Assembly: GCA_937873155.1 (NCBI GenBank)
Contig: CALMVZ010000024.1
Coordinates: forward strand, 186,001 to 250,000
From: an uncultured Bacteroidota bacterium
GTDB taxonomy: Bacteria; Bacteroidota; Bacteroidia; B-17B0; Aurantibacillaceae
Reading direction: 5' to 3'
Length of the DNA stretch: 64,000 nucleotides
The notes below the pieces were generated by a model. It had not been told where the DNA came from. It worked only from the letters and a program-made list of their open reading frames with translations, and searched no databases. A program made the translations under genes and the position numbers. Of the stretch, positions 1 to 64,000 are shown in pieces. Positions within the stretch are counted from its first letter, which is position 1, and the number at the start of each line of letters is the position of its first letter.

Positions 1-26
1 GTTACCGATCGGGCATCGCGTATTTT

Positions 27-162
27 GACCTCTCCGTTGCTTGCCTGCAAGCAACTTGCTCTCCTCAAGGAGAGAAGAATTCCGTCTCCGAATTTACTTC
101 GTAGTACGAATATTACTCTCCTAGAGGAGAGGCGGTTCGCCTGAGGGCGAACCAGAGAGGTC
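27..162. repeat. Multi-hairpin intergenic repeat downstream of ruvB
   Basis: The spacer behind ruvB is a string of hairpins inside an outer inverted repeat (GACCTCTC near 28 and GAGAGGTC near 155). Inside are TTGCTTG/CAAGCAA, CTCTCCTC/GAGGAGAG-type pairs, TCTCC/GGAGA, and GGTTCGCC/GGGCGAACC just before the right arm. The same order of parts (outer CTC/GAG arm, variable hairpin, CTCC-rich hairpin, A/T-rich middle, second variable hairpin) recurs at about 9566-9740 with different stem sequences. No protein is encoded. It may act as a bidirectional terminator or be a mobile-element relic; neither is proven. Confidence 0.6.
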
Positions 163-170
163 ATTAAAGA

Positions 171-1196
171 TCAATCAAACAAACTCCCGCCTTTTTTCCA
201 GATAGACTTACCCAAATGCTTATAAGCTAACTCAGTCACTTCCCTCCCACGTGGGGTGCGTGTGATATAACCCTCCTGAACTAAAAAAGGTTCGTAAACT
301 TCTTCAATAGTTCCGGCTTCTTCACCAACAGCGGTACTAATGGTAGTAATTCCAACCGGACCACCTTTGAATTTTTCGATGATTGCAGTTAAGATCCGGT
401 GATCCATTTCATCCAATCCGTTCTTGTCAACATTCAATGCTTTTAAGGAGTAGGTGGCAATCTCCATATCGATCTTGCCTGAACCTTTAATTTGTGCGAA
501 GTCGCGAACCCTTCTGAGCAATGCATTTGCTATACGAGGTGTTCCGCGACTCCGTCTTGCGATCTCATAAGCCGCATCCGCGCTTATTTCAACACTTAGA
601 ATATCACAACTGCGCTCAATAATTCCGGTCAGTACTTTACTATCATAATAATTGAGGCGGGAGTTAATGCCAAACCTGGCACGTAAAGGAGAGGTTAATA
701 ATCCGCTGCGGGTAGTGGCACCAACTAAAGTAAATGGGTTCAATTTGATCTGAACCGAACGGGCATTCGGCCCGCTGTCTATCATAATATCAATTTTAAA
801 ATCCTCCATGGCGGAGTACAAATACTCTTCTACTATCGGACTCAACCTATGGATCTCATCAATAAATAAAACATCGTTCGGACCAAGGTTGGTTAATAAT
901 CCGGCCAGATCTCCGGGTTTATCAAGTACAGGTCCTGAAGTAACTTTAAGGTTAACCCCAAGGTCATTAGCAATAATATGGGCAAGGGTAGTTTTACCTA
1001 AGCCGGGAGGCCCATGAAGCAGAACATGATCAAGCGCCTCTTCCCTTTGCTTGGCCGCCTGAACAAAAACTTTAAGGTTATCTACTACACTTTCCTGTCC
1101 GCTAAAGTCGTTGAACTCAATTGGACGTAAAGCCTTTTCTAACTCTTTGTCAGAGGAGGAAAGGTTGTCTTCGTGTGGATCTAGGCTCTCGTTCAT
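171..1196 (-). CDS. ruvB: Holliday junction branch migration DNA helicase RuvB
   Basis: AAA+ motor of the RuvABC complex, which drives branch migration of Holliday junctions during recombinational repair in the cytoplasm. The 341 residues match the normal RuvB length. Visible parts are Walker [10 protein letters not shown] (62-70), Walker B FIDEIH (111-116), sensor GATTR (159-163), the arginine-finger segment SPLRARFG (169-176) and a C-terminal winged-helix DNA-binding domain ending in TPRGREVTE. The start gives a short acidic leader before the family's conserved LRPxxFxDFxGQ segment. It stands alone on the minus strand, with a hairpin-rich spacer behind it and a 334-base spacer in front. The assignment is secure. 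Confidence 0.97.
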
Positions 1197-1530
1197 GAGG
1201 TAAAGATATAGCGTTTTATAGCAAGATGTTGCTACGATTTATAGCATTTTGAAAAATTTGGGTTCAGGGACAAGCGTTTCGGGTATTGCGTTCGGTGTTT
1301 AGGGTTGTTTTTATGGAATTGCAGAATAGATGGCATCAATAATAACAAATAAGTAATGAAGGATCTTAAAATCAGAAACCAAAATCTACAAATTATAGGC
1401 TCATAACCCGAAACCCTAAACCCGCAACCCGAAATTAATAAGCGTTAACAATTTCTAACAAGTCCAATACAACAAAAAATGAGCGCAATAGTAAAAGGAG
1501 TAATTTTAATCTCAAATTCCAAACCACTTT
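1197..1530. repeat. Spacer with imperfect inverted word repeat (CCCGAAACCCTAAACCCG type)
   Basis: This 334-base divergent spacer between ruvB and the macroglobulin gene has no gene. It contains an imperfect inverted repeat of short G- or C-rich words: a left arm at about 1279-1309 (TTTCGGGTATTGCG, then GTTTAGGGTTG) and a right arm at about 1402-1435 (AACCCGAAACCCTAAACCCG, then CAACCCGAAA). Both arms repeat a CCCGAAA/CCCTAAA word, so they look like accumulated word repeats rather than one clean hairpin. A purine-rich AAAGGAG sits at 1494-1500, too far from the ATG at 1531 to be an obvious ribosome binding site. Confidence 0.45.
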
Positions 1531-4500
1531 ATGTTATTAAACAAAATCAAATGGATGGCAGTAGGCGTAGCTCTTACTGCATCTACAGTATTATTGTATA
1601 ACAACCGCGATTTTTTTAAATCGTTAGCCGGAAGTAATTATAACCCCGGGCCGGCCAATAAGATCAATCCTGAGTTTGCAAGTTACATCAGCGCATTCAC
1701 TACAGGGTATATTTCCACAGGATCAACGATCAAAATTAAATTCGCGAGTGAATTTGCGAATGCGACGCAGTTGAATACACCTGTGAAGGAAGAATATTTC
1801 TCTTTCTCTCCTTCTATTGAGGGCGAAACGGTTTGGAAGGATGCACAAACGTTGGAATTTAAACCGAAGAGCCGTCTGGATGCCGGGAAAATGTACAAAG
1901 CTACTTTCCATTTGGACAAATTAATGGAAGTGAAAGATGAATTAAAGGAATTTGAATTTGTTTTTCAATCCATCAAACAATCTGTTCAATTACAGGTTAA
2001 TGAATTAAAATCGTATCATAATAACGATTACCAATATTATTCTCTTGCCGGAACAGTTTCAACTGCAGATTTTGCAGATGAAGCAACTGTAGAAAAAACT
2101 TTAGCTGCTAAATTGGGCAACACGGGTTATAAAGTGAAATGGGTTCACAACGAAAAGCAAACCGTTCACAAATTTATGATCGATAGTATCGAGCGTCCGA
2201 ATTCAGGAGGCAATAAAATGACCATCACTTGTAACGGAGAAGGTTTAAATGTTACTTACAATCAAACAAAGACATTTGATGTGCCTGCAATGGGAAAATT
2301 CCAATTGTTGGGAACAAGGGTGGAAAGTGACAACGAACAATTTGTTTTATTGAATTTCTCGAATCCGGTTGATCAGAATCAGACCTTAGAAGGATTGATC
2401 GATCTTGGCTCAATGAAGGATATGAAATTTATTGTGAATAATAACCAGGTGTTGGTGTATCCCAATAAAGTGAATTCAGAAACTTACACTTTATCGGTAA
2501 ATGAGAACGTAAAAGATACCAAAGGACAAATTTTGGGAGAAGCTTCTGAACATAGTATTACGTTCAACGAATTCAAACCTGAAGTACGTTTCTCGGGCAA
2601 TGGAACTATTTTACCCTCTACAAATGGATTGTCGTTACCATTCGAAACCGTGAACTTAATGGCAGTAGATGTGAAGATCATTAAGATCTATGAGAACAAC
2701 GTGCTTCAATTTTTACAGACAAATGCAATGGATGGCGGAGGAAACCTGGCCCAGGTAGGAAAAAAGATCGCTGAAAAAAGAATTAACCTTGGAATAACAA
2801 ATCCGGCAGATTTCGGGAGCTGGAAAAAATTCTCTCTCGATCTGAGTTCAATGATAAAAAGTGAACCGGGAGCGATCTACCGTGTTCAGATGAGTTTCAA
2901 AAAAGCGTATTCAACATATCCTTGCTTAGGAAATTCGGTTGATGATAAATTTGAAATGGAAGAGATAAAAGCTGAAGAGGAAGACGATGTTCAGTATTTC
3001 GGATATTATTACGATGAATATTATGGCGGTTACAATTATTATGATGAAGGCGAAGACGGTGACAGCTACGATTGGAGCAATCGGGATAATCCATGTAAAT
3101 CTGCTTACTACCACCAATACGAAAGAACTGTTTCAAAGAACATTTTAGCTTCTGATATCGGTTTGACCTTAAAAAAAGGAAACGATGGAAGTTTATTTGT
3201 TGTTGCAAGTGATCTGATCTCAACTGATCCAATGAAAGATGTTACGCTTGAATTATACGATTATCAAAAACAATTGATCCACACTCAAAAAACAAATGGC
3301 GACGGACAAGCTTTCATCAATGCAAAACAAAAAGCAAGTTTCTTAGTCGCAAAAAAAGATAACCAGCGCGCTTATTTACGTTTGGATGACGGAACATCAT
3401 TGTCGTTAAGTATGTATGATGTTTCAGGAGAATATGTAAAGAAAGGAGTGAAAGGATTTATTTACGGCGAACGTGGTGTTTGGCGTCCGGGCGATACATT
3501 GTTCCTGAATTTTATTTTGGAAGATAAACTGGCCTCCATTCCGGCAGGGCATCCTGTAATATTTGAACTAACCAATCCCCAAGGACAGATCTACAAACGT
3601 GTTATCAATAATAAGAGTGTGGATGGTTTCTACAATTTCACAACAATGACCGATAAAAATGCACCAACCGGTCTGTGGAATGCTGAAGTGAAGATCGGTT
3701 CTGTTAAATTCTACAAGAGCATCCGTATCGAGACTATAATGCCGAACCGCTTGAAAATCCAAGTTGATGTCGCTGATAATAAATTGATCAATGGAAGTGT
3801 GCCGAATGATATTCATTTACATGCAAATTGGTTGACCGGCGCAGTGGTTCATAATTTACCGGCGACAATTGATGTTGCGTTGAGTTCAGGATATACAGCT
3901 TTCGATAAATTCAAAGAGTATAATTTCGATGATCAGACCTTACGTTTTGAAGCACAGAATGTAAGTGTGTTCAATGATAAGTTAGATGATAAAGGAAATG
4001 CAACGATCCCATTGAATTTAAACCTTGAAAAAAGTGCTCCCGGTTTCCTGCATGCGAACTTCAACACAAAGGTTTACGAAGAAGGCGGTGCATTTAGTGT
4101 CGATCGTTTCTCGATAGATTATTCTCCTTATCAAAACTATGTGGGAGTGAAATTACCGGAAGGTGAAAAGAATTCAGGAATACTTTATACAGGAAAAGAT
4201 CACATGGTGGGTATTGCGACCTGTGATTATAAAGGAAATGCTGTTTCGCGTAGTAATTTGAAATTCGAGTTGTATAAATTAGAATGGAGATGGTGGTGGG
4301 ATCAGTACAATGATGAATTAGCGAATTATGCTTCTGATGAATATCATAAACCGATAATGACCGAAATGGTTTCTTCTAAGAACGGTCATGCGAAAGTAAA
4401 AGTGAACATCAAAGAAAATGAATGGGGCAGATATTTAATTAAAGTGACCGATGTTGATGGCGGGCACTCGACAACTGCAATAACTTATTTCGATTGGTCG

Positions 4501-7176
4501 AACTGGATGGAAAGAGGCGGAGGAGAAGATAATAAGATCATCTCGAACATGCTTCAGTTCACAACCGATAAAACTGCTTATAAAACAGGCGACGAAGCCA
4601 CTGTTACAATTCCTTCTCCTGAAAAAGCAAGAGCCTTAGTAACAATCGAAAATGGCAGTCGTGTTTTAGAAGCACATTGGTTAGAAACAGAAAAAGGAAC
4701 AACCTTATTTAAGTTCAAGATCAAACCTGAGATGGCTCCGAACGTTTACGTTCACGTTTCATTAATGCAGCCACATACGCGTAAAAATGATCTGCCTATC
4801 CGTTTATATGGAGTTGTTCCGATCAATATTGATGATCCGGAAACGCATTTAAAACCAACGATCTCAATGCCTTCAGTTTTAGTTCCTGAGCAAAATGTAA
4901 CTATTACTGTAGGAGAAGAAAATTCCAAAGAGATGGCCTTTACATTAGCGGTTGTTGATGAAGGTTTATTGGATATCACGAGATTCAAAACGCCGAATCC
5001 ATGGAATACTTTCTACAGTAAAGAAGCTTTAGGCGTAAAAACATGGGACGTTTATGATAATGTGATCGGTGCATTCGGTGCGGAATTAGAACGCGTATTA
5101 AGTATTGGTGGTGATGGCAGCGAAGCAGGAGATGACGGAGCAAAAGCAAACCGTTTTAAACCAATGGTGAGATTTTTCGGTCCGTTCCATTTGAATAAAG
5201 GTGAGAAGAAAGATGTGAAGTTCAAATTGCCTATGTATGTCGGTTCTGTGAGAACGATGTTGATCGCCGGTTACAAAGGTGCGTACGGTCATACTGAAAA
5301 AACAACCCCTGTAAAAGCACCGTTAATGGTATTGGGAACTTTACCACGTGTTTTAAGTGTGACTGAAGAAGTTAAATTACCGATCTCCGTTTTTGGTGGT
5401 GATAAAAACATAGGTTCAACCAATGTTAAAATTGAGGTGAATGGTTTATTACAAACAGTCGGCGGTAATTCAAAAACTGTTAATGTTGGTAAGGATGATG
5501 AGAAATTAGTGGTGTTCGACCTGAAAGTGAAAAATCAAACTGGTATCGCTAAGGTGAAAATCACTGCGAATGGCGGCGGACATACTTCTGTTTACGAAAT
5601 TGAATTGGATGTCCGCAATCCGAATCCATACCAAACTACAATTAAAGATTTCTGGATGGATGCAGGAAAAACTGAGGCGGGTGATGTTAAACCAACAGGA
5701 TTGGCGGGAACAAATACAGGTGTGATAGAATTGTCAACCATACCTCCGATCAATTTAGAGGAACGTATGCATTATCTGATCACTTATCCACATGGTTGTA
5801 TTGAACAAACGACCTCGGGAGCATTTGCTCAATTATATTTAACCGATATCATGGATCTGAGTGCAGAACGTAAAGCTGAGATCGAGAAGAATATTAAAGG
5901 TGGTATCAATGAGATCCGGAAATTCCAGATCAGTAATGGTGCAATGGCTTATTGGCAAGGTATGAATGAAGCAAATGACTGGGGTTCTTCTTACGCTACA
6001 CATTTCTTAATTCTTGCAGAGAAAAAAGGATATACTTTACCTTCGGGTCTAAAGAAAAACCTGTTGAATTATCAGAAGACCGCTGCGCAGAATTACGAGT
6101 TCGCTAAAAATAAAATGTTCAATAATGATGTATTGCAGGCATATCGTTTATTTGGCTTAGCAGTTGCCGGTCAGCCTGCAATGAGTGCAATGAACCGTTT
6201 AAGAGAATTCTATAGTTTATCGGATCAGGCGCGTTGGTTATTGGCCGCGTCTTATGCTCAGATCGGACAAACCGATGAAGCTGAAAAATTAATTGCTAAA
6301 GCTTCGGTTGATATTCCTTATTATTCGGTGAATTACTATACTTATGGTTCATCTGACAGAGATCAGGCGATCATCTTACAAACTTTATGCCTGATGAATA
6401 AAAAGCAACAGGCATTCACACAATTGAAAAAAGTTTCTGATTTCTTATCATCGAAGAGTTGGTTAAGTACACAAACAACTGCATTTGGTTTAGTTTCGGT
6501 TTCTGAATTCATTAAGAAGTTCGGAGGTGCGTCGTCAATGCAAGCTGTTGTGAAAGTGAATAGCAAGGAAGTTAACATCAAAGGTAACTCTGCCATTACT
6601 CAAATACCTATTAGTTTCAAAGATGCGAGCTCTATCAATTACAGCATTGTGAATAGCGGCAAGGGTATGTTGTATGCACGCTTGATCAACCGCGGCAAGC
6701 CGCCTATTGGTGAAGAAGTGGAAGCGAACGAGAATATTATTGTTTCGGCTATGTATAAAGATATGGGTGGAAATGTAATTGATCCAAGTGAGATGCAGCA
6801 AGGGACTAATTTCATGTTATCTGTTACCGTTAAGAATTTAGGATTGATGGGTGAATTAAAAAATCTTGCTTTAGTAAATTACATTCCATCGGGTTGGGAA
6901 ATTCACAATGCACGCATGGATGATAATGAAACAGCTTTAAAGAATTCAAGCTATACTTACCAGGATATCCGTGACGACAGGGTGAATACTTATTTTGATC
7001 TGTACACCAACGAAACAAAAACATTCAATTTGTTATTGAACTCCAGTTATGCAGGTAAATATTATTTACCGGCAATAAATGTGGAAGCAATGTACGATAA
7101 GAGCGTTTTTGCAAGAACAAAAGGTCAGTGGATAAGAGTGGTGAAGCAGAAAGATGATAAAGTGGCCAACAAATAA
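1531..7176 (+). CDS. Bacterial alpha-2-macroglobulin family protein (thioester type)
   Basis: A very large (1881 aa) envelope-anchored alpha-2-macroglobulin, thought to trap foreign proteases in the periplasm by a bait/thioester mechanism. An N-terminal hydrophobic segment (about 7-24) replaces the usual lipobox. MG/beta-sandwich domains fill the first two thirds. The thioester motif is intact: Cys1423 within HGCIEQTTS, giving the CxEQ signature (Cys1423, Gln1426), followed by the alpha-helical thioester domain. An unusual insert rich in Tyr, Gly and acidic residues lies at about 485-520. The next gene, a PBP1C, starts 23 bases inside this one. This macroglobulin-pbpC pairing is widespread in bacteria and suggests protection of the cell wall where the outer membrane is breached. 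Family is certain; bait specificity is unknown. Confidence 0.93.
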   Translation: MLLNKIKWMAVGVALTASTVLLYNNRDFFKSLAGSNYNPGPANKINPEFASYISAFTTGYISTGSTIKIKFASEFANATQLNTPVKEEYFSFSPSIEGETVWKDAQTLEFKPKSRLDAGKMYKATFHLDKLMEVKDELKEFEFVFQSIKQSVQLQVNELKSYHNNDYQYYSLAGTVSTADFADEATVEKTLAAKLGNTGYKVKWVHNEKQTVHKFMIDSIERPNSGGNKMTITCNGEGLNVTYNQTKTFDVPAMGKFQLLGTRVESDNEQFVLLNFSNPVDQNQTLEGLIDLGSMKDMKFIVNNNQVLVYPNKVNSETYTLSVNENVKDTKGQILGEASEHSITFNEFKPEVRFSGNGTILPSTNGLSLPFETVNLMAVDVKIIKIYENNVLQFLQTNAMDGGGNLAQVGKKIAEKRINLGITNPADFGSWKKFSLDLSSMIKSEPGAIYRVQMSFKKAYSTYPCLGNSVDDKFEMEEIKAEEEDDVQYFGYYYDEYYGGYNYYDEGEDGDSYDWSNRDNPCKSAYYHQYERTVSKNILASDIGLTLKKGNDGSLFVVASDLISTDPMKDVTLELYDYQKQLIHTQKTNGDGQAFINAKQKASFLVAKKDNQRAYLRLDDGTSLSLSMYDVSGEYVKKGVKGFIYGERGVWRPGDTLFLNFILEDKLASIPAGHPVIFELTNPQGQIYKRVINNKSVDGFYNFTTMTDKNAPTGLWNAEVKIGSVKFYKSIRIETIMPNRLKIQVDVADNKLINGSVPNDIHLHANWLTGAVVHNLPATIDVALSSGYTAFDKFKEYNFDDQTLRFEAQNVSVFNDKLDDKGNATIPLNLNLEKSAPGFLHANFNTKVYEEGGAFSVDRFSIDYSPYQNYVGVKLPEGEKNSGILYTGKDHMVGIATCDYKGNAVSRSNLKFELYKLEWRWWWDQYNDELANYASDEYHKPIMTEMVSSKNGHAKVKVNIKENEWGRYLIKVTDVDGGHSTTAITYFDWSNWMERGGGEDNKIISNMLQFTTDKTAYKTGDEATVTIPSPEKARALVTIENGSRVLEAHWLETEKGTTLFKFKIKPEMAPNVYVHVSLMQPHTRKNDLPIRLYGVVPINIDDPETHLKPTISMPSVLVPEQNVTITVGEENSKEMAFTLAVVDEGLLDITRFKTPNPWNTFYSKEALGVKTWDVYDNVIGAFGAELERVLSIGGDGSEAGDDGAKANRFKPMVRFFGPFHLNKGEKKDVKFKLPMYVGSVRTMLIAGYKGAYGHTEKTTPVKAPLMVLGTLPRVLSVTEEVKLPISVFGGDKNIGSTNVKIEVNGLLQTVGGNSKTVNVGKDDEKLVVFDLKVKNQTGIAKVKITANGGGHTSVYEIELDVRNPNPYQTTIKDFWMDAGKTEAGDVKPTGLAGTNTGVIELSTIPPINLEERMHYLITYPHGCIEQTTSGAFAQLYLTDIMDLSAERKAEIEKNIKGGINEIRKFQISNGAMAYWQGMNEANDWGSSYATHFLILAEKKGYTLPSGLKKNLLNYQKTAAQNYEFAKNKMFNNDVLQAYRLFGLAVAGQPAMSAMNRLREFYSLSDQARWLLAASYAQIGQTDEAEKLIAKASVDIPYYSVNYYTYGSSDRDQAIILQTLCLMNKKQQAFTQLKKVSDFLSSKSWLSTQTTAFGLVSVSEFIKKFGGASSMQAVVKVNSKEVNIKGNSAITQIPISFKDASSINYSIVNSGKGMLYARLINRGKPPIGEEVEANENIIVSAMYKDMGGNVIDPSEMQQGTNFMLSVTVKNLGLMGELKNLALVNYIPSGWEIHNARMDDNETALKNSSYTYQDIRDDRVNTYFDLYTNETKTFNLLLNSSYAGKYYLPAINVEAMYDKSVFARTKGQWIRVVKQKDDKVANK

Positions 7177-9541
7177 ACTGCCTCGTCTAAAAGCCTTCCT
7201 TTTCAGACACAAGATCAAGCTCAGTATAATTTTTATACTGGGTTTGATCTATTGGTGGTGGCTGCCTTCCAAATTATTTGATAAACCTTGCAGTACTGTT
7301 TTACTGGATGCGAATAATGAATTGCTTTCCGCTCAAATTGCGAGTGACGGACAATGGCGCTATCCTCAAAACGACAGCATTCCTGAAAAATTCGCACAGT
7401 GTATCACTTTATTTGAAGATGAATATTTCAAGCATCATCTCGGTATCAATCCTGTTTCCATTTTCAGATCCATTAAACGGAATGCCAGTTCAGGAAAAGT
7501 AAAGAGTGGGGGAAGTACCATCACGATGCAAGTCGCCCGGATGATGCGAGGAAACAGAAGCAGGAATTATTACCAGAAAATAGTGGAGATGTTATTGGCG
7601 GTCCGCATTGAAATGTCTTACAAAAAATCTTCTATCCTTAAAGCTTATGCAAGTAATGCGCCATTCGGAAGTAATGTTGTTGGTTTATCTGCTGCTTCAT
7701 GGCGTTATTTTGGAAGAAGTGAATTTAAATTAAGCTGGGCGGAGAGTGCTTTGTTGGCTGTCCTTCCCAATTCTCCTTCTTTGATTTATCCCGGTAAAAA
7801 TCACGAGCGCCTGTTAAAGAAAAGAAATACGCTTCTAAAAAAACTATGTGACAAAAAAATAATTGACGAAGCCACTTATAAATTGTCATTAGAAGAACCT
7901 TTACCTGATAAACCGTATCCAATTCCTCAACTGGCAAATCATTTATTGAACCGAAGTATCAACGAGAAAGGTGCCCAGCAGATCTTCAAATCAACCATCA
8001 GTAAAAATCTTCAGGTGCAAGTGGCTGAACAATTGAATAAACACAGTAAGAATTTGTCGGGAAATCAAATTCACAATGCCTGTGCTTTAGTTATTGAAAC
8101 TGAAACCGGAAATGTGATCGCTTATATCGGTAATTCTTTTTCTGAAAGGAATGAACACGAGAATTATGTGGATGTTGTAAATGCTCCAAGAAGTACAGGG
8201 AGTATTTTAAAGCCATTCCTATATGCGTTCATGCTCAATGAGAATAAAATTTTACCGGCTTCTTTATTGGAGGATGTTCCAACGCAAATTGGTTCTTACG
8301 GACCAAAGAATTTTAATTTAACTTATGATGGCCTGGTGCCGGCTAATCAAGCCATAGCCCGTTCGTTAAATGTGCCTGCAGTGAAAATGTTATTGGATTA
8401 CGGAACAGCAAAATTCCATTACCGCTTAAAGCAAATTGGGTTTAAGAATTTCAATAAACCAACTGTGCATTATGGCTTATCTTTAATTTTAGGTGGGGGA
8501 GAGGCGACGCTTTGGGATATTGCAGGCGCGTATTCTTCAATGGGAAGAAGTTTACTGTCTTATTCCAATTCGAGAAATAAATACGCCCCTAACAATTACA
8601 GGCCGTTGAATTATTTGCAGAATGAAATTTACCCAAAGAAAACAGCCACGCAAAAAGAAGACGTTCTGAAGGCCTCAAGCATTTGGTATGCTTTTAATGC
8701 AATGACGGAATTAATTCGACCGCAGGATTATGTAGGCTGGATGCAATTCTTGTCCCGCACAAAGATCGCCTGGAAAACCGGAACTAGCTTTGGATTCAGG
8801 GATGCATGGGCTGTCGGATTGAATGCAAAATATACTGTTGCTGTTTGGGTGGGAAATGCAGATGGAGAAGGCCGTCCGGAATTGACAGGAACTGGAGCTG
8901 CAGCGCCACTAATGTTCTCGATCTTTAATTTATTGGGAGAGAAGAAATGGTTCTCAAAACCCACAGGCGATATGGTGCAATTGAAAGTTTGTAAAGCCAG
9001 TGGTTTTAAAGCTTCCGAAATTTGTCCTGAGGTTTCTGTTCAGCTTGTTCCAAAAGGAAGTGAGAAAACAATGATATGCAGTTTTCACAAAACAATCCAT
9101 TTAGATGAAACGGGTAAATACAGGGTGAACAGCAATTGTTATTCCGTTAATAAAATGAAACATGTTCCGTGGTTTGTTGTTTCACCGATCCAGGAATATT
9201 TTTACAGGCAACATAGTTTATTCTACAAGCCTTTGCCCGATTATTTACCTGAATGTGCGAGTGAACTGAATATCCATCAACTGGAAATTATTTATCCGAG
9301 AGAAGGATTTAAAATTTATGTTCCTGTAACAGAAAAAGGAGAGAAAGGAACCTGCATCTTAAAAGCAACCCATAAGAACGCAAATGCAGTTTTGTTCTGG
9401 CAATTGGATGATGTGTTTGTTGGGACAACACAGAAATTTCATCAGATCTCAGTTTTACCTGATGTCGGGAAACATACTCTAAGCATTACTGATAACGAAG
9501 GCGAAACTACACAGGTGAAATTTGAAGTGATCGGGAAATAG
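7154..9541 (+). CDS. pbpC: Penicillin-binding protein 1C (bifunctional transglycosylase/transpeptidase)
   Basis: Class A penicillin-binding protein of the PBP1C type, 795 aa, which polymerises and potentially cross-links peptidoglycan in the periplasm. One N-terminal membrane segment (about 22-37) precedes a GT51 domain with the catalytic-Glu motif EDEYFKHHLG (88-97) and GGSTITMQVARM (119-130). The transpeptidase domain has SILK (Ser350-Lys353), SLN (404-406) and KTG (541-543). A C-terminal beta domain (about 690-795) fits the BiPBP_C domain of PBP1C proteins. The start codon lies 23 bases inside the macroglobulin gene, so the two are almost certainly co-transcribed and translationally coupled. 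Confidence 0.95.
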   Translation: MIKWPTNKLPRLKAFLFRHKIKLSIIFILGLIYWWWLPSKLFDKPCSTVLLDANNELLSAQIASDGQWRYPQNDSIPEKFAQCITLFEDEYFKHHLGINPVSIFRSIKRNASSGKVKSGGSTITMQVARMMRGNRSRNYYQKIVEMLLAVRIEMSYKKSSILKAYASNAPFGSNVVGLSAASWRYFGRSEFKLSWAESALLAVLPNSPSLIYPGKNHERLLKKRNTLLKKLCDKKIIDEATYKLSLEEPLPDKPYPIPQLANHLLNRSINEKGAQQIFKSTISKNLQVQVAEQLNKHSKNLSGNQIHNACALVIETETGNVIAYIGNSFSERNEHENYVDVVNAPRSTGSILKPFLYAFMLNENKILPASLLEDVPTQIGSYGPKNFNLTYDGLVPANQAIARSLNVPAVKMLLDYGTAKFHYRLKQIGFKNFNKPTVHYGLSLILGGGEATLWDIAGAYSSMGRSLLSYSNSRNKYAPNNYRPLNYLQNEIYPKKTATQKEDVLKASSIWYAFNAMTELIRPQDYVGWMQFLSRTKIAWKTGTSFGFRDAWAVGLNAKYTVAVWVGNADGEGRPELTGTGAAAPLMFSIFNLLGEKKWFSKPTGDMVQLKVCKASGFKASEICPEVSVQLVPKGSEKTMICSFHKTIHLDETGKYRVNSNCYSVNKMKHVPWFVVSPIQEYFYRQHSLFYKPLPDYLPECASELNIHQLEIIYPREGFKIYVPVTEKGEKGTCILKATHKNANAVLFWQLDDVFVGTTQKFHQISVLPDVGKHTLSITDNEGETTQVKFEVIGK

Positions 9542-9565
9542 AGTTTCCAATTAAGCATTCTGCAT

Positions 9566-9740
9566 GACCCCCTCCCGGCTAAAGCCGTACTCCCCCTTAA
9601 AAAAGGGGGAGAAATTTCTTCTTTTAAATAAAAATTTCTACTAAGACAATCATACTACTAAATAAAAAGAAATATTTAAAAGAATGAGAGAAACATTTTC
9701 TCTCTTTACAAGGGGAGATGTCACGAAGTGACAGAGGGAT
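9566..9740. repeat. Multi-hairpin intergenic repeat, second copy
   Basis: The spacer behind pbpC has the same plan as 27-162. It has an outer CCCCCTC...GAGGGA pairing, a first hairpin CGGCTAAAGCCG (9576-9587), then CTCCCCCTT/AAGGGGGAG, an A/T-rich centre with AGAAATTTCT-like words, AAGGGGAGA, a second hairpin TGTCACGAAGTGACA (about 9718-9732) and the closing arm. The stems share almost no sequence with the first copy although the order of parts is preserved. It lies between a plus-strand and a minus-strand gene, fitting a two-way terminator role. Confidence 0.6.
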
Positions 9741-9752
9741 CGGAATAGTAAA

Positions 9753-10052
9753 TTAATTCATTATAAGTTCAGGCAAACCAACGTGCGACGAATCGTAAAA
9801 TGCTAATTCGTGAATTTTTAAGGTAACATCTTTAATGATAGGAAACGAACTTAATATATCCATCACTTCCTGTTCTGATTTTGCGTCTATGAAAGCCCAC
9901 ACATTATGGCGTTCCATATCCAATGAATAAGAGCGGATCACATTCTTTTCAAGCAAATTATTGATAAGGTGTCGTTGTTTAGGAATAAGAGCCATGAACC
10001 TGGTTGAAAAGATCTCAGGCAAAGTGATGTGCACTAAATAAGTATTCTTCAT
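9753..10052 (-). CDS. Small ferredoxin-like (dimeric alpha-beta barrel) protein, muconolactone-isomerase-like
   Basis: A 99-residue protein beginning MKNTYLVHITLP, with the beta-alpha-beta pattern of muconolactone isomerase/YCII-like dimeric barrel proteins: a first strand at 3-9, a helix at 24-35, a turn with SYSLDMERHNVWAFIDAKS, a second helix (EQEVMDILSSF) and a last strand before an HELAFYD tail. Family members range from catabolic isomerases to proteins of unknown role. There are no aromatic-degradation genes nearby, so an enzymatic role in that pathway should not be assumed. It is monocistronic on the minus strand. Confidence 0.7.
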   Translation of the reverse strand: MKNTYLVHITLPEIFSTRFMALIPKQRHLINNLLEKNVIRSYSLDMERHNVWAFIDAKSEQEVMDILSSFPIIKDVTLKIHELAFYDSSHVGLPELIMN

Positions 10053-10136
10053 TGGGTTTAAAGTAAAAACAGGACAAATATCTTAAAAAAAGAGTGGCTC
10101 CGAATGTTAAAATAGACCAATCGAGTAAAAGGGCGG

Positions 10137-11618
10137 TTATTTCTCGTAAGCACCCGCATCAGGGAAGCTATCACCGGGTGAGCGGCTTTTTGTTCCTGTA
10201 ATATCCAAAGGGAAAAGCGCCGCGTCAGTTGTAGTAGCTACATTATTTGGAAGGTTTTGTGCACTGGAACCATTGCCAAGATCAAATTTATAGGTTGCCG
10301 GATCATTAAAAGCAGTTAACGGTGTTCCATTCGGATTACAATTGATAAATACGGATGGATTGGAACTGAGATTAGAAGTTGTCCTTATAAAACAATTAGA
10401 GAATTTATGCTTAGGTGTAAAAGTTGCTGTATTAACAATATCCAATTCCAGTTCGCTGCTACTATTCCCGTCAATGATACAATTTCCGAAGTAACAAGTA
10501 TCTAACGGGATCTGTTGAGCGCCTAAATGATTATCGACGTGAACACACGGTGTTGGTCTCGAATCCTTGGTCCAGAAATTAGCAAAAGTGGAATGAATAA
10601 AAGTACAATTTCCGCCGGCTACCATTGCTAAACAATATTCATGGCAATTCGAAAACACATTATTCCCGCCGTAAACATTAAAAGCAAGATTATACATGCC
10701 CCACTTTTTCATGTTATGAATTTTTGTATTCGTAATTTTTAAACGGCGGGGTTCACTGAAATTCCCGAATAATAATTCAGTCTGCACACCAATAAAACCA
10801 TTTTTTATAATAGCATAATTTATATCATTATTCTTGCTTCCTTCATTGATCCAGATCCTGTCCCATTGTCCGGGTTCATCCTGCATATAAGGTTCTAATC
10901 TGTCACCCTGGAAAACAACTTCATTTCCTGGGGTCCCCTGAACTTTTAAAGTGCCGTAACGGTAAACCCACAAACCGGCGTTCTGGTGAAAATGAACTTT
11001 AACGCCAGCATTGATAATCAAAGTCTGGCTCGAATCCACAACCAGCCACCCATAAATGACATGTGGTTTATCGTTTATCCAGGTAACAGTTGTGTTTGTT
11101 CCGGGGGCAACCGTGGTATAAGGTAAATAGCCGCCGTTCACGAATTTTATAGCATTAGTTGGCTTGTGATAGTATGCGTCCTGTCCCCATGCTTCCAGGT
11201 AAACACTCTGGGTATTCCCATTTACAACAAAATCAATTCCATCACTGATCACAAGCGGGCTATTAGAATTATTTGGATTAACATTCACCTGGATAAAAAT
11301 AAAAAGGCTGTCGTTTCCCGCTATTTCAATATCAGAGAACGAACGGCCCGGTGATCCATCTACATTTAAAAAGAAAGCAGATGCAGAACCGCCGCGTACA
11401 TTGATAGAAGAAATATTGATGCGTTCTTTATGATTATTTATAACGCGGATCTGGCGTGTAGTGGAGCCTGCGGTTGTAAATACTGTATCGAACAGGACTG
11501 AATCGGCCGAAAAATCAACTTTAGCGGAAGGATCATCGATCAGTTTATTCTTTTTGCAAGAAGTAGAGCCGAATACGATCCCTAATAGAATAGAAATTAT
11601 AAAAAGTAAATTTTTCAC
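10137..11618 (-). CDS. Surface lipoprotein with predicted right-handed beta-helix
   Basis: A 494-residue lipoprotein when started at the GTG at 11618, which gives a clean signal peptide (VKNLLFIISILLGIVFG) and lipobox STSC just before KKNK. A TTG six codons upstream (11636) is the longer alternative. The body is rich in Asn, Gly, Thr and short beta-strand repeats (for example NTKIHNMKKWGMYN, NVFSNCHEYCLAM, NSTFANF-like turns), the look of right-handed parallel beta-helix proteins of the pectate-lyase/choice-of-anchor class. The C-terminus RSPGDSFPDAGAYE is a typical ending of such Bacteroidota proteins. No catalytic residues can be named. Role unknown, probably cell-surface. Confidence 0.72.
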   Translation of the reverse strand: MKNLLFIISILLGIVFGSTSCKKNKLIDDPSAKVDFSADSVLFDTVFTTAGSTTRQIRVINNHKERINISSINVRGGSASAFFLNVDGSPGRSFSDIEIAGNDSLFIFIQVNVNPNNSNSPLVISDGIDFVVNGNTQSVYLEAWGQDAYYHKPTNAIKFVNGGYLPYTTVAPGTNTTVTWINDKPHVIYGWLVVDSSQTLIINAGVKVHFHQNAGLWVYRYGTLKVQGTPGNEVVFQGDRLEPYMQDEPGQWDRIWINEGSKNNDINYAIIKNGFIGVQTELLFGNFSEPRRLKITNTKIHNMKKWGMYNLAFNVYGGNNVFSNCHEYCLAMVAGGNCTFIHSTFANFWTKDSRPTPCVHVDNHLGAQQIPLDTCYFGNCIIDGNSSSELELDIVNTATFTPKHKFSNCFIRTTSNLSSNPSVFINCNPNGTPLTAFNDPATYKFDLGNGSSAQNLPNNVATTTDAALFPLDITGTKSRSPGDSFPDAGAYEK

Positions 11619-11685
11619 CAGGACTAATTTACACAATATAACGTAAATAACAGGCGTTTAGTATTCAGGAAAAAAGATAAAACCG

Positions 11686-11716
11686 CTTGTTTTTCTCTTA
11701 AAAAAACTTACTTTTA
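11686..11716 (+). promoter_or_regulatory. Candidate Bacteroidota-type promoter for the 11741 lipoprotein gene
   Basis: CTTG at 11686-11689, a 19-base spacer, and TACTTTTA at 11709-11716 fit the Bacteroidota consensus TTTG-N19-TAnnTTTG with one mismatch in each box. The start codon is 24 bases further on. Pattern match only. Confidence 0.42.
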
Positions 11717-11740
11717 ATTAACCATTAAATCAATTAAAAC

Positions 11741-12361
11741 ATGAAAACAATTAAAAATTTCGCTGTTGTATTAGCAGCTGCAGTATTAGTATTAGGAGCA
11801 TGTAAAAAAGGTGAAACGGGTCCTGCCGGAAAAGACGGGGCTGCCGGATCCAATGCTATCGTTCCCTCACAAAACAACGGGTATATAACTGCAAATATTT
11901 CAGGTACCCGCAAAGATGGTGCTGTTATTAACGAGGTTTTTGATTACAGATATTATTTTGGTGGACCGGCAGGTAGTTTGGATAGCGTTGCGTCTAATCA
12001 GTATAGATTTTCCATCAGCCGTTCTGAAAATGACATTCTGGGAAGTAATTTTTGCAGTATTGATATTGAAACAACATCAAAAACGGCCACAACCGGAACA
12101 CTTACCATGTCGTATTTGAATTATGAAAAATCTATCGGGCCGAATAAGGTGTTCAGGTTTTATACAGGTTCTTCAACTGTCGCCGTTTCAGGTTTGAATT
12201 ATAATACCGGAACGGGAGTGTTATCAGGAAGCTTCAATTTACCTCTTACAGGATTTCAGAATTCTTCAGGTAATGCAGCAACCATCACGGGTAGTTTCCA
12301 GGCTACAATAACGCAATACTATAATAAGACATCTATTACAAGTACAGATATAACGGATTAG
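11741..12361 (+). CDS. Lipoprotein with collagen-like GETGPAGKDGAAG segment
   Basis: A 206-residue secreted lipoprotein. The signal peptide (MKTIKNFAVVLAAAVLVL) ends in lipobox LGAC, and the mature protein starts CKKGETGPAGKDGAAGSN, a short collagen-like Gly-x-y run that is common directly after the lipid anchor in Bacteroidota lipoproteins. The rest is Ser/Thr/Gly-rich beta structure without Cys pairs that would suggest an enzyme. It has its own candidate promoter upstream and a good terminator downstream, so it is probably expressed alone. Function not recognised. Confidence 0.75.
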   Translation: MKTIKNFAVVLAAAVLVLGACKKGETGPAGKDGAAGSNAIVPSQNNGYITANISGTRKDGAVINEVFDYRYYFGGPAGSLDSVASNQYRFSISRSENDILGSNFCSIDIETTSKTATTGTLTMSYLNYEKSIGPNKVFRFYTGSSTVAVSGLNYNTGTGVLSGSFNLPLTGFQNSSGNAATITGSFQATITQYYNKTSITSTDITD

Positions 12362-12383
12362 TTATGTCCGGATCCTTAACAAA

Positions 12384-12410
12384 GCCTCTGCAATAGCAGG
12401 GGCTTTTTTG
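12384..12410 (+). terminator. Intrinsic terminator after the collagen-like lipoprotein gene
   Basis: Stem GCCTCTGC / GCAGGGGC with a 4-base AATA loop (one G-T pair), followed by a run of six T, 23 bases after the stop codon. Confidence 0.8.
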
Positions 12411-12441
12411 TTTACGGTTTTCGTATATTTGGAACACGGGT

Positions 12442-13545
12442 ATGATAAAATTCATTAAGGAGAATAAAGAATTTGCGGCCATTTTTTTAGTGGCAATGAT
12501 CCTAAGGTTCCTTCCTGTTTTCAGGTATCAGTATAGTTACGATGAATTATGTGGTTTGAGGAATTCCATTTATGCCAATTGGCATGATCTTATTGAATAC
12601 GGTGTAAAATTAGATACGCACCCGATCCTTGTGCAACTGATCATTAACGCAACCGTGTCTGTTTTTGGGTATGATGAAATTTGGGTGAAACTACCTTTCC
12701 TGTTATTTAGTTTAGGAGGAATTATCTATGCTTATTTGTTTTCCTTGAAATGGTATGGAAAAACTCCCGCTTTAATTACAGCAAGCATCTTTTCATTCTC
12801 TTATATCTTTTTGTTTTATGCGCCATTGGCCAGGATGTATTCGGGCGGTGTGTTCTTTTGTACGGCTTTAACTTATTATTTATTCGAATTATCTTTTTCT
12901 GAAACTAAAAAAGCAAAGCACCACGTGCTTTTTGTAGTTTTTATTTTATTGGCGGCTCTTAATAATCATTTAAGTTGTCTCTATGCTTTCACTTGCGGCG
13001 CTGCGGGCTTAGTTTTCCAAAACAAAAAAACGATCGTAAAATATTCAGTAGCTTGTTTAGCGGCAGTAATCCTGTATCTTCCTCATTGGTCAATTACAAT
13101 GGCGCAATTTGCTCAAGGTGGTATTGGTCATTCGCAAGATGGTTGGCTGGCCGCTCCGGATAAGTGGGCCTTGTTTGGTTTTCTGAAAACTCTGTTTGGT
13201 ACGGGTTATGTTTGGATCTTGATTTTAGTTTTGGTGGGAATTGGTTTTGCCTTAATGAAGGATTTCCCGGTGAATAAAAAGACCATTGTATTAATAGCTC
13301 TGTTCTTTGTAAATTATTCGCTTATTCATTTTTATTCGGTAACAAAAGCGCCGATCTTCCAGTATTCGGTTATGTTATTCTCAGCCCCTTGTTTTATTTG
13401 GGCTATTACCGGAATTATTAAATTCAAGCCGAAGTGGGGAGTTGTTTCAGCTATTGTTTTAAGTTTCGTTCTAATTTACCAATCAGTGGTTAAAAAGCGT
13501 TTTTTTTACGAACGCAGTTCTGAATCAAAATGCTTTGCAGAGTAA
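12442..13545 (+). CDS. GT-C type membrane glycosyltransferase, N-terminal part (gene split by a frameshift)
   Basis: The first 367 residues of a multi-pass protein of the ArnT/PMT-like GT-C fold (GT39/GT83-like). It has about nine hydrophobic segments and an early luminal loop with an Asp-Glu pair (Asp34-Glu35 in YSYDELCGLR), the position of the catalytic acidic residue in this fold, followed by DTHPILVQ. Reading ends at 13545 shortly after a run of eight T (13500-13507). With seven T the frame runs straight into the next coding region at VKKRFFTNAVLNQNALQSKR, giving one protein of about 634 aa. That is close in length and plan to the intact paralogue at 39699-41522 (607 aa). TATATTTG at 12424-12431 is a possible -7 promoter element. 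Confidence 0.8.
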   Translation: MIKFIKENKEFAAIFLVAMILRFLPVFRYQYSYDELCGLRNSIYANWHDLIEYGVKLDTHPILVQLIINATVSVFGYDEIWVKLPFLLFSLGGIIYAYLFSLKWYGKTPALITASIFSFSYIFLFYAPLARMYSGGVFFCTALTYYLFELSFSETKKAKHHVLFVVFILLAALNNHLSCLYAFTCGAAGLVFQNKKTIVKYSVACLAAVILYLPHWSITMAQFAQGGIGHSQDGWLAAPDKWALFGFLKTLFGTGYVWILILVLVGIGFALMKDFPVNKKTIVLIALFFVNYSLIHFYSVTKAPIFQYSVMLFSAPCFIWAITGIIKFKPKWGVVSAIVLSFVLIYQSVVKKRFFYERSSESKCFAE

Positions 13546-14347
13546 GCGCTATTGTAAATTGGAGGATGAGTATGGTAAAGGAAAAGTTGAAGCGTATTAT
13601 ATGGCTTCACAAAAATATTTCGTTATCAATTATGAATTGAAGTACAAAAGGAAGTTCAATTATCATGTTGGTGAAGAATTTGAAACTATTTCCCAATTCA
13701 AAGAGCAGATCAGTAATTCGAAAGCTGAGTATGTTTTATTAGGTGAGCCAACCCATATACAACTTGAGATAGTGAAGGAATATTTCCCGAAATTATTAGA
13801 GCATTGGCAGCCCTTGAATGTCAATTATTATTTGGTAGCAAAGTCAGGAAGCTCAACATGGGCAAAATACGATAGCGTTAAACATTCATCTACTTATTTT
13901 TCGCAGGGAAAATTCGAATTCAATTTAAATAATAAAAAACCGGATGGGGAAGTTTATACTGTTGATTCTTTGAATGAATTCTGCTATTCGGCAAAAGCTG
14001 AATTAAAAAACCTTGGATTAAAAGAAGGAAATGTTATTCTTGCAAAAGTAAAACTGAAAAGCACAGAACAATTCAACGATGTTGGTTTTAATTTCAGTAT
14101 ATCTGATGAAAAGGATTCTACCTTGTTTTTTGGCGGGCCTGATATCGGACAGTTTTACACAACAGATCCAAGGGGGTATTGGGCTTATTCAGAAATATTT
14201 GTCGGTTCCGATCTTAAACACTGGTTAGCAAGAGGGGGAAAAGTAACTTTCTTTATCTGGAACAGGAGTAAAAAGAAGTTTTCATTAAGTGATTTTGAAA
14301 TTAGAATTATTGATTACTGGCCGGCAAGATGGAGTTGGTGGGAATAA
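13535..14347 (+). CDS. C-terminal periplasmic domain of the same glycosyltransferase (after frameshift)
   Basis: A 270-residue stretch with no signal peptide or membrane segment of its own and only a TTG as possible start, overlapping the preceding frame by 11 bases. It is best read as the continuation of the 12442 gene. The beginning (CKLEDEYGKGKVEAYYMASQ) looks like the post-membrane alpha/beta region of GT-C proteins, and the rest is a beta-rich domain ending WPARWSWWE. The paralogue at 39699 likewise ends in a beta domain with similar phrases about changes in force and carbohydrate-like surfaces (FLWNIDKKEITFKLNSLKLY against FFIWNRSKKKFSLSDFEIRI here). If the extra T is real in the genome, the enzyme is broken. 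Confidence 0.72.
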   Translation: MQSKRYCKLEDEYGKGKVEAYYMASQKYFVINYELKYKRKFNYHVGEEFETISQFKEQISNSKAEYVLLGEPTHIQLEIVKEYFPKLLEHWQPLNVNYYLVAKSGSSTWAKYDSVKHSSTYFSQGKFEFNLNNKKPDGEVYTVDSLNEFCYSAKAELKNLGLKEGNVILAKVKLKSTEQFNDVGFNFSISDEKDSTLFFGGPDIGQFYTTDPRGYWAYSEIFVGSDLKHWLARGGKVTFFIWNRSKKKFSLSDFEIRIIDYWPARWSWWE

Positions 14348-14349
14348 AA

Positions 14350-14418
14350 AAGTTGCTAGTTCGGAGTTGGTAGTTCGTAGAATATTAACTCTACGAACTC
14401 CGAACTCAAAACTACGAA
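14350..14418. repeat. Inverted word repeat (AGTTCGTAG / CTACGAACT family)
   Basis: Between two convergent genes, the left half carries AGTTCGGAGTTGGTAGTTCGTAG and the right half CTACGAACTCCGAACTC followed by ACTACGAACTGC, so the two sides can pair into an imperfect hairpin. The 20-base string ACTCTACGAACTCCGAACTC (14388-14407) is found exactly again inside the cytochrome gene at 20249-20268. Confidence 0.7.
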
Positions 14419-14421
14419 CTG

Positions 14422-15879
14422 CTATAATCCGAACCCGTAAGAAGCGATCATTCCGTTAGGATAGATGCCTTCTACCAGAACATTTCCTGTTTTATTCTCT
14501 AAAGCTTTCTTCACGTCATCAGCAGTGAAAACTTTTTTCTTGTTGATGCTGGTGATCACAAAGCCTTCCTTCATCCCCACAGATGCTAATTTACCGCTGT
14601 TCAGTTTCGCGATCTTCACACCATTCTCCAATTTGAATTTATCAAGGTAATCCTGATCCACTTCTTCGAAGGTCGCACCTAAACTTCCTGAACTGGTTAA
14701 AACAGGAACTGTTTTCTTTATGACTTCAGTTCCGTTCTTAATATTTGTCAATGTAACAGGAAGGATAACCTCTTTGTTATTTCGCACAACAGTTACGTTT
14801 ACTTTATCACCAGGACGGTATTTGCTAACCTGCTCCTGTAATTCAGAAACGCTGTTCACTTTATTTCCTTCAACAGAAGTGATCACATCGCCAATTTTTA
14901 CACCTGAATTTTCAGCAGCTCCATTAGTAGTTAAACCGTTAACGTAAGCACCTTTTAAAACTGAAAGACTTTTTTGTTCAGCAAATTTCGAATTGATGTC
15001 ATTAATACTTACACCAATATAAGCGCGTTGAACATTACCGTATTCAATAAGATCTGAAACTACTTTCTTTACGATCGTAACAGGAATTGCGAATGAATAA
15101 CCCTGGTAAGCACCATTACTTGACATGATAGCTGTATTGATACCGATCAATTCACCATTTGTATTCACTAACGCCCCGCCACTGTTACCCGGATTCACTG
15201 CGGCATCAGTTTGGATAAATGATTCAACAGGGAATTGTCCTTTTGATCTGTCATTTTCCAGAACATTGCTTCTTCCTTTTGCGCTAATGATACCGGCTGT
15301 TACAGTTGAATTCAGATTGAAAGGATTTCCAACAGCTAATACCCATTCGCCAACTTTTAAAACATCACTGTTGCCATAAGAGATAAAAGGCAGGTCTTTT
15401 TCCTTGATCTTTAATAAAGCTATATCCGTGCTCGGATCCGTTCCGATAACTTCCGCCATGTAGTCACGTTTATCGTTCAGCATTACTTCGATCTCGTCAG
15501 CGCCATTCACAACATGATTGTTGGTGACAATATAACCGTCTTGTGACAAAATTACACCCGAACCGCTGCCTTCCATTATATAAGGACGGTTACTGTGCCC
15601 GTAAAGAAATTGTTCAAACGGGTTATAGGTCAAATTATTATTTTGAGATGTTTTTGTCCGTATGTGCACTACTGCATTAAGGGATTTCTCTGCTGACAAT
15701 GTAAAGTCAGGCATATTACCCATGTTGGTACCTGAGTAGGAAGTATAAACAACGGGGGCCTTTTGGGTTAATGTAACCTTGCCACCGGGGGTTTGATTAT
15801 CTTGTATAAAGTTTAAAGAAGTTACAGCCACAACCCCACCGAGGACGGCTGCAAATACTGTTGAAACTAACTTTTTCAT
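14422..15879 (-). CDS. htrA: HtrA/Deg-family periplasmic serine protease with two PDZ domains
   Basis: Deg/Do-type protease-chaperone that degrades misfolded envelope proteins. The 485 residues comprise an N-terminal signal/anchor (about 5-25), a trypsin-like domain with the full triad His122 (TNNHVV), Asp152 (STDIALLK) and Ser233 (GNSGGAL), a PDZ domain at about 285-375 and a second, more divergent PDZ at about 400-480. The loop with NPFEQFLYGH is the LA-type insertion found in Deg proteins. It is transcribed alone; a TATTTTTG box (15921-15914 on the minus strand) fits a Bacteroidota -7 element. Whether it is a DegP, DegQ or DegS equivalent cannot be told from sequence. Confidence 0.95.
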   Translation of the reverse strand: MKKLVSTVFAAVLGGVVAVTSLNFIQDNQTPGGKVTLTQKAPVVYTSYSGTNMGNMPDFTLSAEKSLNAVVHIRTKTSQNNNLTYNPFEQFLYGHSNRPYIMEGSGSGVILSQDGYIVTNNHVVNGADEIEVMLNDKRDYMAEVIGTDPSTDIALLKIKEKDLPFISYGNSDVLKVGEWVLAVGNPFNLNSTVTAGIISAKGRSNVLENDRSKGQFPVESFIQTDAAVNPGNSGGALVNTNGELIGINTAIMSSNGAYQGYSFAIPVTIVKKVVSDLIEYGNVQRAYIGVSINDINSKFAEQKSLSVLKGAYVNGLTTNGAAENSGVKIGDVITSVEGNKVNSVSELQEQVSKYRPGDKVNVTVVRNNKEVILPVTLTNIKNGTEVIKKTVPVLTSSGSLGATFEEVDQDYLDKFKLENGVKIAKLNSGKLASVGMKEGFVITSINKKKVFTADDVKKALENKTGNVLVEGIYPNGMIASYGFGL

Positions 15880-15913
15880 ATCTGTGGTTTTTTAAATTTA
15901 TAAAACTATAATG

Positions 15914-15921
15914 CAAAAATA
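15914..15921 (-). promoter_or_regulatory. Candidate -7 promoter box for htrA
   Basis: On the minus strand this reads TATTTTTG, an exact match to TAnnTTTG, 34 bases before the htrA start codon. No clear TTTG lies 19 bases upstream, so only the -7 part is supported. Confidence 0.38.
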
Positions 15922-15984
15922 ATTCCGAAATTTCTTCTGTCAGTTTCTTTTAACAATACTTAACGGCGGTATTGGTAAAATTGC

Positions 15985-15992
15985 TATCTTTA
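15985..15992 (+). promoter_or_regulatory. Candidate -7 promoter box upstream of the 16005 gene
   Basis: TATCTTTA, one base from the TAnnTTTG consensus, 12 bases before the ATG. The same octamer occurs before rpoD and before the 54828 adhesin gene. The implied leader is only a few bases. Confidence 0.35.
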
Positions 15993-16004
15993 TAGTGCTA
16001 AAAA

Positions 16005-16631
16005 ATGCAAATAAAACGCAAAATACCTGCCTTTGTTTTCGGGGTCTCTATCGGACTGATCATCGGCGTTGGTTTTTTTATTTTTAAGATGGATGATTAT
16101 TTCAGTAAGATGAAATCAGCGTCCACAAAAGAAATAAAAGTGATCGAGCAACCTGTTCAGCAGGAAGAAAAGGAAGAACCAAAGAATGATCAGGAGCGTT
16201 ATAAGATAGATACCAAAGTTTCTCCTTATACAAATTACAAAGAGGTTGATAGTTTAATTAAGAGCGAGGATGGCGAAGTGAATTTGGCGAAAGAAGAATT
16301 TATCTCAGTAAAGAATATTAAGTTGATCGATCTGGATAACAACAGGGAGGATACTTTGGCCTCCAAATTAGCGGGTGTAAATTATAACGATAATACAACT
16401 TTGTTCTTTGTTGAGTTCTGGAAAACGCCATTAGGTTCTAAAGGATACAGAATGACGAAGAACAGGATCATTCTTTATGGTTTCTCTGATTTCTCTTCAT
16501 TGAATTTGTATAAAGTAGATGGGTTTTATTATTTGAAAAGTGAAGAGCAGGTTTACAAAGTTTCTTCTAATAGCGATTTTATGCCTATGGATAGGATCAG
16601 TGATTCAGATCTGCTCGCCAAAATAAATTAA
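16005..16631 (+). CDS. Membrane-anchored envelope protein of unknown function
   Basis: A 208-residue protein with one N-terminal membrane segment (about 9-28), a Glu/Lys-rich low-complexity linker (VQQEEKEEPKN) and a compact C-terminal domain of about 130 residues with alternating strands (NKIILYGF-like, YYLKSEEQVYKV). The topology suggests a cytoplasmic N-terminus and a periplasmic domain. Its stop codon overlaps the ATG of dapF by one base, so the two are translationally coupled, but nothing in the sequence links it to lysine or peptidoglycan synthesis beyond that. I do not recognise the family. Confidence 0.7.
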   Translation: MQIKRKIPAFVFGVSIGLIIGVGFFIFKMDDYFSKMKSASTKEIKVIEQPVQQEEKEEPKNDQERYKIDTKVSPYTNYKEVDSLIKSEDGEVNLAKEEFISVKNIKLIDLDNNREDTLASKLAGVNYNDNTTLFFVEFWKTPLGSKGYRMTKNRIILYGFSDFSSLNLYKVDGFYYLKSEEQVYKVSSNSDFMPMDRISDSDLLAKIN

Positions 16632-17419
16632 TGCAACTAAGTTTCGATAAATACCAGGGAACGGGGAACGATTTTATCCTGATCGATAACCGGAAGAATG
16701 AAATTCAGCTGACAACTGAACAGATTGCCTTTTTATGTAACCGTCATTTTGGCATTGGAGCTGACGGTTTGATGTTGTTGGAATTAGAGCCCGGAGTTGA
16801 TTTTAAAATGGTTTATTTTAATAGCGATGGCAACGAAAGCACCATGTGTGGTAACGGTGGCCGTTGTATAACTGCTTACGCAAAATCTTTAGGGATAATA
16901 AATGATAGAGCACGTTTTGTTGCTATCGATGGTTTGCATGAAGCGACTATTAGCGGAGTAAATCAGGTTTCTTTAAAAATGAATGATGTGAAGTCTGTTG
17001 AAACAGGTGATGGATTCTTTTGGTTAAATACGGGCTCTCCTCATTATGTAAAATTTGTTGAAGATGTAAGGAAGTATAATGTTCATGAAGAAGGAAAAAA
17101 CATCAGATACAATGAAAGATTTTCTGCAGAAGGAACCAATGTGAATTTTGTTGAGAAAACTGATGATGGAATTTTCGTTCGTACATATGAAAGAGGGGTA
17201 GAAGGAGAAACATTGTCCTGTGGAACAGGAGTAACCGCATCTGCTTTGGTTGCCGCTGTGAATGGGATCTCAAGTCAAAAGAATTCCTGCAAGGTTCAAA
17301 CACTTGGCGGAAACCTGAATGTAAGGTTCGATAAAGTATTGGAAAGTAATTTTTATAATATCTGGCTGGAAGGCCCGGCGGAATTTGTGTTTTACGGAAG
17401 TATCAATTTAAAAGACTGA
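16631..17419 (+). CDS. dapF: Diaminopimelate epimerase
   Basis: Converts LL- to meso-diaminopimelate, the last intermediate before lysine and the cross-linking residue of peptidoglycan. At 262 aa it has the normal length. The two catalytic cysteines are present: Cys73 in MCGNGGRC and Cys197 in LSCGTGVTAS. The N-terminal substrate motif YQGTGNDFI (8-16) is also intact. The ATG overlaps the stop of the preceding envelope gene. A toxin-antitoxin pair follows four bases downstream, an unusual neighbour for a cell-wall gene. Confidence 0.96.
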   Translation: MQLSFDKYQGTGNDFILIDNRKNEIQLTTEQIAFLCNRHFGIGADGLMLLELEPGVDFKMVYFNSDGNESTMCGNGGRCITAYAKSLGIINDRARFVAIDGLHEATISGVNQVSLKMNDVKSVETGDGFFWLNTGSPHYVKFVEDVRKYNVHEEGKNIRYNERFSAEGTNVNFVEKTDDGIFVRTYERGVEGETLSCGTGVTASALVAAVNGISSQKNSCKVQTLGGNLNVRFDKVLESNFYNIWLEGPAEFVFYGSINLKD

Positions 17420-17423
17420 AATT

Positions 17424-17660
17424 ATGACAAGAACAACATTGAAAAAAAATATTCATAAGGCTGTAGATAGTATTAATGATGATCTGGTTCTGGAGGCTGT
17501 TTATACACTTCTGAGCAGAGTTTCAAGCGATGTACAGGAATGGACTGATGAAGATATTAGAATTGTAGAAGAAAGAAGAGCGGCTTATTTGTCAGGAAAA
17601 GACAAAGGAATGTCTATAAGTGAAGCCAAAAGAAGATTGAGAAAGAAGCTAAGTAAATGA
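17424..17660 (+). CDS. RelB/ParD-like antitoxin
   Basis: A 78-residue helical, charged protein that resembles the 'addiction module component' antitoxins. It has an N-terminal helix (LKKNIHKAVDSI), a central WTDEDIRIVEERRAAYLSGK segment with the (R/K)xAxLSG signature common in these antitoxins, and a basic C-terminal tail (SEAKRRLRKKL) likely to wrap the toxin. Its stop overlaps the toxin start (ATGA), the usual coupling of type II modules. It probably neutralises the next protein and may repress its own operon; the DNA-binding part is not obvious. Confidence 0.8.
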   Translation: MTRTTLKKNIHKAVDSINDDLVLEAVYTLLSRVSSDVQEWTDEDIRIVEERRAAYLSGKDKGMSISEAKRRLRKKLSK

Positions 17661-17950
17661 AATGCACTATAGTAATTAGTACTTTAGCTTATTATGATCT
17701 GGAAGATGCAGTTGTTTATTATGAGAGTAAAGTTAAAGGGCTTGGCAAAAGAATGGAAGCTGATTTCTGGAAATCGGTGGATAGTATTCAGAAAAGTTCT
17801 TTGGGATATAGAATTAGGTATGTATTTTATCGTCAAAGAATGCTGGAAAAATTTCCATATGCAGTAATTTATGAAGTGTTAGATAAAGAAATAATTATTT
17901 ATAGGGTGGCACATTTAAAACTTCAGCCTGAAAAAAAATTTAAGATTTGA
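17657..17950 (+). CDS. RelE/ParE-family toxin
   Basis: A 97-residue toxin-like protein starting within the antitoxin stop. The RelE/ParE fold is visible: an initial strand (CTIVISTLAYYDLEDAVVYYE), two helices ending at about 50, then the strand-rich half with RYVFYRQRMLEKFPYAVIYEV and a final VAHLKLQPEKKF, matching the 'FPY.IiYev...i.v..v.H..r.p' pattern of ParE-like proteins. Members either cleave ribosome-bound mRNA or poison gyrase; the sequence does not settle which. The usual His-Arg-rich end is reduced, with Leu-Lys in place of Arg-Arg after the His. Confidence 0.82.
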   Translation: MKCTIVISTLAYYDLEDAVVYYESKVKGLGKRMEADFWKSVDSIQKSSLGYRIRYVFYRQRMLEKFPYAVIYEVLDKEIIIYRVAHLKLQPEKKFKI

Positions 17951-18504
17951 TCTCAGAAACAAAATACCTGATCGCTTACGAAGATTGTACGGAACCCTCT
18001 GTTCTTAGTAAAGGAACATGGTTGGTTGTTCTTCATGCCTCAAGAATCCCGCCGCATGTGGGGTTGATGATTGACGGGAATTATAATTCATTGACCATAA
18101 AGGAACGCGAATTAAATGTCAGTTCAGAAGCTTTATTGAAAATGATCTCTCAAAAGAAGATCGAAACGTTGTTTTTGAAACTGGTCAGGCATCCGGTGTT
18201 CAGTTCCGATCACCAGTTGAATATTTTCCAGGAACTGTTAAATCAGTTCACGGCAGTTAAACAAAACGAAGCAACATGCCTGTCTCCTTTAAAATTATTC
18301 TTCGAAGAGTTTTACGCTGTGAAGAACAACAAGGAGCAATTGTTTTTTGATTTCCTTGAAGAATTGTATCAGAATGAGTATCTGGTTCAGGCTGTTGGTT
18401 TAAATGTCATTAATAAGGCAAACAATACACTTGCTTTACCGCATTATACCAATGAAGAGTTACAGCAAAGGATCGCCAATGAACGTGCAGTTTTCCTGAA
18501 ATAA
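17947..18504 (+). CDS. Conserved hypothetical protein behind the toxin-antitoxin pair
   Basis: A 185-residue soluble protein with no membrane segment or signal. It begins at a TTG that overlaps the toxin stop codon. The N-terminal half is beta-rich with a WLVVLHASRIPPHVGLMIDG segment, a pattern seen in proteins with a small-molecule or peptide pocket, and the C-terminal half is helical and rich in Leu, Phe and Glu. No catalytic motif is recognised. It may have been coupled to dapF before the toxin-antitoxin pair was inserted, since all four genes touch or overlap. Family not recognised. Confidence 0.65.
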   Translation: MISETKYLIAYEDCTEPSVLSKGTWLVVLHASRIPPHVGLMIDGNYNSLTIKERELNVSSEALLKMISQKKIETLFLKLVRHPVFSSDHQLNIFQELLNQFTAVKQNEATCLSPLKLFFEEFYAVKNNKEQLFFDFLEELYQNEYLVQAVGLNVINKANNTLALPHYTNEELQQRIANERAVFLK

Positions 18505-18562
18505 TTCGTATATTCGTATTGATCAACTACTATTCGTATATTCGTATTAATTCGTAATCCGT
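18505..18562. repeat. ATTCGTATATTCGTATT word repeat
   Basis: The spacer contains ATTCGTATATTCGTATT twice (from 18506 and from about 18530) followed by AATTCGTAATCCGTATT. It abuts both flanking genes. Same style of low-order word repetition as the other spacers in this window. Confidence 0.6.
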
Positions 18563-18565
18563 ATT

Positions 18566-19090
18566 ATGTTTATAAAAGGAGATAATATCCATTTACGTGC
18601 TTTGGAACCTGAAGATGTAGATGTATTGTACAAATGGGAGAACAACCGCGGCATCTGGCATGTAAGTAATACACAAACGCCTTTCAGTCGTTATGTTTTA
18701 GAACAATTCCTGGTGAATGCGCACGAAGATATCTATACCAATAAGCAATTGCGTTTAATTATTTCGCCAAACGAAAAAGAAAACGCTGTTGGTGCGATCG
18801 ATCTTTTTGATTTTGACCCTTATCATTTACGCGCAGGTATTGGAATTTTAATAGCTGAAGAATACCGAAATAAAGGTTATGCTTTCGAGGCTTTGGAATT
18901 ATTAAAGGATTATGCGTTCAATAATTTACTTCTGAAGCAGCTTTACGCCAACGTAACTGTTTCTGCGCCTTCAAGCTTACAGTTATTCGAAAAATGCGGT
19001 TTTGAAAAGGTCGGACTCAAAAAAAGCTGGAACCGCGTCTCTGCAACTGAGTTTGGCGATGAGTGGTTATTGCAGCATATTAATAAATAA
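18566..19090 (+). CDS. GNAT-family N-acetyltransferase (RimJ/SpeG-like)
   Basis: A 174-residue GCN5-related acetyltransferase that transfers acetyl from acetyl-CoA to an amine. The order of motifs fits RimJ/RimL/SpeG-type members: LRALEPEDVDVLYKWENN at the start, GAIDLFDFDP (motif D/A strand), GIGILIAEEYRNKGYAFEAL (acetyl-CoA pyrophosphate loop, R/Q-x-x-G-x-A) and LYANVTVSAPSSLQLFEKCGF (motif B). The substrate could be a polyamine, a protein N-terminus or an antibiotic; the sequence does not decide. Its stop TAATG overlaps the start of the cytochrome gene. Confidence 0.88.
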   Translation: MFIKGDNIHLRALEPEDVDVLYKWENNRGIWHVSNTQTPFSRYVLEQFLVNAHEDIYTNKQLRLIISPNEKENAVGAIDLFDFDPYHLRAGIGILIAEEYRNKGYAFEALELLKDYAFNNLLLKQLYANVTVSAPSSLQLFEKCGFEKVGLKKSWNRVSATEFGDEWLLQHINK

Positions 19091-21132
19091 TGCTCCGCAA
19101 AAAGGTAATACTTTTCTTTTCCTCTTTGGTTATCCTGTTAATTGCATATCAGTGCAAAGAACCAACAGGGGGTAATTCTAATACCCAGGTTAAAAAAGAC
19201 ACTTTAGTTTATTTGAACCATGCGGATACTGCCCGTTATATTGGAATGGGCCAATGTAAAGCATGTCACCAAAGTATTTACAATTCTTTCCTAAATACCG
19301 GAATGGGTAAATCATTCGACGTAGCTACAAAAGAAAAATCTTCGGCGGATTATTCACATCCTTTGATCTATGATAAGATAAAAGATTTTTATTATAACGC
19401 TTCCTGGAAAAATGACAGTTTGTATTTCACGGAATTCAGGCTGAAAGGAAAGGATACTGTTTTCAAAAGGACAGAGCAGGTAAATTACATTGTAGGATCA
19501 GGCCAGCATACAAATTCCCATATTCAATCGGTAAATGGTTATCTGAATCAAATGCCAATGACTTTTTATACCCAGAAGAAAAAATGGGACCTGCCTCCGG
19601 GATTTGAAGAAGGGCATAATACCCATTTCACGCGCAAGATCGGATTGGAATGTATGAGTTGTCATAACTCGTATCCTAATTTTGTTTTAGGTTCAGAGAA
19701 TAAATATGTAGGTGTACAGGAAGGAATAAATTGCGAACGTTGCCATGGTCCAGGAAGCATTCACGTAGCGCAACGTTCTACCGGATCTAAAATTGACACG
19801 GCAAATTATATTGATTACAGTATTGTGAATCCCGCAAAACTTTCGATCGACAGGCAATTCGATATTTGCCAGCGCTGCCATTTACAGGGAAATGTTGTTT
19901 TAAAAGAAGGGAAGTCGTTTTTCGATTTCAAACCGGGAATGAAATTGAGCGATTACTTAACTGTATTCTTACCAAAGTACGAAAATGCGGATGATGAGTT
20001 CATTATGGCTTCGCATGCAGATAGGTTGAAAATGAGCCAATGTTTTATTAAGTCTTATGAGGAATCGAAAGACAGTAAATCATTAAGACCTTTCAAAGAA
20101 GCTCTTACTTGCGTTACTTGTCATAATCCTCACGTTAGTGTAAGAGAAACAAACGCTGAAGTTTTCAATGATGCGTGTAAGAGTTGTCATGGTCCTGAAA
20201 AAAAATCAAAGCAGGAGTGTACAGAGCCTTCAGTTGTAAAAGTGCTGCACTCTACGAACTCCGAACTCTCAACTCCGAGCTGCACAAAGTGCCACATGCC
20301 TTCATCAGGTTCAACAGATATCCCTCATGTGACTGTTCATGATCACTACATCCGTAAACCTGTTACACAAAAAGATAAAGACAAACTCAAAAAATTCATT
20401 GGTTTGTATGCCGTCAATGAGAAGGATCCGTCTGGTCTCACAAAAGCGTGGGCTTATATTAATCAATATGATAAATTTGAGCCCAAACCGGAGTATTTGG
20501 ATTCAGCGCAAAAATATTTGAGCGACAAAACAAAAGAAGATCTGAAGAAGAACGTTTACGCTTTGTTTCAGCTGCATTTCTCTAAACAGAATTTTAGTCA
20601 AATAATAAAATACGTAAATGTTATCGGAGAAGATGAGTTATTTAAAGCACTTCATATAAAAACATACGATAACCTTCATGCCTGGGCAGCTTATCATGTT
20701 GCCGAAGCTTATTTTAATACCGGTAATGTGAACAAAGCTGTGAAATGGTTTGAGAAGGCAATTGATCTGTCTCCTTACAATCTGGATTTCAGAAATAAAT
20801 TAGGTTCAGCGTATATGAGCGCCGGAAAGATCGCAGAAGCACAAAAAGAATTCGAATTCATGATCAAAGAGCATCCGAAAAATATTTCTGCGTATACGAA
20901 TCTTGGTTTTATAAAAATTTCACAAAATAATGTTGTTGAAGCTGAGCAACTTTATAATAAGGCGCTTCAACTGAATCCGGATTATGAACCGCTTTTAATG
21001 AATGTGGCAGGATTGAAAGCCTATAAAAAAGATTATAAAGGCGCGGTTGAAATAGTAAATCAGATCTTAAAGAAAAATCCTTCGAATCAAAAAGCTAAAA
21101 TGGCTTTTGAACAATTGAAGAAGATGTTTTAA
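19090..21132 (+). CDS. Seven-haem c-type cytochrome / TPR lipoprotein
   Basis: A 680-residue exported protein combining a multihaem cytochrome with tetratricopeptide repeats. A hydrophobic leader ends at AYQC22, a plausible lipobox. Seven CxxCH haem motifs begin at Cys56, 188, 215, 260, 341, 363 and 398. The first motif pair spans a domain typical of cytochrome c554/c-prime-type proteins. From about residue 530 to 675 four TPR units follow (for example AVKWFEKAIDLSPYN, AEQLYNKALQLNPDY). Such proteins are common electron carriers or assembly scaffolds of unknown partner in Bacteroidota. Between haems six and seven sits a segment encoded by a word repeat (residues about 386-397, STNSELSTPS). 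Confidence 0.88.
   Translation: MLRKKVILFFSSLVILLIAYQCKEPTGGNSNTQVKKDTLVYLNHADTARYIGMGQCKACHQSIYNSFLNTGMGKSFDVATKEKSSADYSHPLIYDKIKDFYYNASWKNDSLYFTEFRLKGKDTVFKRTEQVNYIVGSGQHTNSHIQSVNGYLNQMPMTFYTQKKKWDLPPGFEEGHNTHFTRKIGLECMSCHNSYPNFVLGSENKYVGVQEGINCERCHGPGSIHVAQRSTGSKIDTANYIDYSIVNPAKLSIDRQFDICQRCHLQGNVVLKEGKSFFDFKPGMKLSDYLTVFLPKYENADDEFIMASHADRLKMSQCFIKSYEESKDSKSLRPFKEALTCVTCHNPHVSVRETNAEVFNDACKSCHGPEKKSKQECTEPSVVKVLHSTNSELSTPSCTKCHMPSSGSTDIPHVTVHDHYIRKPVTQKDKDKLKKFIGLYAVNEKDPSGLTKAWAYINQYDKFEPKPEYLDSAQKYLSDKTKEDLKKNVYALFQLHFSKQNFSQIIKYVNVIGEDELFKALHIKTYDNLHAWAAYHVAEAYFNTGNVNKAVKWFEKAIDLSPYNLDFRNKLGSAYMSAGKIAEAQKEFEFMIKEHPKNISAYTNLGFIKISQNNVVEAEQLYNKALQLNPDYEPLLMNVAGLKAYKKDYKGAVEIVNQILKKNPSNQKAKMAFEQLKKMF
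20249..20280. repeat. Word repeat of the CTACGAACTCCGAACTC family inside the cytochrome gene
   Basis: ACTCTACGAACTCCGAACTC (20249-20268) is identical to 14388-14407 and is followed by TCAACTCCGAGC, a third degenerate copy of the same word. It is translated in frame as part of the linker between the sixth and seventh haem motifs. Confidence 0.7.
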
Positions 21133-21845
21133 AAACGGCGTCCGATCTTTACATTCAAATAAGGACGTATGACCCATTTGTCGAATCGTGTCAGATAGTC
21201 TTCAGTGAATAAGTATTGGTTTTCCGTAACGTAAAGGATCTCGTTATCGGGCACTCCTGTTATTTTATTGATCTTATAAAAGATTCTTGATCCCCATTCA
21301 ATATTGAATGTGAATTTATTAATACTTCTTTTTAAAGTGAATTTTAAAATGACACCGGCCTGTTTCCTTTCAAGTTTATATAAATAACTTTTACTGCCTG
21401 CCAGGTCTCCCCTCGAATAAGTATAGGTGGTATTTATCGTGCTAAAAGCCGGCCCGTAATTATCGTAGCGTTGCGTCGTAATATATTTAAAAAAAGGTTC
21501 AAGCCCGATAAGCAGATGAATATTCCTTCTTTGTTTTATGTTTTCACTTCTGTGGATACATCGTTTTATATCAAAACCGATCCGGAAGCCATTTTGTTCC
21601 AATGGATTTTCCTGGTTGAGCACATAACTGTCATTAAGGATCAAGCCCAAACTGGTTGAAAAATAAAGTTCCGGCCTGTATTGATGTTCCCACGTAACAT
21701 GAAAACACGAGGTATAAGGTTCAAATAAGAACATCGGACTGACCTGAATGGCATCCGGGTAGGTAATGGTTGTATCTTGTCTGAATTGAGAAAAGCTTTT
21801 AATAGAAGCAATTAAAAATAATATGCTAAAAAATGTTTTTCTCAC
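21129..21845 (-). CDS. Putative outer-membrane beta-barrel protein
   Basis: A secreted protein of about 238 residues when started at the GTG at 21845, which places a signal peptide (RKTFFSILFLIASIKSFSQ) at the very N-terminus. An ATG 11 codons upstream (21878) would put charged residues before it. The mature part is rich in aromatic residues and alternating strands, and ends in Phe (YLNVKIGRRF), the usual end of an outer-membrane barrel. Its stop overlaps the stop of the convergent cytochrome gene. Function unknown. Confidence 0.68.
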   Translation of the reverse strand: MRKTFFSILFLIASIKSFSQFRQDTTITYPDAIQVSPMFLFEPYTSCFHVTWEHQYRPELYFSTSLGLILNDSYVLNQENPLEQNGFRIGFDIKRCIHRSENIKQRRNIHLLIGLEPFFKYITTQRYDNYGPAFSTINTTYTYSRGDLAGSKSYLYKLERKQAGVILKFTLKRSINKFTFNIEWGSRIFYKINKITGVPDNEILYVTENQYLFTEDYLTRFDKWVIRPYLNVKIGRRF

Positions 21846-21896
21846 ATTTAAATCTACAAAAAGTAAATTAATCTTCATAATTTTAAGTTCTTGTTT

Positions 21897-22937
21897 ATGA
21901 AAAGGCTCCTAAAAAGGATAATTGTTGTTTTAGTTTTGATTGGGATCGGTTTCGCAGGTTATTGGGCCTATATCAACCTCTATAAACCCAATGTCAATCT
22001 CGAAGGCAAGAATTTTAAATACGTTTACATCCCAAGCGATGCGGATTTTGAGACTTTATTGAATGAATTGTACAGCGAGGGTGTTATTGATAACCACAAA
22101 ACCTTCGAATGGATGGCGAAGCGGATGGACCTGGATAAAAATATACATCCCGGTAAGTACCGCATCAATACAGGTATGAATAACCGCCAGATAATTTTAA
22201 TGCTGAAGAATAACAAACAGGAAAAAGTAAAACTGACATTCAATTCACAGATCCGTACCAAAGAGGAATTTATTGAATACCTCGATAATAAACTGGAATT
22301 AAGTTTTGATGAACTGGATGAATACTTAAGTGATGATGTTATTCTGGAAAAAGAGTACGGACTGGATCCCGATAATATAATGGCCCTGATCCTTCCAAAT
22401 GTTTACGAAGTGAGTTGGGTTACAAAAAAGGAAGAACTGTTCGGGCAAATAAAAAACTATTTTAATTCGGTTTGGATAAAAGAGCGCCGCGATAAATGTA
22501 AAAAAGCTGGCTATTCACTTGTTGAAGTAATGACATTAGCCTCAATTGTACAAGGAGAAAGCGGTATTGCAAGTGAACAGCAAAAGATAGCCGGTGTTTA
22601 CATAAACCGACTGAAAAAGAATATGCCTTTACAAGCTGACCCGACCTTAAAATTTGCGAATCGCAATTTCGAGGTACAACGTGTTACAAATGCAGATAAG
22701 CAAATAGATTCCCCTTACAATACCTATAAGTACAAAGGTCTGCCTCCGGGACCAATTTGTCTTGTAAATATGCAATCCCTTGATGCAGTTTTAAATTATA
22801 CAAAGCATAATTACATCTATTTCTGTGCCAAACCTTCATTGAATGGCTATAGTGATTTCTCATCGAACTACGACCAGCACCTGAAATATGCGGATGCCTA
22901 TCAAAAAGCCCTCGACGCCAAGGGAATAAAGCGATAA
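21897..22937 (+). CDS. mltG: Endolytic transglycosylase MltG (YceG-like)
   Basis: Inner-membrane lytic transglycosylase that cleaves nascent glycan strands and sets their length. From the ATG at 21897 it has 346 residues (a TTG two codons upstream is not needed). A single membrane segment lies at about 7-24, then a LysM-like subdomain (FEWMAKRMDLDKNIHPGKYRI), then the catalytic domain with Glu221 in SIVQGESG, followed by QQKIAGVYINRL and the ADPTLKF segment. All are conserved family motifs. It may be a functional partner of PBP1C, although the genes are 12 kb apart. Confidence 0.94.
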   Translation: MKRLLKRIIVVLVLIGIGFAGYWAYINLYKPNVNLEGKNFKYVYIPSDADFETLLNELYSEGVIDNHKTFEWMAKRMDLDKNIHPGKYRINTGMNNRQIILMLKNNKQEKVKLTFNSQIRTKEEFIEYLDNKLELSFDELDEYLSDDVILEKEYGLDPDNIMALILPNVYEVSWVTKKEELFGQIKNYFNSVWIKERRDKCKKAGYSLVEVMTLASIVQGESGIASEQQKIAGVYINRLKKNMPLQADPTLKFANRNFEVQRVTNADKQIDSPYNTYKYKGLPPGPICLVNMQSLDAVLNYTKHNYIYFCAKPSLNGYSDFSSNYDQHLKYADAYQKALDAKGIKR

Positions 22938-23004
22938 AATATCTGAGTAAATCTTCGGAATCTGTGGCTTAAATTACTACCTTTAAACCTCTATTTTTAT
23001 TACT

Positions 23005-24411
23005 ATGACTAAAATTAAATTTGGTACCGACGGCTGGAGAGCAATTATTGCGAAAGATTTTACAGTTGACAATGTTGCGCGTGTTACAGAAGCAACGGCA
23101 AAGTGGTTATTGAAGAATTTTGATAAGCCAAGTGTTGTTATTGGTCATGATTGCCGTTTTGCGGGAGAATTATTTGCTGAAACAACGGCAAAAGTTTTTA
23201 TCGCTAATGGCGTCAAAGTTTTTTTAGCGAAAGAATATACTTCAACGCCAATGGTGTCCTTAGGCGCTTTAAAACTAAGAGCTTCTTTAGGCGTGGTTAT
23301 TACGGCAAGTCATAATCCTCCATCATATAACGGGTATAAATTAAAAGGCCATTATGGCGGGCCATTAGTTCCGGAAAAGATCCAGGAAGTGGAAGATATT
23401 ATACCTGAAAAACATTCAGTGAATTTAGATTCGATTGATCTGGAAGAAGCGAAGAAGAAAGGCTTATTGGAAATTGCACCGCTTGAAGATATGTATGTGA
23501 AGCATGTTGAAGATAATTTCGATATCGCTGCAATCAAAAAGTCAGGATTAAAATTTGCTTATGACAGTATGTTCGGAGCAGGACAACGTGTAATGAAACG
23601 TTTGTTCCCTGAGATCGTTCATTTGCATGATGATGAAAATCCGGGATTCCATGGACAAGCTCCTGAGCCTATCCATAAAAATTTAATAGAGTTCAGCAAT
23701 TTGATCAAGAAAGACGGAAAGATCAGTTGTGGTCTGTGTACGGATGGTGATGCTGACAGAATTGGTTTGTACGATAGCAAAGGAAACTTTGTTGATTCAC
23801 ATCATATCATTTTATTACTTCTTAAATATTTAGTGGAAGAGAAAAAATTCGGCGGAAAAATTGTTTGTGCATTCTCAGTTACACCACGTATAAAAAAATT
23901 AGCCGCTCATTATAATTTACCTATCGTTATCACTCAAATTGGTTTCAAATACATTGCAGGTTATATGATCAGCGAAGATGTGATCTTAGGCGGTGAAGAG
24001 AGCGGGGGAATCGCAATTAAAGGACATATCCCTGAACGCGATGGTATCTGGATGGGTTTAACTATTTGGGAATACATGGCCAAGAGCGGAAAATCTTTAG
24101 AGCAATTGATAGAAGACCTTTATAAATTAACCGGACGTTTTGTTTATGAGCGTAACGATCTTCATTTAACTGAAGACGTGAAGCAAAAAGTGATCAAAGC
24201 CTGTAAGGAAGATAAATTTAAATCATTTGGTCCGTATAAAGTGGAGAAGCTCGAAACCATTGATGGCTGGAAATATTATTTCGAGAACGATCAGTGGATG
24301 ATGATCCGTGCCAGTGGTACTGAGCCTGTATTACGTGTGTATGCTGAAAGCGATACGATTGAGAACACAAGAAAGATCTTAAAAGCTACGCAGGATATTT
24401 TATTGAATTAG
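23005..24411 (+). CDS. Phosphoglucomutase/phosphomannomutase family alpha-D-phosphohexomutase
   Basis: Interconverts hexose 1- and 6-phosphates for nucleotide-sugar synthesis. All four signatures of the superfamily are present: phosphoserine loop TASHNP with Ser102, metal loop TDGDADR (Asp247, Asp249, Asp251), sugar-binding loop GGEESGG and the C-terminal phosphate-binding RASGTEP. The length of 468 aa is normal. The exact sugar (glucose, mannose or glucosamine) cannot be read from these motifs. The gene is monocistronic; TACCTTTA at 22978-22985 may be its -7 promoter element. Confidence 0.93.
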   Translation: MTKIKFGTDGWRAIIAKDFTVDNVARVTEATAKWLLKNFDKPSVVIGHDCRFAGELFAETTAKVFIANGVKVFLAKEYTSTPMVSLGALKLRASLGVVITASHNPPSYNGYKLKGHYGGPLVPEKIQEVEDIIPEKHSVNLDSIDLEEAKKKGLLEIAPLEDMYVKHVEDNFDIAAIKKSGLKFAYDSMFGAGQRVMKRLFPEIVHLHDDENPGFHGQAPEPIHKNLIEFSNLIKKDGKISCGLCTDGDADRIGLYDSKGNFVDSHHIILLLLKYLVEEKKFGGKIVCAFSVTPRIKKLAAHYNLPIVITQIGFKYIAGYMISEDVILGGEESGGIAIKGHIPERDGIWMGLTIWEYMAKSGKSLEQLIEDLYKLTGRFVYERNDLHLTEDVKQKVIKACKEDKFKSFGPYKVEKLETIDGWKYYFENDQWMMIRASGTEPVLRVYAESDTIENTRKILKATQDILLN

Positions 24412-25205
24412 TTTTTTACCAGGTCGGTGCAAATACCGTTCGCGATCTCATCGGCCAATTTTGAATAACCTTCGTCTGTAAGATGCAGGTGGTCGGTATA
24501 CAAATTGCTGCATTTTGAGTAATCGCTGCAAACCGCGTCAAAATCAATGAACACAATTTTGTCGTTCAGTAATTCTTTTTTCAGTTCTTCTGCCAAAGCT
24601 TCCCGGTATTCTTTAATGTTATCCCGGCCGCTCTTACTGGTGAAAAAAGCGAAGGCCTCATTTTTTATTTTGTTCACGATATGTAGTGTGCCGTACAATT
24701 CATCGACACCGTATTCAGGCAATTCAATGATAACCGGTTTGATATTATATTTCAGCAGTTCTTTAATGATCATACACATATTCTTCGAATAGAACCGCTT
24801 TCCGAATTGTCCGAAAGAATCATTAACGCCACAACTTACGATGCAATATTTAACCTGTTTCTCTTTTATAAATGCGGTCGAAAAGAAATCACGTTCCGGT
24901 GCGAACAGGTTCATATAAACCTGTTTGGTCTTTGCACCGCCAAGCCCCCTTGAATAAACAGTACACTTCCTGCCGTTCTGCCTTAAGCTATTTTTAACGA
25001 AAGGGTCAAGATTTCCGGCAGCCACCCAGCTGTCGCCAATTATACCAATGGTTAAACTGGTGTCATTAACTGTTTCAAGGATGGGACTCTTTAGGTTCTC
25101 GTGTGCTATAGAGAAGCGGTTGTAAAGGTAAAGCACGGATATCAGGAGGGATATCAGTATGAAAATAGCGTATATAGCTCTTCTTTTTTTCAATGGAGGC
25201 TTCAT
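24408..25205 (-). CDS. Membrane-anchored SGNH/GDSL-type hydrolase
   Basis: A 265-residue esterase/lipase-fold protein with an N-terminal membrane segment (about 10-28). The SGNH blocks are present: block I IGDSWVAAG with nucleophile Ser59, block III CGVND with Asn128, and block V DHLHLTDEGY with Asp238 and His241. The block II glycine is in GLGGAKT. Likely periplasmic and acting on an acyl or acetyl ester of a glycan or lipid, as many envelope SGNH enzymes do. Its stop overlaps the end of the convergent phosphohexomutase gene by four bases. Confidence 0.87.
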   Translation of the reverse strand: MKPPLKKRRAIYAIFILISLLISVLYLYNRFSIAHENLKSPILETVNDTSLTIGIIGDSWVAAGNLDPFVKNSLRQNGRKCTVYSRGLGGAKTKQVYMNLFAPERDFFSTAFIKEKQVKYCIVSCGVNDSFGQFGKRFYSKNMCMIIKELLKYNIKPVIIELPEYGVDELYGTLHIVNKIKNEAFAFFTSKSGRDNIKEYREALAEELKKELLNDKIVFIDFDAVCSDYSKCSNLYTDHLHLTDEGYSKLADEIANGICTDLVKN

Positions 25206-25295
25206 ACAAATTTAATATTATTAATCTTCATTCGCTTGTTTATAAGTTATAAAATTACAAAGCCCGGAGCGCCTCTGGTTCTTTAATTTTAAGGA

Positions 25296-26612
25296 GTGGT
25301 ACAGCCTGTATTGATATATTCGGTTAAAAGCAGTCCGAGGTTAAAATATATTTTGAATATTATTTTAAAGGATGTGTTCGGTCTGGATTATGTGATCACT
25401 CAAAACCCGGTGCAGTTCGAACAGTCGGAAGTTCCAAAAATAAATTATTCGGTTCAGAAATTCACAAGGGATGGGATCAAGATCTCGCCTGTAACTTTAT
25501 TGTTTGAATATGGGATCAAGGACCATTTGATCGAAGTGAACAACCATAAGGATTACAATAAATTATTTTTCAAATCACATTCCGAGATCCCTTTCGATAT
25601 TTTAGCGGCTTCGTTCTGGCTTATTACGCGCTATGAAGAGTATTTGCCTTTTAAGCAGGATAAATACAATCGGTTCGATGTGAAGAACAGTCTGGCATTT
25701 CAATATGATTTCATTGAGATCCCATTGGTGAATCTATGGCTGGAACAATTTAAAAAAGTGTTGTCAGTCAAGTATCCTGAAATTAAATTCAAAGAACATC
25801 AGTTCTCTTATATATCTACGGTTGATATTGATAATGCCTACAAATTCAAATTCAAGGGTATCATGCGTGAGGCGGGTGGTTATTTGAAAAGCCTTTTGAC
25901 GCGTAACTTTAAAGAAATAAAAGAAAGGACAGCAGTTGTATTAAATAACAAACCGGACCCATTTGATTCGTATGATTTTTTACTGGATGTTCAGAAAAGG
26001 TACAATTTAAATGTATTGTATTTCTTTTTATTGGGAGATTACGGTGTGAATGATAAGAACCATCCCGCAAATAATAAAGATTTTCAGGTCTTGATAAAAC
26101 ATTTGGCTGATTATGCTAAAATCGGCATTCATCCGTCGTACAGGTCAAATAACGATCTCAATCAATTAAAAGTTGAAGTGAACCGTTTGGCAAACATCAC
26201 ACACCGTGATATTAAGAACAGCAGGCAACATTTTGCCATTTTAAAATTCCCGGAAACATACCAGGCATTATTACAAACAGGCATCATAAATGATTATTCA
26301 ATGGGCTATGGGAATTACAATGGTTTCAGGGCTTCATTTTGTATTCCGTACAATTGGTACGATCTGGATGCAGAGCAGGAAACTCCTTTGGTCATTCATC
26401 CGTTCTGTATAATTGAAACGACTTTAAAGTTCACCAATAAAGCAACCGACCAAACAGCCATTCAATTCGCGAAACCGATAATTGATGAAGTAAAAAAATA
26501 TAAAGGCGAATTAGTAACAACGATCCACAACGATACGATGGGAAGCGTAAGTGAGTGGAAGGGCTGGAAAGAAGTATACGAACAAATTGTAAAAGAAGCT
26601 TTAAGTAAGTAG
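25296..26612 (+). CDS. Polysaccharide deacetylase-like protein (NodB-homology fold, DUF7033-type N-terminus)
   Basis: A 438-residue protein with no signal peptide, starting at GTG. The N-terminal 150 residues, with FWLITRYEEYLPF and a domain before it, match the Bacteroidota-specific module that precedes a degenerate NodB-type deacetylase barrel. The barrel shows TVDIDNAYKFK (first-strand acidic pair), the central IGIHPSYRSNNDLNQLKVEVNRL helix with the His-Pro-Ser signature of the metal site, and DYSMGYGNYNGFRASFC near the end. Family members occur in surface-glycan gene sets. Substrate unknown; catalytic activity is likely but not certain. Confidence 0.75.
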   Translation: MVQPVLIYSVKSSPRLKYILNIILKDVFGLDYVITQNPVQFEQSEVPKINYSVQKFTRDGIKISPVTLLFEYGIKDHLIEVNNHKDYNKLFFKSHSEIPFDILAASFWLITRYEEYLPFKQDKYNRFDVKNSLAFQYDFIEIPLVNLWLEQFKKVLSVKYPEIKFKEHQFSYISTVDIDNAYKFKFKGIMREAGGYLKSLLTRNFKEIKERTAVVLNNKPDPFDSYDFLLDVQKRYNLNVLYFFLLGDYGVNDKNHPANNKDFQVLIKHLADYAKIGIHPSYRSNNDLNQLKVEVNRLANITHRDIKNSRQHFAILKFPETYQALLQTGIINDYSMGYGNYNGFRASFCIPYNWYDLDAEQETPLVIHPFCIIETTLKFTNKATDQTAIQFAKPIIDEVKKYKGELVTTIHNDTMGSVSEWKGWKEVYEQIVKEALSK

Positions 26613-26644
26613 GCAGTGGCAGTAGGCAGAACGCAGTTTAATCC
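26613..26644. repeat. AGGCAGTGGCAGTAGGCAG word repeat
   Basis: The short spacer before the pseudouridine synthase gene consists of GTAGGCAGTGGCAGTAGGCAG, three partial copies of a GGCAGT word, directly behind the stop of the deacetylase-like gene. Confidence 0.5.
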
Positions 26645-26652
26645 TATCTTTG
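26645..26652 (+). promoter_or_regulatory. TATCTTTG -7 box immediately before the pseudouridine synthase start
   Basis: Exact match to TAnnTTTG, ending four bases before the TTG start codon at 26657. If it is active, the transcript would begin at or inside the start codon, that is, be leaderless. Confidence 0.4.
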
Positions 26653-26656
26653 AACC

Positions 26657-27355
26657 TTGAATCCATTACAAAATACCATTCATACTGAGCAGATAGTCTA
26701 CGAGGATAATCATATCATCATCGTAAACAAACTTCCATCCGAAATTGTGCAGGGTGATAAAACAGGCGATATGCCACTTTCCGAAAAATTAAAGAATTAC
26801 ATTAAAGAACGCGATTCAAAACCCGGAAATGTTTTTATGGGCGTTATCCATCGAATCGACCGGCCTGTTTCCGGCCTGGTGATTTTTGCGAAGACCAGTA
26901 AAGCTTTATCAAGATTCAACGAATTGATCCGCGTGAAAGGATTGAATAAAACCTATTGGGCTGTGGTGAAAAATAAACCGGTAAAGCCCGAAGATCATTT
27001 GATCCATTATCTCCTCAAGAATGAGAAAGCAAATAAATCTAAAGCATTCGAGAAAGAAGTGAAAGATAGTTTGAAATCGGAATTGATCTATAAATACATA
27101 AAGTCGAGTGATACTTATCATTTGCTCGAGATAAAATTATTGACGGGAAGACATCATCAGATAAGATGTCAGTTGTCGACAATTGGCAGTCCGATAAAAG
27201 GCGATCTGAAGTATGGATTCGACAGAAGTAACAAAGATGGATCCATTCATCTTCATGCTTACAGCCTCAGTTTTATGCATCCGATAAAATTAGAGGAAGT
27301 AAACGTAAAGGCCGCTCCTTTAATGAACGACCCTGTTTGGAATTACTTCAAATAA
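26657..27355 (+). CDS. RluA-family RNA pseudouridine synthase
   Basis: Isomerises specific uridines of rRNA or tRNA. The 232 residues carry the catalytic motif HRIDRPVSGLVIFAKT, in which the Asp of HRIDRP is the nucleophile, followed by KTYWAVVKNKP and the GRHHQIRCQLSTIGSPIKGD block, all diagnostic of RluA-type enzymes. There is no N-terminal S4 domain, as in the short RluA/TruC subgroup. The start is a TTG; no ATG or GTG is available before the conserved IVYEDNHIIIVNKLP segment. The target base is not predictable. Confidence 0.9.
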   Translation: MNPLQNTIHTEQIVYEDNHIIIVNKLPSEIVQGDKTGDMPLSEKLKNYIKERDSKPGNVFMGVIHRIDRPVSGLVIFAKTSKALSRFNELIRVKGLNKTYWAVVKNKPVKPEDHLIHYLLKNEKANKSKAFEKEVKDSLKSELIYKYIKSSDTYHLLEIKLLTGRHHQIRCQLSTIGSPIKGDLKYGFDRSNKDGSIHLHAYSLSFMHPIKLEEVNVKAAPLMNDPVWNYFK

Positions 27356-27537
27356 GTATCAATTCCTTCGATCTCTTCAACCGGAATGTATTCGATCAGA
27401 TGATTCACTGATTCACGGTCTTTAATTGTTTCAGCACCCGGGATAAAGACCACGGTATGGTTATATTCTGATTGTAATATAGAACCGTATTTGCGCATTC
27501 CATTCTTTAAGATCACTATTGCTTGTGTTGTGTTCAT
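27343..27537 (-). CDS. Small conserved hypothetical protein
   Basis: A 64-residue protein (MNTTQAIVILKNGMRKYG...) made mostly of short strands, with KNGMRKYGSILQSEYNHTVVFIP resembling an Sm-like or SH3-like small barrel. It overlaps the end of the convergent pseudouridine synthase gene by 13 bases and lies downstream of rpoD, separated from it by a terminator. Codon use matches its neighbours and the start is an ATG, so it is more likely a gene than a chance frame. Function unknown. Confidence 0.55.
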   Translation of the reverse strand: MNTTQAIVILKNGMRKYGSILQSEYNHTVVFIPGAETIKDRESVNHLIEYIPVEEIEGIDTYLK

Positions 27538-27670
27538 AATCGTTGTATTAGTTGTATAACTGTACGCAAACTTAATGCCAGACGTTTGTTCTAATGTTAA
27601 ATTCCGATGAAGACTTAGTTAAACCCGCTAAAAACCGCGTGAATCAGGCTGTTTAGGGCATTTCAGGGCA

Positions 27671-27701
27671 AACAAAAAGCCCCATCGTTTCGGATAGGGC
27701 T
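27671..27701 (-). terminator. Intrinsic terminator of rpoD
   Basis: On the minus strand: AGCCCTATC, a CGAAAC loop, GATGGGGCT, then a T-run, 27 bases past the rpoD stop. Confidence 0.78.
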
Positions 27702-27727
27702 CTTAGTATTGTTAGATCTGAGAAAAA

Positions 27728-28591
27728 TTATCCCAAATATTGCTGTAATAATTTGCTTCTTGAACTGTGACGTAAACGACGGATGGCTTTTTCTTTGATC
27801 TGGCGAACACGTTCGCGCGTTAAGTCAAACTTATCACCGATCTCTTCTAAAGTTAAACCATGGTTCATCCCGATGCCGAAGAATAATTTAACCACATCAC
27901 GTTCTCTTTCTGTTAAAGTAGAAAGTGCGCGGTCGATCTCTTTCGATAAAGACTCCATAATTAATCCGTAATCCGCTTTTGGCGAATCGTGGTTGATCAA
28001 CACATCTAATAAAGAACTTTCTTCACCATTAGCGAATGGCGCGTCCATACTAACATGGCGTCCGCTCACTTTCATAGTGTCAGCTACTTTGTCAATTGGA
28101 AGATCTAAGATCTCAGCTAATTCTTCAGCACTTGGTTCACGTTCGAACTCCTGCTCTAATTTTGAATAAGCTTTGTTGATCTTGTTTAAAGATCCTACCT
28201 GGTTCAATGGTAAACGTACAATACGCGATTGCTCAGCCAAAGCCTGCAATATCGACTGACGGATCCACCATACAGCGTAAGAAATGAATTTAAATCCACG
28301 CGTCTCATCGAAACGGCGTGCTGCTTTAATTAAACCTAAGTTACCTTCATTGATTAAGTCAGGTAAGCTCAAGCCTTGATTCTGGTATTGTTTTGCTACG
28401 GAAACAACGAAACGTAAATTTGCTCTCGTCAACTTTTCAAGCGCCTTTTGATCGCCTTCTTTGATTTTTTTTGCCAAGTGAACTTCTTCCTCTGCGGTAA
28501 TGAGTTCTTCGCGGCCGATTTCCTGAAGGTATTTGTCTAAAGATGCACTCTCACGGTTGGTGATGGATTTGGTAATTTTGAGCTGTCTCAT
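27728..28591 (-). CDS. rpoD: Primary sigma factor RpoD/SigA (short Bacteroidota type)
   Basis: Housekeeping sigma-70 factor, 287 residues, the compact form found across Bacteroidota, which lacks region 1.1 and the long non-conserved insert. Region 1.2 begins [15 protein letters not shown]. Region 2 includes the RNAP-binding [20 protein letters not shown] and the -10 reading helix [16 protein letters not shown]. Region 3 includes [15 protein letters not shown], and region 4 ends with the helix-turn-helix [30 protein letters not shown]. Preceded by a TATCTTTA box and followed by an intrinsic terminator, so it is a single-gene unit. Confidence 0.97.
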
Positions 28592-28623
28592 GAAATATAA
28601 TTACGGTTTGAGTGTAAAACGAG

Positions 28624-28631
28624 TAAAGATA
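28624..28631 (-). promoter_or_regulatory. Candidate -7 promoter box for rpoD
   Basis: On the minus strand TATCTTTA, 32 bases before the rpoD start. The same octamer precedes the 16005 and 54828 genes. Confidence 0.42.
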
Positions 28632-28756
28632 CAAAAAATTACAGCCGTTTTTGATAAATTAACGTTTTATGTACTTTTTAACCCTTAAAAATCGACGACC
28701 CCCTCCGCAAGCCCGATTACACTTGAGTTTTGAAATTCTAAAATTGTTTAGTTATA

Positions 28757-28852
28757 TCAGGGCTAAAGCCCATAAAGTTTGATAACTGTTTTAACCCCGG
28801 ACTTAAGTCCGGGGTTATTAAGCTACATAACGAAATTGGGCTTTAGCCCTGA
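28757..28852. repeat. Nested palindromic repeat, copy 1 (GGGCTAAAGCCC / CCCCGGACTTAAGTCCGGGG)
   Basis: Outer arms TCAGGGCTAAAGCCCA (28757-28772) and TGGGCTTTAGCCCTGA (28837-28852) are exact inverted repeats, and each arm is itself a near palindrome. The centre holds a perfect 24-base palindrome, AACCCCGGACTTAAGTCCGGGGTT in two halves (28793-28816). The right arm ends three bases before the stop codon of the minus-strand thioredoxin gene. Two more copies lie at 38229-38317 and 61186-61295. Confidence 0.85.
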
Positions 28853-28855
28853 AAT

Positions 28856-29356
28856 TTATTTGATGAAGCTGTTCATAGTCGAATTCAGCAACTCAAGGTT
28901 AACTTTTTTTTCAAAAATCTCTTCTTTTTTCTTGTTCTTGTACGTGAAATAGGTGGCCGGAATAGCGCCGCCCCATTTTTTATTGATCTTGTTGATGAAA
29001 TTTTCTCCGTTCACTTCATCCAACAAAACAACTTCTGAACTGTATTTATTTTTTTCTAAAAAAGGAACCAGTTTTTTATCCAGGTCCTCTTTAAAATCCA
29101 TACTCACCAAAATAATTTTCACCAAAGCAGGTTTATTCTGACGGTAAAAACTTTCGAATTCGGGCATTTCCTGAACACAAGGCTTGCACCAGGTGGCCCA
29201 AAAATTCACAACATAAATGGTATCACTGTTATTATGTATTCGTTTCAGCAGATCGTCAATTTTATACACAGCAGGTTTCTGTGCAAATAAAGAAATCGCA
29301 AAAAAGAAAAAGAGTATCAGAAAACTATTTTTTTTCTTTGAATTCATATTCATCAA
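28856..29356 (-). CDS. TlpA-like thioredoxin-fold protein (exported)
   Basis: A 166-residue periplasmic thioredoxin. After a signal peptide (SFLILFFFFAISLFAQ) comes a TlpA/ResA-type domain with the redox pair WCKPC (Cys57, Cys60) and the cis-Pro loop IPATYF near 137-142. It starts 32 bases inside the end of the SCO1 gene, so the two form an operon: a thiol-disulfide reductase next to a copper chaperone, the usual partnership in cytochrome oxidase Cu(A) assembly or cytochrome c maturation. Specific role is inferred. Confidence 0.87.
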   Translation of the reverse strand: MMNMNSKKKNSFLILFFFFAISLFAQKPAVYKIDDLLKRIHNNSDTIYVVNFWATWCKPCVQEMPEFESFYRQNKPALVKIILVSMDFKEDLDKKLVPFLEKNKYSSEVVLLDEVNGENFINKINKKWGGAIPATYFTYKNKKKEEIFEKKVNLELLNSTMNSFIK

Positions 29357-29987
29357 ATAAACATTTCAGATCAACCAATAAACGGTTTATGTCAATACTG
29401 TCAGTTCCGTCATAAAATCCGCGTATGTGTCTTTCTTTGTCGATCAAAGCAAAATTTTGAGTATGAATAAAATCTTCTTCACCGCCATCGCCTTCTTCGG
29501 CATTCAATAAATAGCCTTTCCGTGCAGTTTCATACAAATGCTTTTTTTCTCCCGTAACAAACAACCATTTATTATCATCAACGCCATGTAATTTCGCGTA
29601 CTCCATTAATTGTTTTACAGAATCTGTTTCGGGATCAACAGTATGTGAAATGATCAGAAAATCATTTCTGCTTTTATATTTTTTGTAAACACGTTCTAAT
29701 TCTGTGCTCATGATAGGACAAATGGATTGACAGGTCGTAAAGAAGAAATCAGTCACATAGATTTTATCCTTTACCTCATTCTCAGTCAGTTTTTGTCCGT
29801 ACTGATCCGTAAAAAAGAAAGGTGGAATTGTATGATAGGCCGTATCCTTTGCTTTTCCATAATTTTTCGGGCCAAAATAAGCCAGGGTGCGAATGGGTTT
29901 ATTCTCTTTTTTCGAATAAAAATACCAGCCAATAAAAGCGAGTGGGAGAAGTAGCAATAACAGCCAATAAATTTTACCTTTGAACAT
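29325..29987 (-). CDS. SCO1/SenC family copper chaperone
   Basis: A membrane-anchored thioredoxin-fold copper chaperone of 220 aa, with a membrane segment at about 7-23. The copper ligands are present: CxxxCP with Cys86 and Cys90 (TTCQSICP) and the distal His175 (FIHTQNFALID). Such proteins deliver copper to the Cu(A) centre of cytochrome oxidase or keep its cysteines reduced. Co-transcribed with the TlpA-like gene. No cytochrome oxidase subunit gene lies in the window. Confidence 0.92.
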   Translation of the reverse strand: MFKGKIYWLLLLLLPLAFIGWYFYSKKENKPIRTLAYFGPKNYGKAKDTAYHTIPPFFFTDQYGQKLTENEVKDKIYVTDFFFTTCQSICPIMSTELERVYKKYKSRNDFLIISHTVDPETDSVKQLMEYAKLHGVDDNKWLFVTGEKKHLYETARKGYLLNAEEGDGGEEDFIHTQNFALIDKERHIRGFYDGTDSIDINRLLVDLKCLFDEYEFKEKK

Positions 29988-30068
29988 GATTTTAGGGTGA
30001 AGCTAAATTTACCTATTCCTTTATAGAATAATCAAATTTATGCTTCATCCACAAAGGTATTAAAACTT

Positions 30069-31007
30069 ATGCTGGGAGATAAAAAAAATAAAGAAAAGAG
30101 CCTTGAACTTGGATTCGGAACAAAGAATTACCAAAAGACCGTTCGTTTTTTAAATAAAGACGGCAGCGTGAACATTAAACGCAAAGGCCTCAAAGGTTTC
30201 GATAATATTGACAGGTACCATTGGTTAATTACCACTTCATGGACCAATTTATTGGCTGTAATTCTTATTTCCTATGCTGTTGTTAACACCATCTTTGCAG
30301 CAATATATTACCAAATGGGTTACCAGAATTTTGGAGGCATTGCAGGATATGATGGCCCGGAACGTTTTTTGGATCTGTTTTTCTTTAGCGCCCAAACTTT
30401 AACTACCGTAGGTTACGGGCATGTTTATCCCAACTCAACTAATGTGAGCACGGTTGCTGCAATAGAGTCGTTGTTCGGATTGATGGGTTTCGCTTTGGCT
30501 ACAGGGGTTTTATATGGTCGTTTTTCAAGACCAAAAGTTGCTTTACTTTACAGCGATAAAGTTTTGATCTCACCTTACCAGGGAATAACCGGCTTAATGT
30601 TCAGGGTAGCCAATACGAAGCAAAATGAATTGATCGAGGTAGAGGCAAGTGTTGTGTTATCCTACTCGGATCCTGAAACAAACAAGCGTGAATTTGAATC
30701 GCTGTCTTTAGAAATAAATAAGATCAATTTCCTGACTTTGAGTTGGACCATAGTTCATCCTATTGACGAAAAAAGTCCTATATACAAAGTAAGTACAGAA
30801 GAACTTCTGAAGCGGGATGCTGAATTAATAATCCTGATAAAAGCCATAAACGATACCTATTCCCAAACTGTATATTCGCGGATGAGTTATAAGGCACATG
30901 AGTTTGAAGAGAATGCGAAGTTTGTTCCTATAAAACAGGAGGTCAGCGGAGAAGGTAAAATTTCCATTAATCTCACTGATATCCACAGGTATAACAAAAC
31001 TTTCTAA
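30069..31007 (+). CDS. Inward-rectifier potassium channel (KirBac type)
   Basis: A bacterial homologue of eukaryotic Kir channels, 312 aa. The N-terminal slide helix precedes TM1 (about 57-80), the pore loop with selectivity filter TVGYGH (113-118), TM2 (about 127-150) and a C-terminal immunoglobulin-like cytoplasmic domain (from about 155) with the Kir signatures FSRPKVALLYSDKVLISPYQG and LMFRVAN. Should pass K+ across the inner membrane and be gated by lipid and voltage/ligand cues through the cytoplasmic domain. Single-gene unit. Confidence 0.95.
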   Translation: MLGDKKNKEKSLELGFGTKNYQKTVRFLNKDGSVNIKRKGLKGFDNIDRYHWLITTSWTNLLAVILISYAVVNTIFAAIYYQMGYQNFGGIAGYDGPERFLDLFFFSAQTLTTVGYGHVYPNSTNVSTVAAIESLFGLMGFALATGVLYGRFSRPKVALLYSDKVLISPYQGITGLMFRVANTKQNELIEVEASVVLSYSDPETNKREFESLSLEINKINFLTLSWTIVHPIDEKSPIYKVSTEELLKRDAELIILIKAINDTYSQTVYSRMSYKAHEFEENAKFVPIKQEVSGEGKISINLTDIHRYNKTF

Positions 31008-31096
31008 TTTTTGTTAAAAGGGTTCTCTGATTCAGGCCGTAAAAACGAAATTGGCATAAAAATTGGTATATTTAAGACTCATAAAAAACATGAAAA

Positions 31097-32215
31097 ATGA
31101 ATAAAGTTAAACTTGTGCTTTGCAGTTTATTCCTTACCGGAATTGTTCTTGCTCAAAAACCAAAACCTTTTTCTTTTAACGTTGAAGGAACTGTAAAAAA
31201 CTATAAGTCAACCTATATTTATTTGAACCATAAGTGGGACGATAAATTTGTGACAGACTCGACTAAAGTGGTTGACGGAAAATTCAAATTTGCAGGTAAA
31301 AGCCCTGAGGCAAATATGTACTGGTTAACAACGGCAAGCAATCCGAATACGCAGCCGCAGATCATTTTTTACATAGATGGAGGTAAAACCACTGTGAACA
31401 TGAACATGGATTCACTTCAGACCCTTAGCATCAAAGGCGGACAAAGCCAAAAGGATTATGAAGAGTATAAATCGATCATGATCACATTCCAGTTCCAGCA
31501 GCAACAAATTGTGAACGATTATAATGCGGCACGTGGTGCGAATGATATGAATACCATGCAGGCGAAGCAGGCTGAATTCGAAAAGCTAAGTGCAAGTGTG
31601 AAGGAACAGCTGAAGAATTATATTAAAACACATCCTAAATCTGCAGTAAGTGGTTATATCATTTATACCGAATACGCTAACCCGGTTTTCACAATGCCGG
31701 AAGTAGAAGAGGTGATCAGTTTCCTTGATAAATCCATTCTTGAAACCAAATACGGTAAACTGGCAAAAGAGCGCTTAGCTACTTTACAGGGAACAACTAT
31801 CGGGTATCCGGCAATTAATTTCACTCAGAATGATCCGGATGGTAAGCCGGTGAAACTTTCAGATTACAAAGGAAAAGTTGTATTGGTTGATTTCTGGGCA
31901 AGCTGGTGCGGTCCGTGCCGCGCCGAGAACCCGAATGTTGTGGCGGCTTTCAATAAGTTCAAAGACAAAGGATTCACCATTCTCGGTGTTTCATTCGACC
32001 AGGATAAAGCTAAATGGCTGGCAGCAGTTGAAAAAGATAAACTGACCTGGACCCAAGTGAGTGATCTGAAAGGATGGGGCAACGAAGTAGGCCGTATCTA
32101 CAGCATTTCCAGTATCCCTCAAAACCTTTTAATTGATAAAGAGGGTAAGATCCTTGATAAAAACCTCAGAGGACCTGCTTTAGAGCAAAAATTGGAAGAG
32201 ATTTTTGGTAAATAA
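31097..32215 (+). CDS. DUF4369-TlpA family thiol-disulfide oxidoreductase
   Basis: A 372-residue secreted protein. Signal peptide MNKVKLVLCSLFLTGIVLA is followed by a DUF4369 beta domain (about 25-120), a helical linker and a TlpA-like thioredoxin domain with the active site WCGPC (Cys271, Cys274) and the cis-Pro loop SSIPQNLLID. This architecture is a Bacteroidota hallmark, and many copies per genome are typical. Likely role is reduction or rearrangement of disulfides in exported proteins. It is followed at 55 bases by a parvulin-type foldase, so the two may work together in envelope protein folding. Confidence 0.92.
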   Translation: MNKVKLVLCSLFLTGIVLAQKPKPFSFNVEGTVKNYKSTYIYLNHKWDDKFVTDSTKVVDGKFKFAGKSPEANMYWLTTASNPNTQPQIIFYIDGGKTTVNMNMDSLQTLSIKGGQSQKDYEEYKSIMITFQFQQQQIVNDYNAARGANDMNTMQAKQAEFEKLSASVKEQLKNYIKTHPKSAVSGYIIYTEYANPVFTMPEVEEVISFLDKSILETKYGKLAKERLATLQGTTIGYPAINFTQNDPDGKPVKLSDYKGKVVLVDFWASWCGPCRAENPNVVAAFNKFKDKGFTILGVSFDQDKAKWLAAVEKDKLTWTQVSDLKGWGNEVGRIYSISSIPQNLLIDKEGKILDKNLRGPALEQKLEEIFGK

Positions 32216-32270
32216 GCCTTAAGATTCAGGAAAAAAATTAAATTTGCATTCCGTAAAAAAAATCAGAGTT

Positions 32271-34376
32271 ATGAAGAAAATTGCGATCACAGTTCTAACT
32301 GCAATAACAGCAGTGTCAATGTATGCCCAAACAGCTGACCCGGTTATCATGACCATTGGTGGTAAATCAGTCTACAAATCTGAATTTGAAAGTGTGTTCC
32401 GTAAGAACAACAATAAAACAAATGTGGATCCGAAAGCGGTAAAAGATTACGCTGACCTGTTCTCGTTATTTAAAATGAAGGTATTTGAAGCGGAATCAAT
32501 GGGATTAGATACAGCCGCGTCTTTTAAAACTGAATTAGCAGGTTACCGGAGACAATTGGCACAGCCGTATTTAACGGATAAGAATACAAATGAGAATTTG
32601 ATCACTGAAGCTTACGAACGCATGAAGTGGGAAATAAAATCGAGCCACATCCTGATCCGTTGCAGTGATATAGAATTCCCGAAAGACACTTTAGAGTGCT
32701 GGACACGCGCTACATTGATCAGAAATGCAGTCGTTGGAAAACTGCCTACAGCTTCCCAGATCGCAGAGTATGATAAAATATTAAAGAACTCAACACAAAT
32801 AAAAGTTGATCTCGCAAAAAAAGACAGCGGTTTGTATAAATCAAAATTAGGTTCAGTAAAAAATTTAGCTGATTATTATAAGAATGCCGGTGCCGATAAA
32901 TTCGTTGGCATTGCACCAAAGACAAGCGATGACCCTTCTGTGCCGGATAACAAAGGAGATCTTGGTTATTATTCAGTTCTTGAATTAGCATATCCGTACG
33001 AAACTACAATGTATAATACTAAACCGGGTGAAGTCAGCCAGGTGGTTCGTACCAAGTTCGGTTATCATATTATTAAAGTTTATGACAAACGTCCTAATCT
33101 TGGTGATATAACAGTTGCGCACATCATGGTTAAATTCCCTAAGGATGCGTCTGATACAGATAAAAAGAATTTAAAAACAAAGATCGACGAGTTGAATGCG
33201 AAAATAAAAGCAGGAGAAAAATTTGAAGATGTGGCAAAAAGTTATTCTGACGATAAACAATCTTCAGATCGTGGCGGACAAATAGCAGCTTTCAAAAGCG
33301 CAAGCCGGTTACCTGAAGATTTTAAGAATGCTGCATTCGCTTTAAAAAAGGATGGTGATATTACTCCTGAGCCTGTAATGACTCCGTTAGGATGGCATTT
33401 GATAAAGCGTTTAGAATTAAAACCTTTAGCGCCTTTCGATCAGTTGAAAGCGGAGATCAAGGCAAAGGTAGCACGTGATTCACGTTCACAAATGGGACGC
33501 GTTGCATTGATCGCACGTGTGAAAAAAGAGAATGGGTTCAAGCAAAATTTAGCTAACCGCGATGAGATCTTAAAAGTATTGGATACAACTTATTTAACTG
33601 CAACCTGGAAAGCAAGCCGCGCGGATAAATTAGGTAACAAAGAGATCATTACTTTCAATAAGAAAACGTATGGCATGAAAGATTTTGCAAAGTTCATGGA
33701 ACAGTCAATGATCTTCAGAAGTCCTACAGATCTAAAAGACCTTATGGGGCAGATCTATGAGAAATGGGTAGAAGAAGTTGTGGTTGCTTACGAAGATTCG
33801 CAATTAGAAACAACCCGTCCTGATTTCAGGAATCTGTTACATGAATACCGCGATGGCATCTTGTTATTCGATCTTACTGATCAGAAAGTATGGAGTAAGG
33901 CTGTGAAAGATACTACAGGTTTAAAAGAGTTCTACCAAAAGAACAAGAACAATTATATGTGGGAAGAAAGAGCTGATGTGACTACTTACAAGTGTTTAGA
34001 TGCAAAAGTTGCGGCTGAAGTACGTAAAATGTTGGCAAAAGGAAAATCAGAAAAGGAGATCACTGAAACTATCAATAAAACATCCCAGCTGAATGTTTCA
34101 GTTGAGAATGTGATGTACTTGAAAGGTGAGAATGCTAATTTAAATGATAACTGGAAAGAGGGTATTGTAGCAAAAGATATTAAAGAAGGAAAAGACAACA
34201 AGGTTCTTGTTATCAAAGTAAATAAAGTATTACCTCGTACGCCGAAACAATTGAACGAAGCAAAAGGATTGGTGACTGCTGATTTCCAGGTTAATTTAGA
34301 GAAAGAGTGGATCGCTTACTTAAAGAATAAGTATCCTATTAAGATTGATGAAGCGGTTTTAAGCACCATTAAATAA
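32271..34376 (+). CDS. Periplasmic peptidyl-prolyl cis-trans isomerase (parvulin/PpiC, SurA-like)
   Basis: A 701-residue exported foldase when started at ATG 32271, where the signal peptide MKKIAITVLTAITAVSMYAQ begins; a TTG 27 bases upstream is the longer option. A SurA-like N-terminal helical chaperone domain precedes two parvulin domains. The first is SSHILIRCSD onward with an insert, and the second is VAHIMVKFPKDASD through SYSDDKQSSDRGGQIAAF and PEPVMTPLGWHLIKRL. The C-terminal 280 residues form a helical extension. First of three consecutive SurA/PpiC-like genes. A strong terminator follows. Confidence 0.92.
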   Translation: MKKIAITVLTAITAVSMYAQTADPVIMTIGGKSVYKSEFESVFRKNNNKTNVDPKAVKDYADLFSLFKMKVFEAESMGLDTAASFKTELAGYRRQLAQPYLTDKNTNENLITEAYERMKWEIKSSHILIRCSDIEFPKDTLECWTRATLIRNAVVGKLPTASQIAEYDKILKNSTQIKVDLAKKDSGLYKSKLGSVKNLADYYKNAGADKFVGIAPKTSDDPSVPDNKGDLGYYSVLELAYPYETTMYNTKPGEVSQVVRTKFGYHIIKVYDKRPNLGDITVAHIMVKFPKDASDTDKKNLKTKIDELNAKIKAGEKFEDVAKSYSDDKQSSDRGGQIAAFKSASRLPEDFKNAAFALKKDGDITPEPVMTPLGWHLIKRLELKPLAPFDQLKAEIKAKVARDSRSQMGRVALIARVKKENGFKQNLANRDEILKVLDTTYLTATWKASRADKLGNKEIITFNKKTYGMKDFAKFMEQSMIFRSPTDLKDLMGQIYEKWVEEVVVAYEDSQLETTRPDFRNLLHEYRDGILLFDLTDQKVWSKAVKDTTGLKEFYQKNKNNYMWEERADVTTYKCLDAKVAAEVRKMLAKGKSEKEITETINKTSQLNVSVENVMYLKGENANLNDNWKEGIVAKDIKEGKDNKVLVIKVNKVLPRTPKQLNEAKGLVTADFQVNLEKEWIAYLKNKYPIKIDEAVLSTIK

Positions 34377-34392
34377 ATAAAAAAAATTTATA

Positions 34393-34423
34393 AAAGGGCT
34401 GTTGTACAAACAGCCTTTTTTTT
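34393..34423 (+). terminator. Intrinsic terminator after the first parvulin gene
   Basis: AGGGCTGTT, loop GTAC, AAACAGCCT, then eight T. It lies just before the TTG start of the next gene, so the downstream lipoprotein probably needs its own promoter or readthrough. Confidence 0.8.
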
Positions 34424-34434
34424 GAGACTGCTTT

Positions 34435-35277
34435 TTGAAACATATCATTTACATATTCTTTTTATTAGCATTTGTTTCCTGCAACGAAAACAAAAAAGAA
34501 GAAATTGTGAAAGTTATTGCCGTAGCAGGTGACAGAACATTAGGAGAAGATGAGTATAAGCAGTTCAATTTTTTCGGAAGCGGGGCTAATGATAGCGCTT
34601 TCGTTTCTAAAAAACTGATTGAAGGCTGGGCGCAGGATGAATTATTCTACCAGGAAGCAAAAGAAAAGTTGTTGGAAGAAGATCTGAATGTAGATGCAGA
34701 AGTAGAAAAATACCGCCGTGAATTGATCAATTACAAATATGAGATCCGCCTGATCGAGAACAATCTTGACACAGCGATCAGTAAACAAGAGATCCAGGCT
34801 TATTACGATGCGAACCGCGATAATTTTATTTTAAAAGACAATATCGTTAAAGTGAATTATTTTAAAGTACCGGTAAAAGTAAAAGCATTGAGTAAAATGA
34901 AAGCGGCCCTGTTATCTCCTAATCCAAAGGATAAAGAAGTGTTGAAATCACTCTGTCTCCAGTATGCAGATAATTATTTCATTAACGACAGCACCTGGTT
35001 ATTACTGGAAGACATCAAAAAAGAGATCCCGCAGTTACGCGAATTACCGGAATACAATTTTTACGCAGGCCGTTATTTTGAATATGCCGATAGCCTGAAT
35101 TATTATTATTTAAAAATAAAGGAGATAAAGATCAAGAATGGTCTGTCGCCGATCAATTTCGAGATGGCTAACATCAAAAAGATATTGCTGAATGGCCGTA
35201 AAATGAAGCTTGTGAGTCAATACAAACAACAGATCCTCGAAAAGGCTAAAAGTGAAGGGAAGTTCAAAGTGAATTAA
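34435..35277 (+). CDS. SurA-N/PpiC-related lipoprotein without a recognisable isomerase domain
   Basis: A 280-residue lipoprotein beginning at TTG: leader KHIIYIFFLLAFVSC with the Cys of the lipobox at 16. The body has the long helices of SurA-type chaperone domains (for example LIEGWAQDELFYQEAKEKLLEED, with a YKYEIRLIENNLD helix and EIQAYYDANRDNFIL, the standard transition before a PpiC domain). The segment after that helix lacks the conserved parvulin residues, so it is likely a chaperone only. Placed between two genuine parvulin proteins, it probably acts in outer-membrane protein biogenesis. Confidence 0.75.
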   Translation: MKHIIYIFFLLAFVSCNENKKEEIVKVIAVAGDRTLGEDEYKQFNFFGSGANDSAFVSKKLIEGWAQDELFYQEAKEKLLEEDLNVDAEVEKYRRELINYKYEIRLIENNLDTAISKQEIQAYYDANRDNFILKDNIVKVNYFKVPVKVKALSKMKAALLSPNPKDKEVLKSLCLQYADNYFINDSTWLLLEDIKKEIPQLRELPEYNFYAGRYFEYADSLNYYYLKIKEIKIKNGLSPINFEMANIKKILLNGRKMKLVSQYKQQILEKAKSEGKFKVN

Positions 35278-35424
35278 TCCGGCCCGTAAAGTAACAGAGA
35301 GGGTAAAAGACGAGTTATGAATTTATACGTCATCCAAATGCTGTTAAAAATCTTTAATTTATAAGAGGCTTCTTCATAAAATTGTTTACCTAAACAGATT
35401 ATATTCCGTAATTTAGTGCCTCTG

Positions 35425-36759
35425 ATGCGCAAATTATTAATCATACTTTTTTCAGCGGCTGCCATGACCTCCAATTCCCAGGTTTTATTGGATAAGGTCA
35501 TTGCTATCATTGGAAAATATCCGCTTCTTTTATCTGATCTTGAAGTGTACCAGATGGAACGTTTAAAAGAAGATCCTAATGCTGTGAAATGCAAAGCTTT
35601 CGAAGAATTATTATACAGTAAATTACTATTGGCCCAGGCCGATCGTGATAGTGTTACCGTTACAGATGCTGAGGTGGATGGGGAAATAAGTAAACGTATT
35701 GCGTATTATTTAAATATGTTTGGCGGCGACGAAAATAAGTTCGAAGCATTTTACGGGAAACGCATCAATGTTTTTAAAGATGAGATCCGCGGTGATGTTG
35801 AACAGCAATTGTTACAGCAAAAGATGCGAGGAAAGATCACGGGTGATACAAAACTCACGCCATCTGAAGTAAGACAATATTTTCAAACTATCCCTGCAGA
35901 TAGCTTGCCTTTGATCGGAACCGAATTACAGATCGCGCAAATTGTAAAAATGCCGCTTGTATCTGATCAGGCAAAACAAGATGCACGCGCACAGATCGAA
36001 TCATACCGTAGCAGGATCATCAATGGTGAAAGCTTCAGTGTTTTAGCTGCTCTTTACAGCGAAGATCCGGGTTCAGCAAAATTGGGCGGCCAATTACCTC
36101 CGTTCGGGCGCGGACAAATGGTTCCTGAGTTTGAGGCAGTAGCTTTCCGTTTAAAGAAAGATGAGATCTCTGAAATATTTGAAACATCTTACGGTTTTCA
36201 TTTTATGCAACTTATTTCGCGTAAAGGTGAAGTTGTGGATTGCCGTCATATTTTAATTTCCCCGAAAACAAGTCAGTTAGATGTGTATTCAGGGAAGATA
36301 CAATTAGATACTATCCAGAAAGCTATCATTGACGGAAAAATTTCGTTTGAGGAAGCTGCGAAGAAATACAGTGACGATAAGGATACAAAACAAAACGGCG
36401 GCCTGATGATCAATCCTGCTGAAGGAAATACGAAATGGGATAACGAAGACATCAGCCAGCTGGATCAGAATTTAGTGTTCATGTTCGATAAACTCAATGT
36501 TGGTGATGTGACGGTGCCGATGAATTATGTGGGGCCTGATGGAAAACCGGGTTACCGTATCTTAACTATCATCTCGCGTACCGAGCCGCATAGAATGAAT
36601 CTTAAGGATGACTATAATAAGATTTTGCAGCTTGCTATTTTTGATAAGAATAAAAAGGAAATTGAAGAATGGATCGAGAAACGCTCCAAAGTAACTTATA
36701 TTAAAATTGATCCGGAGTACCAGTGTAAATTAGATTATAACTGGACGATAAAAGACTAA
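35425..36759 (+). CDS. surA: SurA-like periplasmic chaperone/peptidyl-prolyl isomerase
   Basis: A 444-residue protein when started at ATG 35425 (an in-frame GTG three codons upstream is less likely). Signal peptide MRKLLIILFSAAAMTSNSQ is followed by the SurA N-terminal helices (LDKVIAIIGKYPLLLSDLE), the paired parvulin domains (QIAQIVKMPL through SEDPGSAKLGGQLPPFGRGQMVPEFE; then CRHILISPKTS through KYSDDKDTKQNGGLM) and a short C-terminal strand. This is the full SurA plan (N-P1-P2-C). It escorts unfolded barrel proteins to the BAM machinery. The MoxR gene follows four bases downstream. Confidence 0.93.
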   Translation: MRKLLIILFSAAAMTSNSQVLLDKVIAIIGKYPLLLSDLEVYQMERLKEDPNAVKCKAFEELLYSKLLLAQADRDSVTVTDAEVDGEISKRIAYYLNMFGGDENKFEAFYGKRINVFKDEIRGDVEQQLLQQKMRGKITGDTKLTPSEVRQYFQTIPADSLPLIGTELQIAQIVKMPLVSDQAKQDARAQIESYRSRIINGESFSVLAALYSEDPGSAKLGGQLPPFGRGQMVPEFEAVAFRLKKDEISEIFETSYGFHFMQLISRKGEVVDCRHILISPKTSQLDVYSGKIQLDTIQKAIIDGKISFEEAAKKYSDDKDTKQNGGLMINPAEGNTKWDNEDISQLDQNLVFMFDKLNVGDVTVPMNYVGPDGKPGYRILTIISRTEPHRMNLKDDYNKILQLAIFDKNKKEIEEWIEKRSKVTYIKIDPEYQCKLDYNWTIKD

Positions 36760-36763
36760 AGCT

Positions 36764-37726
36764 ATGCAATACAAATCGGATACCGAAGCTGTAGAAGCCT
36801 TTGTTGCTAAATATAAGCAATTGAATTCCGAGATCGGAAAAGTAATTGTTGGACAGAACGAAACCATTCGTGATGTGCTTATTTCTGTTTTTAGTAAAGG
36901 ACATTGTTTATTAGTTGGTGTTCCGGGATTAGCAAAAACCTTATTGGTAAATACAATTGCTGATGCTTTAGGATTATCATTTAACCGTATTCAATTTACA
37001 CCTGACTTAATGCCCGGTGATATTATTGGCAGTGAAGTGTTGGATGAGAGCCGTAATTTTAAGTTCATTAAAGGTCCTTTGTTTGCGAATATTATTTTAG
37101 CGGATGAGATCAACCGTACGCCTCCAAAAACACAGGCTGCTTTATTAGAAGCGATGCAGGAACGACAAGTAACTGCAGCAGGAAAAAAATATGAATTAGG
37201 AAATCCATTTTTCGTTCTGGCAACACAGAACCCGATAGAGCAGGAGGGAACTTATCCTTTACCGGAAGCGCAGTTAGACCGATTCATGTTTAATGTGTGG
37301 TTAGATTATCCGAGTTTCGCTGAGGAGTTACAAGTAGTAAAACAAACCACAACAACATCTAACGCGAAAGTAAATAAAGTGTTAAGCGCAGAAGAAATAG
37401 TTTATTTCCAGGAATTGGTTCGTAAAGTGCCGGTTGCTGATAATGTGATTGAATACGCTGTTAAGTTGGTGAACAAAACCCGTTTGAAAAGTGAATACTC
37501 GAGTGAAGTGTCGAAAAAATATTTAGCATGGGGTGCAGGTCCGCGTGCATCACAATATTTAACCCTTGGTGCAAAATGCCACGCTTTGATCAATGGAAAA
37601 TTCAGTCCGGATATTGAGGACGTGAAAGCTATTGCTATTCCTATTTTACGTCACCGTTTGGTTTTAAATTACAAAGCAGAAGCGGAGGGTGTAAGTGTTG
37701 AAGAGATCATTAAACAATTGCTATAA
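36764..37726 (+). CDS. MoxR-family AAA+ ATPase
   Basis: A 320-residue ATPase of the MoxR class, chaperone-like proteins that activate or insert cofactors into partner complexes. Walker A GVPGLAKT, Walker B ILADEINR, and the MoxR-specific TPKTQAALLEAMQERQVT and ATQNPIEQEGTYPLPEAQLDRF are all present. Many MoxR genes sit beside von Willebrand A-domain partner genes; none is present here, only a hypothetical helical protein that overlaps the stop by one base, so the partner is unclear. Confidence 0.94.
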   Translation: MQYKSDTEAVEAFVAKYKQLNSEIGKVIVGQNETIRDVLISVFSKGHCLLVGVPGLAKTLLVNTIADALGLSFNRIQFTPDLMPGDIIGSEVLDESRNFKFIKGPLFANIILADEINRTPPKTQAALLEAMQERQVTAAGKKYELGNPFFVLATQNPIEQEGTYPLPEAQLDRFMFNVWLDYPSFAEELQVVKQTTTTSNAKVNKVLSAEEIVYFQELVRKVPVADNVIEYAVKLVNKTRLKSEYSSEVSKKYLAWGAGPRASQYLTLGAKCHALINGKFSPDIEDVKAIAIPILRHRLVLNYKAEAEGVSVEEIIKQLL

Positions 37727-38238
37727 TGACAAAGCAATCAGAAGACAGCTTCGAAAAGAATAATCAAAAGTATTTCGACGAGAAAAAATTCCGTACTATT
37801 ATTATTGGTAAAGATGGCATTAAAGATACAGGTGATCTGAAAGATGCAATTGATGAGATCGCGGAAGGAAAATTACTGCCTGAAGAACGCGAAGCCCTTT
37901 TAGCAAAGATAAAGGCCAGTAATCCCGAAAAAGCATTATTGAAAGTAGTTTCTTCTGTAAAAGACAAAACAAAAAAAGCGAGGCTCATTTCTATTTATTG
38001 GGAGATCGGTTTGGATTGTACTTCTGATTTTCTCTTCTTTGTAAAACAAGCTTGCGAAGGTGATTACATGATAGCCATGGAATGCTTAACCGTAATTGAA
38101 ACTATCGAAAGCGAAATTCTCTCCGCAGATCTGAAAGCTGCTCAACAACTCCTTACCGAAACAATAAACTCAAATCCCGAAAGCGCTCCGATGCTTGAAG
38201 AAATTTTGGTTTGGGTGGAGGAACGGATTCAGGGCTAA
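37726..38238 (+). CDS. Helical hypothetical protein behind MoxR
   Basis: A 170-residue, strongly charged, predicted all-helical soluble protein, translationally coupled to MoxR (TAATG overlap). The pattern of paired helices (SNPEKALLKVVSSVKDKTKKARLISIYWEIGLD, SADLKAAQQLLTETI) suggests a HEAT/ARM-like scaffold. Its last three codons and stop (ATT CAG GGC TAA) come from the left arm of a palindromic repeat that starts at 38229, so the native end may have been altered by that element. Function unknown. Confidence 0.65.
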   Translation: MTKQSEDSFEKNNQKYFDEKKFRTIIIGKDGIKDTGDLKDAIDEIAEGKLLPEEREALLAKIKASNPEKALLKVVSSVKDKTKKARLISIYWEIGLDCTSDFLFFVKQACEGDYMIAMECLTVIETIESEILSADLKAAQQLLTETINSNPESAPMLEEILVWVEERIQG

Positions 38239-38317
38239 AGCCCAAATTGTTGTAGATTCATTAACCCCGGACTTAAGTCCGGGGTTTTTAATACCAAAGC
38301 GACAGGCTTTAACCCTG
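38229..38317. repeat. Nested palindromic repeat, copy 2
   Basis: Left arm TCAGGGCTAAAGCCCA (38229-38244) is identical to copy 1. The central perfect palindrome at 38263-38286 is also identical. The right arm (38302-38317, ACAGGCTTTAACCCTG) has drifted. It lies between convergent genes, supplies the stop codon of the 37726 gene and ends five bases before the stop of the M16 gene. Confidence 0.85.
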
Positions 38318-38321
38318 AAAG

Positions 38322-39602
38322 TTACATCCTGCCCGCCACACACTCAATAAGATCCTTTTCCTGGAGGTACTTATTAGCCATCTCGTGAATGTCTTGCGGT
38401 GTCACATTTTTTACGGCTTTAAAATAATTGGCGTAATAGCTGTAATCCAAGCCGAATTCTTTTACGGCAATGAATTTTTCCGCTAAAGCAAATGGCCCGT
38501 CAACACTTCTTAAGAATTGGCCCAGTATATAATTGCGCACGGTTTCTAATTCTTCTGTGCTTACAAGATCATTGCGTAAAATGTTAATCTCTTTATAAAT
38601 TTCTTCCAGGGCATTTTTGGTCACATCAGAACCAACTTCTGTGCTGATTGAAAAATAACCCGAGTGAACTAAAGAAGTTAATCCTGAACCGATCCCGTAA
38701 GTATATCCTTTATCTTCGCGGATGTTCGCCATTAAACGCGAACCAAAATAACCGCCAAGGATCGTGTTCAATACCTGGAATTTAAAATAGTCTTCATGTG
38801 TCTTGTTAAACAGCACTCGCCCTATCTTTATGGCGGATTGAATAGCATCACTTTTCTCAACTAATACTTTTCGTTCTGAAGTTGTATTCAATACAGCGGG
38901 TTTGCTTTGTGCAGGGGAAGCGCTTCCCCAATTTTCTTTTCCGAAATGATCATTCAATACTTTATGAAGATCCTTAGGTAAATTTCCGGCAGCGACAATA
39001 AAACAATTCTTAAAACTGTAATGATCTTTGAAGAAATTAATGATATCGCTTTGTTTCAAGGTATCAAAATCCTCTGTCCTGGCGTCAATACCATAAGGAT
39101 GTTGTGCACCGAATAACAACTCAGTGAATTTCCTTCTTGATAAACTGCTTACTTTTCCCTGGTTAATTAAATGTTTTTGTTTGCGGTTGGCTAAATGAAT
39201 ATCAATTTCACTTTGCGGGAAAATGGAATCTTTTAAGATCTCTTCGGCAAAAGCTAAACTTTCGTTCAGATATTTGTTCAACGAATAAATAGTAACGCAA
39301 GCATAATCCTGGCCAACTTCCAGTTCTAAAAAAGAACCAAAGAAATCAATATGCTCCGATAATTGTAAAGCATTACGTTTTGTTGTACCTGCTTCCAGTA
39401 AAGTATTGGTAGTAGAAGCTAACAGGGTGCGGTCCTGGTAATACATACCCGCACTGAAAATAAATTCAACTTTAGTCAACTCCTGCGAACCCGCATTGAT
39501 ACTGTATACCGGAACTCCATTATCCAAGCGTTGTTCAGCTGCATTGATAATATCAATTTTCTCAATGGTCTTAAATTCGGGGGCTATGGTTCTATCTAAC
39601 AT
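38322..39602 (-). CDS. M16-family zinc-peptidase homologue, catalytically inactive subunit
   Basis: A 426-residue protein of the M16B fold. The position of the HxxEH zinc motif reads LLEAGTTKR here, so the catalytic residues are missing, while the C-terminal Arg-Tyr pair that engages substrate in the second half is kept (FGSRLMANIREDKGYTYGIGSGL). This is the profile of the partner subunit of a heterodimeric M16 protease. The active half is encoded about 3.8 kb upstream on the same strand at 42199-43437. No signal peptide is seen. Confidence 0.9.
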   Translation of the reverse strand: MLDRTIAPEFKTIEKIDIINAAEQRLDNGVPVYSINAGSQELTKVEFIFSAGMYYQDRTLLASTTNTLLEAGTTKRNALQLSEHIDFFGSFLELEVGQDYACVTIYSLNKYLNESLAFAEEILKDSIFPQSEIDIHLANRKQKHLINQGKVSSLSRRKFTELLFGAQHPYGIDARTEDFDTLKQSDIINFFKDHYSFKNCFIVAAGNLPKDLHKVLNDHFGKENWGSASPAQSKPAVLNTTSERKVLVEKSDAIQSAIKIGRVLFNKTHEDYFKFQVLNTILGGYFGSRLMANIREDKGYTYGIGSGLTSLVHSGYFSISTEVGSDVTKNALEEIYKEINILRNDLVSTEELETVRNYILGQFLRSVDGPFALAEKFIAVKEFGLDYSYYANYFKAVKNVTPQDIHEMANKYLQEKDLIECVAGRM

Positions 39603-39639
39603 TTTTTTTCTTTTTAGCTTTATTCTTCTTTCGTTTTAC

Positions 39640-39692
39640 TTCTTAGCGTTTTTTGCGCATTCTTTGTGTTCTTTGCGGTTAAACCTTGTGGC
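39640..39692. repeat. TTAGCG...TTTGCGGTTAAA word repeat
   Basis: The spacer between the M16 gene and the glycosyltransferase contains CTTAGCGTTTTTTGCGCATTC then TTTGTGTTCTTTGCGGTTAAA, repeats of a CTTTGCG-like word. Such strings recur in spacers of Bacteroidota genomes. No gene. Confidence 0.5.
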
Positions 39693-39698
39693 CGCTAA

Positions 39699-41522
39699 TT
39701 ACTCGATTGCTTTTGAAACTTCGTTTATACCTTCTGCTTTTAAATGATATAATTTCAAACTATTCAGCTTAAAGGTAATTTCTTTTTTATCAATATTCCA
39801 TAAAAAGGCGACTAACCTGCTTTTTTGTAAGGGCAGCGAATCCGTTTGGATACAAGTTTTAAAATGTTCAACACCATTCCAATCGTAACGCACCCAATTC
39901 AAAGCAGTGCGACGGAAGTATTTCGACTGCCCGTCAACATCCACTTGTAAAACTAAAAAAGCATTCAAAGGTTTAGGTGCCCCTGCAATACTGATATCAA
40001 ATTCCGCCATTACAGGATCTTTCGAAATAAAAGTAGTATCGATCTTCTCATAAAAAGAATAATATTCGTCAGCGCCTTTGTATTCTTTAGGATCATTCAT
40101 GTCTAGCTGTAATTTCCGTTCTATATCAACTTTACGTTTCAGCAGTACCATGTTCCAGTATTTAGCCGTTGCCAGTTCTGTATAATATTTATCGTAGTAC
40201 GGTTTATCCTTCTTCCACGTAATGTAATAATCACAATTCATGCTCATCAATTCAGGAGGCATCATGTGATTTAATTTTTCCTCGCTGTTATAATTATAGA
40301 AAGTATAAAACAATTCCAATACCCTGTGACCACCAATTGTGATCGGTCGTGGCGACTTCTTTTGTTCCGAGAGCAGGATATCAAAGAATTCCTTCGGCAT
40401 CGTCTCATAAAATCCCCATGCGTGTTTGCTGAAGTTTATATTGAATGCAAAATGAATCAAAAAATATAGGGGAAAAATACAGAACGGACTAAAGAACTTC
40501 AATTCAAATTCATCCAATAAGAAAGCAATGGATAAAATGAAGAGGATATAAAAGAATAAACCGGTGCGATCCTCAGGATAATTCACATGAAAAAGTAATT
40601 TCAGGAAATAAAATGCGGCTATCAAAGAGATCAACATCAGGAAACATAATCCAAATGTACTTCCTGTCAGAAATTTTAATTTATGCCTGAATAACTGAAT
40701 ACCCCAGAAAACGAACAATACCGCGAAAGAAATAAGAACGACAATATAAACAGCAACATGCTTGATGAAAACGGTATCTAATAGAGATTCAAATGTGGTT
40801 TTCCAGTAGCTGTGGTTTCCGCTGCCATAATACAAAGCGCCATTCTCCTGTAAGTAGAATGCATACTTCACCCAAAAGAAGATCAGGCCAAAATTTACGG
40901 CCAATAATAAAAGGTTCTTAATACTGAATAACTGTTTGCTTTTGATCTGGAATAACATCAGTATTCCCGTTGCGATCAATAAAGTAAAAACTAATGTCAG
41001 ATTAGCGCATAAAGCAATTTGTCCGAATAAAATGAATTTCCAGGCATAACTGAATTTAGAATTCTTTAAATAGTTGAAGAAATAATAAAGTGATAATACT
41101 AAAAAGGAAATAGATAATCCGTAACCACGGCACAACGAATAGAAATTGATAATGTTGAACGATAGAACGAATGCTGTTGTCAAAGTTACTTTAGCAAGAA
41201 AATTGTTTAAGGTCTGGCAATGTTTGTAAACTCCGTAACCTAAAACCAGGAATGCGAACAGGCAGGGCAGGCGTAATGCAATAACAGAGGACCCGAATAA
41301 TTTATAGCTGATCCATCCTAAAAAACTATTTAAGAAATGCCCGTTAGCGTCAATGTGCGATAGGAACGGTAAGAATTTTTCGGATTGAATGTAATAATAG
41401 AACGTGGCAACTTCATCATGCGCGAATGGAACATGGATACAGCGGATGAGAACAATAACAAATGCAATTGCGAAGGCAACGAAATAGTAAAGATTGAATT
41501 TATCCTTAAAACCTTCTCGCAT
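39699..41522 (-). CDS. GT-C type membrane glycosyltransferase (ArnT/PMT-like)
   Basis: A 607-residue integral membrane protein with about ten hydrophobic segments up to residue 350 and an early external loop with the GT-C acidic pair Asp36-Glu37 (VPFAHDEVATFYYY), then DANGHFLNSFLGW. The C-terminal 200 residues are soluble and beta-rich, with a stretch ADEYYSFYEKIDTTF and an ending around FLWNIDKKEITFKLNSL. It probably transfers a sugar from a lipid carrier to an exported acceptor. It is a paralogue of the frameshifted gene at 12442-14347. It lies four bases behind coaD, so the two are co-transcribed although functionally unrelated. Confidence 0.8.
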   Translation of the reverse strand: MREGFKDKFNLYYFVAFAIAFVIVLIRCIHVPFAHDEVATFYYYIQSEKFLPFLSHIDANGHFLNSFLGWISYKLFGSSVIALRLPCLFAFLVLGYGVYKHCQTLNNFLAKVTLTTAFVLSFNIINFYSLCRGYGLSISFLVLSLYYFFNYLKNSKFSYAWKFILFGQIALCANLTLVFTLLIATGILMLFQIKSKQLFSIKNLLLLAVNFGLIFFWVKYAFYLQENGALYYGSGNHSYWKTTFESLLDTVFIKHVAVYIVVLISFAVLFVFWGIQLFRHKLKFLTGSTFGLCFLMLISLIAAFYFLKLLFHVNYPEDRTGLFFYILFILSIAFLLDEFELKFFSPFCIFPLYFLIHFAFNINFSKHAWGFYETMPKEFFDILLSEQKKSPRPITIGGHRVLELFYTFYNYNSEEKLNHMMPPELMSMNCDYYITWKKDKPYYDKYYTELATAKYWNMVLLKRKVDIERKLQLDMNDPKEYKGADEYYSFYEKIDTTFISKDPVMAEFDISIAGAPKPLNAFLVLQVDVDGQSKYFRRTALNWVRYDWNGVEHFKTCIQTDSLPLQKSRLVAFLWNIDKKEITFKLNSLKLYHLKAEGINEVSKAIE

Positions 41523-41526
41523 TCTT

Positions 41527-42141
41527 TTAATCTAAAAGATACTGCTTGTGTTTTTTGAATTGTTCGAGCGTACGGATACCTGAAGAACTTATATGTTCGA
41601 ATTCCTTATCGCAAAAAATGCTGATGATCTTAATGCCCGGTTTTAATTCCTGGATATAACGGTATTGATTCTGCTCATATTGAAAGTCGGTTGAGTTACG
41701 TAAGCCTCTTATTACAACTACTTCATATTTCAATGAATTAATGAAATCAGTTAATAAACCATTATACTCACAAATTTGTCGGTTCTTAATTGTTTTCGGA
41801 CGAACAGGGGCGCTTTTTCCTTTGTCAGGATTATTACCAAAAGCAATGATCACTTTATCAAATATTTTCTCTGCTTTTTGCAGAATATTATAATGCCCTT
41901 TGTGAAAAGGATTGAAACTTCCCGGGAAAACTGCAATACGAGGCACATGAGAACTCACGTAATCGATCAAAGCGTTCAGTTTTTTATCGGCATTGATCTT
42001 TTTCAAATGTTCCAGCCTTGCTTTTCTATATTCTGTAAAATCAATTGACTGATGAGCAGAGAACATTTTTTTCTCGGCATCCATTTGTTTGCTGAATGAA
42101 AGTTTTTCGTAGTCTTTCAGTTTATCCTTAAATACGATCAT
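41527..42141 (-). CDS. coaD: Pantetheine-phosphate adenylyltransferase (CoaD) with N-terminal extension
   Basis: Makes dephospho-CoA from phosphopantetheine and ATP. The nucleotidyltransferase core starts at about residue 68: VFPGSFNPFHKGHYNIL contains the (H/T)xGH motif as His80-Lys-Gly-His83, followed by RGLRNSTDFQYEQNQ and a C-terminal SSSGIR. The usual enzyme is about 155-165 aa; this one is 204 aa because a helical, charged extension of about 65 residues (AEKKMFSAHQSIDFTEYRK) precedes the core. The start at 42141 gives that extension; no shorter start falls between it and the core, so the extension appears real. Confidence 0.87.
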   Translation of the reverse strand: MIVFKDKLKDYEKLSFSKQMDAEKKMFSAHQSIDFTEYRKARLEHLKKINADKKLNALIDYVSSHVPRIAVFPGSFNPFHKGHYNILQKAEKIFDKVIIAFGNNPDKGKSAPVRPKTIKNRQICEYNGLLTDFINSLKYEVVVIRGLRNSTDFQYEQNQYRYIQELKPGIKIISIFCDKEFEHISSSGIRTLEQFKKHKQYLLD

Positions 42142-42198
42142 TATTTTCTAATTTAAGTCTGTGTAAATCCGTGATCCCGATAGCTTCAGGACCGCGGC

Positions 42199-43437
42199 TT
42201 ATTTCTTTTTTAAATAATATAATGTAGAGCAGTTGGTTTCGGTTAGTGTAACAGAGGCGATGTTCTTAATATCGGTGGTAGTCACGGCAAGGTATTTGCC
42301 AATTTCTTCATTGATCAGTTTTGCATCTCCTAATAATTCAGAGATCGCTAAGTTCGTTGCTTTATTTAAAATATCAGTTTCAGAGAAGGTAATGCTTGAT
42401 TCAACTTTGTTCTTACATTTTTGTAATTCGGTTTCTGAAACTAATTCTGTTCGTACTTTTTCTAATTCTTTTATGATCGCTTTTTCAGCTGTGTCCATCT
42501 CAACACCTTCACTTAATTTTCCTGATACCACAAACAAGCCTTTATCAAAATCACCCATTACATAAGCGTTGATCTCAGAGAAAAGCGGATCCTCTTTCAC
42601 TAAAGCATTATACAAACGCGATGAATTCCCTCTTGATAAAATATCTGACAAAAGATCAAAAGCATGATATTCCTTATCAAAACGCGAGCACATATGATAT
42701 GCTTTGTAAATAGAACTTACCGGTACATCACGCTCCACAGTTAACTTTCTCGCTTCAGTTTGTTTGGGTTCAACAGGTAAATCCCGTTTTGGTTTAGGAA
42801 TTTCAGGAATTGGCTCGAACCATTTTGTACATAATTGTTTTACTTGATCCAATTCAACATTCCCTGTTACAACCATGATCGCATTGGCCGGATGATAATG
42901 CTTTTTGAAGAATGATCTTACATCATCCATAGTTGCATTTTCAATATGCGAAATTTCTTTTCCGATAGTTGCCCATTTGTAAGGATGAACTTTATAACAC
43001 AACGGACGCAACAACAACCAAACATCGCCGTAAGGCTGATTTAAATACCGTTGCTTGAATTCCTCAATTACAACACTGCGCTGAACTTCCAGGCTTTTAT
43101 CGGTGAAAGCCAAACTTAACATCCGGTCACTCTCTAACCAAAAAGCAGTTTCTAAATTTTCGGCAGGAACAGTGCAATAATAATTTGTTATATCATTTGT
43201 AGTGAAAGCGTTGTTTTCCCCACCCACTAACTGCAAAGGCTCATCGTAATTCGGAATATTGATACTTCCCCCAAACATCAAATGCTCAAACAGATGCGCA
43301 AAACCTGTTTTACTCTCATCTTCATCACGCGCACCAACATCATACAAAATATTTAAACATGCCATCGGCGACGACTTGTCCTGGTGAACAATAACAGTCA
43401 GGTTATTCTTGAGTTTGATTTTTTCGAATTTTATCAT
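42199..43437 (-). CDS. M16-family zinc peptidase, catalytically active subunit
   Basis: A 412-residue insulinase/pitrilysin-type metallopeptidase when started at ATG 43437 (a TTG at 43455 adds six residues). The inverted zinc motif is intact: His48-Leu-Phe-Glu51-His52 in GFAHLFEHLMFGGS, with the downstream glutamate in the VIEEFKQRY helix. No signal peptide is visible. It is the first gene of a minus-strand run M16-coaD-GT-M16, and its partner is the inactive M16 homologue at 38322-39602. Confidence 0.93.
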   Translation of the reverse strand: MIKFEKIKLKNNLTVIVHQDKSSPMACLNILYDVGARDEDESKTGFAHLFEHLMFGGSINIPNYDEPLQLVGGENNAFTTNDITNYYCTVPAENLETAFWLESDRMLSLAFTDKSLEVQRSVVIEEFKQRYLNQPYGDVWLLLRPLCYKVHPYKWATIGKEISHIENATMDDVRSFFKKHYHPANAIMVVTGNVELDQVKQLCTKWFEPIPEIPKPKRDLPVEPKQTEARKLTVERDVPVSSIYKAYHMCSRFDKEYHAFDLLSDILSRGNSSRLYNALVKEDPLFSEINAYVMGDFDKGLFVVSGKLSEGVEMDTAEKAIIKELEKVRTELVSETELQKCKNKVESSITFSETDILNKATNLAISELLGDAKLINEEIGKYLAVTTTDIKNIASVTLTETNCSTLYYLKKK

Positions 43438-43545
43438 CTTGCAATTATATAACAAAATGCAATGGGATAAAGTTACAGTTATTTTTTACAGCGCAAGTTT
43501 GTATATATAATTAAAAAACACTTAATTTCGTTATGCCGTTAATTT

Positions 43546-43938
43546 ATGAGCACAAAAGCCATCAAGGAAGTTAAGCTAAAAAATCTGACCATAACTCTTG
43601 TGGAAGATAATATCATCAGAATAGAGGTAGATGAACATTGTATAGTTGATATCGATGAAGTAAAGGAAGTGCAAAAAGTAAAACGGTCTTTGATCGGAGA
43701 TCAAAGGCATTCTGTTTTGTTCATTACGCCGAAATTCGGAACAATGACCAAGGAGGCGAGAGAGCATTCGGCATCAAAAGAAGTAAACATACATGCAATG
43801 GGAAAGGCAATTGTATTGAATGGTTTGGCCATGCGAATTCTCGCTAATTTTTTTATTAATTTTAATAAGCCGCCGGTTGAGCACCGCGTTTTTGAGAATG
43901 AAGAGGACGCTTTGGAATGGCTCCGAACTCTAAAGTAA
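43546..43938 (+). CDS. STAS/SpoIIAA-like domain protein
   Basis: A 130-residue cytoplasmic protein with a strand-helix pattern resembling STAS/SpoIIAA-like folds: ITLVEDNIIRIEVDE, a helix IDEVKEVQKVKRSL, the strand VLFITPKFGTM, a helix TKEAREHSA, the strand AMGKAIVLNGLAMR, and EDALEWLRTL at the end, the typical last helix of such proteins. Bacteroidota carry many of these of unknown role (DUF7793-like). It overlaps the stop of the convergent nitronate monooxygenase-like gene by nine bases. Confidence 0.68.
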   Translation: MSTKAIKEVKLKNLTITLVEDNIIRIEVDEHCIVDIDEVKEVQKVKRSLIGDQRHSVLFITPKFGTMTKEAREHSASKEVNIHAMGKAIVLNGLAMRILANFFINFNKPPVEHRVFENEEDALEWLRTLK

Positions 43939-44874
43939 TTTTGAAAGCCGGGAGATAGTTGAATTAAAATCTTTCATGATCTCTTCCACAATTTCCCCTG
44001 CGGGTTTTATCGAATCGATCGCCCCGCTAATTTGTCCGATCTCCAATTCACCTTCATTCATATCGCCTTCAAACATTCCTTTTTTAGCTCTCGCACGACC
44101 TAAAATCTGGGCGATCTCTTCTTTCGATGCGCCGCGTTTTTCAGCAGCTTCAACTTCTGAATAGAATTTATTTTTAATTAAACGTACAGGGGTAAGTTGT
44201 TTTAAGGTCAGAACAGTATCACCTTCATTCGTATGGATAACAGCATCTTTGAAATTCTGGTGTGCCGATGATTCGGGTGTTGCAACAAAGCGGCTTCCAA
44301 TTTGAACCGCATCAGCACCTAAAGCAAAAGCTGCTGCCATCGCAGATCCGCTTCCAATTCCTCCCGCAGCGATCAAAGGAATGCTCACTGCTTTCCGGAC
44401 CTGTGGTATCAATACTAAAGTGGTTGTTTCTTCCCGTCCGTTATGTCCCCCGGCTTCAAAACCTTCAGCAACTATAGCATCAACACCTGCTTCCTGGCAT
44501 TTGATTGCAAATTTCACATTACTCACCACATGAACTACAGTAATGCCGTGTTCTTTAAGTTTTGATGTCCAGGTCTTTGGGTTGCCCGCGCTGGTAAATA
44601 CAATTTTAACACCTTCATCAATTGTTACCTGAATGTGTTTATCTATATCAGGATACAACAATGGAATATTTACGCCGAATGGTTTATTGGTGGCTTTTTT
44701 ACACTTTTGGATATGCTCCTTTAGTACCTCAGGGTACATGGATCCGGAGCCTATTAGCCCGAGGCCACCCGCGTTACTTACTGCAGAGGCCAGCTCCCAG
44801 CCACTGCACCAGATCATACCGGCCTGGATAATAGGGTATTTTATGTTAAAAAGAGTACAAACCGGGTTCTTCAT
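43930..44874 (-). CDS. Nitronate monooxygenase / enoyl-reductase II-like FMN enzyme
   Basis: A 314-residue TIM-barrel flavoprotein of the 2-nitropropane dioxygenase/FabK family. FMN-binding glycine motifs are visible: MIWCSGWELASAVSNAGGLGLIGSGSM at the N-terminus, and AAGGIGSGSAMAAAFALGADAVQIGSRF, with the central FEAGGHNG segment that carries the conserved His. Family members oxidise nitroalkanes or reduce enoyl-ACP. Without a fatty-acid gene neighbourhood the choice stays open. It lies alone and convergent to the STAS-like gene. Confidence 0.86.
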   Translation of the reverse strand: MKNPVCTLFNIKYPIIQAGMIWCSGWELASAVSNAGGLGLIGSGSMYPEVLKEHIQKCKKATNKPFGVNIPLLYPDIDKHIQVTIDEGVKIVFTSAGNPKTWTSKLKEHGITVVHVVSNVKFAIKCQEAGVDAIVAEGFEAGGHNGREETTTLVLIPQVRKAVSIPLIAAGGIGSGSAMAAAFALGADAVQIGSRFVATPESSAHQNFKDAVIHTNEGDTVLTLKQLTPVRLIKNKFYSEVEAAEKRGASKEEIAQILGRARAKKGMFEGDMNEGELEIGQISGAIDSIKPAGEIVEEIMKDFNSTISRLSKLL

Positions 44875-44939
44875 AGAGCCAAAAAATAGTTAAAAATATG
44901 TGGTATAAAGTTAGAAATTTTATTAATTTTGTTAGGTAT

Positions 44940-45902
44940 ATGAAAGTTACCAAAGTAATGAAAAAAGCAATACTATCTCTTTTTCTGGTTTTTTGTTTTT
45001 CAATGTCTTATTCCCAATGGTTATGGGATTATGGCTTTGCTGTTGGTGCTTCTAATTACTTAGGGGATATCGGCGGTAAAGAAAAAGCCCGCCGTGATTT
45101 CGTGATGGACATGAAACTTGCAAAGACCCGATGGAACGTTGGTGGTTTTGCCCGTTACAAATGGCGCCCGAAAGTATCCTTAAAATTAGCATTGGATTAT
45201 TTACGGATCGAAGGTGATGATAAATTATCATCGAACTTAGGCCGCCGTTACCGTAACCTTAATTTCCGTAACGATATGTTCGATCTTGCTTTTACAGGTG
45301 AGTGGTTCTTTTACGAGAATAACGATTTAGGAAATACCTACCGTTACCGTAATGGTTTCAGGGCTTATTTATTCGGAGGTGTTGGTGCTTATTACAGCAA
45401 CCCGAAAGGGTTCTATGATGGGGCATGGACAAAACTCCGTCCGTTACAGACTGAAGGCGTTTCTTATAAAAAATTTGGGGTGAACATACCTGTTGGTGTT
45501 GGTTTCTATTTTACTTTAGAAAAGAAACACAGGATCGGGTATGAGATCAACTGGAGAACAACATTTACAGATTATCTGGATGATATCAGTGGTAATTATC
45601 CTGATGCGACTCCGGGAAATTCTGCTACAGCAGATCTGTCTAACCGCAGTGATGAATTAGGAGCTGCAGGCCCGGTACAAGGTGAAGAAGGCGCATATTA
45701 TTATTTCATGAATCAGAATAACACACCCCGCTTTGCAGGACAAAAACGTGGTGATAAAACACATAATGATTCTTACATTACAATGAGTTTATCTTACAGT
45801 TATGTGATTCGTGGGAAGAGTTCGTTCTATCGCGGCCGTTACGGACATTTCTTCGGCAAACGTTCGAAGAGAAGAGTTCGTAAGATCCGTGCGAAATTCT
45901 AG
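44940..45902 (+). CDS. DUF6089-type outer-membrane beta-barrel protein
   Basis: A secreted barrel of about 320 residues. The most natural start is ATG 44940 or ATG 44958 (MKKAILSLFLVFCFSMSYSQ, a complete signal peptide); an upstream ATG at 44898 would add 14 residues before it. The mature part opens with WDYGFAVGASNYLGDIGG, the signature of this Bacteroidota barrel family, and contains alternating aromatic strands throughout. The C-terminal tail is very basic (GKRSKRRVRKIRAKF) and ends in Phe. Location is the outer membrane; function unknown. Confidence 0.8.
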   Translation: MKVTKVMKKAILSLFLVFCFSMSYSQWLWDYGFAVGASNYLGDIGGKEKARRDFVMDMKLAKTRWNVGGFARYKWRPKVSLKLALDYLRIEGDDKLSSNLGRRYRNLNFRNDMFDLAFTGEWFFYENNDLGNTYRYRNGFRAYLFGGVGAYYSNPKGFYDGAWTKLRPLQTEGVSYKKFGVNIPVGVGFYFTLEKKHRIGYEINWRTTFTDYLDDISGNYPDATPGNSATADLSNRSDELGAAGPVQGEEGAYYYFMNQNNTPRFAGQKRGDKTHNDSYITMSLSYSYVIRGKSSFYRGRYGHFFGKRSKRRVRKIRAKF

Positions 45903-46126
45903 CATTGTCTTCGACTCGCACTAGCTTAGCACAGGCTGCTCAGACAACGCTATAAAATATTGAAAGCCCTACTGAAAAGTGGGGCTTTTTTTTGTGGTTT
46001 CGACTCCCACGAGCATACACACAATCCGCTCAACCACCAAGTTTATAAATCAAAATGTGTTCAAGGAGTAAGCGGTGCCTGAGCAGGTTTGCGCAGAGCC
46101 TGTGCGAGTCGAAGGCACTGCTAAGA
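45903..46126. repeat. Cluster of three covarying hairpins around an intrinsic terminator
   Basis: Three hairpins share a loop that starts TCGACTC and ends GCTC, but each has a different stem. A (45905-45947): TTGTCT/AGACAA. B (45994-46037): GTGGTT/AACCAC. C (46075-46118, opposite strand): GTGCCT/AGGCAC. In each, one mismatched pair and then a few further pairs extend the stem (AGC/GCT in A and C, TT/AA in B). A and C form an inverted pair. Between A and B is the terminator at 45963-45993. Confidence 0.78.
45963..45993 (+). terminator. Intrinsic terminator with GAAA tetraloop
   Basis: An 11-base-pair stem AAAGCCCTACT / AGTGGGGCTTT (one T-G pair) closed by a GAAA loop and followed by T-rich sequence, 60 bases after the DUF6089 gene. 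Confidence 0.85.
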
Positions 46127-47356
46127 TCAAAGATCTTTCGGATAACATATATAATGCTTTGTAACCGGCTTACTTAATGCCTGCAGATTTAAAAGGTCAC
46201 TGGCAGCTGCCACATCAGCCAATTTGCCGTTGCTGTAAAGGATATTAATGCCCTGATCGCTGTTATTATAAGCGCTGTTATTCACCGATTCAGAGAAAAC
46301 AAAATAAGAAGCTTCTTTTCGGGAGATAGAATATTTTTTAGAAGCTTTATCTATCAGATTATTTTTTGTGGATGTCGCAATCGCCTCGTTCTGTAATTCT
46401 ATGCGGTATAAATTACGGTCCAGCAAATTCTTGCAAAGTGTACATAAAATAAAATCATCAGAATCTGCCCATGCTTTTACCGACGCCATAACATCATAAT
46501 CATCTAACTGTGCGAATTTCTCGAGTAATTCAGGTTTGTTTAAGAAATCTTCCTTAGTAAAATCGTTTTCCAGGAACAAACTAAAGGCAGGTGTTGCAAA
46601 TAATTTTGTTTTGGAGTTGCTTAGTTCTTTAGCCCTCCTTAATATGTTTATCAGAAGATTTTCTGCACTCAGAACAGTTTTATGAAGATAGACCTGCCAG
46701 TACATTAAACGGCGCGAGATCAAAAACTTTTCAATGCTATATATCCCTTTTTTCTCAACCACTAAATTATCTTTTACAACATTCAGTGTTTTAATGATGC
46801 GGTCGCTGCTGATGATACCTTCACTCACACCAGTAAAAAAACTATCGCGTTTCAAATAATCGAGACGGTCCATGTCGAGCTGTGAGCTCACTAACTGATG
46901 AAGGAATTTCTTGTTGTATTTATCGTTGAAGATCTTAATGGCCAGTGATAATTTCCCTTTGAATTCTTTATTCAAAGCATCCATTAATAAAGATGAGATC
47001 ACCTCATGGTTTACACCTTTTACAATACTGTGTTCTAATGAATGCGAAAAAGGACCATGTCCTATGTCATGCAATAAGATCGCAATTAAAGCGCCCCGGC
47101 TTTCTTCATCACTGATCTTTACATCCTTACTTTTTAAAACCTGTAAAGCCTCGCTCATCAAATGCATCGCGCCAATGGCGTGATGAAAACGTGTATGCAA
47201 AGCACCCGGATAAACCAAATTGGTAAGCCCTAATTGCTTTATACGGCGTAAACGCTGAAAATAAGGATGATTGATAAGCGCGTAAATAAGTTCGTCCTGT
47301 ATGGTCACAAAACCATAGATAGGGTCGTTGATTATTTTGCTTTTAAAAACGGGCAT
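46127..47356 (-). CDS. HD-domain phosphohydrolase (dGTPase/YdhJ-like)
   Basis: A 409-residue cytoplasmic HD-superfamily enzyme. The metal ligands are arranged as in dNTP triphosphohydrolase-like proteins: HTRFHHAIGAMHLM (54-67), then the HD pair at His96-Asp97 in LLHDIGHGPFSHSLEH, and QLDMDRLDYLKRDSFFTGV, whose Asp completes the site. The N-terminus KIINDPIYGFVTI is typical of the SAMHD1/YdhJ branch. Substrate (dNTP or other nucleotide) is not determinable. The gene is divergent from porX, sharing a short promoter region. Confidence 0.88.
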   Translation of the reverse strand: MPVFKSKIINDPIYGFVTIQDELIYALINHPYFQRLRRIKQLGLTNLVYPGALHTRFHHAIGAMHLMSEALQVLKSKDVKISDEESRGALIAILLHDIGHGPFSHSLEHSIVKGVNHEVISSLLMDALNKEFKGKLSLAIKIFNDKYNKKFLHQLVSSQLDMDRLDYLKRDSFFTGVSEGIISSDRIIKTLNVVKDNLVVEKKGIYSIEKFLISRRLMYWQVYLHKTVLSAENLLINILRRAKELSNSKTKLFATPAFSLFLENDFTKEDFLNKPELLEKFAQLDDYDVMASVKAWADSDDFILCTLCKNLLDRNLYRIELQNEAIATSTKNNLIDKASKKYSISRKEASYFVFSESVNNSAYNNSDQGINILYSNGKLADVAAASDLLNLQALSKPVTKHYICYPKDL

Positions 47357-47394
47357 TAAATAAACCTAAAAAATCACTTTTGTAACAATAATTC

Positions 47395-47402
47395 TAACTT
47401 TA
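47395..47402 (+). promoter_or_regulatory. Candidate -7 promoter box for porX
   Basis: TAACTTTA, one base off the TAnnTTTG consensus, 32 bases before the porX ATG in the divergent spacer. Confidence 0.3.
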
Positions 47403-47434
47403 CTACGTAATATTGTAAAGGTAATAAACTATTT

Positions 47435-48991
47435 ATGGAAAAAAATACGATTCTTTGGGCGGATGACGAAATGGAGCTTTTAAAACCTCACATTTTATTT
47501 TTAACCGGTAAAGGTTACGAGGTAATAACAGCAGTGAGTGGTGATGAAGCGCTTGATCTGGTCCGCGAGAACAGGAATATCGATGCGGTATTGCTAGATG
47601 AGAATATGCCGGGCATCACAGGTTTAGAGACCCTTACTAAAATAAAACAATTACGTTCTGATCTTCCTGTGATCATGATCACAAAGAGTGAGGAGGAGCA
47701 TATCATGGATGATGCCATAGGCGGAAAGATCGCTGATTATTTAATTAAGCCTGTTAATCCGAATCAAATCATATTATCTCTTAAAAAAACTTTAGACAAT
47801 AAGCGTCTCGTTTCAGATAAAACAAATACAGAATACCGCAAAGAATTTGGAAATATCGGAATGACACTCAGCGATAATTTAAGCTGGGACGAGTGGAAGG
47901 AAGTATTCAAGAAAATCATCTATTGGGAATTGGAAATGGACAAAGCCCAGGATAAGAGCATGCTTGAAGTATTAAAGATGCAGAAAGCAGATGCGAATAC
48001 ACAGTTCTTTAAATTCGTTGAAAAAAGTTATATCAATTGGTTAAACGGTAAGGATGCAAATGCGCCGACCATGAGTCATACTTTGATCAAAAATAAATTC
48101 ATTCCTGAACTGGAAAAGAATGAGAATGTATTTTTAATTGTGATCGATAATTTGCGTTACGACCAGTGGAAGATCATTCAGCCTGTGCTGCAGGATTATT
48201 ACAAAGTAGAGAATGAAGAATTATTTTGCAGTATTCTTCCAACAGCAACTCAATATGCACGTAATGCCCTGTTCAGCGGTTTAATGCCGAGTGAAATGGA
48301 AAAACGTCATAAAGAATGGTGGCTGAATGATGAAGACGAGGGCGGAAAGAATATGCACGAAGAAGATTTTTTACAGGCACAGTTAAAACGTTTGGGGAAG
48401 GATATAAAATTCTCTTATAATAAGATCACTAATCATGCTGCAGGAAAAAAACTATCGGATAACATTAATAACTTGCTTCAAAATAAATTGAACGTCATCG
48501 TTTACAATTTCGTGGATATGCTGAGTCATGCACGTACCGAAATGGAAGTGATCCGCGAATTAGCAGATGATGAACCTGCGTACAGAAGTATTACATTGTC
48601 ATGGTTCGAGCATTCACCATTAATGGAGATCATAAAACAACTGGCAGATAAAAAAATAAAGATCGTTGTCACAACTGATCACGGAACTGTTCACGTAAAA
48701 GAACCGACAAAAGTGTTAGGTGATAAGAATGTAAATACAAATCTCCGTTACAAGCAGGGAAAGGCATTAGATTATAATGCGAAAGAAGTTTTCGAAATTA
48801 AAAACCCTAGTGATGCGTTCCTGCCGAAATTACATCCGAGTTCAAGATTTATTTTCGCGAAAGAAGACAGATTCTTCGCTTATCCGAATAATTTCAATTA
48901 TTACGTGAATTATTACCGTAATACATTCCAGCATGGTGGGATTAGTCTCGAAGAAATGATCATTCCTTATATCACATTATCGGCGAAATAA
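47435..48991 (+). CDS. porX: PorX: response regulator with PglZ/alkaline-phosphatase-like output domain
   Basis: The T9SS-associated two-component regulator. A receiver domain (1-120) has the acidic pocket Asp10-Asp11, phosphoacceptor Asp55 (VLLDENMPG), Thr83 and Lys105 (LIKP). The remaining 400 residues are the PglZ domain, with the metal-site segments VIDNLRYDQWK, LPTATQYARNALFSG, FVDMLSHAR and VVTTDHGTVH conserved, so phosphatase or nucleotidase activity is expected. In Bacteroidota PorX binds a T9SS component or sigma partner and controls secretion genes. The T9SS substrate/PorP pair at 54.8-58.9 kb fits. The next gene starts one base after the stop. Confidence 0.93.
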   Translation: MEKNTILWADDEMELLKPHILFLTGKGYEVITAVSGDEALDLVRENRNIDAVLLDENMPGITGLETLTKIKQLRSDLPVIMITKSEEEHIMDDAIGGKIADYLIKPVNPNQIILSLKKTLDNKRLVSDKTNTEYRKEFGNIGMTLSDNLSWDEWKEVFKKIIYWELEMDKAQDKSMLEVLKMQKADANTQFFKFVEKSYINWLNGKDANAPTMSHTLIKNKFIPELEKNENVFLIVIDNLRYDQWKIIQPVLQDYYKVENEELFCSILPTATQYARNALFSGLMPSEMEKRHKEWWLNDEDEGGKNMHEEDFLQAQLKRLGKDIKFSYNKITNHAAGKKLSDNINNLLQNKLNVIVYNFVDMLSHARTEMEVIRELADDEPAYRSITLSWFEHSPLMEIIKQLADKKIKIVVTTDHGTVHVKEPTKVLGDKNVNTNLRYKQGKALDYNAKEVFEIKNPSDAFLPKLHPSSRFIFAKEDRFFAYPNNFNYYVNYYRNTFQHGGISLEEMIIPYITLSAK

Positions 48992-48992
48992 A

Positions 48993-49421
48993 TTGGCTGA
49001 GTTTGAATTGGACATAAGTGATATAGGAAAATTGCCGGACGCAGGCAGGAAATTATTAGACTTTGCTAACGGTATAAAAGTGTTTGCTTTTAATGCAGAG
49101 ATGGGTTCCGGTAAAACAACTTTTATTAAAGAGGTATCTAAAATTTTAGGTTCAAAAGATAATTTCAGTAGCCCTACTTATTCAATAGTTAACGAATATT
49201 CTGCTCCTGTCGGGAAGATCTATCATTTAGACCTTTACCGCCTTAAATCTGTCGAAGAAATTCTTGATATAGGAATAGAACAATACCTCGACAGCGGCAA
49301 TTATTGTTTTATAGAATGGCCGCAAGTGGCAGTTGAGTTATTAACAAAACCTTATCTGGATATCGATATCATTACAGATAGCAGGAACAATCGTTATCTT
49401 AGTGCCCGAATTACCCGTTAA
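48993..49421 (+). CDS. tsaE: tRNA threonylcarbamoyladenosine biosynthesis ATPase TsaE
   Basis: Small P-loop ATPase that drives turnover of the TsaBDE complex making t6A37 in tRNAs that read ANN codons. It has 142 residues, Walker A GSGKTTFIKE (38-47), the SPTYSIVNEY strand, HLDLYRL and the FIEWPQ segment diagnostic of the family. The start is a TTG one base after the porX stop, so the two are co-transcribed, a frequent Bacteroidota arrangement. Other t6A genes are not in the window. Confidence 0.94.
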   Translation: MAEFELDISDIGKLPDAGRKLLDFANGIKVFAFNAEMGSGKTTFIKEVSKILGSKDNFSSPTYSIVNEYSAPVGKIYHLDLYRLKSVEEILDIGIEQYLDSGNYCFIEWPQVAVELLTKPYLDIDIITDSRNNRYLSARITR

Positions 49422-49475
49422 TATATCGCTTAGTTCTCTTTATAAGCATTAGTGGGTATTTTTTAACCCATTTTA

Positions 49476-50333
49476 ATGAATCGGATAATTCCTTTTTGTA
49501 TAATTCTTCTGACGGCATTTGTTTCTTTTGCCCAAACCGATTCACTTTTACAAAAGCCAAAGAATAAATTAATAAAAGGCAGTTTCTATTTTACCTGGGG
49601 TTATACGCGTTGCGCTTACAGTAAAAGCACAATTCATTTTTCAGATCATTCAGGAAAAATACGTGAAAATAATACAGGCCAGCCTACCGATTACGATTTT
49701 ACAATTTATAACGCAACTGCTTCTGATCGTCCTGATTTCGACAGAATACCTGATATCATTAATATCACTGTTCCACAATTTATTATTCACATGGGTTATT
49801 ATTTCAATAACAAACAGGATTTCGGTATCGAGATAAATTACGACCATGCAAAATATGTTGTGGACGATTATCAGCGTGTGCGTATCAAAGGACAATTCAA
49901 CGGAAATTATGTAGATAAGGACACGACCTTAGATCCAAAAACACTTTTGCATTTCGAGCATACGGATGGTGCAAATTTCTGGATGGTGAATTTTTTAAAA
50001 CGTTGGACATTGTATAATCCCGGTAAAAAACTTCACATCGGATGGGTAGCAAAAGCAGGAGCAGGTATTGTTTATCCGCGTACGGATGTGACTTTATTTG
50101 GTGAACGGTTAAATAACGATTGGCATCTTGCAGGCTGGATAGCAGGAGTTGAAACAGGAGTGAGGGCAGAGTTCTTAAAATATGGTGTATTCGAATTCAC
50201 AGCTAAAGGTGCTTATGCTGATTACAGGAAATGCCTTGTGCTCGGAAAAGGAAATGGCACAGCAAAACATTCATTTTACGTAGCCCAATTATCAGCCACG
50301 ATAGGCTTCAAATTATTCGGAATAAAAAAGTAA
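49476..50333 (+). CDS. Putative outer-membrane beta-barrel protein
   Basis: A 285-residue secreted protein. The signal peptide MNRIIPFCIILLTAFVSFAQ is followed by a beta-rich, aromatic-rich mature part with repeated outward strands (KGSFYFTWGYTR, GIEINYDHAKY, LHIGWVAKAGAGIVYP, SFYVAQLSATIGFKLF). This is compatible with an outer-membrane barrel, although it ends in Lys rather than Phe. A small TGGGT/ACCCA hairpin lies in the 54-base spacer before it. Role unknown. Confidence 0.72.
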   Translation: MNRIIPFCIILLTAFVSFAQTDSLLQKPKNKLIKGSFYFTWGYTRCAYSKSTIHFSDHSGKIRENNTGQPTDYDFTIYNATASDRPDFDRIPDIINITVPQFIIHMGYYFNNKQDFGIEINYDHAKYVVDDYQRVRIKGQFNGNYVDKDTTLDPKTLLHFEHTDGANFWMVNFLKRWTLYNPGKKLHIGWVAKAGAGIVYPRTDVTLFGERLNNDWHLAGWIAGVETGVRAEFLKYGVFEFTAKGAYADYRKCLVLGKGNGTAKHSFYVAQLSATIGFKLFGIKK

Positions 50334-50346
50334 GAAAGAGTTTTTA

Positions 50347-51177
50347 TCAGAACCCGGTACCGAAGTGGTTCATGCTCTCACGTTTCATCGGATTCACAGT
50401 CATAACCGGGATATTGCTTATGTCAACAATATGCTGGGTATCTGTTCCGCTGAAAAACTCTTTAATGCTCAGATCAGGTTTGTTCATGATCATCACAAGG
50501 TCAGCTTCAATTTTATTAGCGTATTCAACAACTGTTTCTGCAATATGATCACTTGCAATTGATTTGTTGGTACAGGAAATATTTTTGCCTTTAATAAATT
50601 GCTTCACCTGGTGTGCATAAGCTAATAATTGGTTCTCATAAGCCAAGTCGTTTGGACTGAACACAGATAATATACGGATAGAAGCGCCGAAATATTTAGC
50701 GAACTGAACTGAAACATCTACTTTTTCGCGTGATTCGCGTGATAAGTCTAATGGTAATAAAATATTTTCGCAGCCATCACGGTGTTCTTTACCACGAATG
50801 GTGATCACAGGACATGGCGCCTTACGGATCAATTTGGAAGCACTTCCGCCAAAAATATCTTTGAATTTCATGTGGCTTTCTAAGCCAACAACTATCAGGG
50901 TAGCTTTAATTTCTTCAGCAATACGATCTGTCTCGGTATAAATGTCACCTTTCACATTCATGAACTCAACAGGTACAAGTCCGCTTTCCGCCTCAGTTTG
51001 TTTTACCAGTTTGGTAAGATCATCATACCGCTCTTGCCCGCTTTTTGAGTAAACGTGAAGTATAACTAGTTTAGAATGAGTATATTTTGCAAGATTGTAG
51101 GATTGTTTAACAGCTAACAATGATTGTTCGGTAAAATCGATAGGAATTAATACGATGCCTCTTTCTTTAACTTGCAT
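50347..51177 (-). CDS. Tandem universal stress protein (UspA x2)
   Basis: A 276-residue protein made of two UspA domains when started at ATG 51177 ([19 protein letters not shown]). A start 14 codons upstream at 51219 would add residues that do not belong to the fold. Domain one (about 5-140) ends in the nucleotide-binding loop [32 protein letters not shown]. Domain two (about 145-276) is [19 protein letters not shown]-like and ends in NIPVMTVNP, without the full G-2x-G-9x-G(S/T) signature. Probably an ATP/AMP-binding stress protein. Divergent from rpsP. Confidence 0.9.
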
Positions 51178-51241
51178 AAGGTTAGGATTTTGAGCCACAA
51201 AGGTATAAAATTTTGGCAATCTAAACGAATTGCCTGTTTTT

Positions 51242-51273
51242 TTTGTGAAAACGGTAAAATCTTACGATATTTG
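51242..51273 (+). promoter_or_regulatory. Candidate promoter of rpsP
   Basis: TTTG at 51242-51245, a 20-base spacer and GATATTTG at 51266-51273 fit the Bacteroidota TTTG-N19/20-TAnnTTTG consensus with one mismatch in the -7 box. The rpsP ATG is 24 bases further on. The best match among the promoters seen here. Confidence 0.5.
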
Positions 51274-51297
51274 CACCCCAATTTAAAACTTAAAACA

Positions 51298-51819
51298 ATG
51301 GCAGTAAAGATTAGACTACAAAGACATGGTAAGAAGGATTCAGCTTTCTTCCAAGTAGTAGTTGCGGATGGTCGTGCACCTCGTGATGGAAAATTCATTG
51401 AAAAATTAGGGGTTTATAACCCCGGCACTAACCCGGCAACTATCGACATTAACTTTGATAAGACCCTTGACTGGGTTATGAAAGGCGCACAGCCGACAGA
51501 TACTTGTCGCGCTATCCTTTCTTACAAAGGTATCATGCTTAAAAAACATCTTTTGGATGGTGTTAGAAAAGGCGCTTTAACTGAAGCTCAGGTTGAACAA
51601 AAATTCAGCAAATGGCTACAGGAAAAAGAAGGCAAGATCACATCTAAAAAAGATCGTTTAGCGGGTGATGCTAAGAAGAAAAAATCAGATCAGGTTAAAG
51701 CGGAAACTTCTTCAAAAGAAGCAAAAGCAGCTAAAATTGCAGCAAAAACAGCAGCTGTAGTTGAAACTCCTGAGACTCCGGCGGCAGACACAACGTCTAC
51801 TGAAGAAAATCCGGCATAA
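51298..51819 (+). CDS. rpsP: Small ribosomal subunit protein bS16 with long C-terminal tail
   Basis: Ribosomal protein S16, which stabilises 30S assembly. The first 80 residues are canonical: [42 protein letters not shown]. The total of 173 residues is about twice the usual length because of a tail rich in Lys, Ala and Glu/Thr (from about residue 115 onward), a known trait of Bacteroidota S16. The ATG at 51298 is chosen over an upstream frame because the protein family starts exactly there. A strong terminator follows, and the gene stands alone rather than with rimM/trmD. Confidence 0.95.
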
Positions 51820-51843
51820 ACTTAAAAAATCTTGTAATTTTAT

Positions 51844-51871
51844 AAAAGCCTCTGTAACTAGAGGCTTTTTA
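51844..51871 (+). terminator. Intrinsic terminator of rpsP
   Basis: AAAAGCCTCT, loop GTAACT, AGAGGCTTTTT: a perfect 10-base-pair stem with a T-tail, 24 bases after the stop codon. Confidence 0.88.
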
Positions 51872-51915
51872 GTTACGTATAAAAGCTATAGTTTTACTAA
51901 AACAATTTAAACCCC

Positions 51916-52767
51916 GTGTTAACTCTTATTGCCGATAGCGGATCTACAAAAACAGATTGGGTACTGATAGACCGGACGAATATCCTTTCCAATCTGAAAA
52001 CTATTGGTTTTAATCCATACTTCCAGACCAAAGATCAGATATCATTAGAGCTAAAAGAACATTTAAAACCTTATCTGAATGATCATATTTCCAGGATCGG
52101 GCACATTTATTATTATGGGGCAGGTTGTTCGAATGAAGCGAATTGTAAAATTGTACTTGATGGTATTCACAATGTTCTTGATCTTAAAAATATAAATATC
52201 CATCACGATCTTTTAGCGGCAGCGCGCGCTTTATGCGGAACCAAACCCGGTATTGCATGTATTTTAGGAACCGGCAGTAATAGTTGTTTATACGATGGGA
52301 ATGATGTGATCGAGAACGTACCATCCGTTGGTTATTTGTTTGGTGATTACGGGAGTGGTGCGAACATTGGCATGAAATTCATACAGGCTTATTTTGATGA
52401 TGAACTTCCGAAAAAAATAAAAGACGCTTTTGAAAAGCATGGATATCACCGCGAGGAAATTTTAAATAACGTTTACAAAAAGCCGATGCCTAGCCGGTAT
52501 CTCGCTTCCATAAATAAATTCGTTTCGGAGAATATTAAAGACACTTACGTTCGCAAACTGGTGAAGACCTGCTTCGAAAGTTTTTTCAACGCGCAGATCA
52601 GTAAATATCCGAATTCGCGTGATTACACTGTGAATTCGGTTGGTTCAGTCGGGTTTTATTACAAAGATATTTTGGCTGAGGTGGCCAATGAAAAAGGATA
52701 CAAACTTGGCAAGGTGATCAAATCGCCGATCGACGGCCTAGTAGAATATCATCAATCTTTATTATGA
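51916..52767 (+). CDS. BadF/BadG/BcrA-type ATPase, N-acetylglucosamine-kinase-like
   Basis: A 283-residue actin-fold ATPase of the ROK-like BadF/NagK group. It starts at GTG with LTLIADSGSTKTDWVLID (phosphate-1 loop), and has GIACILGTGSNSCLYDG (phosphate-2), VGYLFGDYGSGANIGMKFI and SVGSVGFYYKDIL (adenosine). In Bacteroidota, proteins of this size usually phosphorylate N-acetylglucosamine or a related amino sugar from wall turnover, which suits the peptidoglycan-active genes in the window, but the substrate is inferred. The next gene overlaps it by four bases. Confidence 0.85.
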   Translation: MLTLIADSGSTKTDWVLIDRTNILSNLKTIGFNPYFQTKDQISLELKEHLKPYLNDHISRIGHIYYYGAGCSNEANCKIVLDGIHNVLDLKNINIHHDLLAAARALCGTKPGIACILGTGSNSCLYDGNDVIENVPSVGYLFGDYGSGANIGMKFIQAYFDDELPKKIKDAFEKHGYHREEILNNVYKKPMPSRYLASINKFVSENIKDTYVRKLVKTCFESFFNAQISKYPNSRDYTVNSVGSVGFYYKDILAEVANEKGYKLGKVIKSPIDGLVEYHQSLL

Positions 52768-53543
52768 TGTATATCGCAATAGCCCTGGTTTCTTTATTGG
52801 CCTCATTGCTCACTTTTTTTTCCGGTTTTGGTTTAGGTACATTACTGCTTCCTGTCTTCGCTTTATTTTTCGATCTCGAAACTGCAATTGCTTTAACAGC
52901 GATCGTTCATTTTTTAAATAATGTTTTCAAATTCGGATTGGTATATAAAAAGATCAATACATCCTTAGTTTTAAAATTCGGAATTCCATCTTTGTTGTTC
53001 GCCTTCTTAGGCGCATGGTTATTAAAACAATTCTCTGCATCAGAACCATTATTTACTTATTCAATATCCGGCCATTTATTTTCAATCACGGGAATCGGAA
53101 TTACCATTGGGAGTTTAATGCTTCTGTTTTCATTGTGGGAACTCATCCCTTATTTGAAAAATTTAAGTTTTGGAAAAAATAATTTACTATGGGGCGGGGC
53201 ATTAAGTGGTTTTTTCGGAGGACTTTCAGGACATCAAGGCGCATTACGTAGCGCTTTTTTGATCCGGATGGATTTAAAGAAAGAAGTTTTTATCGCTACA
53301 GGTATTGCAATTGCCGGCATGGTAGATATTGCACGCTTAAGTATTTATTCAACCACGATCAGCAAAGAAATTATTTCTCAGAATTATATTTTATTATTGA
53401 TCGCGATCGGGGCGGCATGGATCGGTGCAATTGCCGGAAACAAATTACTGAAGAAAACCACTTACGGTTTCATTAAATGGTTTGTATTTGTTTTTATGGG
53501 CATGATCTCGCTCCTGATCATAAGCGGAATTCTCAATAAATAA
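52764..53543 (+). CDS. TauE/SafE-family membrane transporter (sulfite exporter-like)
   Basis: A 259-residue membrane protein with about eight hydrophobic segments. The TauE/SafE repeat motif is visible twice: FFSGFGLGTLLLPVFALFF near the start and GALSGFFGGLSGHQGALRSAFLI in the middle. The family exports sulfite, sulfoacetate or other organic anions. The gene overlaps the kinase gene before it (ATGA), so they are coupled, but a shared substrate is not evident. Confidence 0.88.
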   Translation: MMYIAIALVSLLASLLTFFSGFGLGTLLLPVFALFFDLETAIALTAIVHFLNNVFKFGLVYKKINTSLVLKFGIPSLLFAFLGAWLLKQFSASEPLFTYSISGHLFSITGIGITIGSLMLLFSLWELIPYLKNLSFGKNNLLWGGALSGFFGGLSGHQGALRSAFLIRMDLKKEVFIATGIAIAGMVDIARLSIYSTTISKEIISQNYILLLIAIGAAWIGAIAGNKLLKKTTYGFIKWFVFVFMGMISLLIISGILNK

Positions 53544-53551
53544 AAAGGAAA

Positions 53552-54517
53552 TTATACTTTTAATTTCTGGCCCACCTGCAGGATCTTAGTTGGCTTGATG
53601 CCATTCTTTTTGCAAAGTGCTTTTACAGTAGTGTGACACTTTTGTGCAATGCGCCCCAAATTATCTCCCGGTCTTACACGGTAAACTTTATAGGTTCCGC
53701 CATTTTTAGTTTTCACATAACTGATCGCGCCTACATCACGGCGGTGGCGGTGATGTAATGCCCTAAGGTCATATTTAGTTTCAACATCAATTTTACGTAA
53801 TGTGAATTCGTACGATTTTAAATTACCTGAAGCGTATTCAATAAAATCTTCAGTATCCAATGCTTGTCCTAAGTAACGGATCTCGAAATGCAAATGAGCA
53901 CCATAAGAACGACCGGTGTTTCCGCCTAATCCTAAAAGCTCACCTGCTTTAATTTTTTGCCCCGGATCAACCAATAATTTTGAAAGGTGGGCGTAAACAG
54001 TTTCTAACCCATTATCGTGACGGATAATCACCACATTGCCATAACCGTTAACATGAGATTTAGCAATACGCACCATTCCGTCGAACGCCGAAACAACAGT
54101 ATCACCGATCTCAAGATCGATATCGGTACCATAATGAGGACGATAGCGCCTCCAGCCGAACTGGCTGGTAACCATGCCTTTAAATGGCATAACAAAAGTT
54201 TGGCCTATATCTGCAAGACAAATGCTAACTGAATCTTGTCTGAAACAATCAGAGAAATTATAAGGATGAACTGTATTAGTATCCCAACTTGCATACAAAT
54301 CGTTCGATGGGAATAGGATCAGTGTCGTATCGGGACTTTCTTCCTCGTTATCAATTAGGTTGGAAGTGTTATTAGAGGTTGTATCTGTACGTTTTGACTT
54401 TGCCTTTTTATCATCCCCGGGTTTGGTTCGGTCGTCTGAAACCCCCGCCAATACTGAAGTACAGGCGAAAACTGCTACTAAGAGAGCTAAGATCCGGTTA
54501 TTTGGGATGACCTTCAT
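53552..54517 (-). CDS. M23-family peptidoglycan peptidase with C-terminal LysM domain
   Basis: A 321-residue secreted zinc endopeptidase of the LytM/NlpD class that cleaves peptide cross-links. The signal peptide (about 1-24) is followed by a linker, then the M23 domain with the metal and catalytic residues His128-x3-Asp132 (RPHYGTDID), His177 (YAHLS) and His208/His210 (AHLHFE). A single LysM domain for glycan binding forms the C-terminus (about 275-321, YRVRPGDNLGRIAQK). The catalytic set is complete, so an active enzyme is expected rather than an EnvC-type activator. Confidence 0.94.
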   Translation of the reverse strand: MKVIPNNRILALLVAVFACTSVLAGVSDDRTKPGDDKKAKSKRTDTTSNNTSNLIDNEEESPDTTLILFPSNDLYASWDTNTVHPYNFSDCFRQDSVSICLADIGQTFVMPFKGMVTSQFGWRRYRPHYGTDIDLEIGDTVVSAFDGMVRIAKSHVNGYGNVVIIRHDNGLETVYAHLSKLLVDPGQKIKAGELLGLGGNTGRSYGAHLHFEIRYLGQALDTEDFIEYASGNLKSYEFTLRKIDVETKYDLRALHHRHRRDVGAISYVKTKNGGTYKVYRVRPGDNLGRIAQKCHTTVKALCKKNGIKPTKILQVGQKLKV

Positions 54518-54827
54518 TTTCAGAGTTTTGCAAAGTTTTACTATTTTACGAGAAAAGCAAGTCTAAAATATGCTAAAAACCGTTAAAGTTATTAACAATT
54601 GTAATGTTACGGGTGTTTTTTGTACCAAAACCAACCTTTTTCAAATTCCGTGCGTACAGTCAATAGTTAATTAAGAATCCTCTGTTCAAATCAAGTGGTT
54701 TGGTGGTTTTAATTATGTTTAATTATTATTATCTTTACCACTTAGTGAGTTGGCGATTTTATTGAGTAAGCAAATGCAATTCAACAAAATAGAGGATTAA
54801 CTTAGCCTATAAATTATTAGATACAGT
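54518..54827 (+). promoter_or_regulatory. Divergent spacer with candidate promoter for the T9SS adhesin
   Basis: A 310-base spacer between two divergent genes. It is A/T-rich with no gene. The best promoter candidate for the plus strand is TTTT (54707-54710), a 19-base spacer and TATCTTTA (54730-54737), giving a leader of about 85 bases before the ATG at 54828. That long leader leaves room for post-transcriptional control. No terminator or repeat of the other families was seen in it. Confidence 0.45.
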
Positions 54828-57800
54828 ATGAAAAGAATTTTTTACTTTTTACTTTTTGTTTTCACATTCTCATTAAGTTTTTCCCAACTGCCTTTTTGGA
54901 CTGAAGGATTTGGTACAGGCTGTAATGCATTAACCAGCGCCACCGGTTTTAACAGTGGGAACGGCGCATGGAACCTTACTTATTTAGTTGCTCCGACTTC
55001 CGGATCAAATGAATTTTATGTAAGTGCTACTGAAAATGGAAATCCTGTAAATAGCTGTGGAAGCGGTTGTGGAAGCAACCAAACATTACATATAGCAAAC
55101 TCTTCAAGCTCATTCGTTTTTTTATGTACGACAGGTGATTGCGGCGCAGCTTACAATGCGGCTACAGCCTCTGACGTAAGGGCAGAATCTCCCGGTATCA
55201 GTACGATTGGTCAAAGCAATATTATTCTTGGTTTCGATTATTTACTAATGGGCCAGGGTGCTTTAGACGATGGTTCGGTTTATTACAAGATAGGAGCAGG
55301 TCCATGGAATTTCCTTTCTACTCCTCCAAAAACACCATGTGGTAATGGCGCATGTACGGGTACTGCTGTTTGTAACGGTGCAAATCAAGGCTGGTGGTCT
55401 ACTTATTCAGTAGCGCTGCCTGCAACATGTAACAACCAGGCAGGTATCCAGGTTGGTTTCAGATGGGTGAATAACAACGACAATCTTGGTACTGATCCTT
55501 CTTTCGCAATTGATAATGTTACATTAAAAGTTCTTGCAACATTTACACCTCAATTTACTTTACCAACTCCGATCTGTTCCGGTGGTTCAGTTAACGTAAC
55601 TGCAACACCGAACCCTGCTACTGTTGCATTAACAGGTTATACCTGGTCATCAGCTCCCGGAGGTCCGGTATTCGGAAATCCCAATGGAGCAACAACAAGT
55701 ATCACATTCCCGACAGCGGGTGTTTATTCAATTACAATTTTGGCAAGTGATGCTACAGGAACAGCATCTACAACTCAAACTATCCAGGTTGATCCGACAC
55801 CAACTGTTGGCGTTACGGCAAGTTCAACATTGGTTTGCCCCGGAACACAGGCAACCCTCACAGGTAGCGGAGCAACAACTTATAACTGGGCACCGGGTAC
55901 AGGTTTAAGCAGTACAACCGGAGCAGTTGTTACGGCTTCTCCAAGCGCACTCACAAATTATACGGTCACAGGAACAACAGGTGTTTGTTCCAATACAGCG
56001 GTTATAACGGTCAGTGTCGTTCCTGCATTAGCAATTACTGTTTCAGGTAACTTCACAATTTGTCCCGGCGGAACAACTACTTTAACAGCAAACGGCGCAA
56101 CAAATTATACGTGGTCGCCCGGTACAGGATTAAGTGCTACTAATGGTGCTGTTGTTACTGCCTCCCCGATAAGTAATCAAAATTACGTCATTGTCGGACA
56201 GGATCCGGTAACAGGATGTACAGGAACAACATCTGCAAGCGTATTTATCGGGACGCCTCTTACTATTTCAGTAACACCTTCATCAGGCACAACCTGTGTT
56301 GGTGCTCCTTGTATCAGTCTTTCAGCAAGTGGTGCAGCACAATATACATGGTCCCCATCAACCGGGTTAAATACTTCGTTCGGCCCGAACGTTTGTGCAA
56401 CACCAAGTACAAGTACGCAGTACACAGTGTTTGGTGCAACAGGAACCTGTACAGGTACGGCTGTTGTTAATCTAACGGTCACCCCACCTCCCCAGTTAAC
56501 AGTTACACCAACAAATACAATTATTTGTGTTGGACAAGCTTATACGTTCACTGCTACAGGAGCGGGTGCGGCAGGTACTTATACTTGGGCACCGGCATTT
56601 ACATTGACAAATATTACAGGTTACACAAATACAGCAAACCCTACTGTTACTACAACTTATACTGTGTTCGGTCAAACCAGCCAGGGATGTTTATCAGTTC
56701 CTAAAGTGATCACGTTAACGGTTGTTCCTGTTCCTACACAAACTGTTTCCTTAACTACAAATACGCTGGGTATTCCGGGTAACTCTGTTTGTATAAGTAG
56801 TTCTACTAATAACCCTACTCAAACATCTATTCCGATCCTTACACTTACCATTAACAATTCAAATCCTCCTGTAGGAATGTCTTACAATTATACATGGACA
56901 CCTGGTGTGCCGATGTTGGGAGGTGCAACACCAACCACAGGAAACATAGCTTCCACAATTCCTACGACGGTCATTGCCCAACCTACTATGTCCGTCTGCG
57001 ATGTTAATTATCTCATCACGTATACGTGCCAGATGTCATATGCTAATATTCCGAGTTGTTTAAGTAAGATCGATACGGTCACGGTCCGTTTAGTGAATTG
57101 TTTCCCGCCTGTCGTTTCATTTACAACAGCCATACAAAACGACACGATATGTACTAAAGGTTGTGTAACATTCCTGAATACCTCTTGCGGTGGTCAGCCT
57201 ATGACCCAGAATTGGTATACTTATGGCGGAAATCCCGACACAAGTTCAACAAATTTCCATGTGACATGTTACAATACGCCAGGAGATTACACAGTTGCTT
57301 TAGCGGTAACTAATCCATATGGTTATGATAGCATTATAAAAACTCAATATATCCACGTAGTCGATACACCAAATACTTACGGTGTAAGGGATACGTGTAT
57401 TCGTTATGGTCAATCCGTTCAGTTATTTGGTATGCAGGCAAGTTACTATACGTGGAGCCCGAATGTTGCTTTGACCTGTACAGCTTGTCCGAATCCGGTC
57501 GCGAGCCCAACGGTCACGCAGAGTTATGTGCTTACCGGCTATAATAGCAAGAAATGTAAATACAACGATACACTCACGGTCTGCGTCGTCCAGGATTGCG
57601 GGGAGATGTTTGTCCCCAACGCTTTCTCGCCGAATCTCGACGGGGTCAATGACGTCTTGTATGTCTACGGCAAGTGTCTCAAGAACCTCACGTTTATGGT
57701 ATTTAACCGCTGGGGCGAGAAAGTATTTGAGACCAGTGACCAGAAATTAGGATGGGACGGAACATTCAATGGTGAAATAATGAATACTGCCGTCTTTGTC

Positions 57801-57872
57801 TATCGACTCGAAGGAACAACGTTTGATGAAAAGTCCTTCAGTCAAAAAGGAAATATTACTTTAATAAGGTAA
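54828..57872 (+). CDS. Large T9SS-secreted surface protein with PKD-like repeats and type B sorting domain
   Basis: A 1014-residue exported adhesin-like protein. Signal peptide MKRIFYFLLFVFTFSLSFSQ; an N-terminal jelly-roll-like Cys-rich domain (about 20-240); then Ig/PKD-like repeats. Among these, four units of roughly 77 residues share the phrase YxWxPxTGL (starting near 334, 411, 487 and 564), with Cys residues at matching places. The C-terminal 90 residues (CGEMFVPNAFSPNLDGVND, RWGEKVFET, NAVFVYRLEG, KGNITLIR) are the T9SS type B sorting domain (CHU_C). It is followed at six bases by porP/sprF, its usual partner. Codon use becomes C-rich near 57550-57720. Confidence 0.93.
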   Translation: MKRIFYFLLFVFTFSLSFSQLPFWTEGFGTGCNALTSATGFNSGNGAWNLTYLVAPTSGSNEFYVSATENGNPVNSCGSGCGSNQTLHIANSSSSFVFLCTTGDCGAAYNAATASDVRAESPGISTIGQSNIILGFDYLLMGQGALDDGSVYYKIGAGPWNFLSTPPKTPCGNGACTGTAVCNGANQGWWSTYSVALPATCNNQAGIQVGFRWVNNNDNLGTDPSFAIDNVTLKVLATFTPQFTLPTPICSGGSVNVTATPNPATVALTGYTWSSAPGGPVFGNPNGATTSITFPTAGVYSITILASDATGTASTTQTIQVDPTPTVGVTASSTLVCPGTQATLTGSGATTYNWAPGTGLSSTTGAVVTASPSALTNYTVTGTTGVCSNTAVITVSVVPALAITVSGNFTICPGGTTTLTANGATNYTWSPGTGLSATNGAVVTASPISNQNYVIVGQDPVTGCTGTTSASVFIGTPLTISVTPSSGTTCVGAPCISLSASGAAQYTWSPSTGLNTSFGPNVCATPSTSTQYTVFGATGTCTGTAVVNLTVTPPPQLTVTPTNTIICVGQAYTFTATGAGAAGTYTWAPAFTLTNITGYTNTANPTVTTTYTVFGQTSQGCLSVPKVITLTVVPVPTQTVSLTTNTLGIPGNSVCISSSTNNPTQTSIPILTLTINNSNPPVGMSYNYTWTPGVPMLGGATPTTGNIASTIPTTVIAQPTMSVCDVNYLITYTCQMSYANIPSCLSKIDTVTVRLVNCFPPVVSFTTAIQNDTICTKGCVTFLNTSCGGQPMTQNWYTYGGNPDTSSTNFHVTCYNTPGDYTVALAVTNPYGYDSIIKTQYIHVVDTPNTYGVRDTCIRYGQSVQLFGMQASYYTWSPNVALTCTACPNPVASPTVTQSYVLTGYNSKKCKYNDTLTVCVVQDCGEMFVPNAFSPNLDGVNDVLYVYGKCLKNLTFMVFNRWGEKVFETSDQKLGWDGTFNGEIMNTAVFVYRLEGTTFDEKSFSQKGNITLIR

Positions 57873-57878
57873 GAAACT

Positions 57879-58940
57879 ATGAACAGGATAATAAAAACCG
57901 GAAGTCTTGTAATTGCTTTGTTCGCTGTAAAGGTGGTCAATGCGCAGGACATCCATTTTTCACAGTACACTGAAGCACCCGTGAATGTTAACCCGGCTTT
58001 GGTTGGCAGTGCTTACGATACACGTGCTATTGTGAATTACAGATCACAGTGGGGCAGTGTTGCAAAAGCTTACTCAACTTATGGGATTACCATCGAGCAA
58101 TCTTTAAAACGTTTGAAGCTTAAGAAAAAATACATGGCCCTAGGTTTCAATATGTATTCTGATAAAGCGGGTGATGCAAAAATGGGAACTTTAACTCCGA
58201 ACTTAGCGCTTGCTATTCATACAAAAGCTTCAAAATTCGCTTGGCTTACAGGCGGTATTCAGGCAGGATTTGTTTACCGTACTATCGACATCTCAAATTT
58301 AAGATGGGGAAGTCAGTACGATAATGAAGCTTATGTTTACGATCCTAACGCGATTTCAGGTGAGGTTACTCCAAAAAGCGGAATCGTTACTTTTGATGCA
58401 GGTGCGGGCGTGAATTTCCATTACGCGAAGAGCGAGCGTTATATCAGCTCAAAAGACGGTGCTAAATGTGATATCGGTTTTTCTACGTTCCATTATAACA
58501 TTCCTAAAAATTCATTCTTCCAAAGCAGCGAAAGATTATATACAAAATATATTTTCCATGCTAATTTGGATTACGGATTGAAACAGGTTGGAATGAATTT
58601 ATGCCCAAGTTTATTATACATGAAGCAAGGTCCGAATACAGAGATCACAATGGGAATGATGTTCAAATACATCATCGAAGAGCAAGGTACTTATACAAAT
58701 ATCAAAGATGCTTCTTCATTCTCGTTCGGAGCTTATTATCGTGTTAAGGACGCCATCATCCCCTGCGTTATGTATCAAAAAAGTAAATATGCGATCGGCG
58801 TTTCTTACGATTTAAATGTATCCCAGTTAACACCTGCCTCAAAATTGAAAGGCGGATTAGAAATTTGTTTACGTTACGGTACCAGTGCAGGATACGGCAA
58901 AATGTTAGGCGCGAGCGTGAACAGACCTACTTATAAGTAA
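57879..58940 (+). CDS. PorP/SprF-family type IX secretion outer-membrane protein
   Basis: A 353-residue outer-membrane barrel of the PorP/SprF family, which anchors or displays a specific T9SS type B substrate. After signal peptide MNRIIKTGSLVIALFAVKVVNA comes QDIHFSQYTEAPVNVNPALVG, the diagnostic opening of the family, then AIVNYRSQWGSV and a barrel of alternating strands. Directly behind the adhesin gene, so the two form a substrate-partner pair. Genomes of this phylum carry many such pairs. Confidence 0.94.
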   Translation: MNRIIKTGSLVIALFAVKVVNAQDIHFSQYTEAPVNVNPALVGSAYDTRAIVNYRSQWGSVAKAYSTYGITIEQSLKRLKLKKKYMALGFNMYSDKAGDAKMGTLTPNLALAIHTKASKFAWLTGGIQAGFVYRTIDISNLRWGSQYDNEAYVYDPNAISGEVTPKSGIVTFDAGAGVNFHYAKSERYISSKDGAKCDIGFSTFHYNIPKNSFFQSSERLYTKYIFHANLDYGLKQVGMNLCPSLLYMKQGPNTEITMGMMFKYIIEEQGTYTNIKDASSFSFGAYYRVKDAIIPCVMYQKSKYAIGVSYDLNVSQLTPASKLKGGLEICLRYGTSAGYGKMLGASVNRPTYK

Positions 58941-58968
58941 GAACCGGTAAATTATTTTTTAATGATTT

Positions 58969-59685
58969 ATGTCCAACACCACATTTGCGTTTAAGCAATT
59001 TGTAATTAAGCAAGACAAGTGCGCCATGAAAGTGAGCACCGACGCAGTTTTGCTTGGTTCCTGGGTCATACCGAACGGTTCAACAAACATTTTAGATATT
59101 GGGACAGGCACTGGTGTTATTGCACTTATGCTTGCACAAAAATCAAAAGGGAAGATCCATGCTATTGATATCGATCAGAGTGCTTTTGAACAGGCAAAGA
59201 TCAATTTCGAAGAGAGTATCTTTAAAGAAAGTCTCACAGCCGAACACAAGTCTTTACAGGATTTTTCAAAAGTAGCAGGTAAAAAATTCGATCTTGTTGT
59301 TACCAATCCTCCTTATTTTGTAGGGTCACTAAAGAATTCAGACAGCAACCGTTCAAACGCCCGCCACGCTGATATCCTGCCATTTATTGAATTGATAGAA
59401 GGCGTTAAAGCTATCATGACTGAAAAAGGAAAATTCTGTCTTATACTGCCTAAAAATGAGGCTACGAAATTCAGGGAGCTGGCAGAAGCAAGAGGATTTC
59501 ATTTGTCTAAATTATTAAGGATCCGCACCACGCTTGTAAAAGGCGAAGAAAAGCGGCACCTGATGCAATTCGAATTCAGGCCAACTGAATTTTCCGAATC
59601 TTCATTGGTAATCGAAAAAGACGAACGGCATTCGTATACAGACGAGTATAAAGAACTCACCAAGGATTACTATATCCACTTCTAA
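58969..59685 (+). CDS. trmN6: tRNA1(Val) (adenine(37)-N6)-methyltransferase-like protein
   Basis: A class I SAM-dependent methyltransferase of 238 aa. It has the SAM loop DIGTGTGVIALML (43-55), the acidic end of strand two (AIDIDQ) and the amino-methylating motif NPPYF (113-117). The N-terminal FAFKQFVIKQDKCAMKV is the signature of the TrmN6/YfiC branch. It methylates N6 of A37 in tRNA1(Val) in characterised members. Single gene between the T9SS pair and a dehydrogenase. Confidence 0.9.
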   Translation: MSNTTFAFKQFVIKQDKCAMKVSTDAVLLGSWVIPNGSTNILDIGTGTGVIALMLAQKSKGKIHAIDIDQSAFEQAKINFEESIFKESLTAEHKSLQDFSKVAGKKFDLVVTNPPYFVGSLKNSDSNRSNARHADILPFIELIEGVKAIMTEKGKFCLILPKNEATKFRELAEARGFHLSKLLRIRTTLVKGEEKRHLMQFEFRPTEFSESSLVIEKDERHSYTDEYKELTKDYYIHF

Positions 59686-59791
59686 TTTATTGTGCGCTAA
59701 GCATCTAAAAATTGCCTAAAAAGCTTTTAATTATTAAGAATTATAAGGCTCATGGTTAAAAACTTCCCTTGTATAAACCGAATCTCTCGCT

Positions 59792-59799
59792 TAGCTTTA
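59792..59799 (+). promoter_or_regulatory. Candidate -7 promoter box for the hydroxyacyl-CoA dehydrogenase gene
   Basis: TAGCTTTA, one base off TAnnTTTG, 18 bases before the ATG at 59818. A TTGT lies 19 bases upstream of it, a weak -33 match. Confidence 0.3.
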
Positions 59800-59817
59800 C
59801 GTGTTTAAATTAAACCT

Positions 59818-60738
59818 ATGAAGAATATAACTGTAATCGGAAGCGGAACCATGGGAAATGGTATTGCGCACACCTTCGCGCAATTCGGGTACTCGGTAAA
59901 TTTAATTGACATCAGTGATGCTGCTTTACAAAAAGCAATTGCAACTATCACTAAGAATTTAGATCGCCAGGTTGCTAAAGGTTCTATCACAGAAGCCGAT
60001 AAAGCAAACACATTAAAAAATATCACAACTCATACTGATCTTAAAACAGCTGCACAAAATGCAGATCTTGTTGTTGAAGCAGCAAGTGAGAATCCGGATA
60101 CCAAAGCAAAATTGTTTAAACAATTAGATGAGATCTGTCCTGAAAAAACAATTCTTGCTTCAAACACATCTTCAATTTCTATTACACAGATCGCTGCGAA
60201 CACGAAGCGCGCTGATAAAGTAATAGGTATGCATTTTATGAACCCGGTTCCTGTAATGAAATTAGTTGAAGTGATCCGCGGTTATTCTACAAGCGATGAG
60301 GTTTGTAAAATGACAATGGACCTTTCTAAAAAATTAAATAAGATCCCGGTTGAGGTGAATGATTATCCCGGTTTCGTAGCAAACAAAATTTTAATGCCAA
60401 TGATCAACGAGGCGATCATCACCTTATACGAAGGTGAAGCAGGTGTTGAAGAGATCGATACAGTGATGAAATTAGGTATGGCTCACCCAATGGGTCCGTT
60501 GCAGTTAGCTGATTTCATTGGCTTGGATGTTTGTTTAAATATCATGCGCGTTCTTCAAAATGGTTTCGGTAATCCTAAATATGCACCATGCCCGCTATTG
60601 GTAAATATGGTAATGGCCGGACACCTTGGCGTTAAATCAGGAAAAGGTTTCTATGACTATTCATCAGGTGGTAAAGAATTAATTCCTGCCGACAGGTTTA
60701 AAAAAAAAGAACTGATAGTTGAATCAGCAACTGTTTAA
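59818..60738 (+). CDS. 3-hydroxybutyryl-CoA / 3-hydroxyacyl-CoA dehydrogenase
   Basis: NAD-dependent oxidation of 3-hydroxyacyl-CoA (or the reverse reduction), 306 aa. The N-terminal Rossmann fold has VIGSGTMGNGIAHTFA (GxGxxG at 8-13). The active-site His lies in GMHFMNPVPVMKLVEV, and the C-terminal helical domain has PGFVANKILMPMINEAI and GMAHPMGPLQLADFIGLD. No thiolase or crotonase lies nearby, so the pathway (fatty acid degradation or butyrate-type metabolism) cannot be fixed. The next gene follows nine bases on. Confidence 0.94.
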   Translation: MKNITVIGSGTMGNGIAHTFAQFGYSVNLIDISDAALQKAIATITKNLDRQVAKGSITEADKANTLKNITTHTDLKTAAQNADLVVEAASENPDTKAKLFKQLDEICPEKTILASNTSSISITQIAANTKRADKVIGMHFMNPVPVMKLVEVIRGYSTSDEVCKMTMDLSKKLNKIPVEVNDYPGFVANKILMPMINEAIITLYEGEAGVEEIDTVMKLGMAHPMGPLQLADFIGLDVCLNIMRVLQNGFGNPKYAPCPLLVNMVMAGHLGVKSGKGFYDYSSGGKELIPADRFKKKELIVESATV

Positions 60739-60747
60739 TCCGATCAC

Positions 60748-61179
60748 TTGTCTGCTTACGATAAAATACTCCCGATAGAATATCCTGCTATTAAAAGCGC
60801 GGGATTGTATTATTTTAATACCCCTTCAGGATTAAGATACGAAGTCCGTTTTGGCCGCAGACAAGATAATATCCTTCACGCTTCAATTGTATTTGGTGTT
60901 ATCAATGATGAATTTGAGGGAGAAGAATATGTTACCACCAATAGAGGGGAAGTGTTCCAGGTAATGAATACTATTGTTGATATAGTAAAAGATTTCATCA
61001 AACAACATCCTAAAGTGTGCATCTACGAATTCAATGCAGTTGGGCGTGATGGCGAGAACGAAACGAAAGCTGAAAATGCCCGCATGCATTTATACAAACG
61101 TTACCTTCCTAAAATTTACGACAAGACCTGGAACTTTAAAATCGACGGGAATTACGCACTCGTAACAAAGAAAGATTAA
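60748..61179 (+). CDS. Conserved hypothetical protein behind the dehydrogenase
   Basis: A 143-residue soluble protein starting at TTG. The core is a strand-rich half (YEVRFGRRQDNILHASIVFGV), a long helix (QVMNTIVDIVKDFIKQHPK) and the sequence IYEFNAVGRDGENETKAENARMHLYKRYL, whose conserved Asn, Arg and Glu residues recur in an uncharacterised Bacteroidota family that resembles phage-type or DNA-metabolism accessory proteins. No enzymatic motif is recognised. Likely co-transcribed with the dehydrogenase. Followed by the third palindromic repeat. Confidence 0.68.
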   Translation: MSAYDKILPIEYPAIKSAGLYYFNTPSGLRYEVRFGRRQDNILHASIVFGVINDEFEGEEYVTTNRGEVFQVMNTIVDIVKDFIKQHPKVCIYEFNAVGRDGENETKAENARMHLYKRYLPKIYDKTWNFKIDGNYALVTKKD

Positions 61180-61185
61180 TATTCA

Positions 61186-61295
61186 TAAGGGCTAAAGCCC
61201 ATGCACTTGCTTATGCTTTTAACCCCTGACTAAAGTCCGGGGTTTTTAATGTCCGGGGTTTTGTGCTCATGAATCTGAATGGGTTTTAGCCTTGA
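61186..61295. repeat. Nested palindromic repeat, copy 3 (degenerate)
   Basis: Left arm AAGGGCTAAAGCCCAT (61187-61202), centre AACCCCTGACTAAAGTCCGG then GGTT (61221-61244) with mismatches to the perfect palindrome of the other copies, a partial second TCCGGGGTT at 61252-61260, and right arm ATGGGTTTTAGCCTTGA (61279-61295). It sits between convergent genes, as copy 2 does. Confidence 0.78.
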
Positions 61296-61303
61296 CAGTT
61301 GTC

Positions 61304-62569
61304 CTACTGTTCCTCTTTCAGGATCATCTTCCTGAGCATATTTAAAGCTGCAGCAGCAGTCATTTGTATATTGCGCTGTCTGTCATCGCCAAAAATAAAT
61401 TTCATCGCTAAAGTCTTCTCCGGGCTCGAAACAGCGATCCATACCGTCCCAACAGGTTTCTCAAGGGTTCCGCCTGCAGGACCGGCGATACCTGAAGTGG
61501 CGATAGAATAATCAGAGTGGAATTTTACTTTCGCATGTTCTGCCATTTGTAATACACATTCTTTACTTACTGCTCCGTGCTGTTCGAAAACGGAATTATC
61601 TACTTCCAGCAATTCATGTTTGATGTGATTGTGATAGGGAACAACAGCGCCATTGAAAATATCAGAACTTCCCGGGATTGCTGTGAATAAAGAAGAGATA
61701 TAACCGCCCGTACAGCTTTCTGCCAGTGCAATTTTTTTCTTCCGTTCACGTAATAATTCACTTACTATCTTTTCTAACGAAGGGGTTTCTTCGCCGTATT
61801 CTTCAAAACCGTAAATATATTCCTTGATCAATATTTTAAGGATGCCAATTTCTTTTTCTACTGTTTTCCTGATCTCTTCAAAGTCATTTCCTGAAGTAGA
61901 TAAACGTAAACGTACCATTCCAGGCTGCGGCAAATACGCCAGCTTAATATTCTTTGCTGCTAAATTATCTTCCCATTTCTCAATTTTTTCAGCTAAAAAA
62001 CTTTCGCCTAAACCCTGAGTTAAAACTGTTTTGTGATAGATGTGCTGTAGTTTGTATTCTGTTTGTATTTTTGGAAGGATGATGTTACTCATCATATCTT
62101 TCATTTCGTACGGAACACCGGGCATCGAAATAAAAACCGTATTATCTTTCTTCAGCCACATGCCCGGGGCAGTGCCGCTTTGGTTATGAATAACAAAACA
62201 TCCTTTCGGAATTAACGCTTGCTGGCGGTTGGCTTCATTCAATTCCCTGCCGCGTTTGTCAAAGAACGACTTCACATGTGCCAGAACTTTTTCGTCCAAT
62301 TCTAAAATTGTGTTAAAATATTGAGCGAATAATTTCTTGGTAATATCGTCTTTTGTAGGACCTAATCCCCCTGTAATAAATACAAAGTCGGCCCTCTGTT
62401 GTGCATCGCTAAATGCTTTAAGAATAGACTCTTTCTCATCACTTACAGAGGCCATATGCACTACTTTTATTCCCAGCAAATTCAGTTTTTGAGCAATCCA
62501 AACCGAATTAGTATTGATGATCTGGCCGATCAGGATCTCATCTCCTATAGTTAATATTTCAGCACGCAT
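61304..62569 (-). CDS. cinA: CinA-like protein: competence/damage-inducible protein with NMN deamidase domain
   Basis: A 421-residue two-domain protein. The N-terminal MoaB/MogA-like domain (1-170) opens with RAEILTIGDEILIGQIINTNS and has FITGGLGPTKDDITKK; this form, called COG1058, has ADP-ribose pyrophosphatase activity in characterised members. The C-terminal CinA domain (about 260-421) has ALAESCTGGYISSLFTAIPGSS and TSGIAGPAGGTLEKPVGTVW and deamidates nicotinamide mononucleotide. Length and order match full-length CinA, so both activities are expected in the NAD salvage pathway. Divergent from the DUF4197 gene. Confidence 0.95.
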   Translation of the reverse strand: MRAEILTIGDEILIGQIINTNSVWIAQKLNLLGIKVVHMASVSDEKESILKAFSDAQQRADFVFITGGLGPTKDDITKKLFAQYFNTILELDEKVLAHVKSFFDKRGRELNEANRQQALIPKGCFVIHNQSGTAPGMWLKKDNTVFISMPGVPYEMKDMMSNIILPKIQTEYKLQHIYHKTVLTQGLGESFLAEKIEKWEDNLAAKNIKLAYLPQPGMVRLRLSTSGNDFEEIRKTVEKEIGILKILIKEYIYGFEEYGEETPSLEKIVSELLRERKKKIALAESCTGGYISSLFTAIPGSSDIFNGAVVPYHNHIKHELLEVDNSVFEQHGAVSKECVLQMAEHAKVKFHSDYSIATSGIAGPAGGTLEKPVGTVWIAVSSPEKTLAMKFIFGDDRQRNIQMTAAAALNMLRKMILKEEQ

Positions 62570-62621
62570 AAAATTTTTGGCCTTATTTTTGTATTATTGT
62601 AAATGTATATTAAAAATTAAA

Positions 62622-63404
62622 ATGAGAAAAATATTAATAGTAACAGCTTTGTTGATCTCATCATCAACTATAAAAGCACAGATATTAAAAGATGCCTGGA
62701 ACCAGACAAAAGGTATAGCAACAGGTGCCGCAACAACAGCGGTTCAGCAAGCTACTACAGCAGTTAATACTGCTATCGGCGGAAACGCAACCCCCGCTTT
62801 AACCAACGAAGAAGTAATTAAAGGTTTACGTGAAGCATTGAGCGTGGGAACAAATAATTCGAGCGGAACAGCAAGTAAAGTAGACGGCTATTTAAAAAAT
62901 GCACGTTTATTTATCCCCTGGCCGGAAGAAGCAAAAGACATGCGCGAAAAACTGATCAAATTAGGCATGCAGAAAAAAGTGCAGGAGTTTGAAACAAGTT
63001 TAAACCGTGCTGCCGAGGAAGCTGCGAAAAAAGCAGGAACTGTGTTCTTGGATGCTATCACAAAAATGAGTGTAAGCGATGGTTTTGCGATCTTGAAAGG
63101 CGCTGATACCGCTGCAACCAATTTCCTTCGTAAAACATCTTATTCTCCATTATATGATCAATTCCTTCCAATAGTAAAAGAAGCGATCGCTAAAGTGAAA
63201 GTGACCAGCTACTGGAATCCTTTAGTTACAAAATATAACAAGCTGCCGGGCGTTAAAAAACAAAATCCTGATCTGAACGATTATGTAACAAAAAAGGCAG
63301 CCAACGGTTTATTTATATTGATAGCTGACGAAGAAGCTAAGATCCGTAAAGATCCTATGGCCAGGGTGACCGACCTCCTAAAAAAGGTTTTCGGAGCTAA
63401 ATAG
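62622..63404 (+). CDS. DUF4197 domain protein (exported)
   Basis: A 260-residue secreted protein when started at ATG 62622, which begins the signal peptide MRKILIVTALLISSSTIKAQ; earlier in-frame codons overlap the divergent cinA gene. The rest is a helical DUF4197 domain: EVIKGLREALSVGTNNS, LPIVKEAIAKVKVTSYW and the C-terminal NDYVTKKAANGLFILIADEEAKIRKDPMARVTDLLKKVF, all conserved in the family. Widespread in Gram-negative bacteria with no known function. A terminator follows. Confidence 0.9.
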   Translation: MRKILIVTALLISSSTIKAQILKDAWNQTKGIATGAATTAVQQATTAVNTAIGGNATPALTNEEVIKGLREALSVGTNNSSGTASKVDGYLKNARLFIPWPEEAKDMREKLIKLGMQKKVQEFETSLNRAAEEAAKKAGTVFLDAITKMSVSDGFAILKGADTAATNFLRKTSYSPLYDQFLPIVKEAIAKVKVTSYWNPLVTKYNKLPGVKKQNPDLNDYVTKKAANGLFILIADEEAKIRKDPMARVTDLLKKVFGAK

Positions 63405-63437
63405 TAACAAGTTTTTAATAAAAATTAGAATAAAAGA

Positions 63438-63470
63438 GGCAGGACCCAACAGGTTCTGCCTTTTAATTTT
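63438..63470 (+). terminator. Intrinsic terminator after the DUF4197 gene
   Basis: GGCAGGACC, loop CAACA, GGTTCTGCC (one G-T pair) followed by TTTTAATTTT, 34 bases past the stop. Confidence 0.8.
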
Positions 63471-63495
63471 GACCCTTCGGCAAAGCTCAGGGTGA
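63471..63495. repeat. Short hairpin of the covarying TCG...GCTC family
   Basis: Stem ACCCT (63472-63476) / AGGGT (63489-63493) around a loop TCGGCAAAGCTC that starts TCG and ends GCTC, the same boundaries as the three hairpins at 45905-46118. The stem sequence is different from all of them. Just after the DUF4197 terminator. Confidence 0.7.
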
Positions 63496-63515
63496 CCTGC
63501 TATTAATTAAATTAA

Positions 63516-63523
63516 TATATTTG
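63516..63523 (+). promoter_or_regulatory. Candidate -7 promoter box for the YfhO-like gene
   Basis: TATATTTG, an exact match to TAnnTTTG, 16 bases before the ATG at 63540. No TTTG stands 19 bases upstream. Confidence 0.4.
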
Positions 63524-63539
63524 TTCATTATCATTTAAT

Positions 63540-64000
63540 ATGCAATTCTCAATTAAAAAGTTTTTACCACACATAACGGCAGTTATTGTATTTGCTGTTC
63601 TCACACTTATTTATTTCAAGCCATTATTATCAGGCAAAGAAATTTCGCAGCATGATATCATGCAGGCAAAGGGAATGAGTAAAGAGATCGCCGATTTCAG
63701 GAAACAGTATAATAGTGAACCATTATGGACCAACTCCATGTTCGGTGGAATGCCCGCATACCAGGTATCAACTTATTATCCCGGTAATCTTTTAGGCATG
63801 CGTAGTGCGGATACTGTATTCTCCCTCGATAATCTTTTTAAATTATTTTTGCCGCATCCCGGTGGTTATATTTTTCTGTGCTTCCTCGGTTTCTTCATTT
63901 TATTACTCTGTCTCCAGGTTGAACCCTGGCTTGCATTGGTTGGAGGAATAGCTTACGGGCTCTCTACTTACTTTATTGTAGCACTTGGAGCAGGACACAA
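63540..64000 (+). CDS. YfhO-like multi-pass membrane protein (5' part only; cut by the window end)
   Basis: The first 153 residues of a gene that runs off the window. It opens MQFSIKKFLPHITAVIVFAVL (TM1) followed by SQHDIMQAKGMSKEIADFR, PLWTNSMFGGMPAYQVSTYYPGN and three further hydrophobic stretches to the end. The phrase WTNSMFGGMPAYQ matches the YfhO family of bacterial membrane proteins, related to GT-C glycosyltransferases and linked to lipoteichoic acid or surface-glycan decoration in other phyla. The rest is needed for more. Confidence 0.78.
   Translation, partial: MQFSIKKFLPHITAVIVFAVLTLIYFKPLLSGKEISQHDIMQAKGMSKEIADFRKQYNSEPLWTNSMFGGMPAYQVSTYYPGNLLGMRSADTVFSLDNLFKLFLPHPGGYIFLCFLGFFILLLCLQVEPWLALVGGIAYGLSTYFIVALGAGH

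Follow-up and report, generated by a model that had tools for sequence, protein, structure and literature searches.

Between two convergent genes of an uncultured Bacteroidota bacterium lie three hairpins whose stems differ from copy to copy around loops that begin and end alike. The original prediction, made on a stretch of 64,000 nucleotides (the window), read this as selection on structure, of the kind expected of REP-like elements or of structured RNAs, and counted a shorter fourth copy elsewhere in the window. Here we ask which part of the hairpins is constrained, whether they are better understood as DNA or as RNA, and how they come to lie directly behind stop codons. Throughout, G000 is the genome of the window, and G001, G002 and so on are its relatives.

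Results

The convergent genes encode a DUF6089 protein (44898–45902, plus strand) and an HD-domain protein (46127–47356, minus strand), both assigned by Pfam. The 227-nt stretch between them (45900–46126, first stop codon counted in) holds hairpins A, B and C, all of a long-loop type. As read in the sequence, hairpin A (45905–45948, plus strand, stem TTGTCT/AGACAA) starts 2 nt past the stop codon at 45900–45902, and hairpin B (45994–46038, plus strand, stem GTGGTT/AACCAC) starts where the T tract of a terminator-like hairpin with a GAAA loop (45962–45989, plus strand) ends. Hairpin C (46074–46119, minus strand, stem GTGCCT/AGGCAC plus a 3' C, giving a CACC tail) lies 7 nt from the stop codon of the HD gene (46127–46129). 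The stems and loop ends first quoted for A, B and C are all present, and A and C are indeed opposite in orientation with the terminator-like hairpin between them. Three such hairpins are above chance expectation: the pattern TTCGACTC N{2,32} GCTCA has three matches in the 64-kb window versus 0.06 expected, and 0 of 100 shuffles contained as many. Taken one by one, not every copy has an unusually stable fold as single-stranded DNA (z of −0.58 for A, −1.63 for B and −0.11 for C, which prefers a different fold; −3.14 for L047, a copy elsewhere in the genome). The evidence for structure is therefore comparative.

The exact pattern occurs at 12 places in the genome. One of these (L002), a stemless chance match, was excluded before a covariance model was built from the other 11 copies, and with this model A, B and C, themselves in the training set, score 69.3, 64.1 and 61.9 bits. 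A search of the genome at E ≤ 1 returned 44 matches; 15 of them, the long-loop copies, score at least 46.7 bits and are set off by a gap from the next match at 27.1 bits. The genome-wide search proposed with the original prediction thus recovers a dispersed family. A scan of 100 genomes, run with stricter filters than the single-genome search, found the long form at E ≤ 1e-5 in five, this one included (15, 3, 7, 3 and 2 copies), that is, 15 additional copies spread over 4 of 99 relatives. Four of the five genomes share a genus and one belongs to the same family. Among named genomes, a stricter pattern hit six contigs, from Sphingobacteriaceae or Bacteroidia metagenome assemblies, and among viral contigs it hit no stretch. 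The open-licence literature yielded no description of this hairpin family, and searches for the core sequence and its translation returned nothing relevant by title.

Both sides of the stem do change together. Among the 11 copies, five of eight pairs carry double changes. Of 500 shuffles, which ignore the relatedness of copies, none reached the paired percentage or the covariation score, 7 had at least as many double-changed pairs and 95 at least as many further pair types. Over all 30 long copies, with shuffles that likewise ignore relatedness, 159 of 210 cells are paired (2000 shuffles: mean 120, maximum 139) and 40 are double-changed (mean 12.9, maximum 25). The copies are thus neither near-identical duplicates nor free of covariation beyond shuffled controls, and the predicted constraint on structure holds on both data sets. 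The mismatched pair outward of the stems, noted at first for the window copies, is a feature of the family: across the 30 long copies the sixth pair from the core is formed in just 7 and the seventh in 18. Overall, beyond a T-A pair the outer stem has about five pairs that covary; it typically reads GTGnnT/AnnCAC and is followed on the 3' side by a CACCG tail. Conserved bases TTCGR ... CTCA lie between the outer stem and the tip.

The claim that the loop ends are fixed gave way to a more structured picture. Two inner loop positions, left free in the search, pair in 119 of 126 rows versus a shuffle mean of 58.8 and maximum of 79, again with relatedness ignored. These rows were drawn from at least 150 matches, the 24 excluded being G002 rows, all C-G, and G026 (60 matches) and some other genomes lay outside the set. 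The pairing rows comprise 63 CG, 38 GC, 15 TA and 3 others, and more than one type occurs within single genomes, such as G114, G059 and G122. Since these positions covary as a pair family-wide, the loop ends first read as fixed belong to the structure. In the common form of the hairpin this inner pair closes an apical loop of 2 nt. RNA does not readily form a 2-nt loop closed by a pair, which suggests that the common form suits folded single-stranded DNA better than RNA. In the long subfamily the inner pair instead closes a loop of about 22 nt whose sequence is itself conserved and which holds two similar 8-mers (GCACAAGC / ACACAGGC), with a mean identity of 5.07/8 within copies and 5.28 between copies (base-shuffled maximum 2.93). 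In a separate genome, ten hairpins with a T..A inner pair stand in a row on one strand, many of them 79 nt apart (G047:C47:69460-70781).

The proposed fourth copy (63472–63493, plus strand) is real, yet it belongs to a sibling subfamily with short loops instead. That subfamily is marked by TTCGGC, a 3-nt apical loop, CCC/GGG and a TGAC tail, and the copy itself has the stem ACCCT/AGGGT and the apical loop AAA. Its pattern TTCGRCNNNGCTCA is not significant within the window, since 7 of 100 shuffles contain a match too, and as single-stranded DNA the copy has a z of −1.41 and prefers a different fold. Over the whole genome, the short pattern has 107 matches, this copy among them, versus 20 for a reversed control. 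Short siblings and long copies have stems and the CACCG tail in common. The short form occurs in 24 of 87 genomes, with 27 copies in G000, 33 in G002, 18 in G004 and none in G006 or G007. A cluster of three short hairpins, spaced by 60 and 120 nt, lies at G000:C10:469573-469765 (L212:3536-3898), within a probably spurious ORF of 121 residues. Collectively, these data describe a real, structured, REP-like family of DNA hairpins whose long-loop branch has its centre in a single genus.

The family is patchy between species. The window spacer contains such hairpins in G000, G002, G003 and G004. It measures 274 nt in G001 and has no hairpin of this type; in G006 and G007 it is 54 nt long and holds only a terminator-like repeat, which by eye is a similar inverted repeat with a T run. 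By the identity of one protein to that of this genome, the species with hairpins are the nearer ones (G002 92%, G004 90%, G003 89%) and those without are more distant (G006 85%, G007 84%, G001 81%). G002 and G003 carry short-loop hairpins at both window sites, with other, largely paired stems, and in G004 the site of A is short and that of C long.

We extended this comparison to 24 further gene ends besides the two window sites, all chosen for having a hairpin in G000, using 80 hand-picked orthologous regions from G001, G002, G003, G004 and G006; G007 entered at the window spacer only and G005 was left out. None of 22 sites has a hairpin in G001, and in G006 a single one of 21 does. Seventeen sites have hairpins in at least two species, and the apical loop differs at nine of them; where a long copy is involved, five of seven sites hold a short loop in another species. 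Two more sites, L224+ (removed by a filter) and L238 (where a wrong loop end cost the long copy of G003), also differ in their loops by eye, which would raise these counts to 11/19 and 6/8. Summed over pairs of species, which are not independent observations, stem positions changed in 59 instances: 39 had changed on both sides and still paired, 4 had changed on one side and still paired, and 16 left one species unpaired, counts that slightly favour pairing because hairpins were accepted from two of five paired positions.

At two sites the flank and the partner hairpin can be aligned around a core that is different, which favours replacement in place: at L218 both G000 and G002 have a short hairpin, and at L228 a long one in G000 stands against a short one in G004. 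We tentatively propose, as a possibility with rather less than even odds, that resident hairpins are rewritten in this way, the core (inner stem plus loop of 2, 3 or 22 nt) being swapped and the site, outer arms and partner kept. It is a little more doubtful that the switched cores reflect an independent insertion in each species, the spaces behind stop codons being simply tolerant of inserts. Such insertion would fit the other palindromes that G002 has at these positions behind stop codons, L228 and L238 among them, and several of the remaining switching sites have flanks too diverged to favour either account; the alignable surroundings of L218 and L228 speak against it. At orthologous stop-adjacent sites in G002 (L253, L308, L315, L321) and G006 (L309), a TGTCATGTCGAGCGAAGTCGAGACA-like palindrome takes the place of the TTCGAC hairpin.

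Some hairpins are nested. Three copies on one 12.6-kb contig (G000:C32, L201; 3151-3210, 4726-4785 and 7621-7680) have outer arms and a 3' end of the long type (GTGCCTTCGA ... CAGGCTGCTCAGGCAC), but where the loop would be they carry a short hairpin (TACTTCGGCATAGCTCAGTA). The partner hairpin at L228 is nested in both G000 (L228) and G004 (L307), with outer arms GTGGTT...CGAAACCAC around an inner hairpin that differs between the two genomes.

The position of copies in the genome was assessed on 93 hairpins, 31 of 124 pattern matches having been dropped for a weak stem or a second TTCG inside. Fifteen rows of this set are classed as long, two of them (L176, L201) being chance matches inside ORFs, and the set lacks L060, a true long copy, because it ends in ACTCA. 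When ORFs are called mechanically with a minimum of 80 aa, 81 of the 93 copies lie outside them and the copies are thus mostly intergenic. With the same mechanical calls, 35 of 60 copies that have a sense upstream gene lie 0–16 nt past its stop codon, and only 8 of 52 on the antisense side lie within 20 nt. A head-to-head partner is found within 180 nt on the 3' side of 39 copies, including 6 of the 15 rows classed long. Within 20 nt, partnered copies number 18 sense and 0 antisense, and a weaker bias persists among 45 singletons (16 sense versus 8 antisense). The sense bias is therefore largely, though not wholly, a matter of head-to-head geometry. A pair of hairpins also lies in frame inside an ORF for a PriA-type helicase (Pfam; L212:4605-7313 on G000:C10, hairpin at 472229), where it translates as VPSTSSG...VPELVEGTS.

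The strong sense bias behind stop codons led us at first to read the hairpins as RNA elements of 3'-UTRs, selected in mRNA for protecting 3' ends or slowing terminating ribosomes. E. coli REPs at most 15 nt from a stop codon stall ribosomes, according to earlier work cited in the part of PMC12306157 used here. Also in favour of this reading, stop codon and stem at the L226 site have changed together, with TAGC/GCTA in G000 and TAAC/GTTA in G003. We demoted this reading because head-to-head geometry makes much of the bias, and now regard it as unlikely: the 2-nt loop of the common form is of a kind that RNA does not readily make, and the orthologous spacers of G001, G006 and G007 do without such a hairpin. 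Furthermore, an Rfam scan of the window gave no match over the gathering threshold; below it, the highest score across hairpin A and the terminator was that of Phe_leader (32.2 versus 55 bits, E 0.001). Of the two kinds of element first suggested, the REP-like kind is the one that the data favour, and a structured RNA is possible, although not preferred.

The REP-like nature itself is borne out by many dispersed, mostly intergenic palindromic copies and by inverted doublets as in REPINs; A and C flank a terminator. A link to RAYT transposases, also raised at the outset, found no such backing. No gene in this genome scores over the RAYT cut-off of 80 bits; its four Y1 genes reach 20.7–32.3 bits with that model and are all IS200-like (66–79 bits versus a cut-off of 55). 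In the family, 18 of 61 genomes have a RAYT over the cut-off, G001, G002 and G006 among them and the hairpin-rich G000 not. We compared the flanks of 60 Y1/RAYT loci (4 own, 26 in eight relatives and 30 from a longer RAYT list), some of which cover the same gene or are cut by contig ends, and saw no convincing flanking hairpins. Hairpins with fixed C..G loop ends occur beside 0 of 30 loci, and with free loop ends 3 of 60 loci have a match. L113 and L345, which are the same place in a genome, have one weak match about 280 nt away (3 of 5 stem pairs, TCCGGC start), which we take as chance, and L114 has two about 1.4 kb from the gene match. Other repeats of at least 13 nt, several of them palindromic, are common to both flanks at 29 of the 60 loci, so the comparison is able to detect flanking repeats, although it is a weak control for this genome's own four genes, among which only L014 (19 nt) has one. 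It is accordingly quite improbable that one of the four IS200-like Y1 genes mobilises the hairpins or that these are the ends of such an element, given that no hairpin of this type lies within 1.5 kb of any of the four, even though all four genes score above the IS200 cut-off and irregular hairpins are described as the usual substrate of such enzymes in the part of PMC8266576 used here.

Several RAYT loci (L094-L104) are bracketed by palindromes of their own, such as CGCGGATTTGTAATCCGCG or CCGCAGGATTTGTAATCCTGCGG. Two candidate identities were dropped: RAYT-linked REPs, as the copies do not convincingly flank RAYT/TnpA_REP genes at the loci compared and have no GT[AG]G at the hairpin foot, and integron attC sites, because of the R boxes of the latter.

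Discussion

Taken as a whole, hairpins A, B and C are best explained as REP/REPIN-like non-autonomous DNA hairpins that are probably moving or have moved, an explanation to which, judging from sequence comparison, we assign a probability of roughly 0.7. The hairpin would form in single-stranded DNA, and a putative trans-acting, HUH/Y1-like enzyme for single-stranded DNA, encoded elsewhere, would recognise its irregular middle and tail. If, as we propose, this enzyme does not closely read the apical loop, loop length would be free to be 2, 3 or 22 nt. Copies directly behind stop codons would be well tolerated, and resident sites could be overwritten by other copies, loop and inner stem changing together and arms sometimes being left mismatched. 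Covariation of the inner pair defines a precise structure for recognition, one that can be tested and that points to DNA folded as a single strand, and the differing cores at orthologous sites are a natural record of how such hairpins get renewed.

Several observations weigh against this explanation. The Y1/RAYT loci compared have no convincing hairpin flank, the folds of A and C as single-stranded DNA are not better than those of shuffles, and 16 of the 59 changed stem positions leave one species unpaired. Conservation of the loop sequence in the long subfamily is also unexplained by a loop-blind enzyme, except through copying.

Rewriting in place, if true, would imply a hairpin-templated conversion, for example an excised single-stranded hairpin annealing to a resident copy, in place of insertion into empty sites, and an enzyme new for REPs that have no transposase. 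The nested copies, both the three on C32 and the L228 partner in G000 and G004, would then be products of the same route.

For the recognition proposed here there is precedent, by analogy and not as a test of it, in the bulge and loop findings in the part of PMC8266576 used here. There, E. coli TnpA_REP requires an unpaired bulge and no loop bases are selected, and in a Marinomonas REP the loop bases T12 and A15 are drawn paired, with two bases beyond them at the tip. For two other REP systems the same source reports certain loop positions to be essential, so that loop freedom is not general.

Among known systems, the hairpins resemble GTAG REPs and REPINs, as these are presented in the parts of PMC3116915, PMC8266576 and PMC6006769 used here, in their hairpin form, inverted doublets, compensatory changes and dispersed intergenic copies. 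They differ in that no GTAG tag is present, the tail being CACCG and the tag CGGTG in most copies, in that they were not found flanking a RAYT gene, and in that the genome has no RAYT over the cut-off. They share a phylum and the lack of a GT[AG]G tag with the atypical structures that flank subclass 2.6 TnpA genes of Bacteroidetes (PMC6006769, in part); those structures lie beside the gene, whereas several of the RAYT loci analysed here carry other palindromes instead.

In position and arrangement the hairpins also resemble the CGTC REPs (Di Nocera 2013), which the part of PMC3733652 used here describes as short intergenic palindromes, mostly head-to-head dimers near gene 3' ends, with heterodimers of different stems or loops and with Bacteroidetes among their phyla. 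The same part of that source reports them without an associated transposase gene and treats REPs that have no dedicated transposase as an open problem. Our hairpins are likewise intergenic palindromes, arranged as head-to-head dimers near gene 3' ends, heterodimers included, and with no associated transposase gene. The tail is CACCG here (CGGTG on the other strand) versus CGTC, TGTC or CCTC there, and the apical loop has 2–3 or about 22 nt versus 4 or 5; in long or GTG-stem copies we saw no CGTC/TGTC/CCTC tag with A-T at stem positions one and two. The long-loop hairpins are set apart from the CGTC families by description, not by consensus sequences, within the portion of PMC3733652 used. TTCGGC siblings such as the copy at 63472, with a TGAC tail (GTCA on the other strand), come closer to the CGTC tag, and the long-loop hairpins are an unusual branch of a known kind of repeat, the REP.
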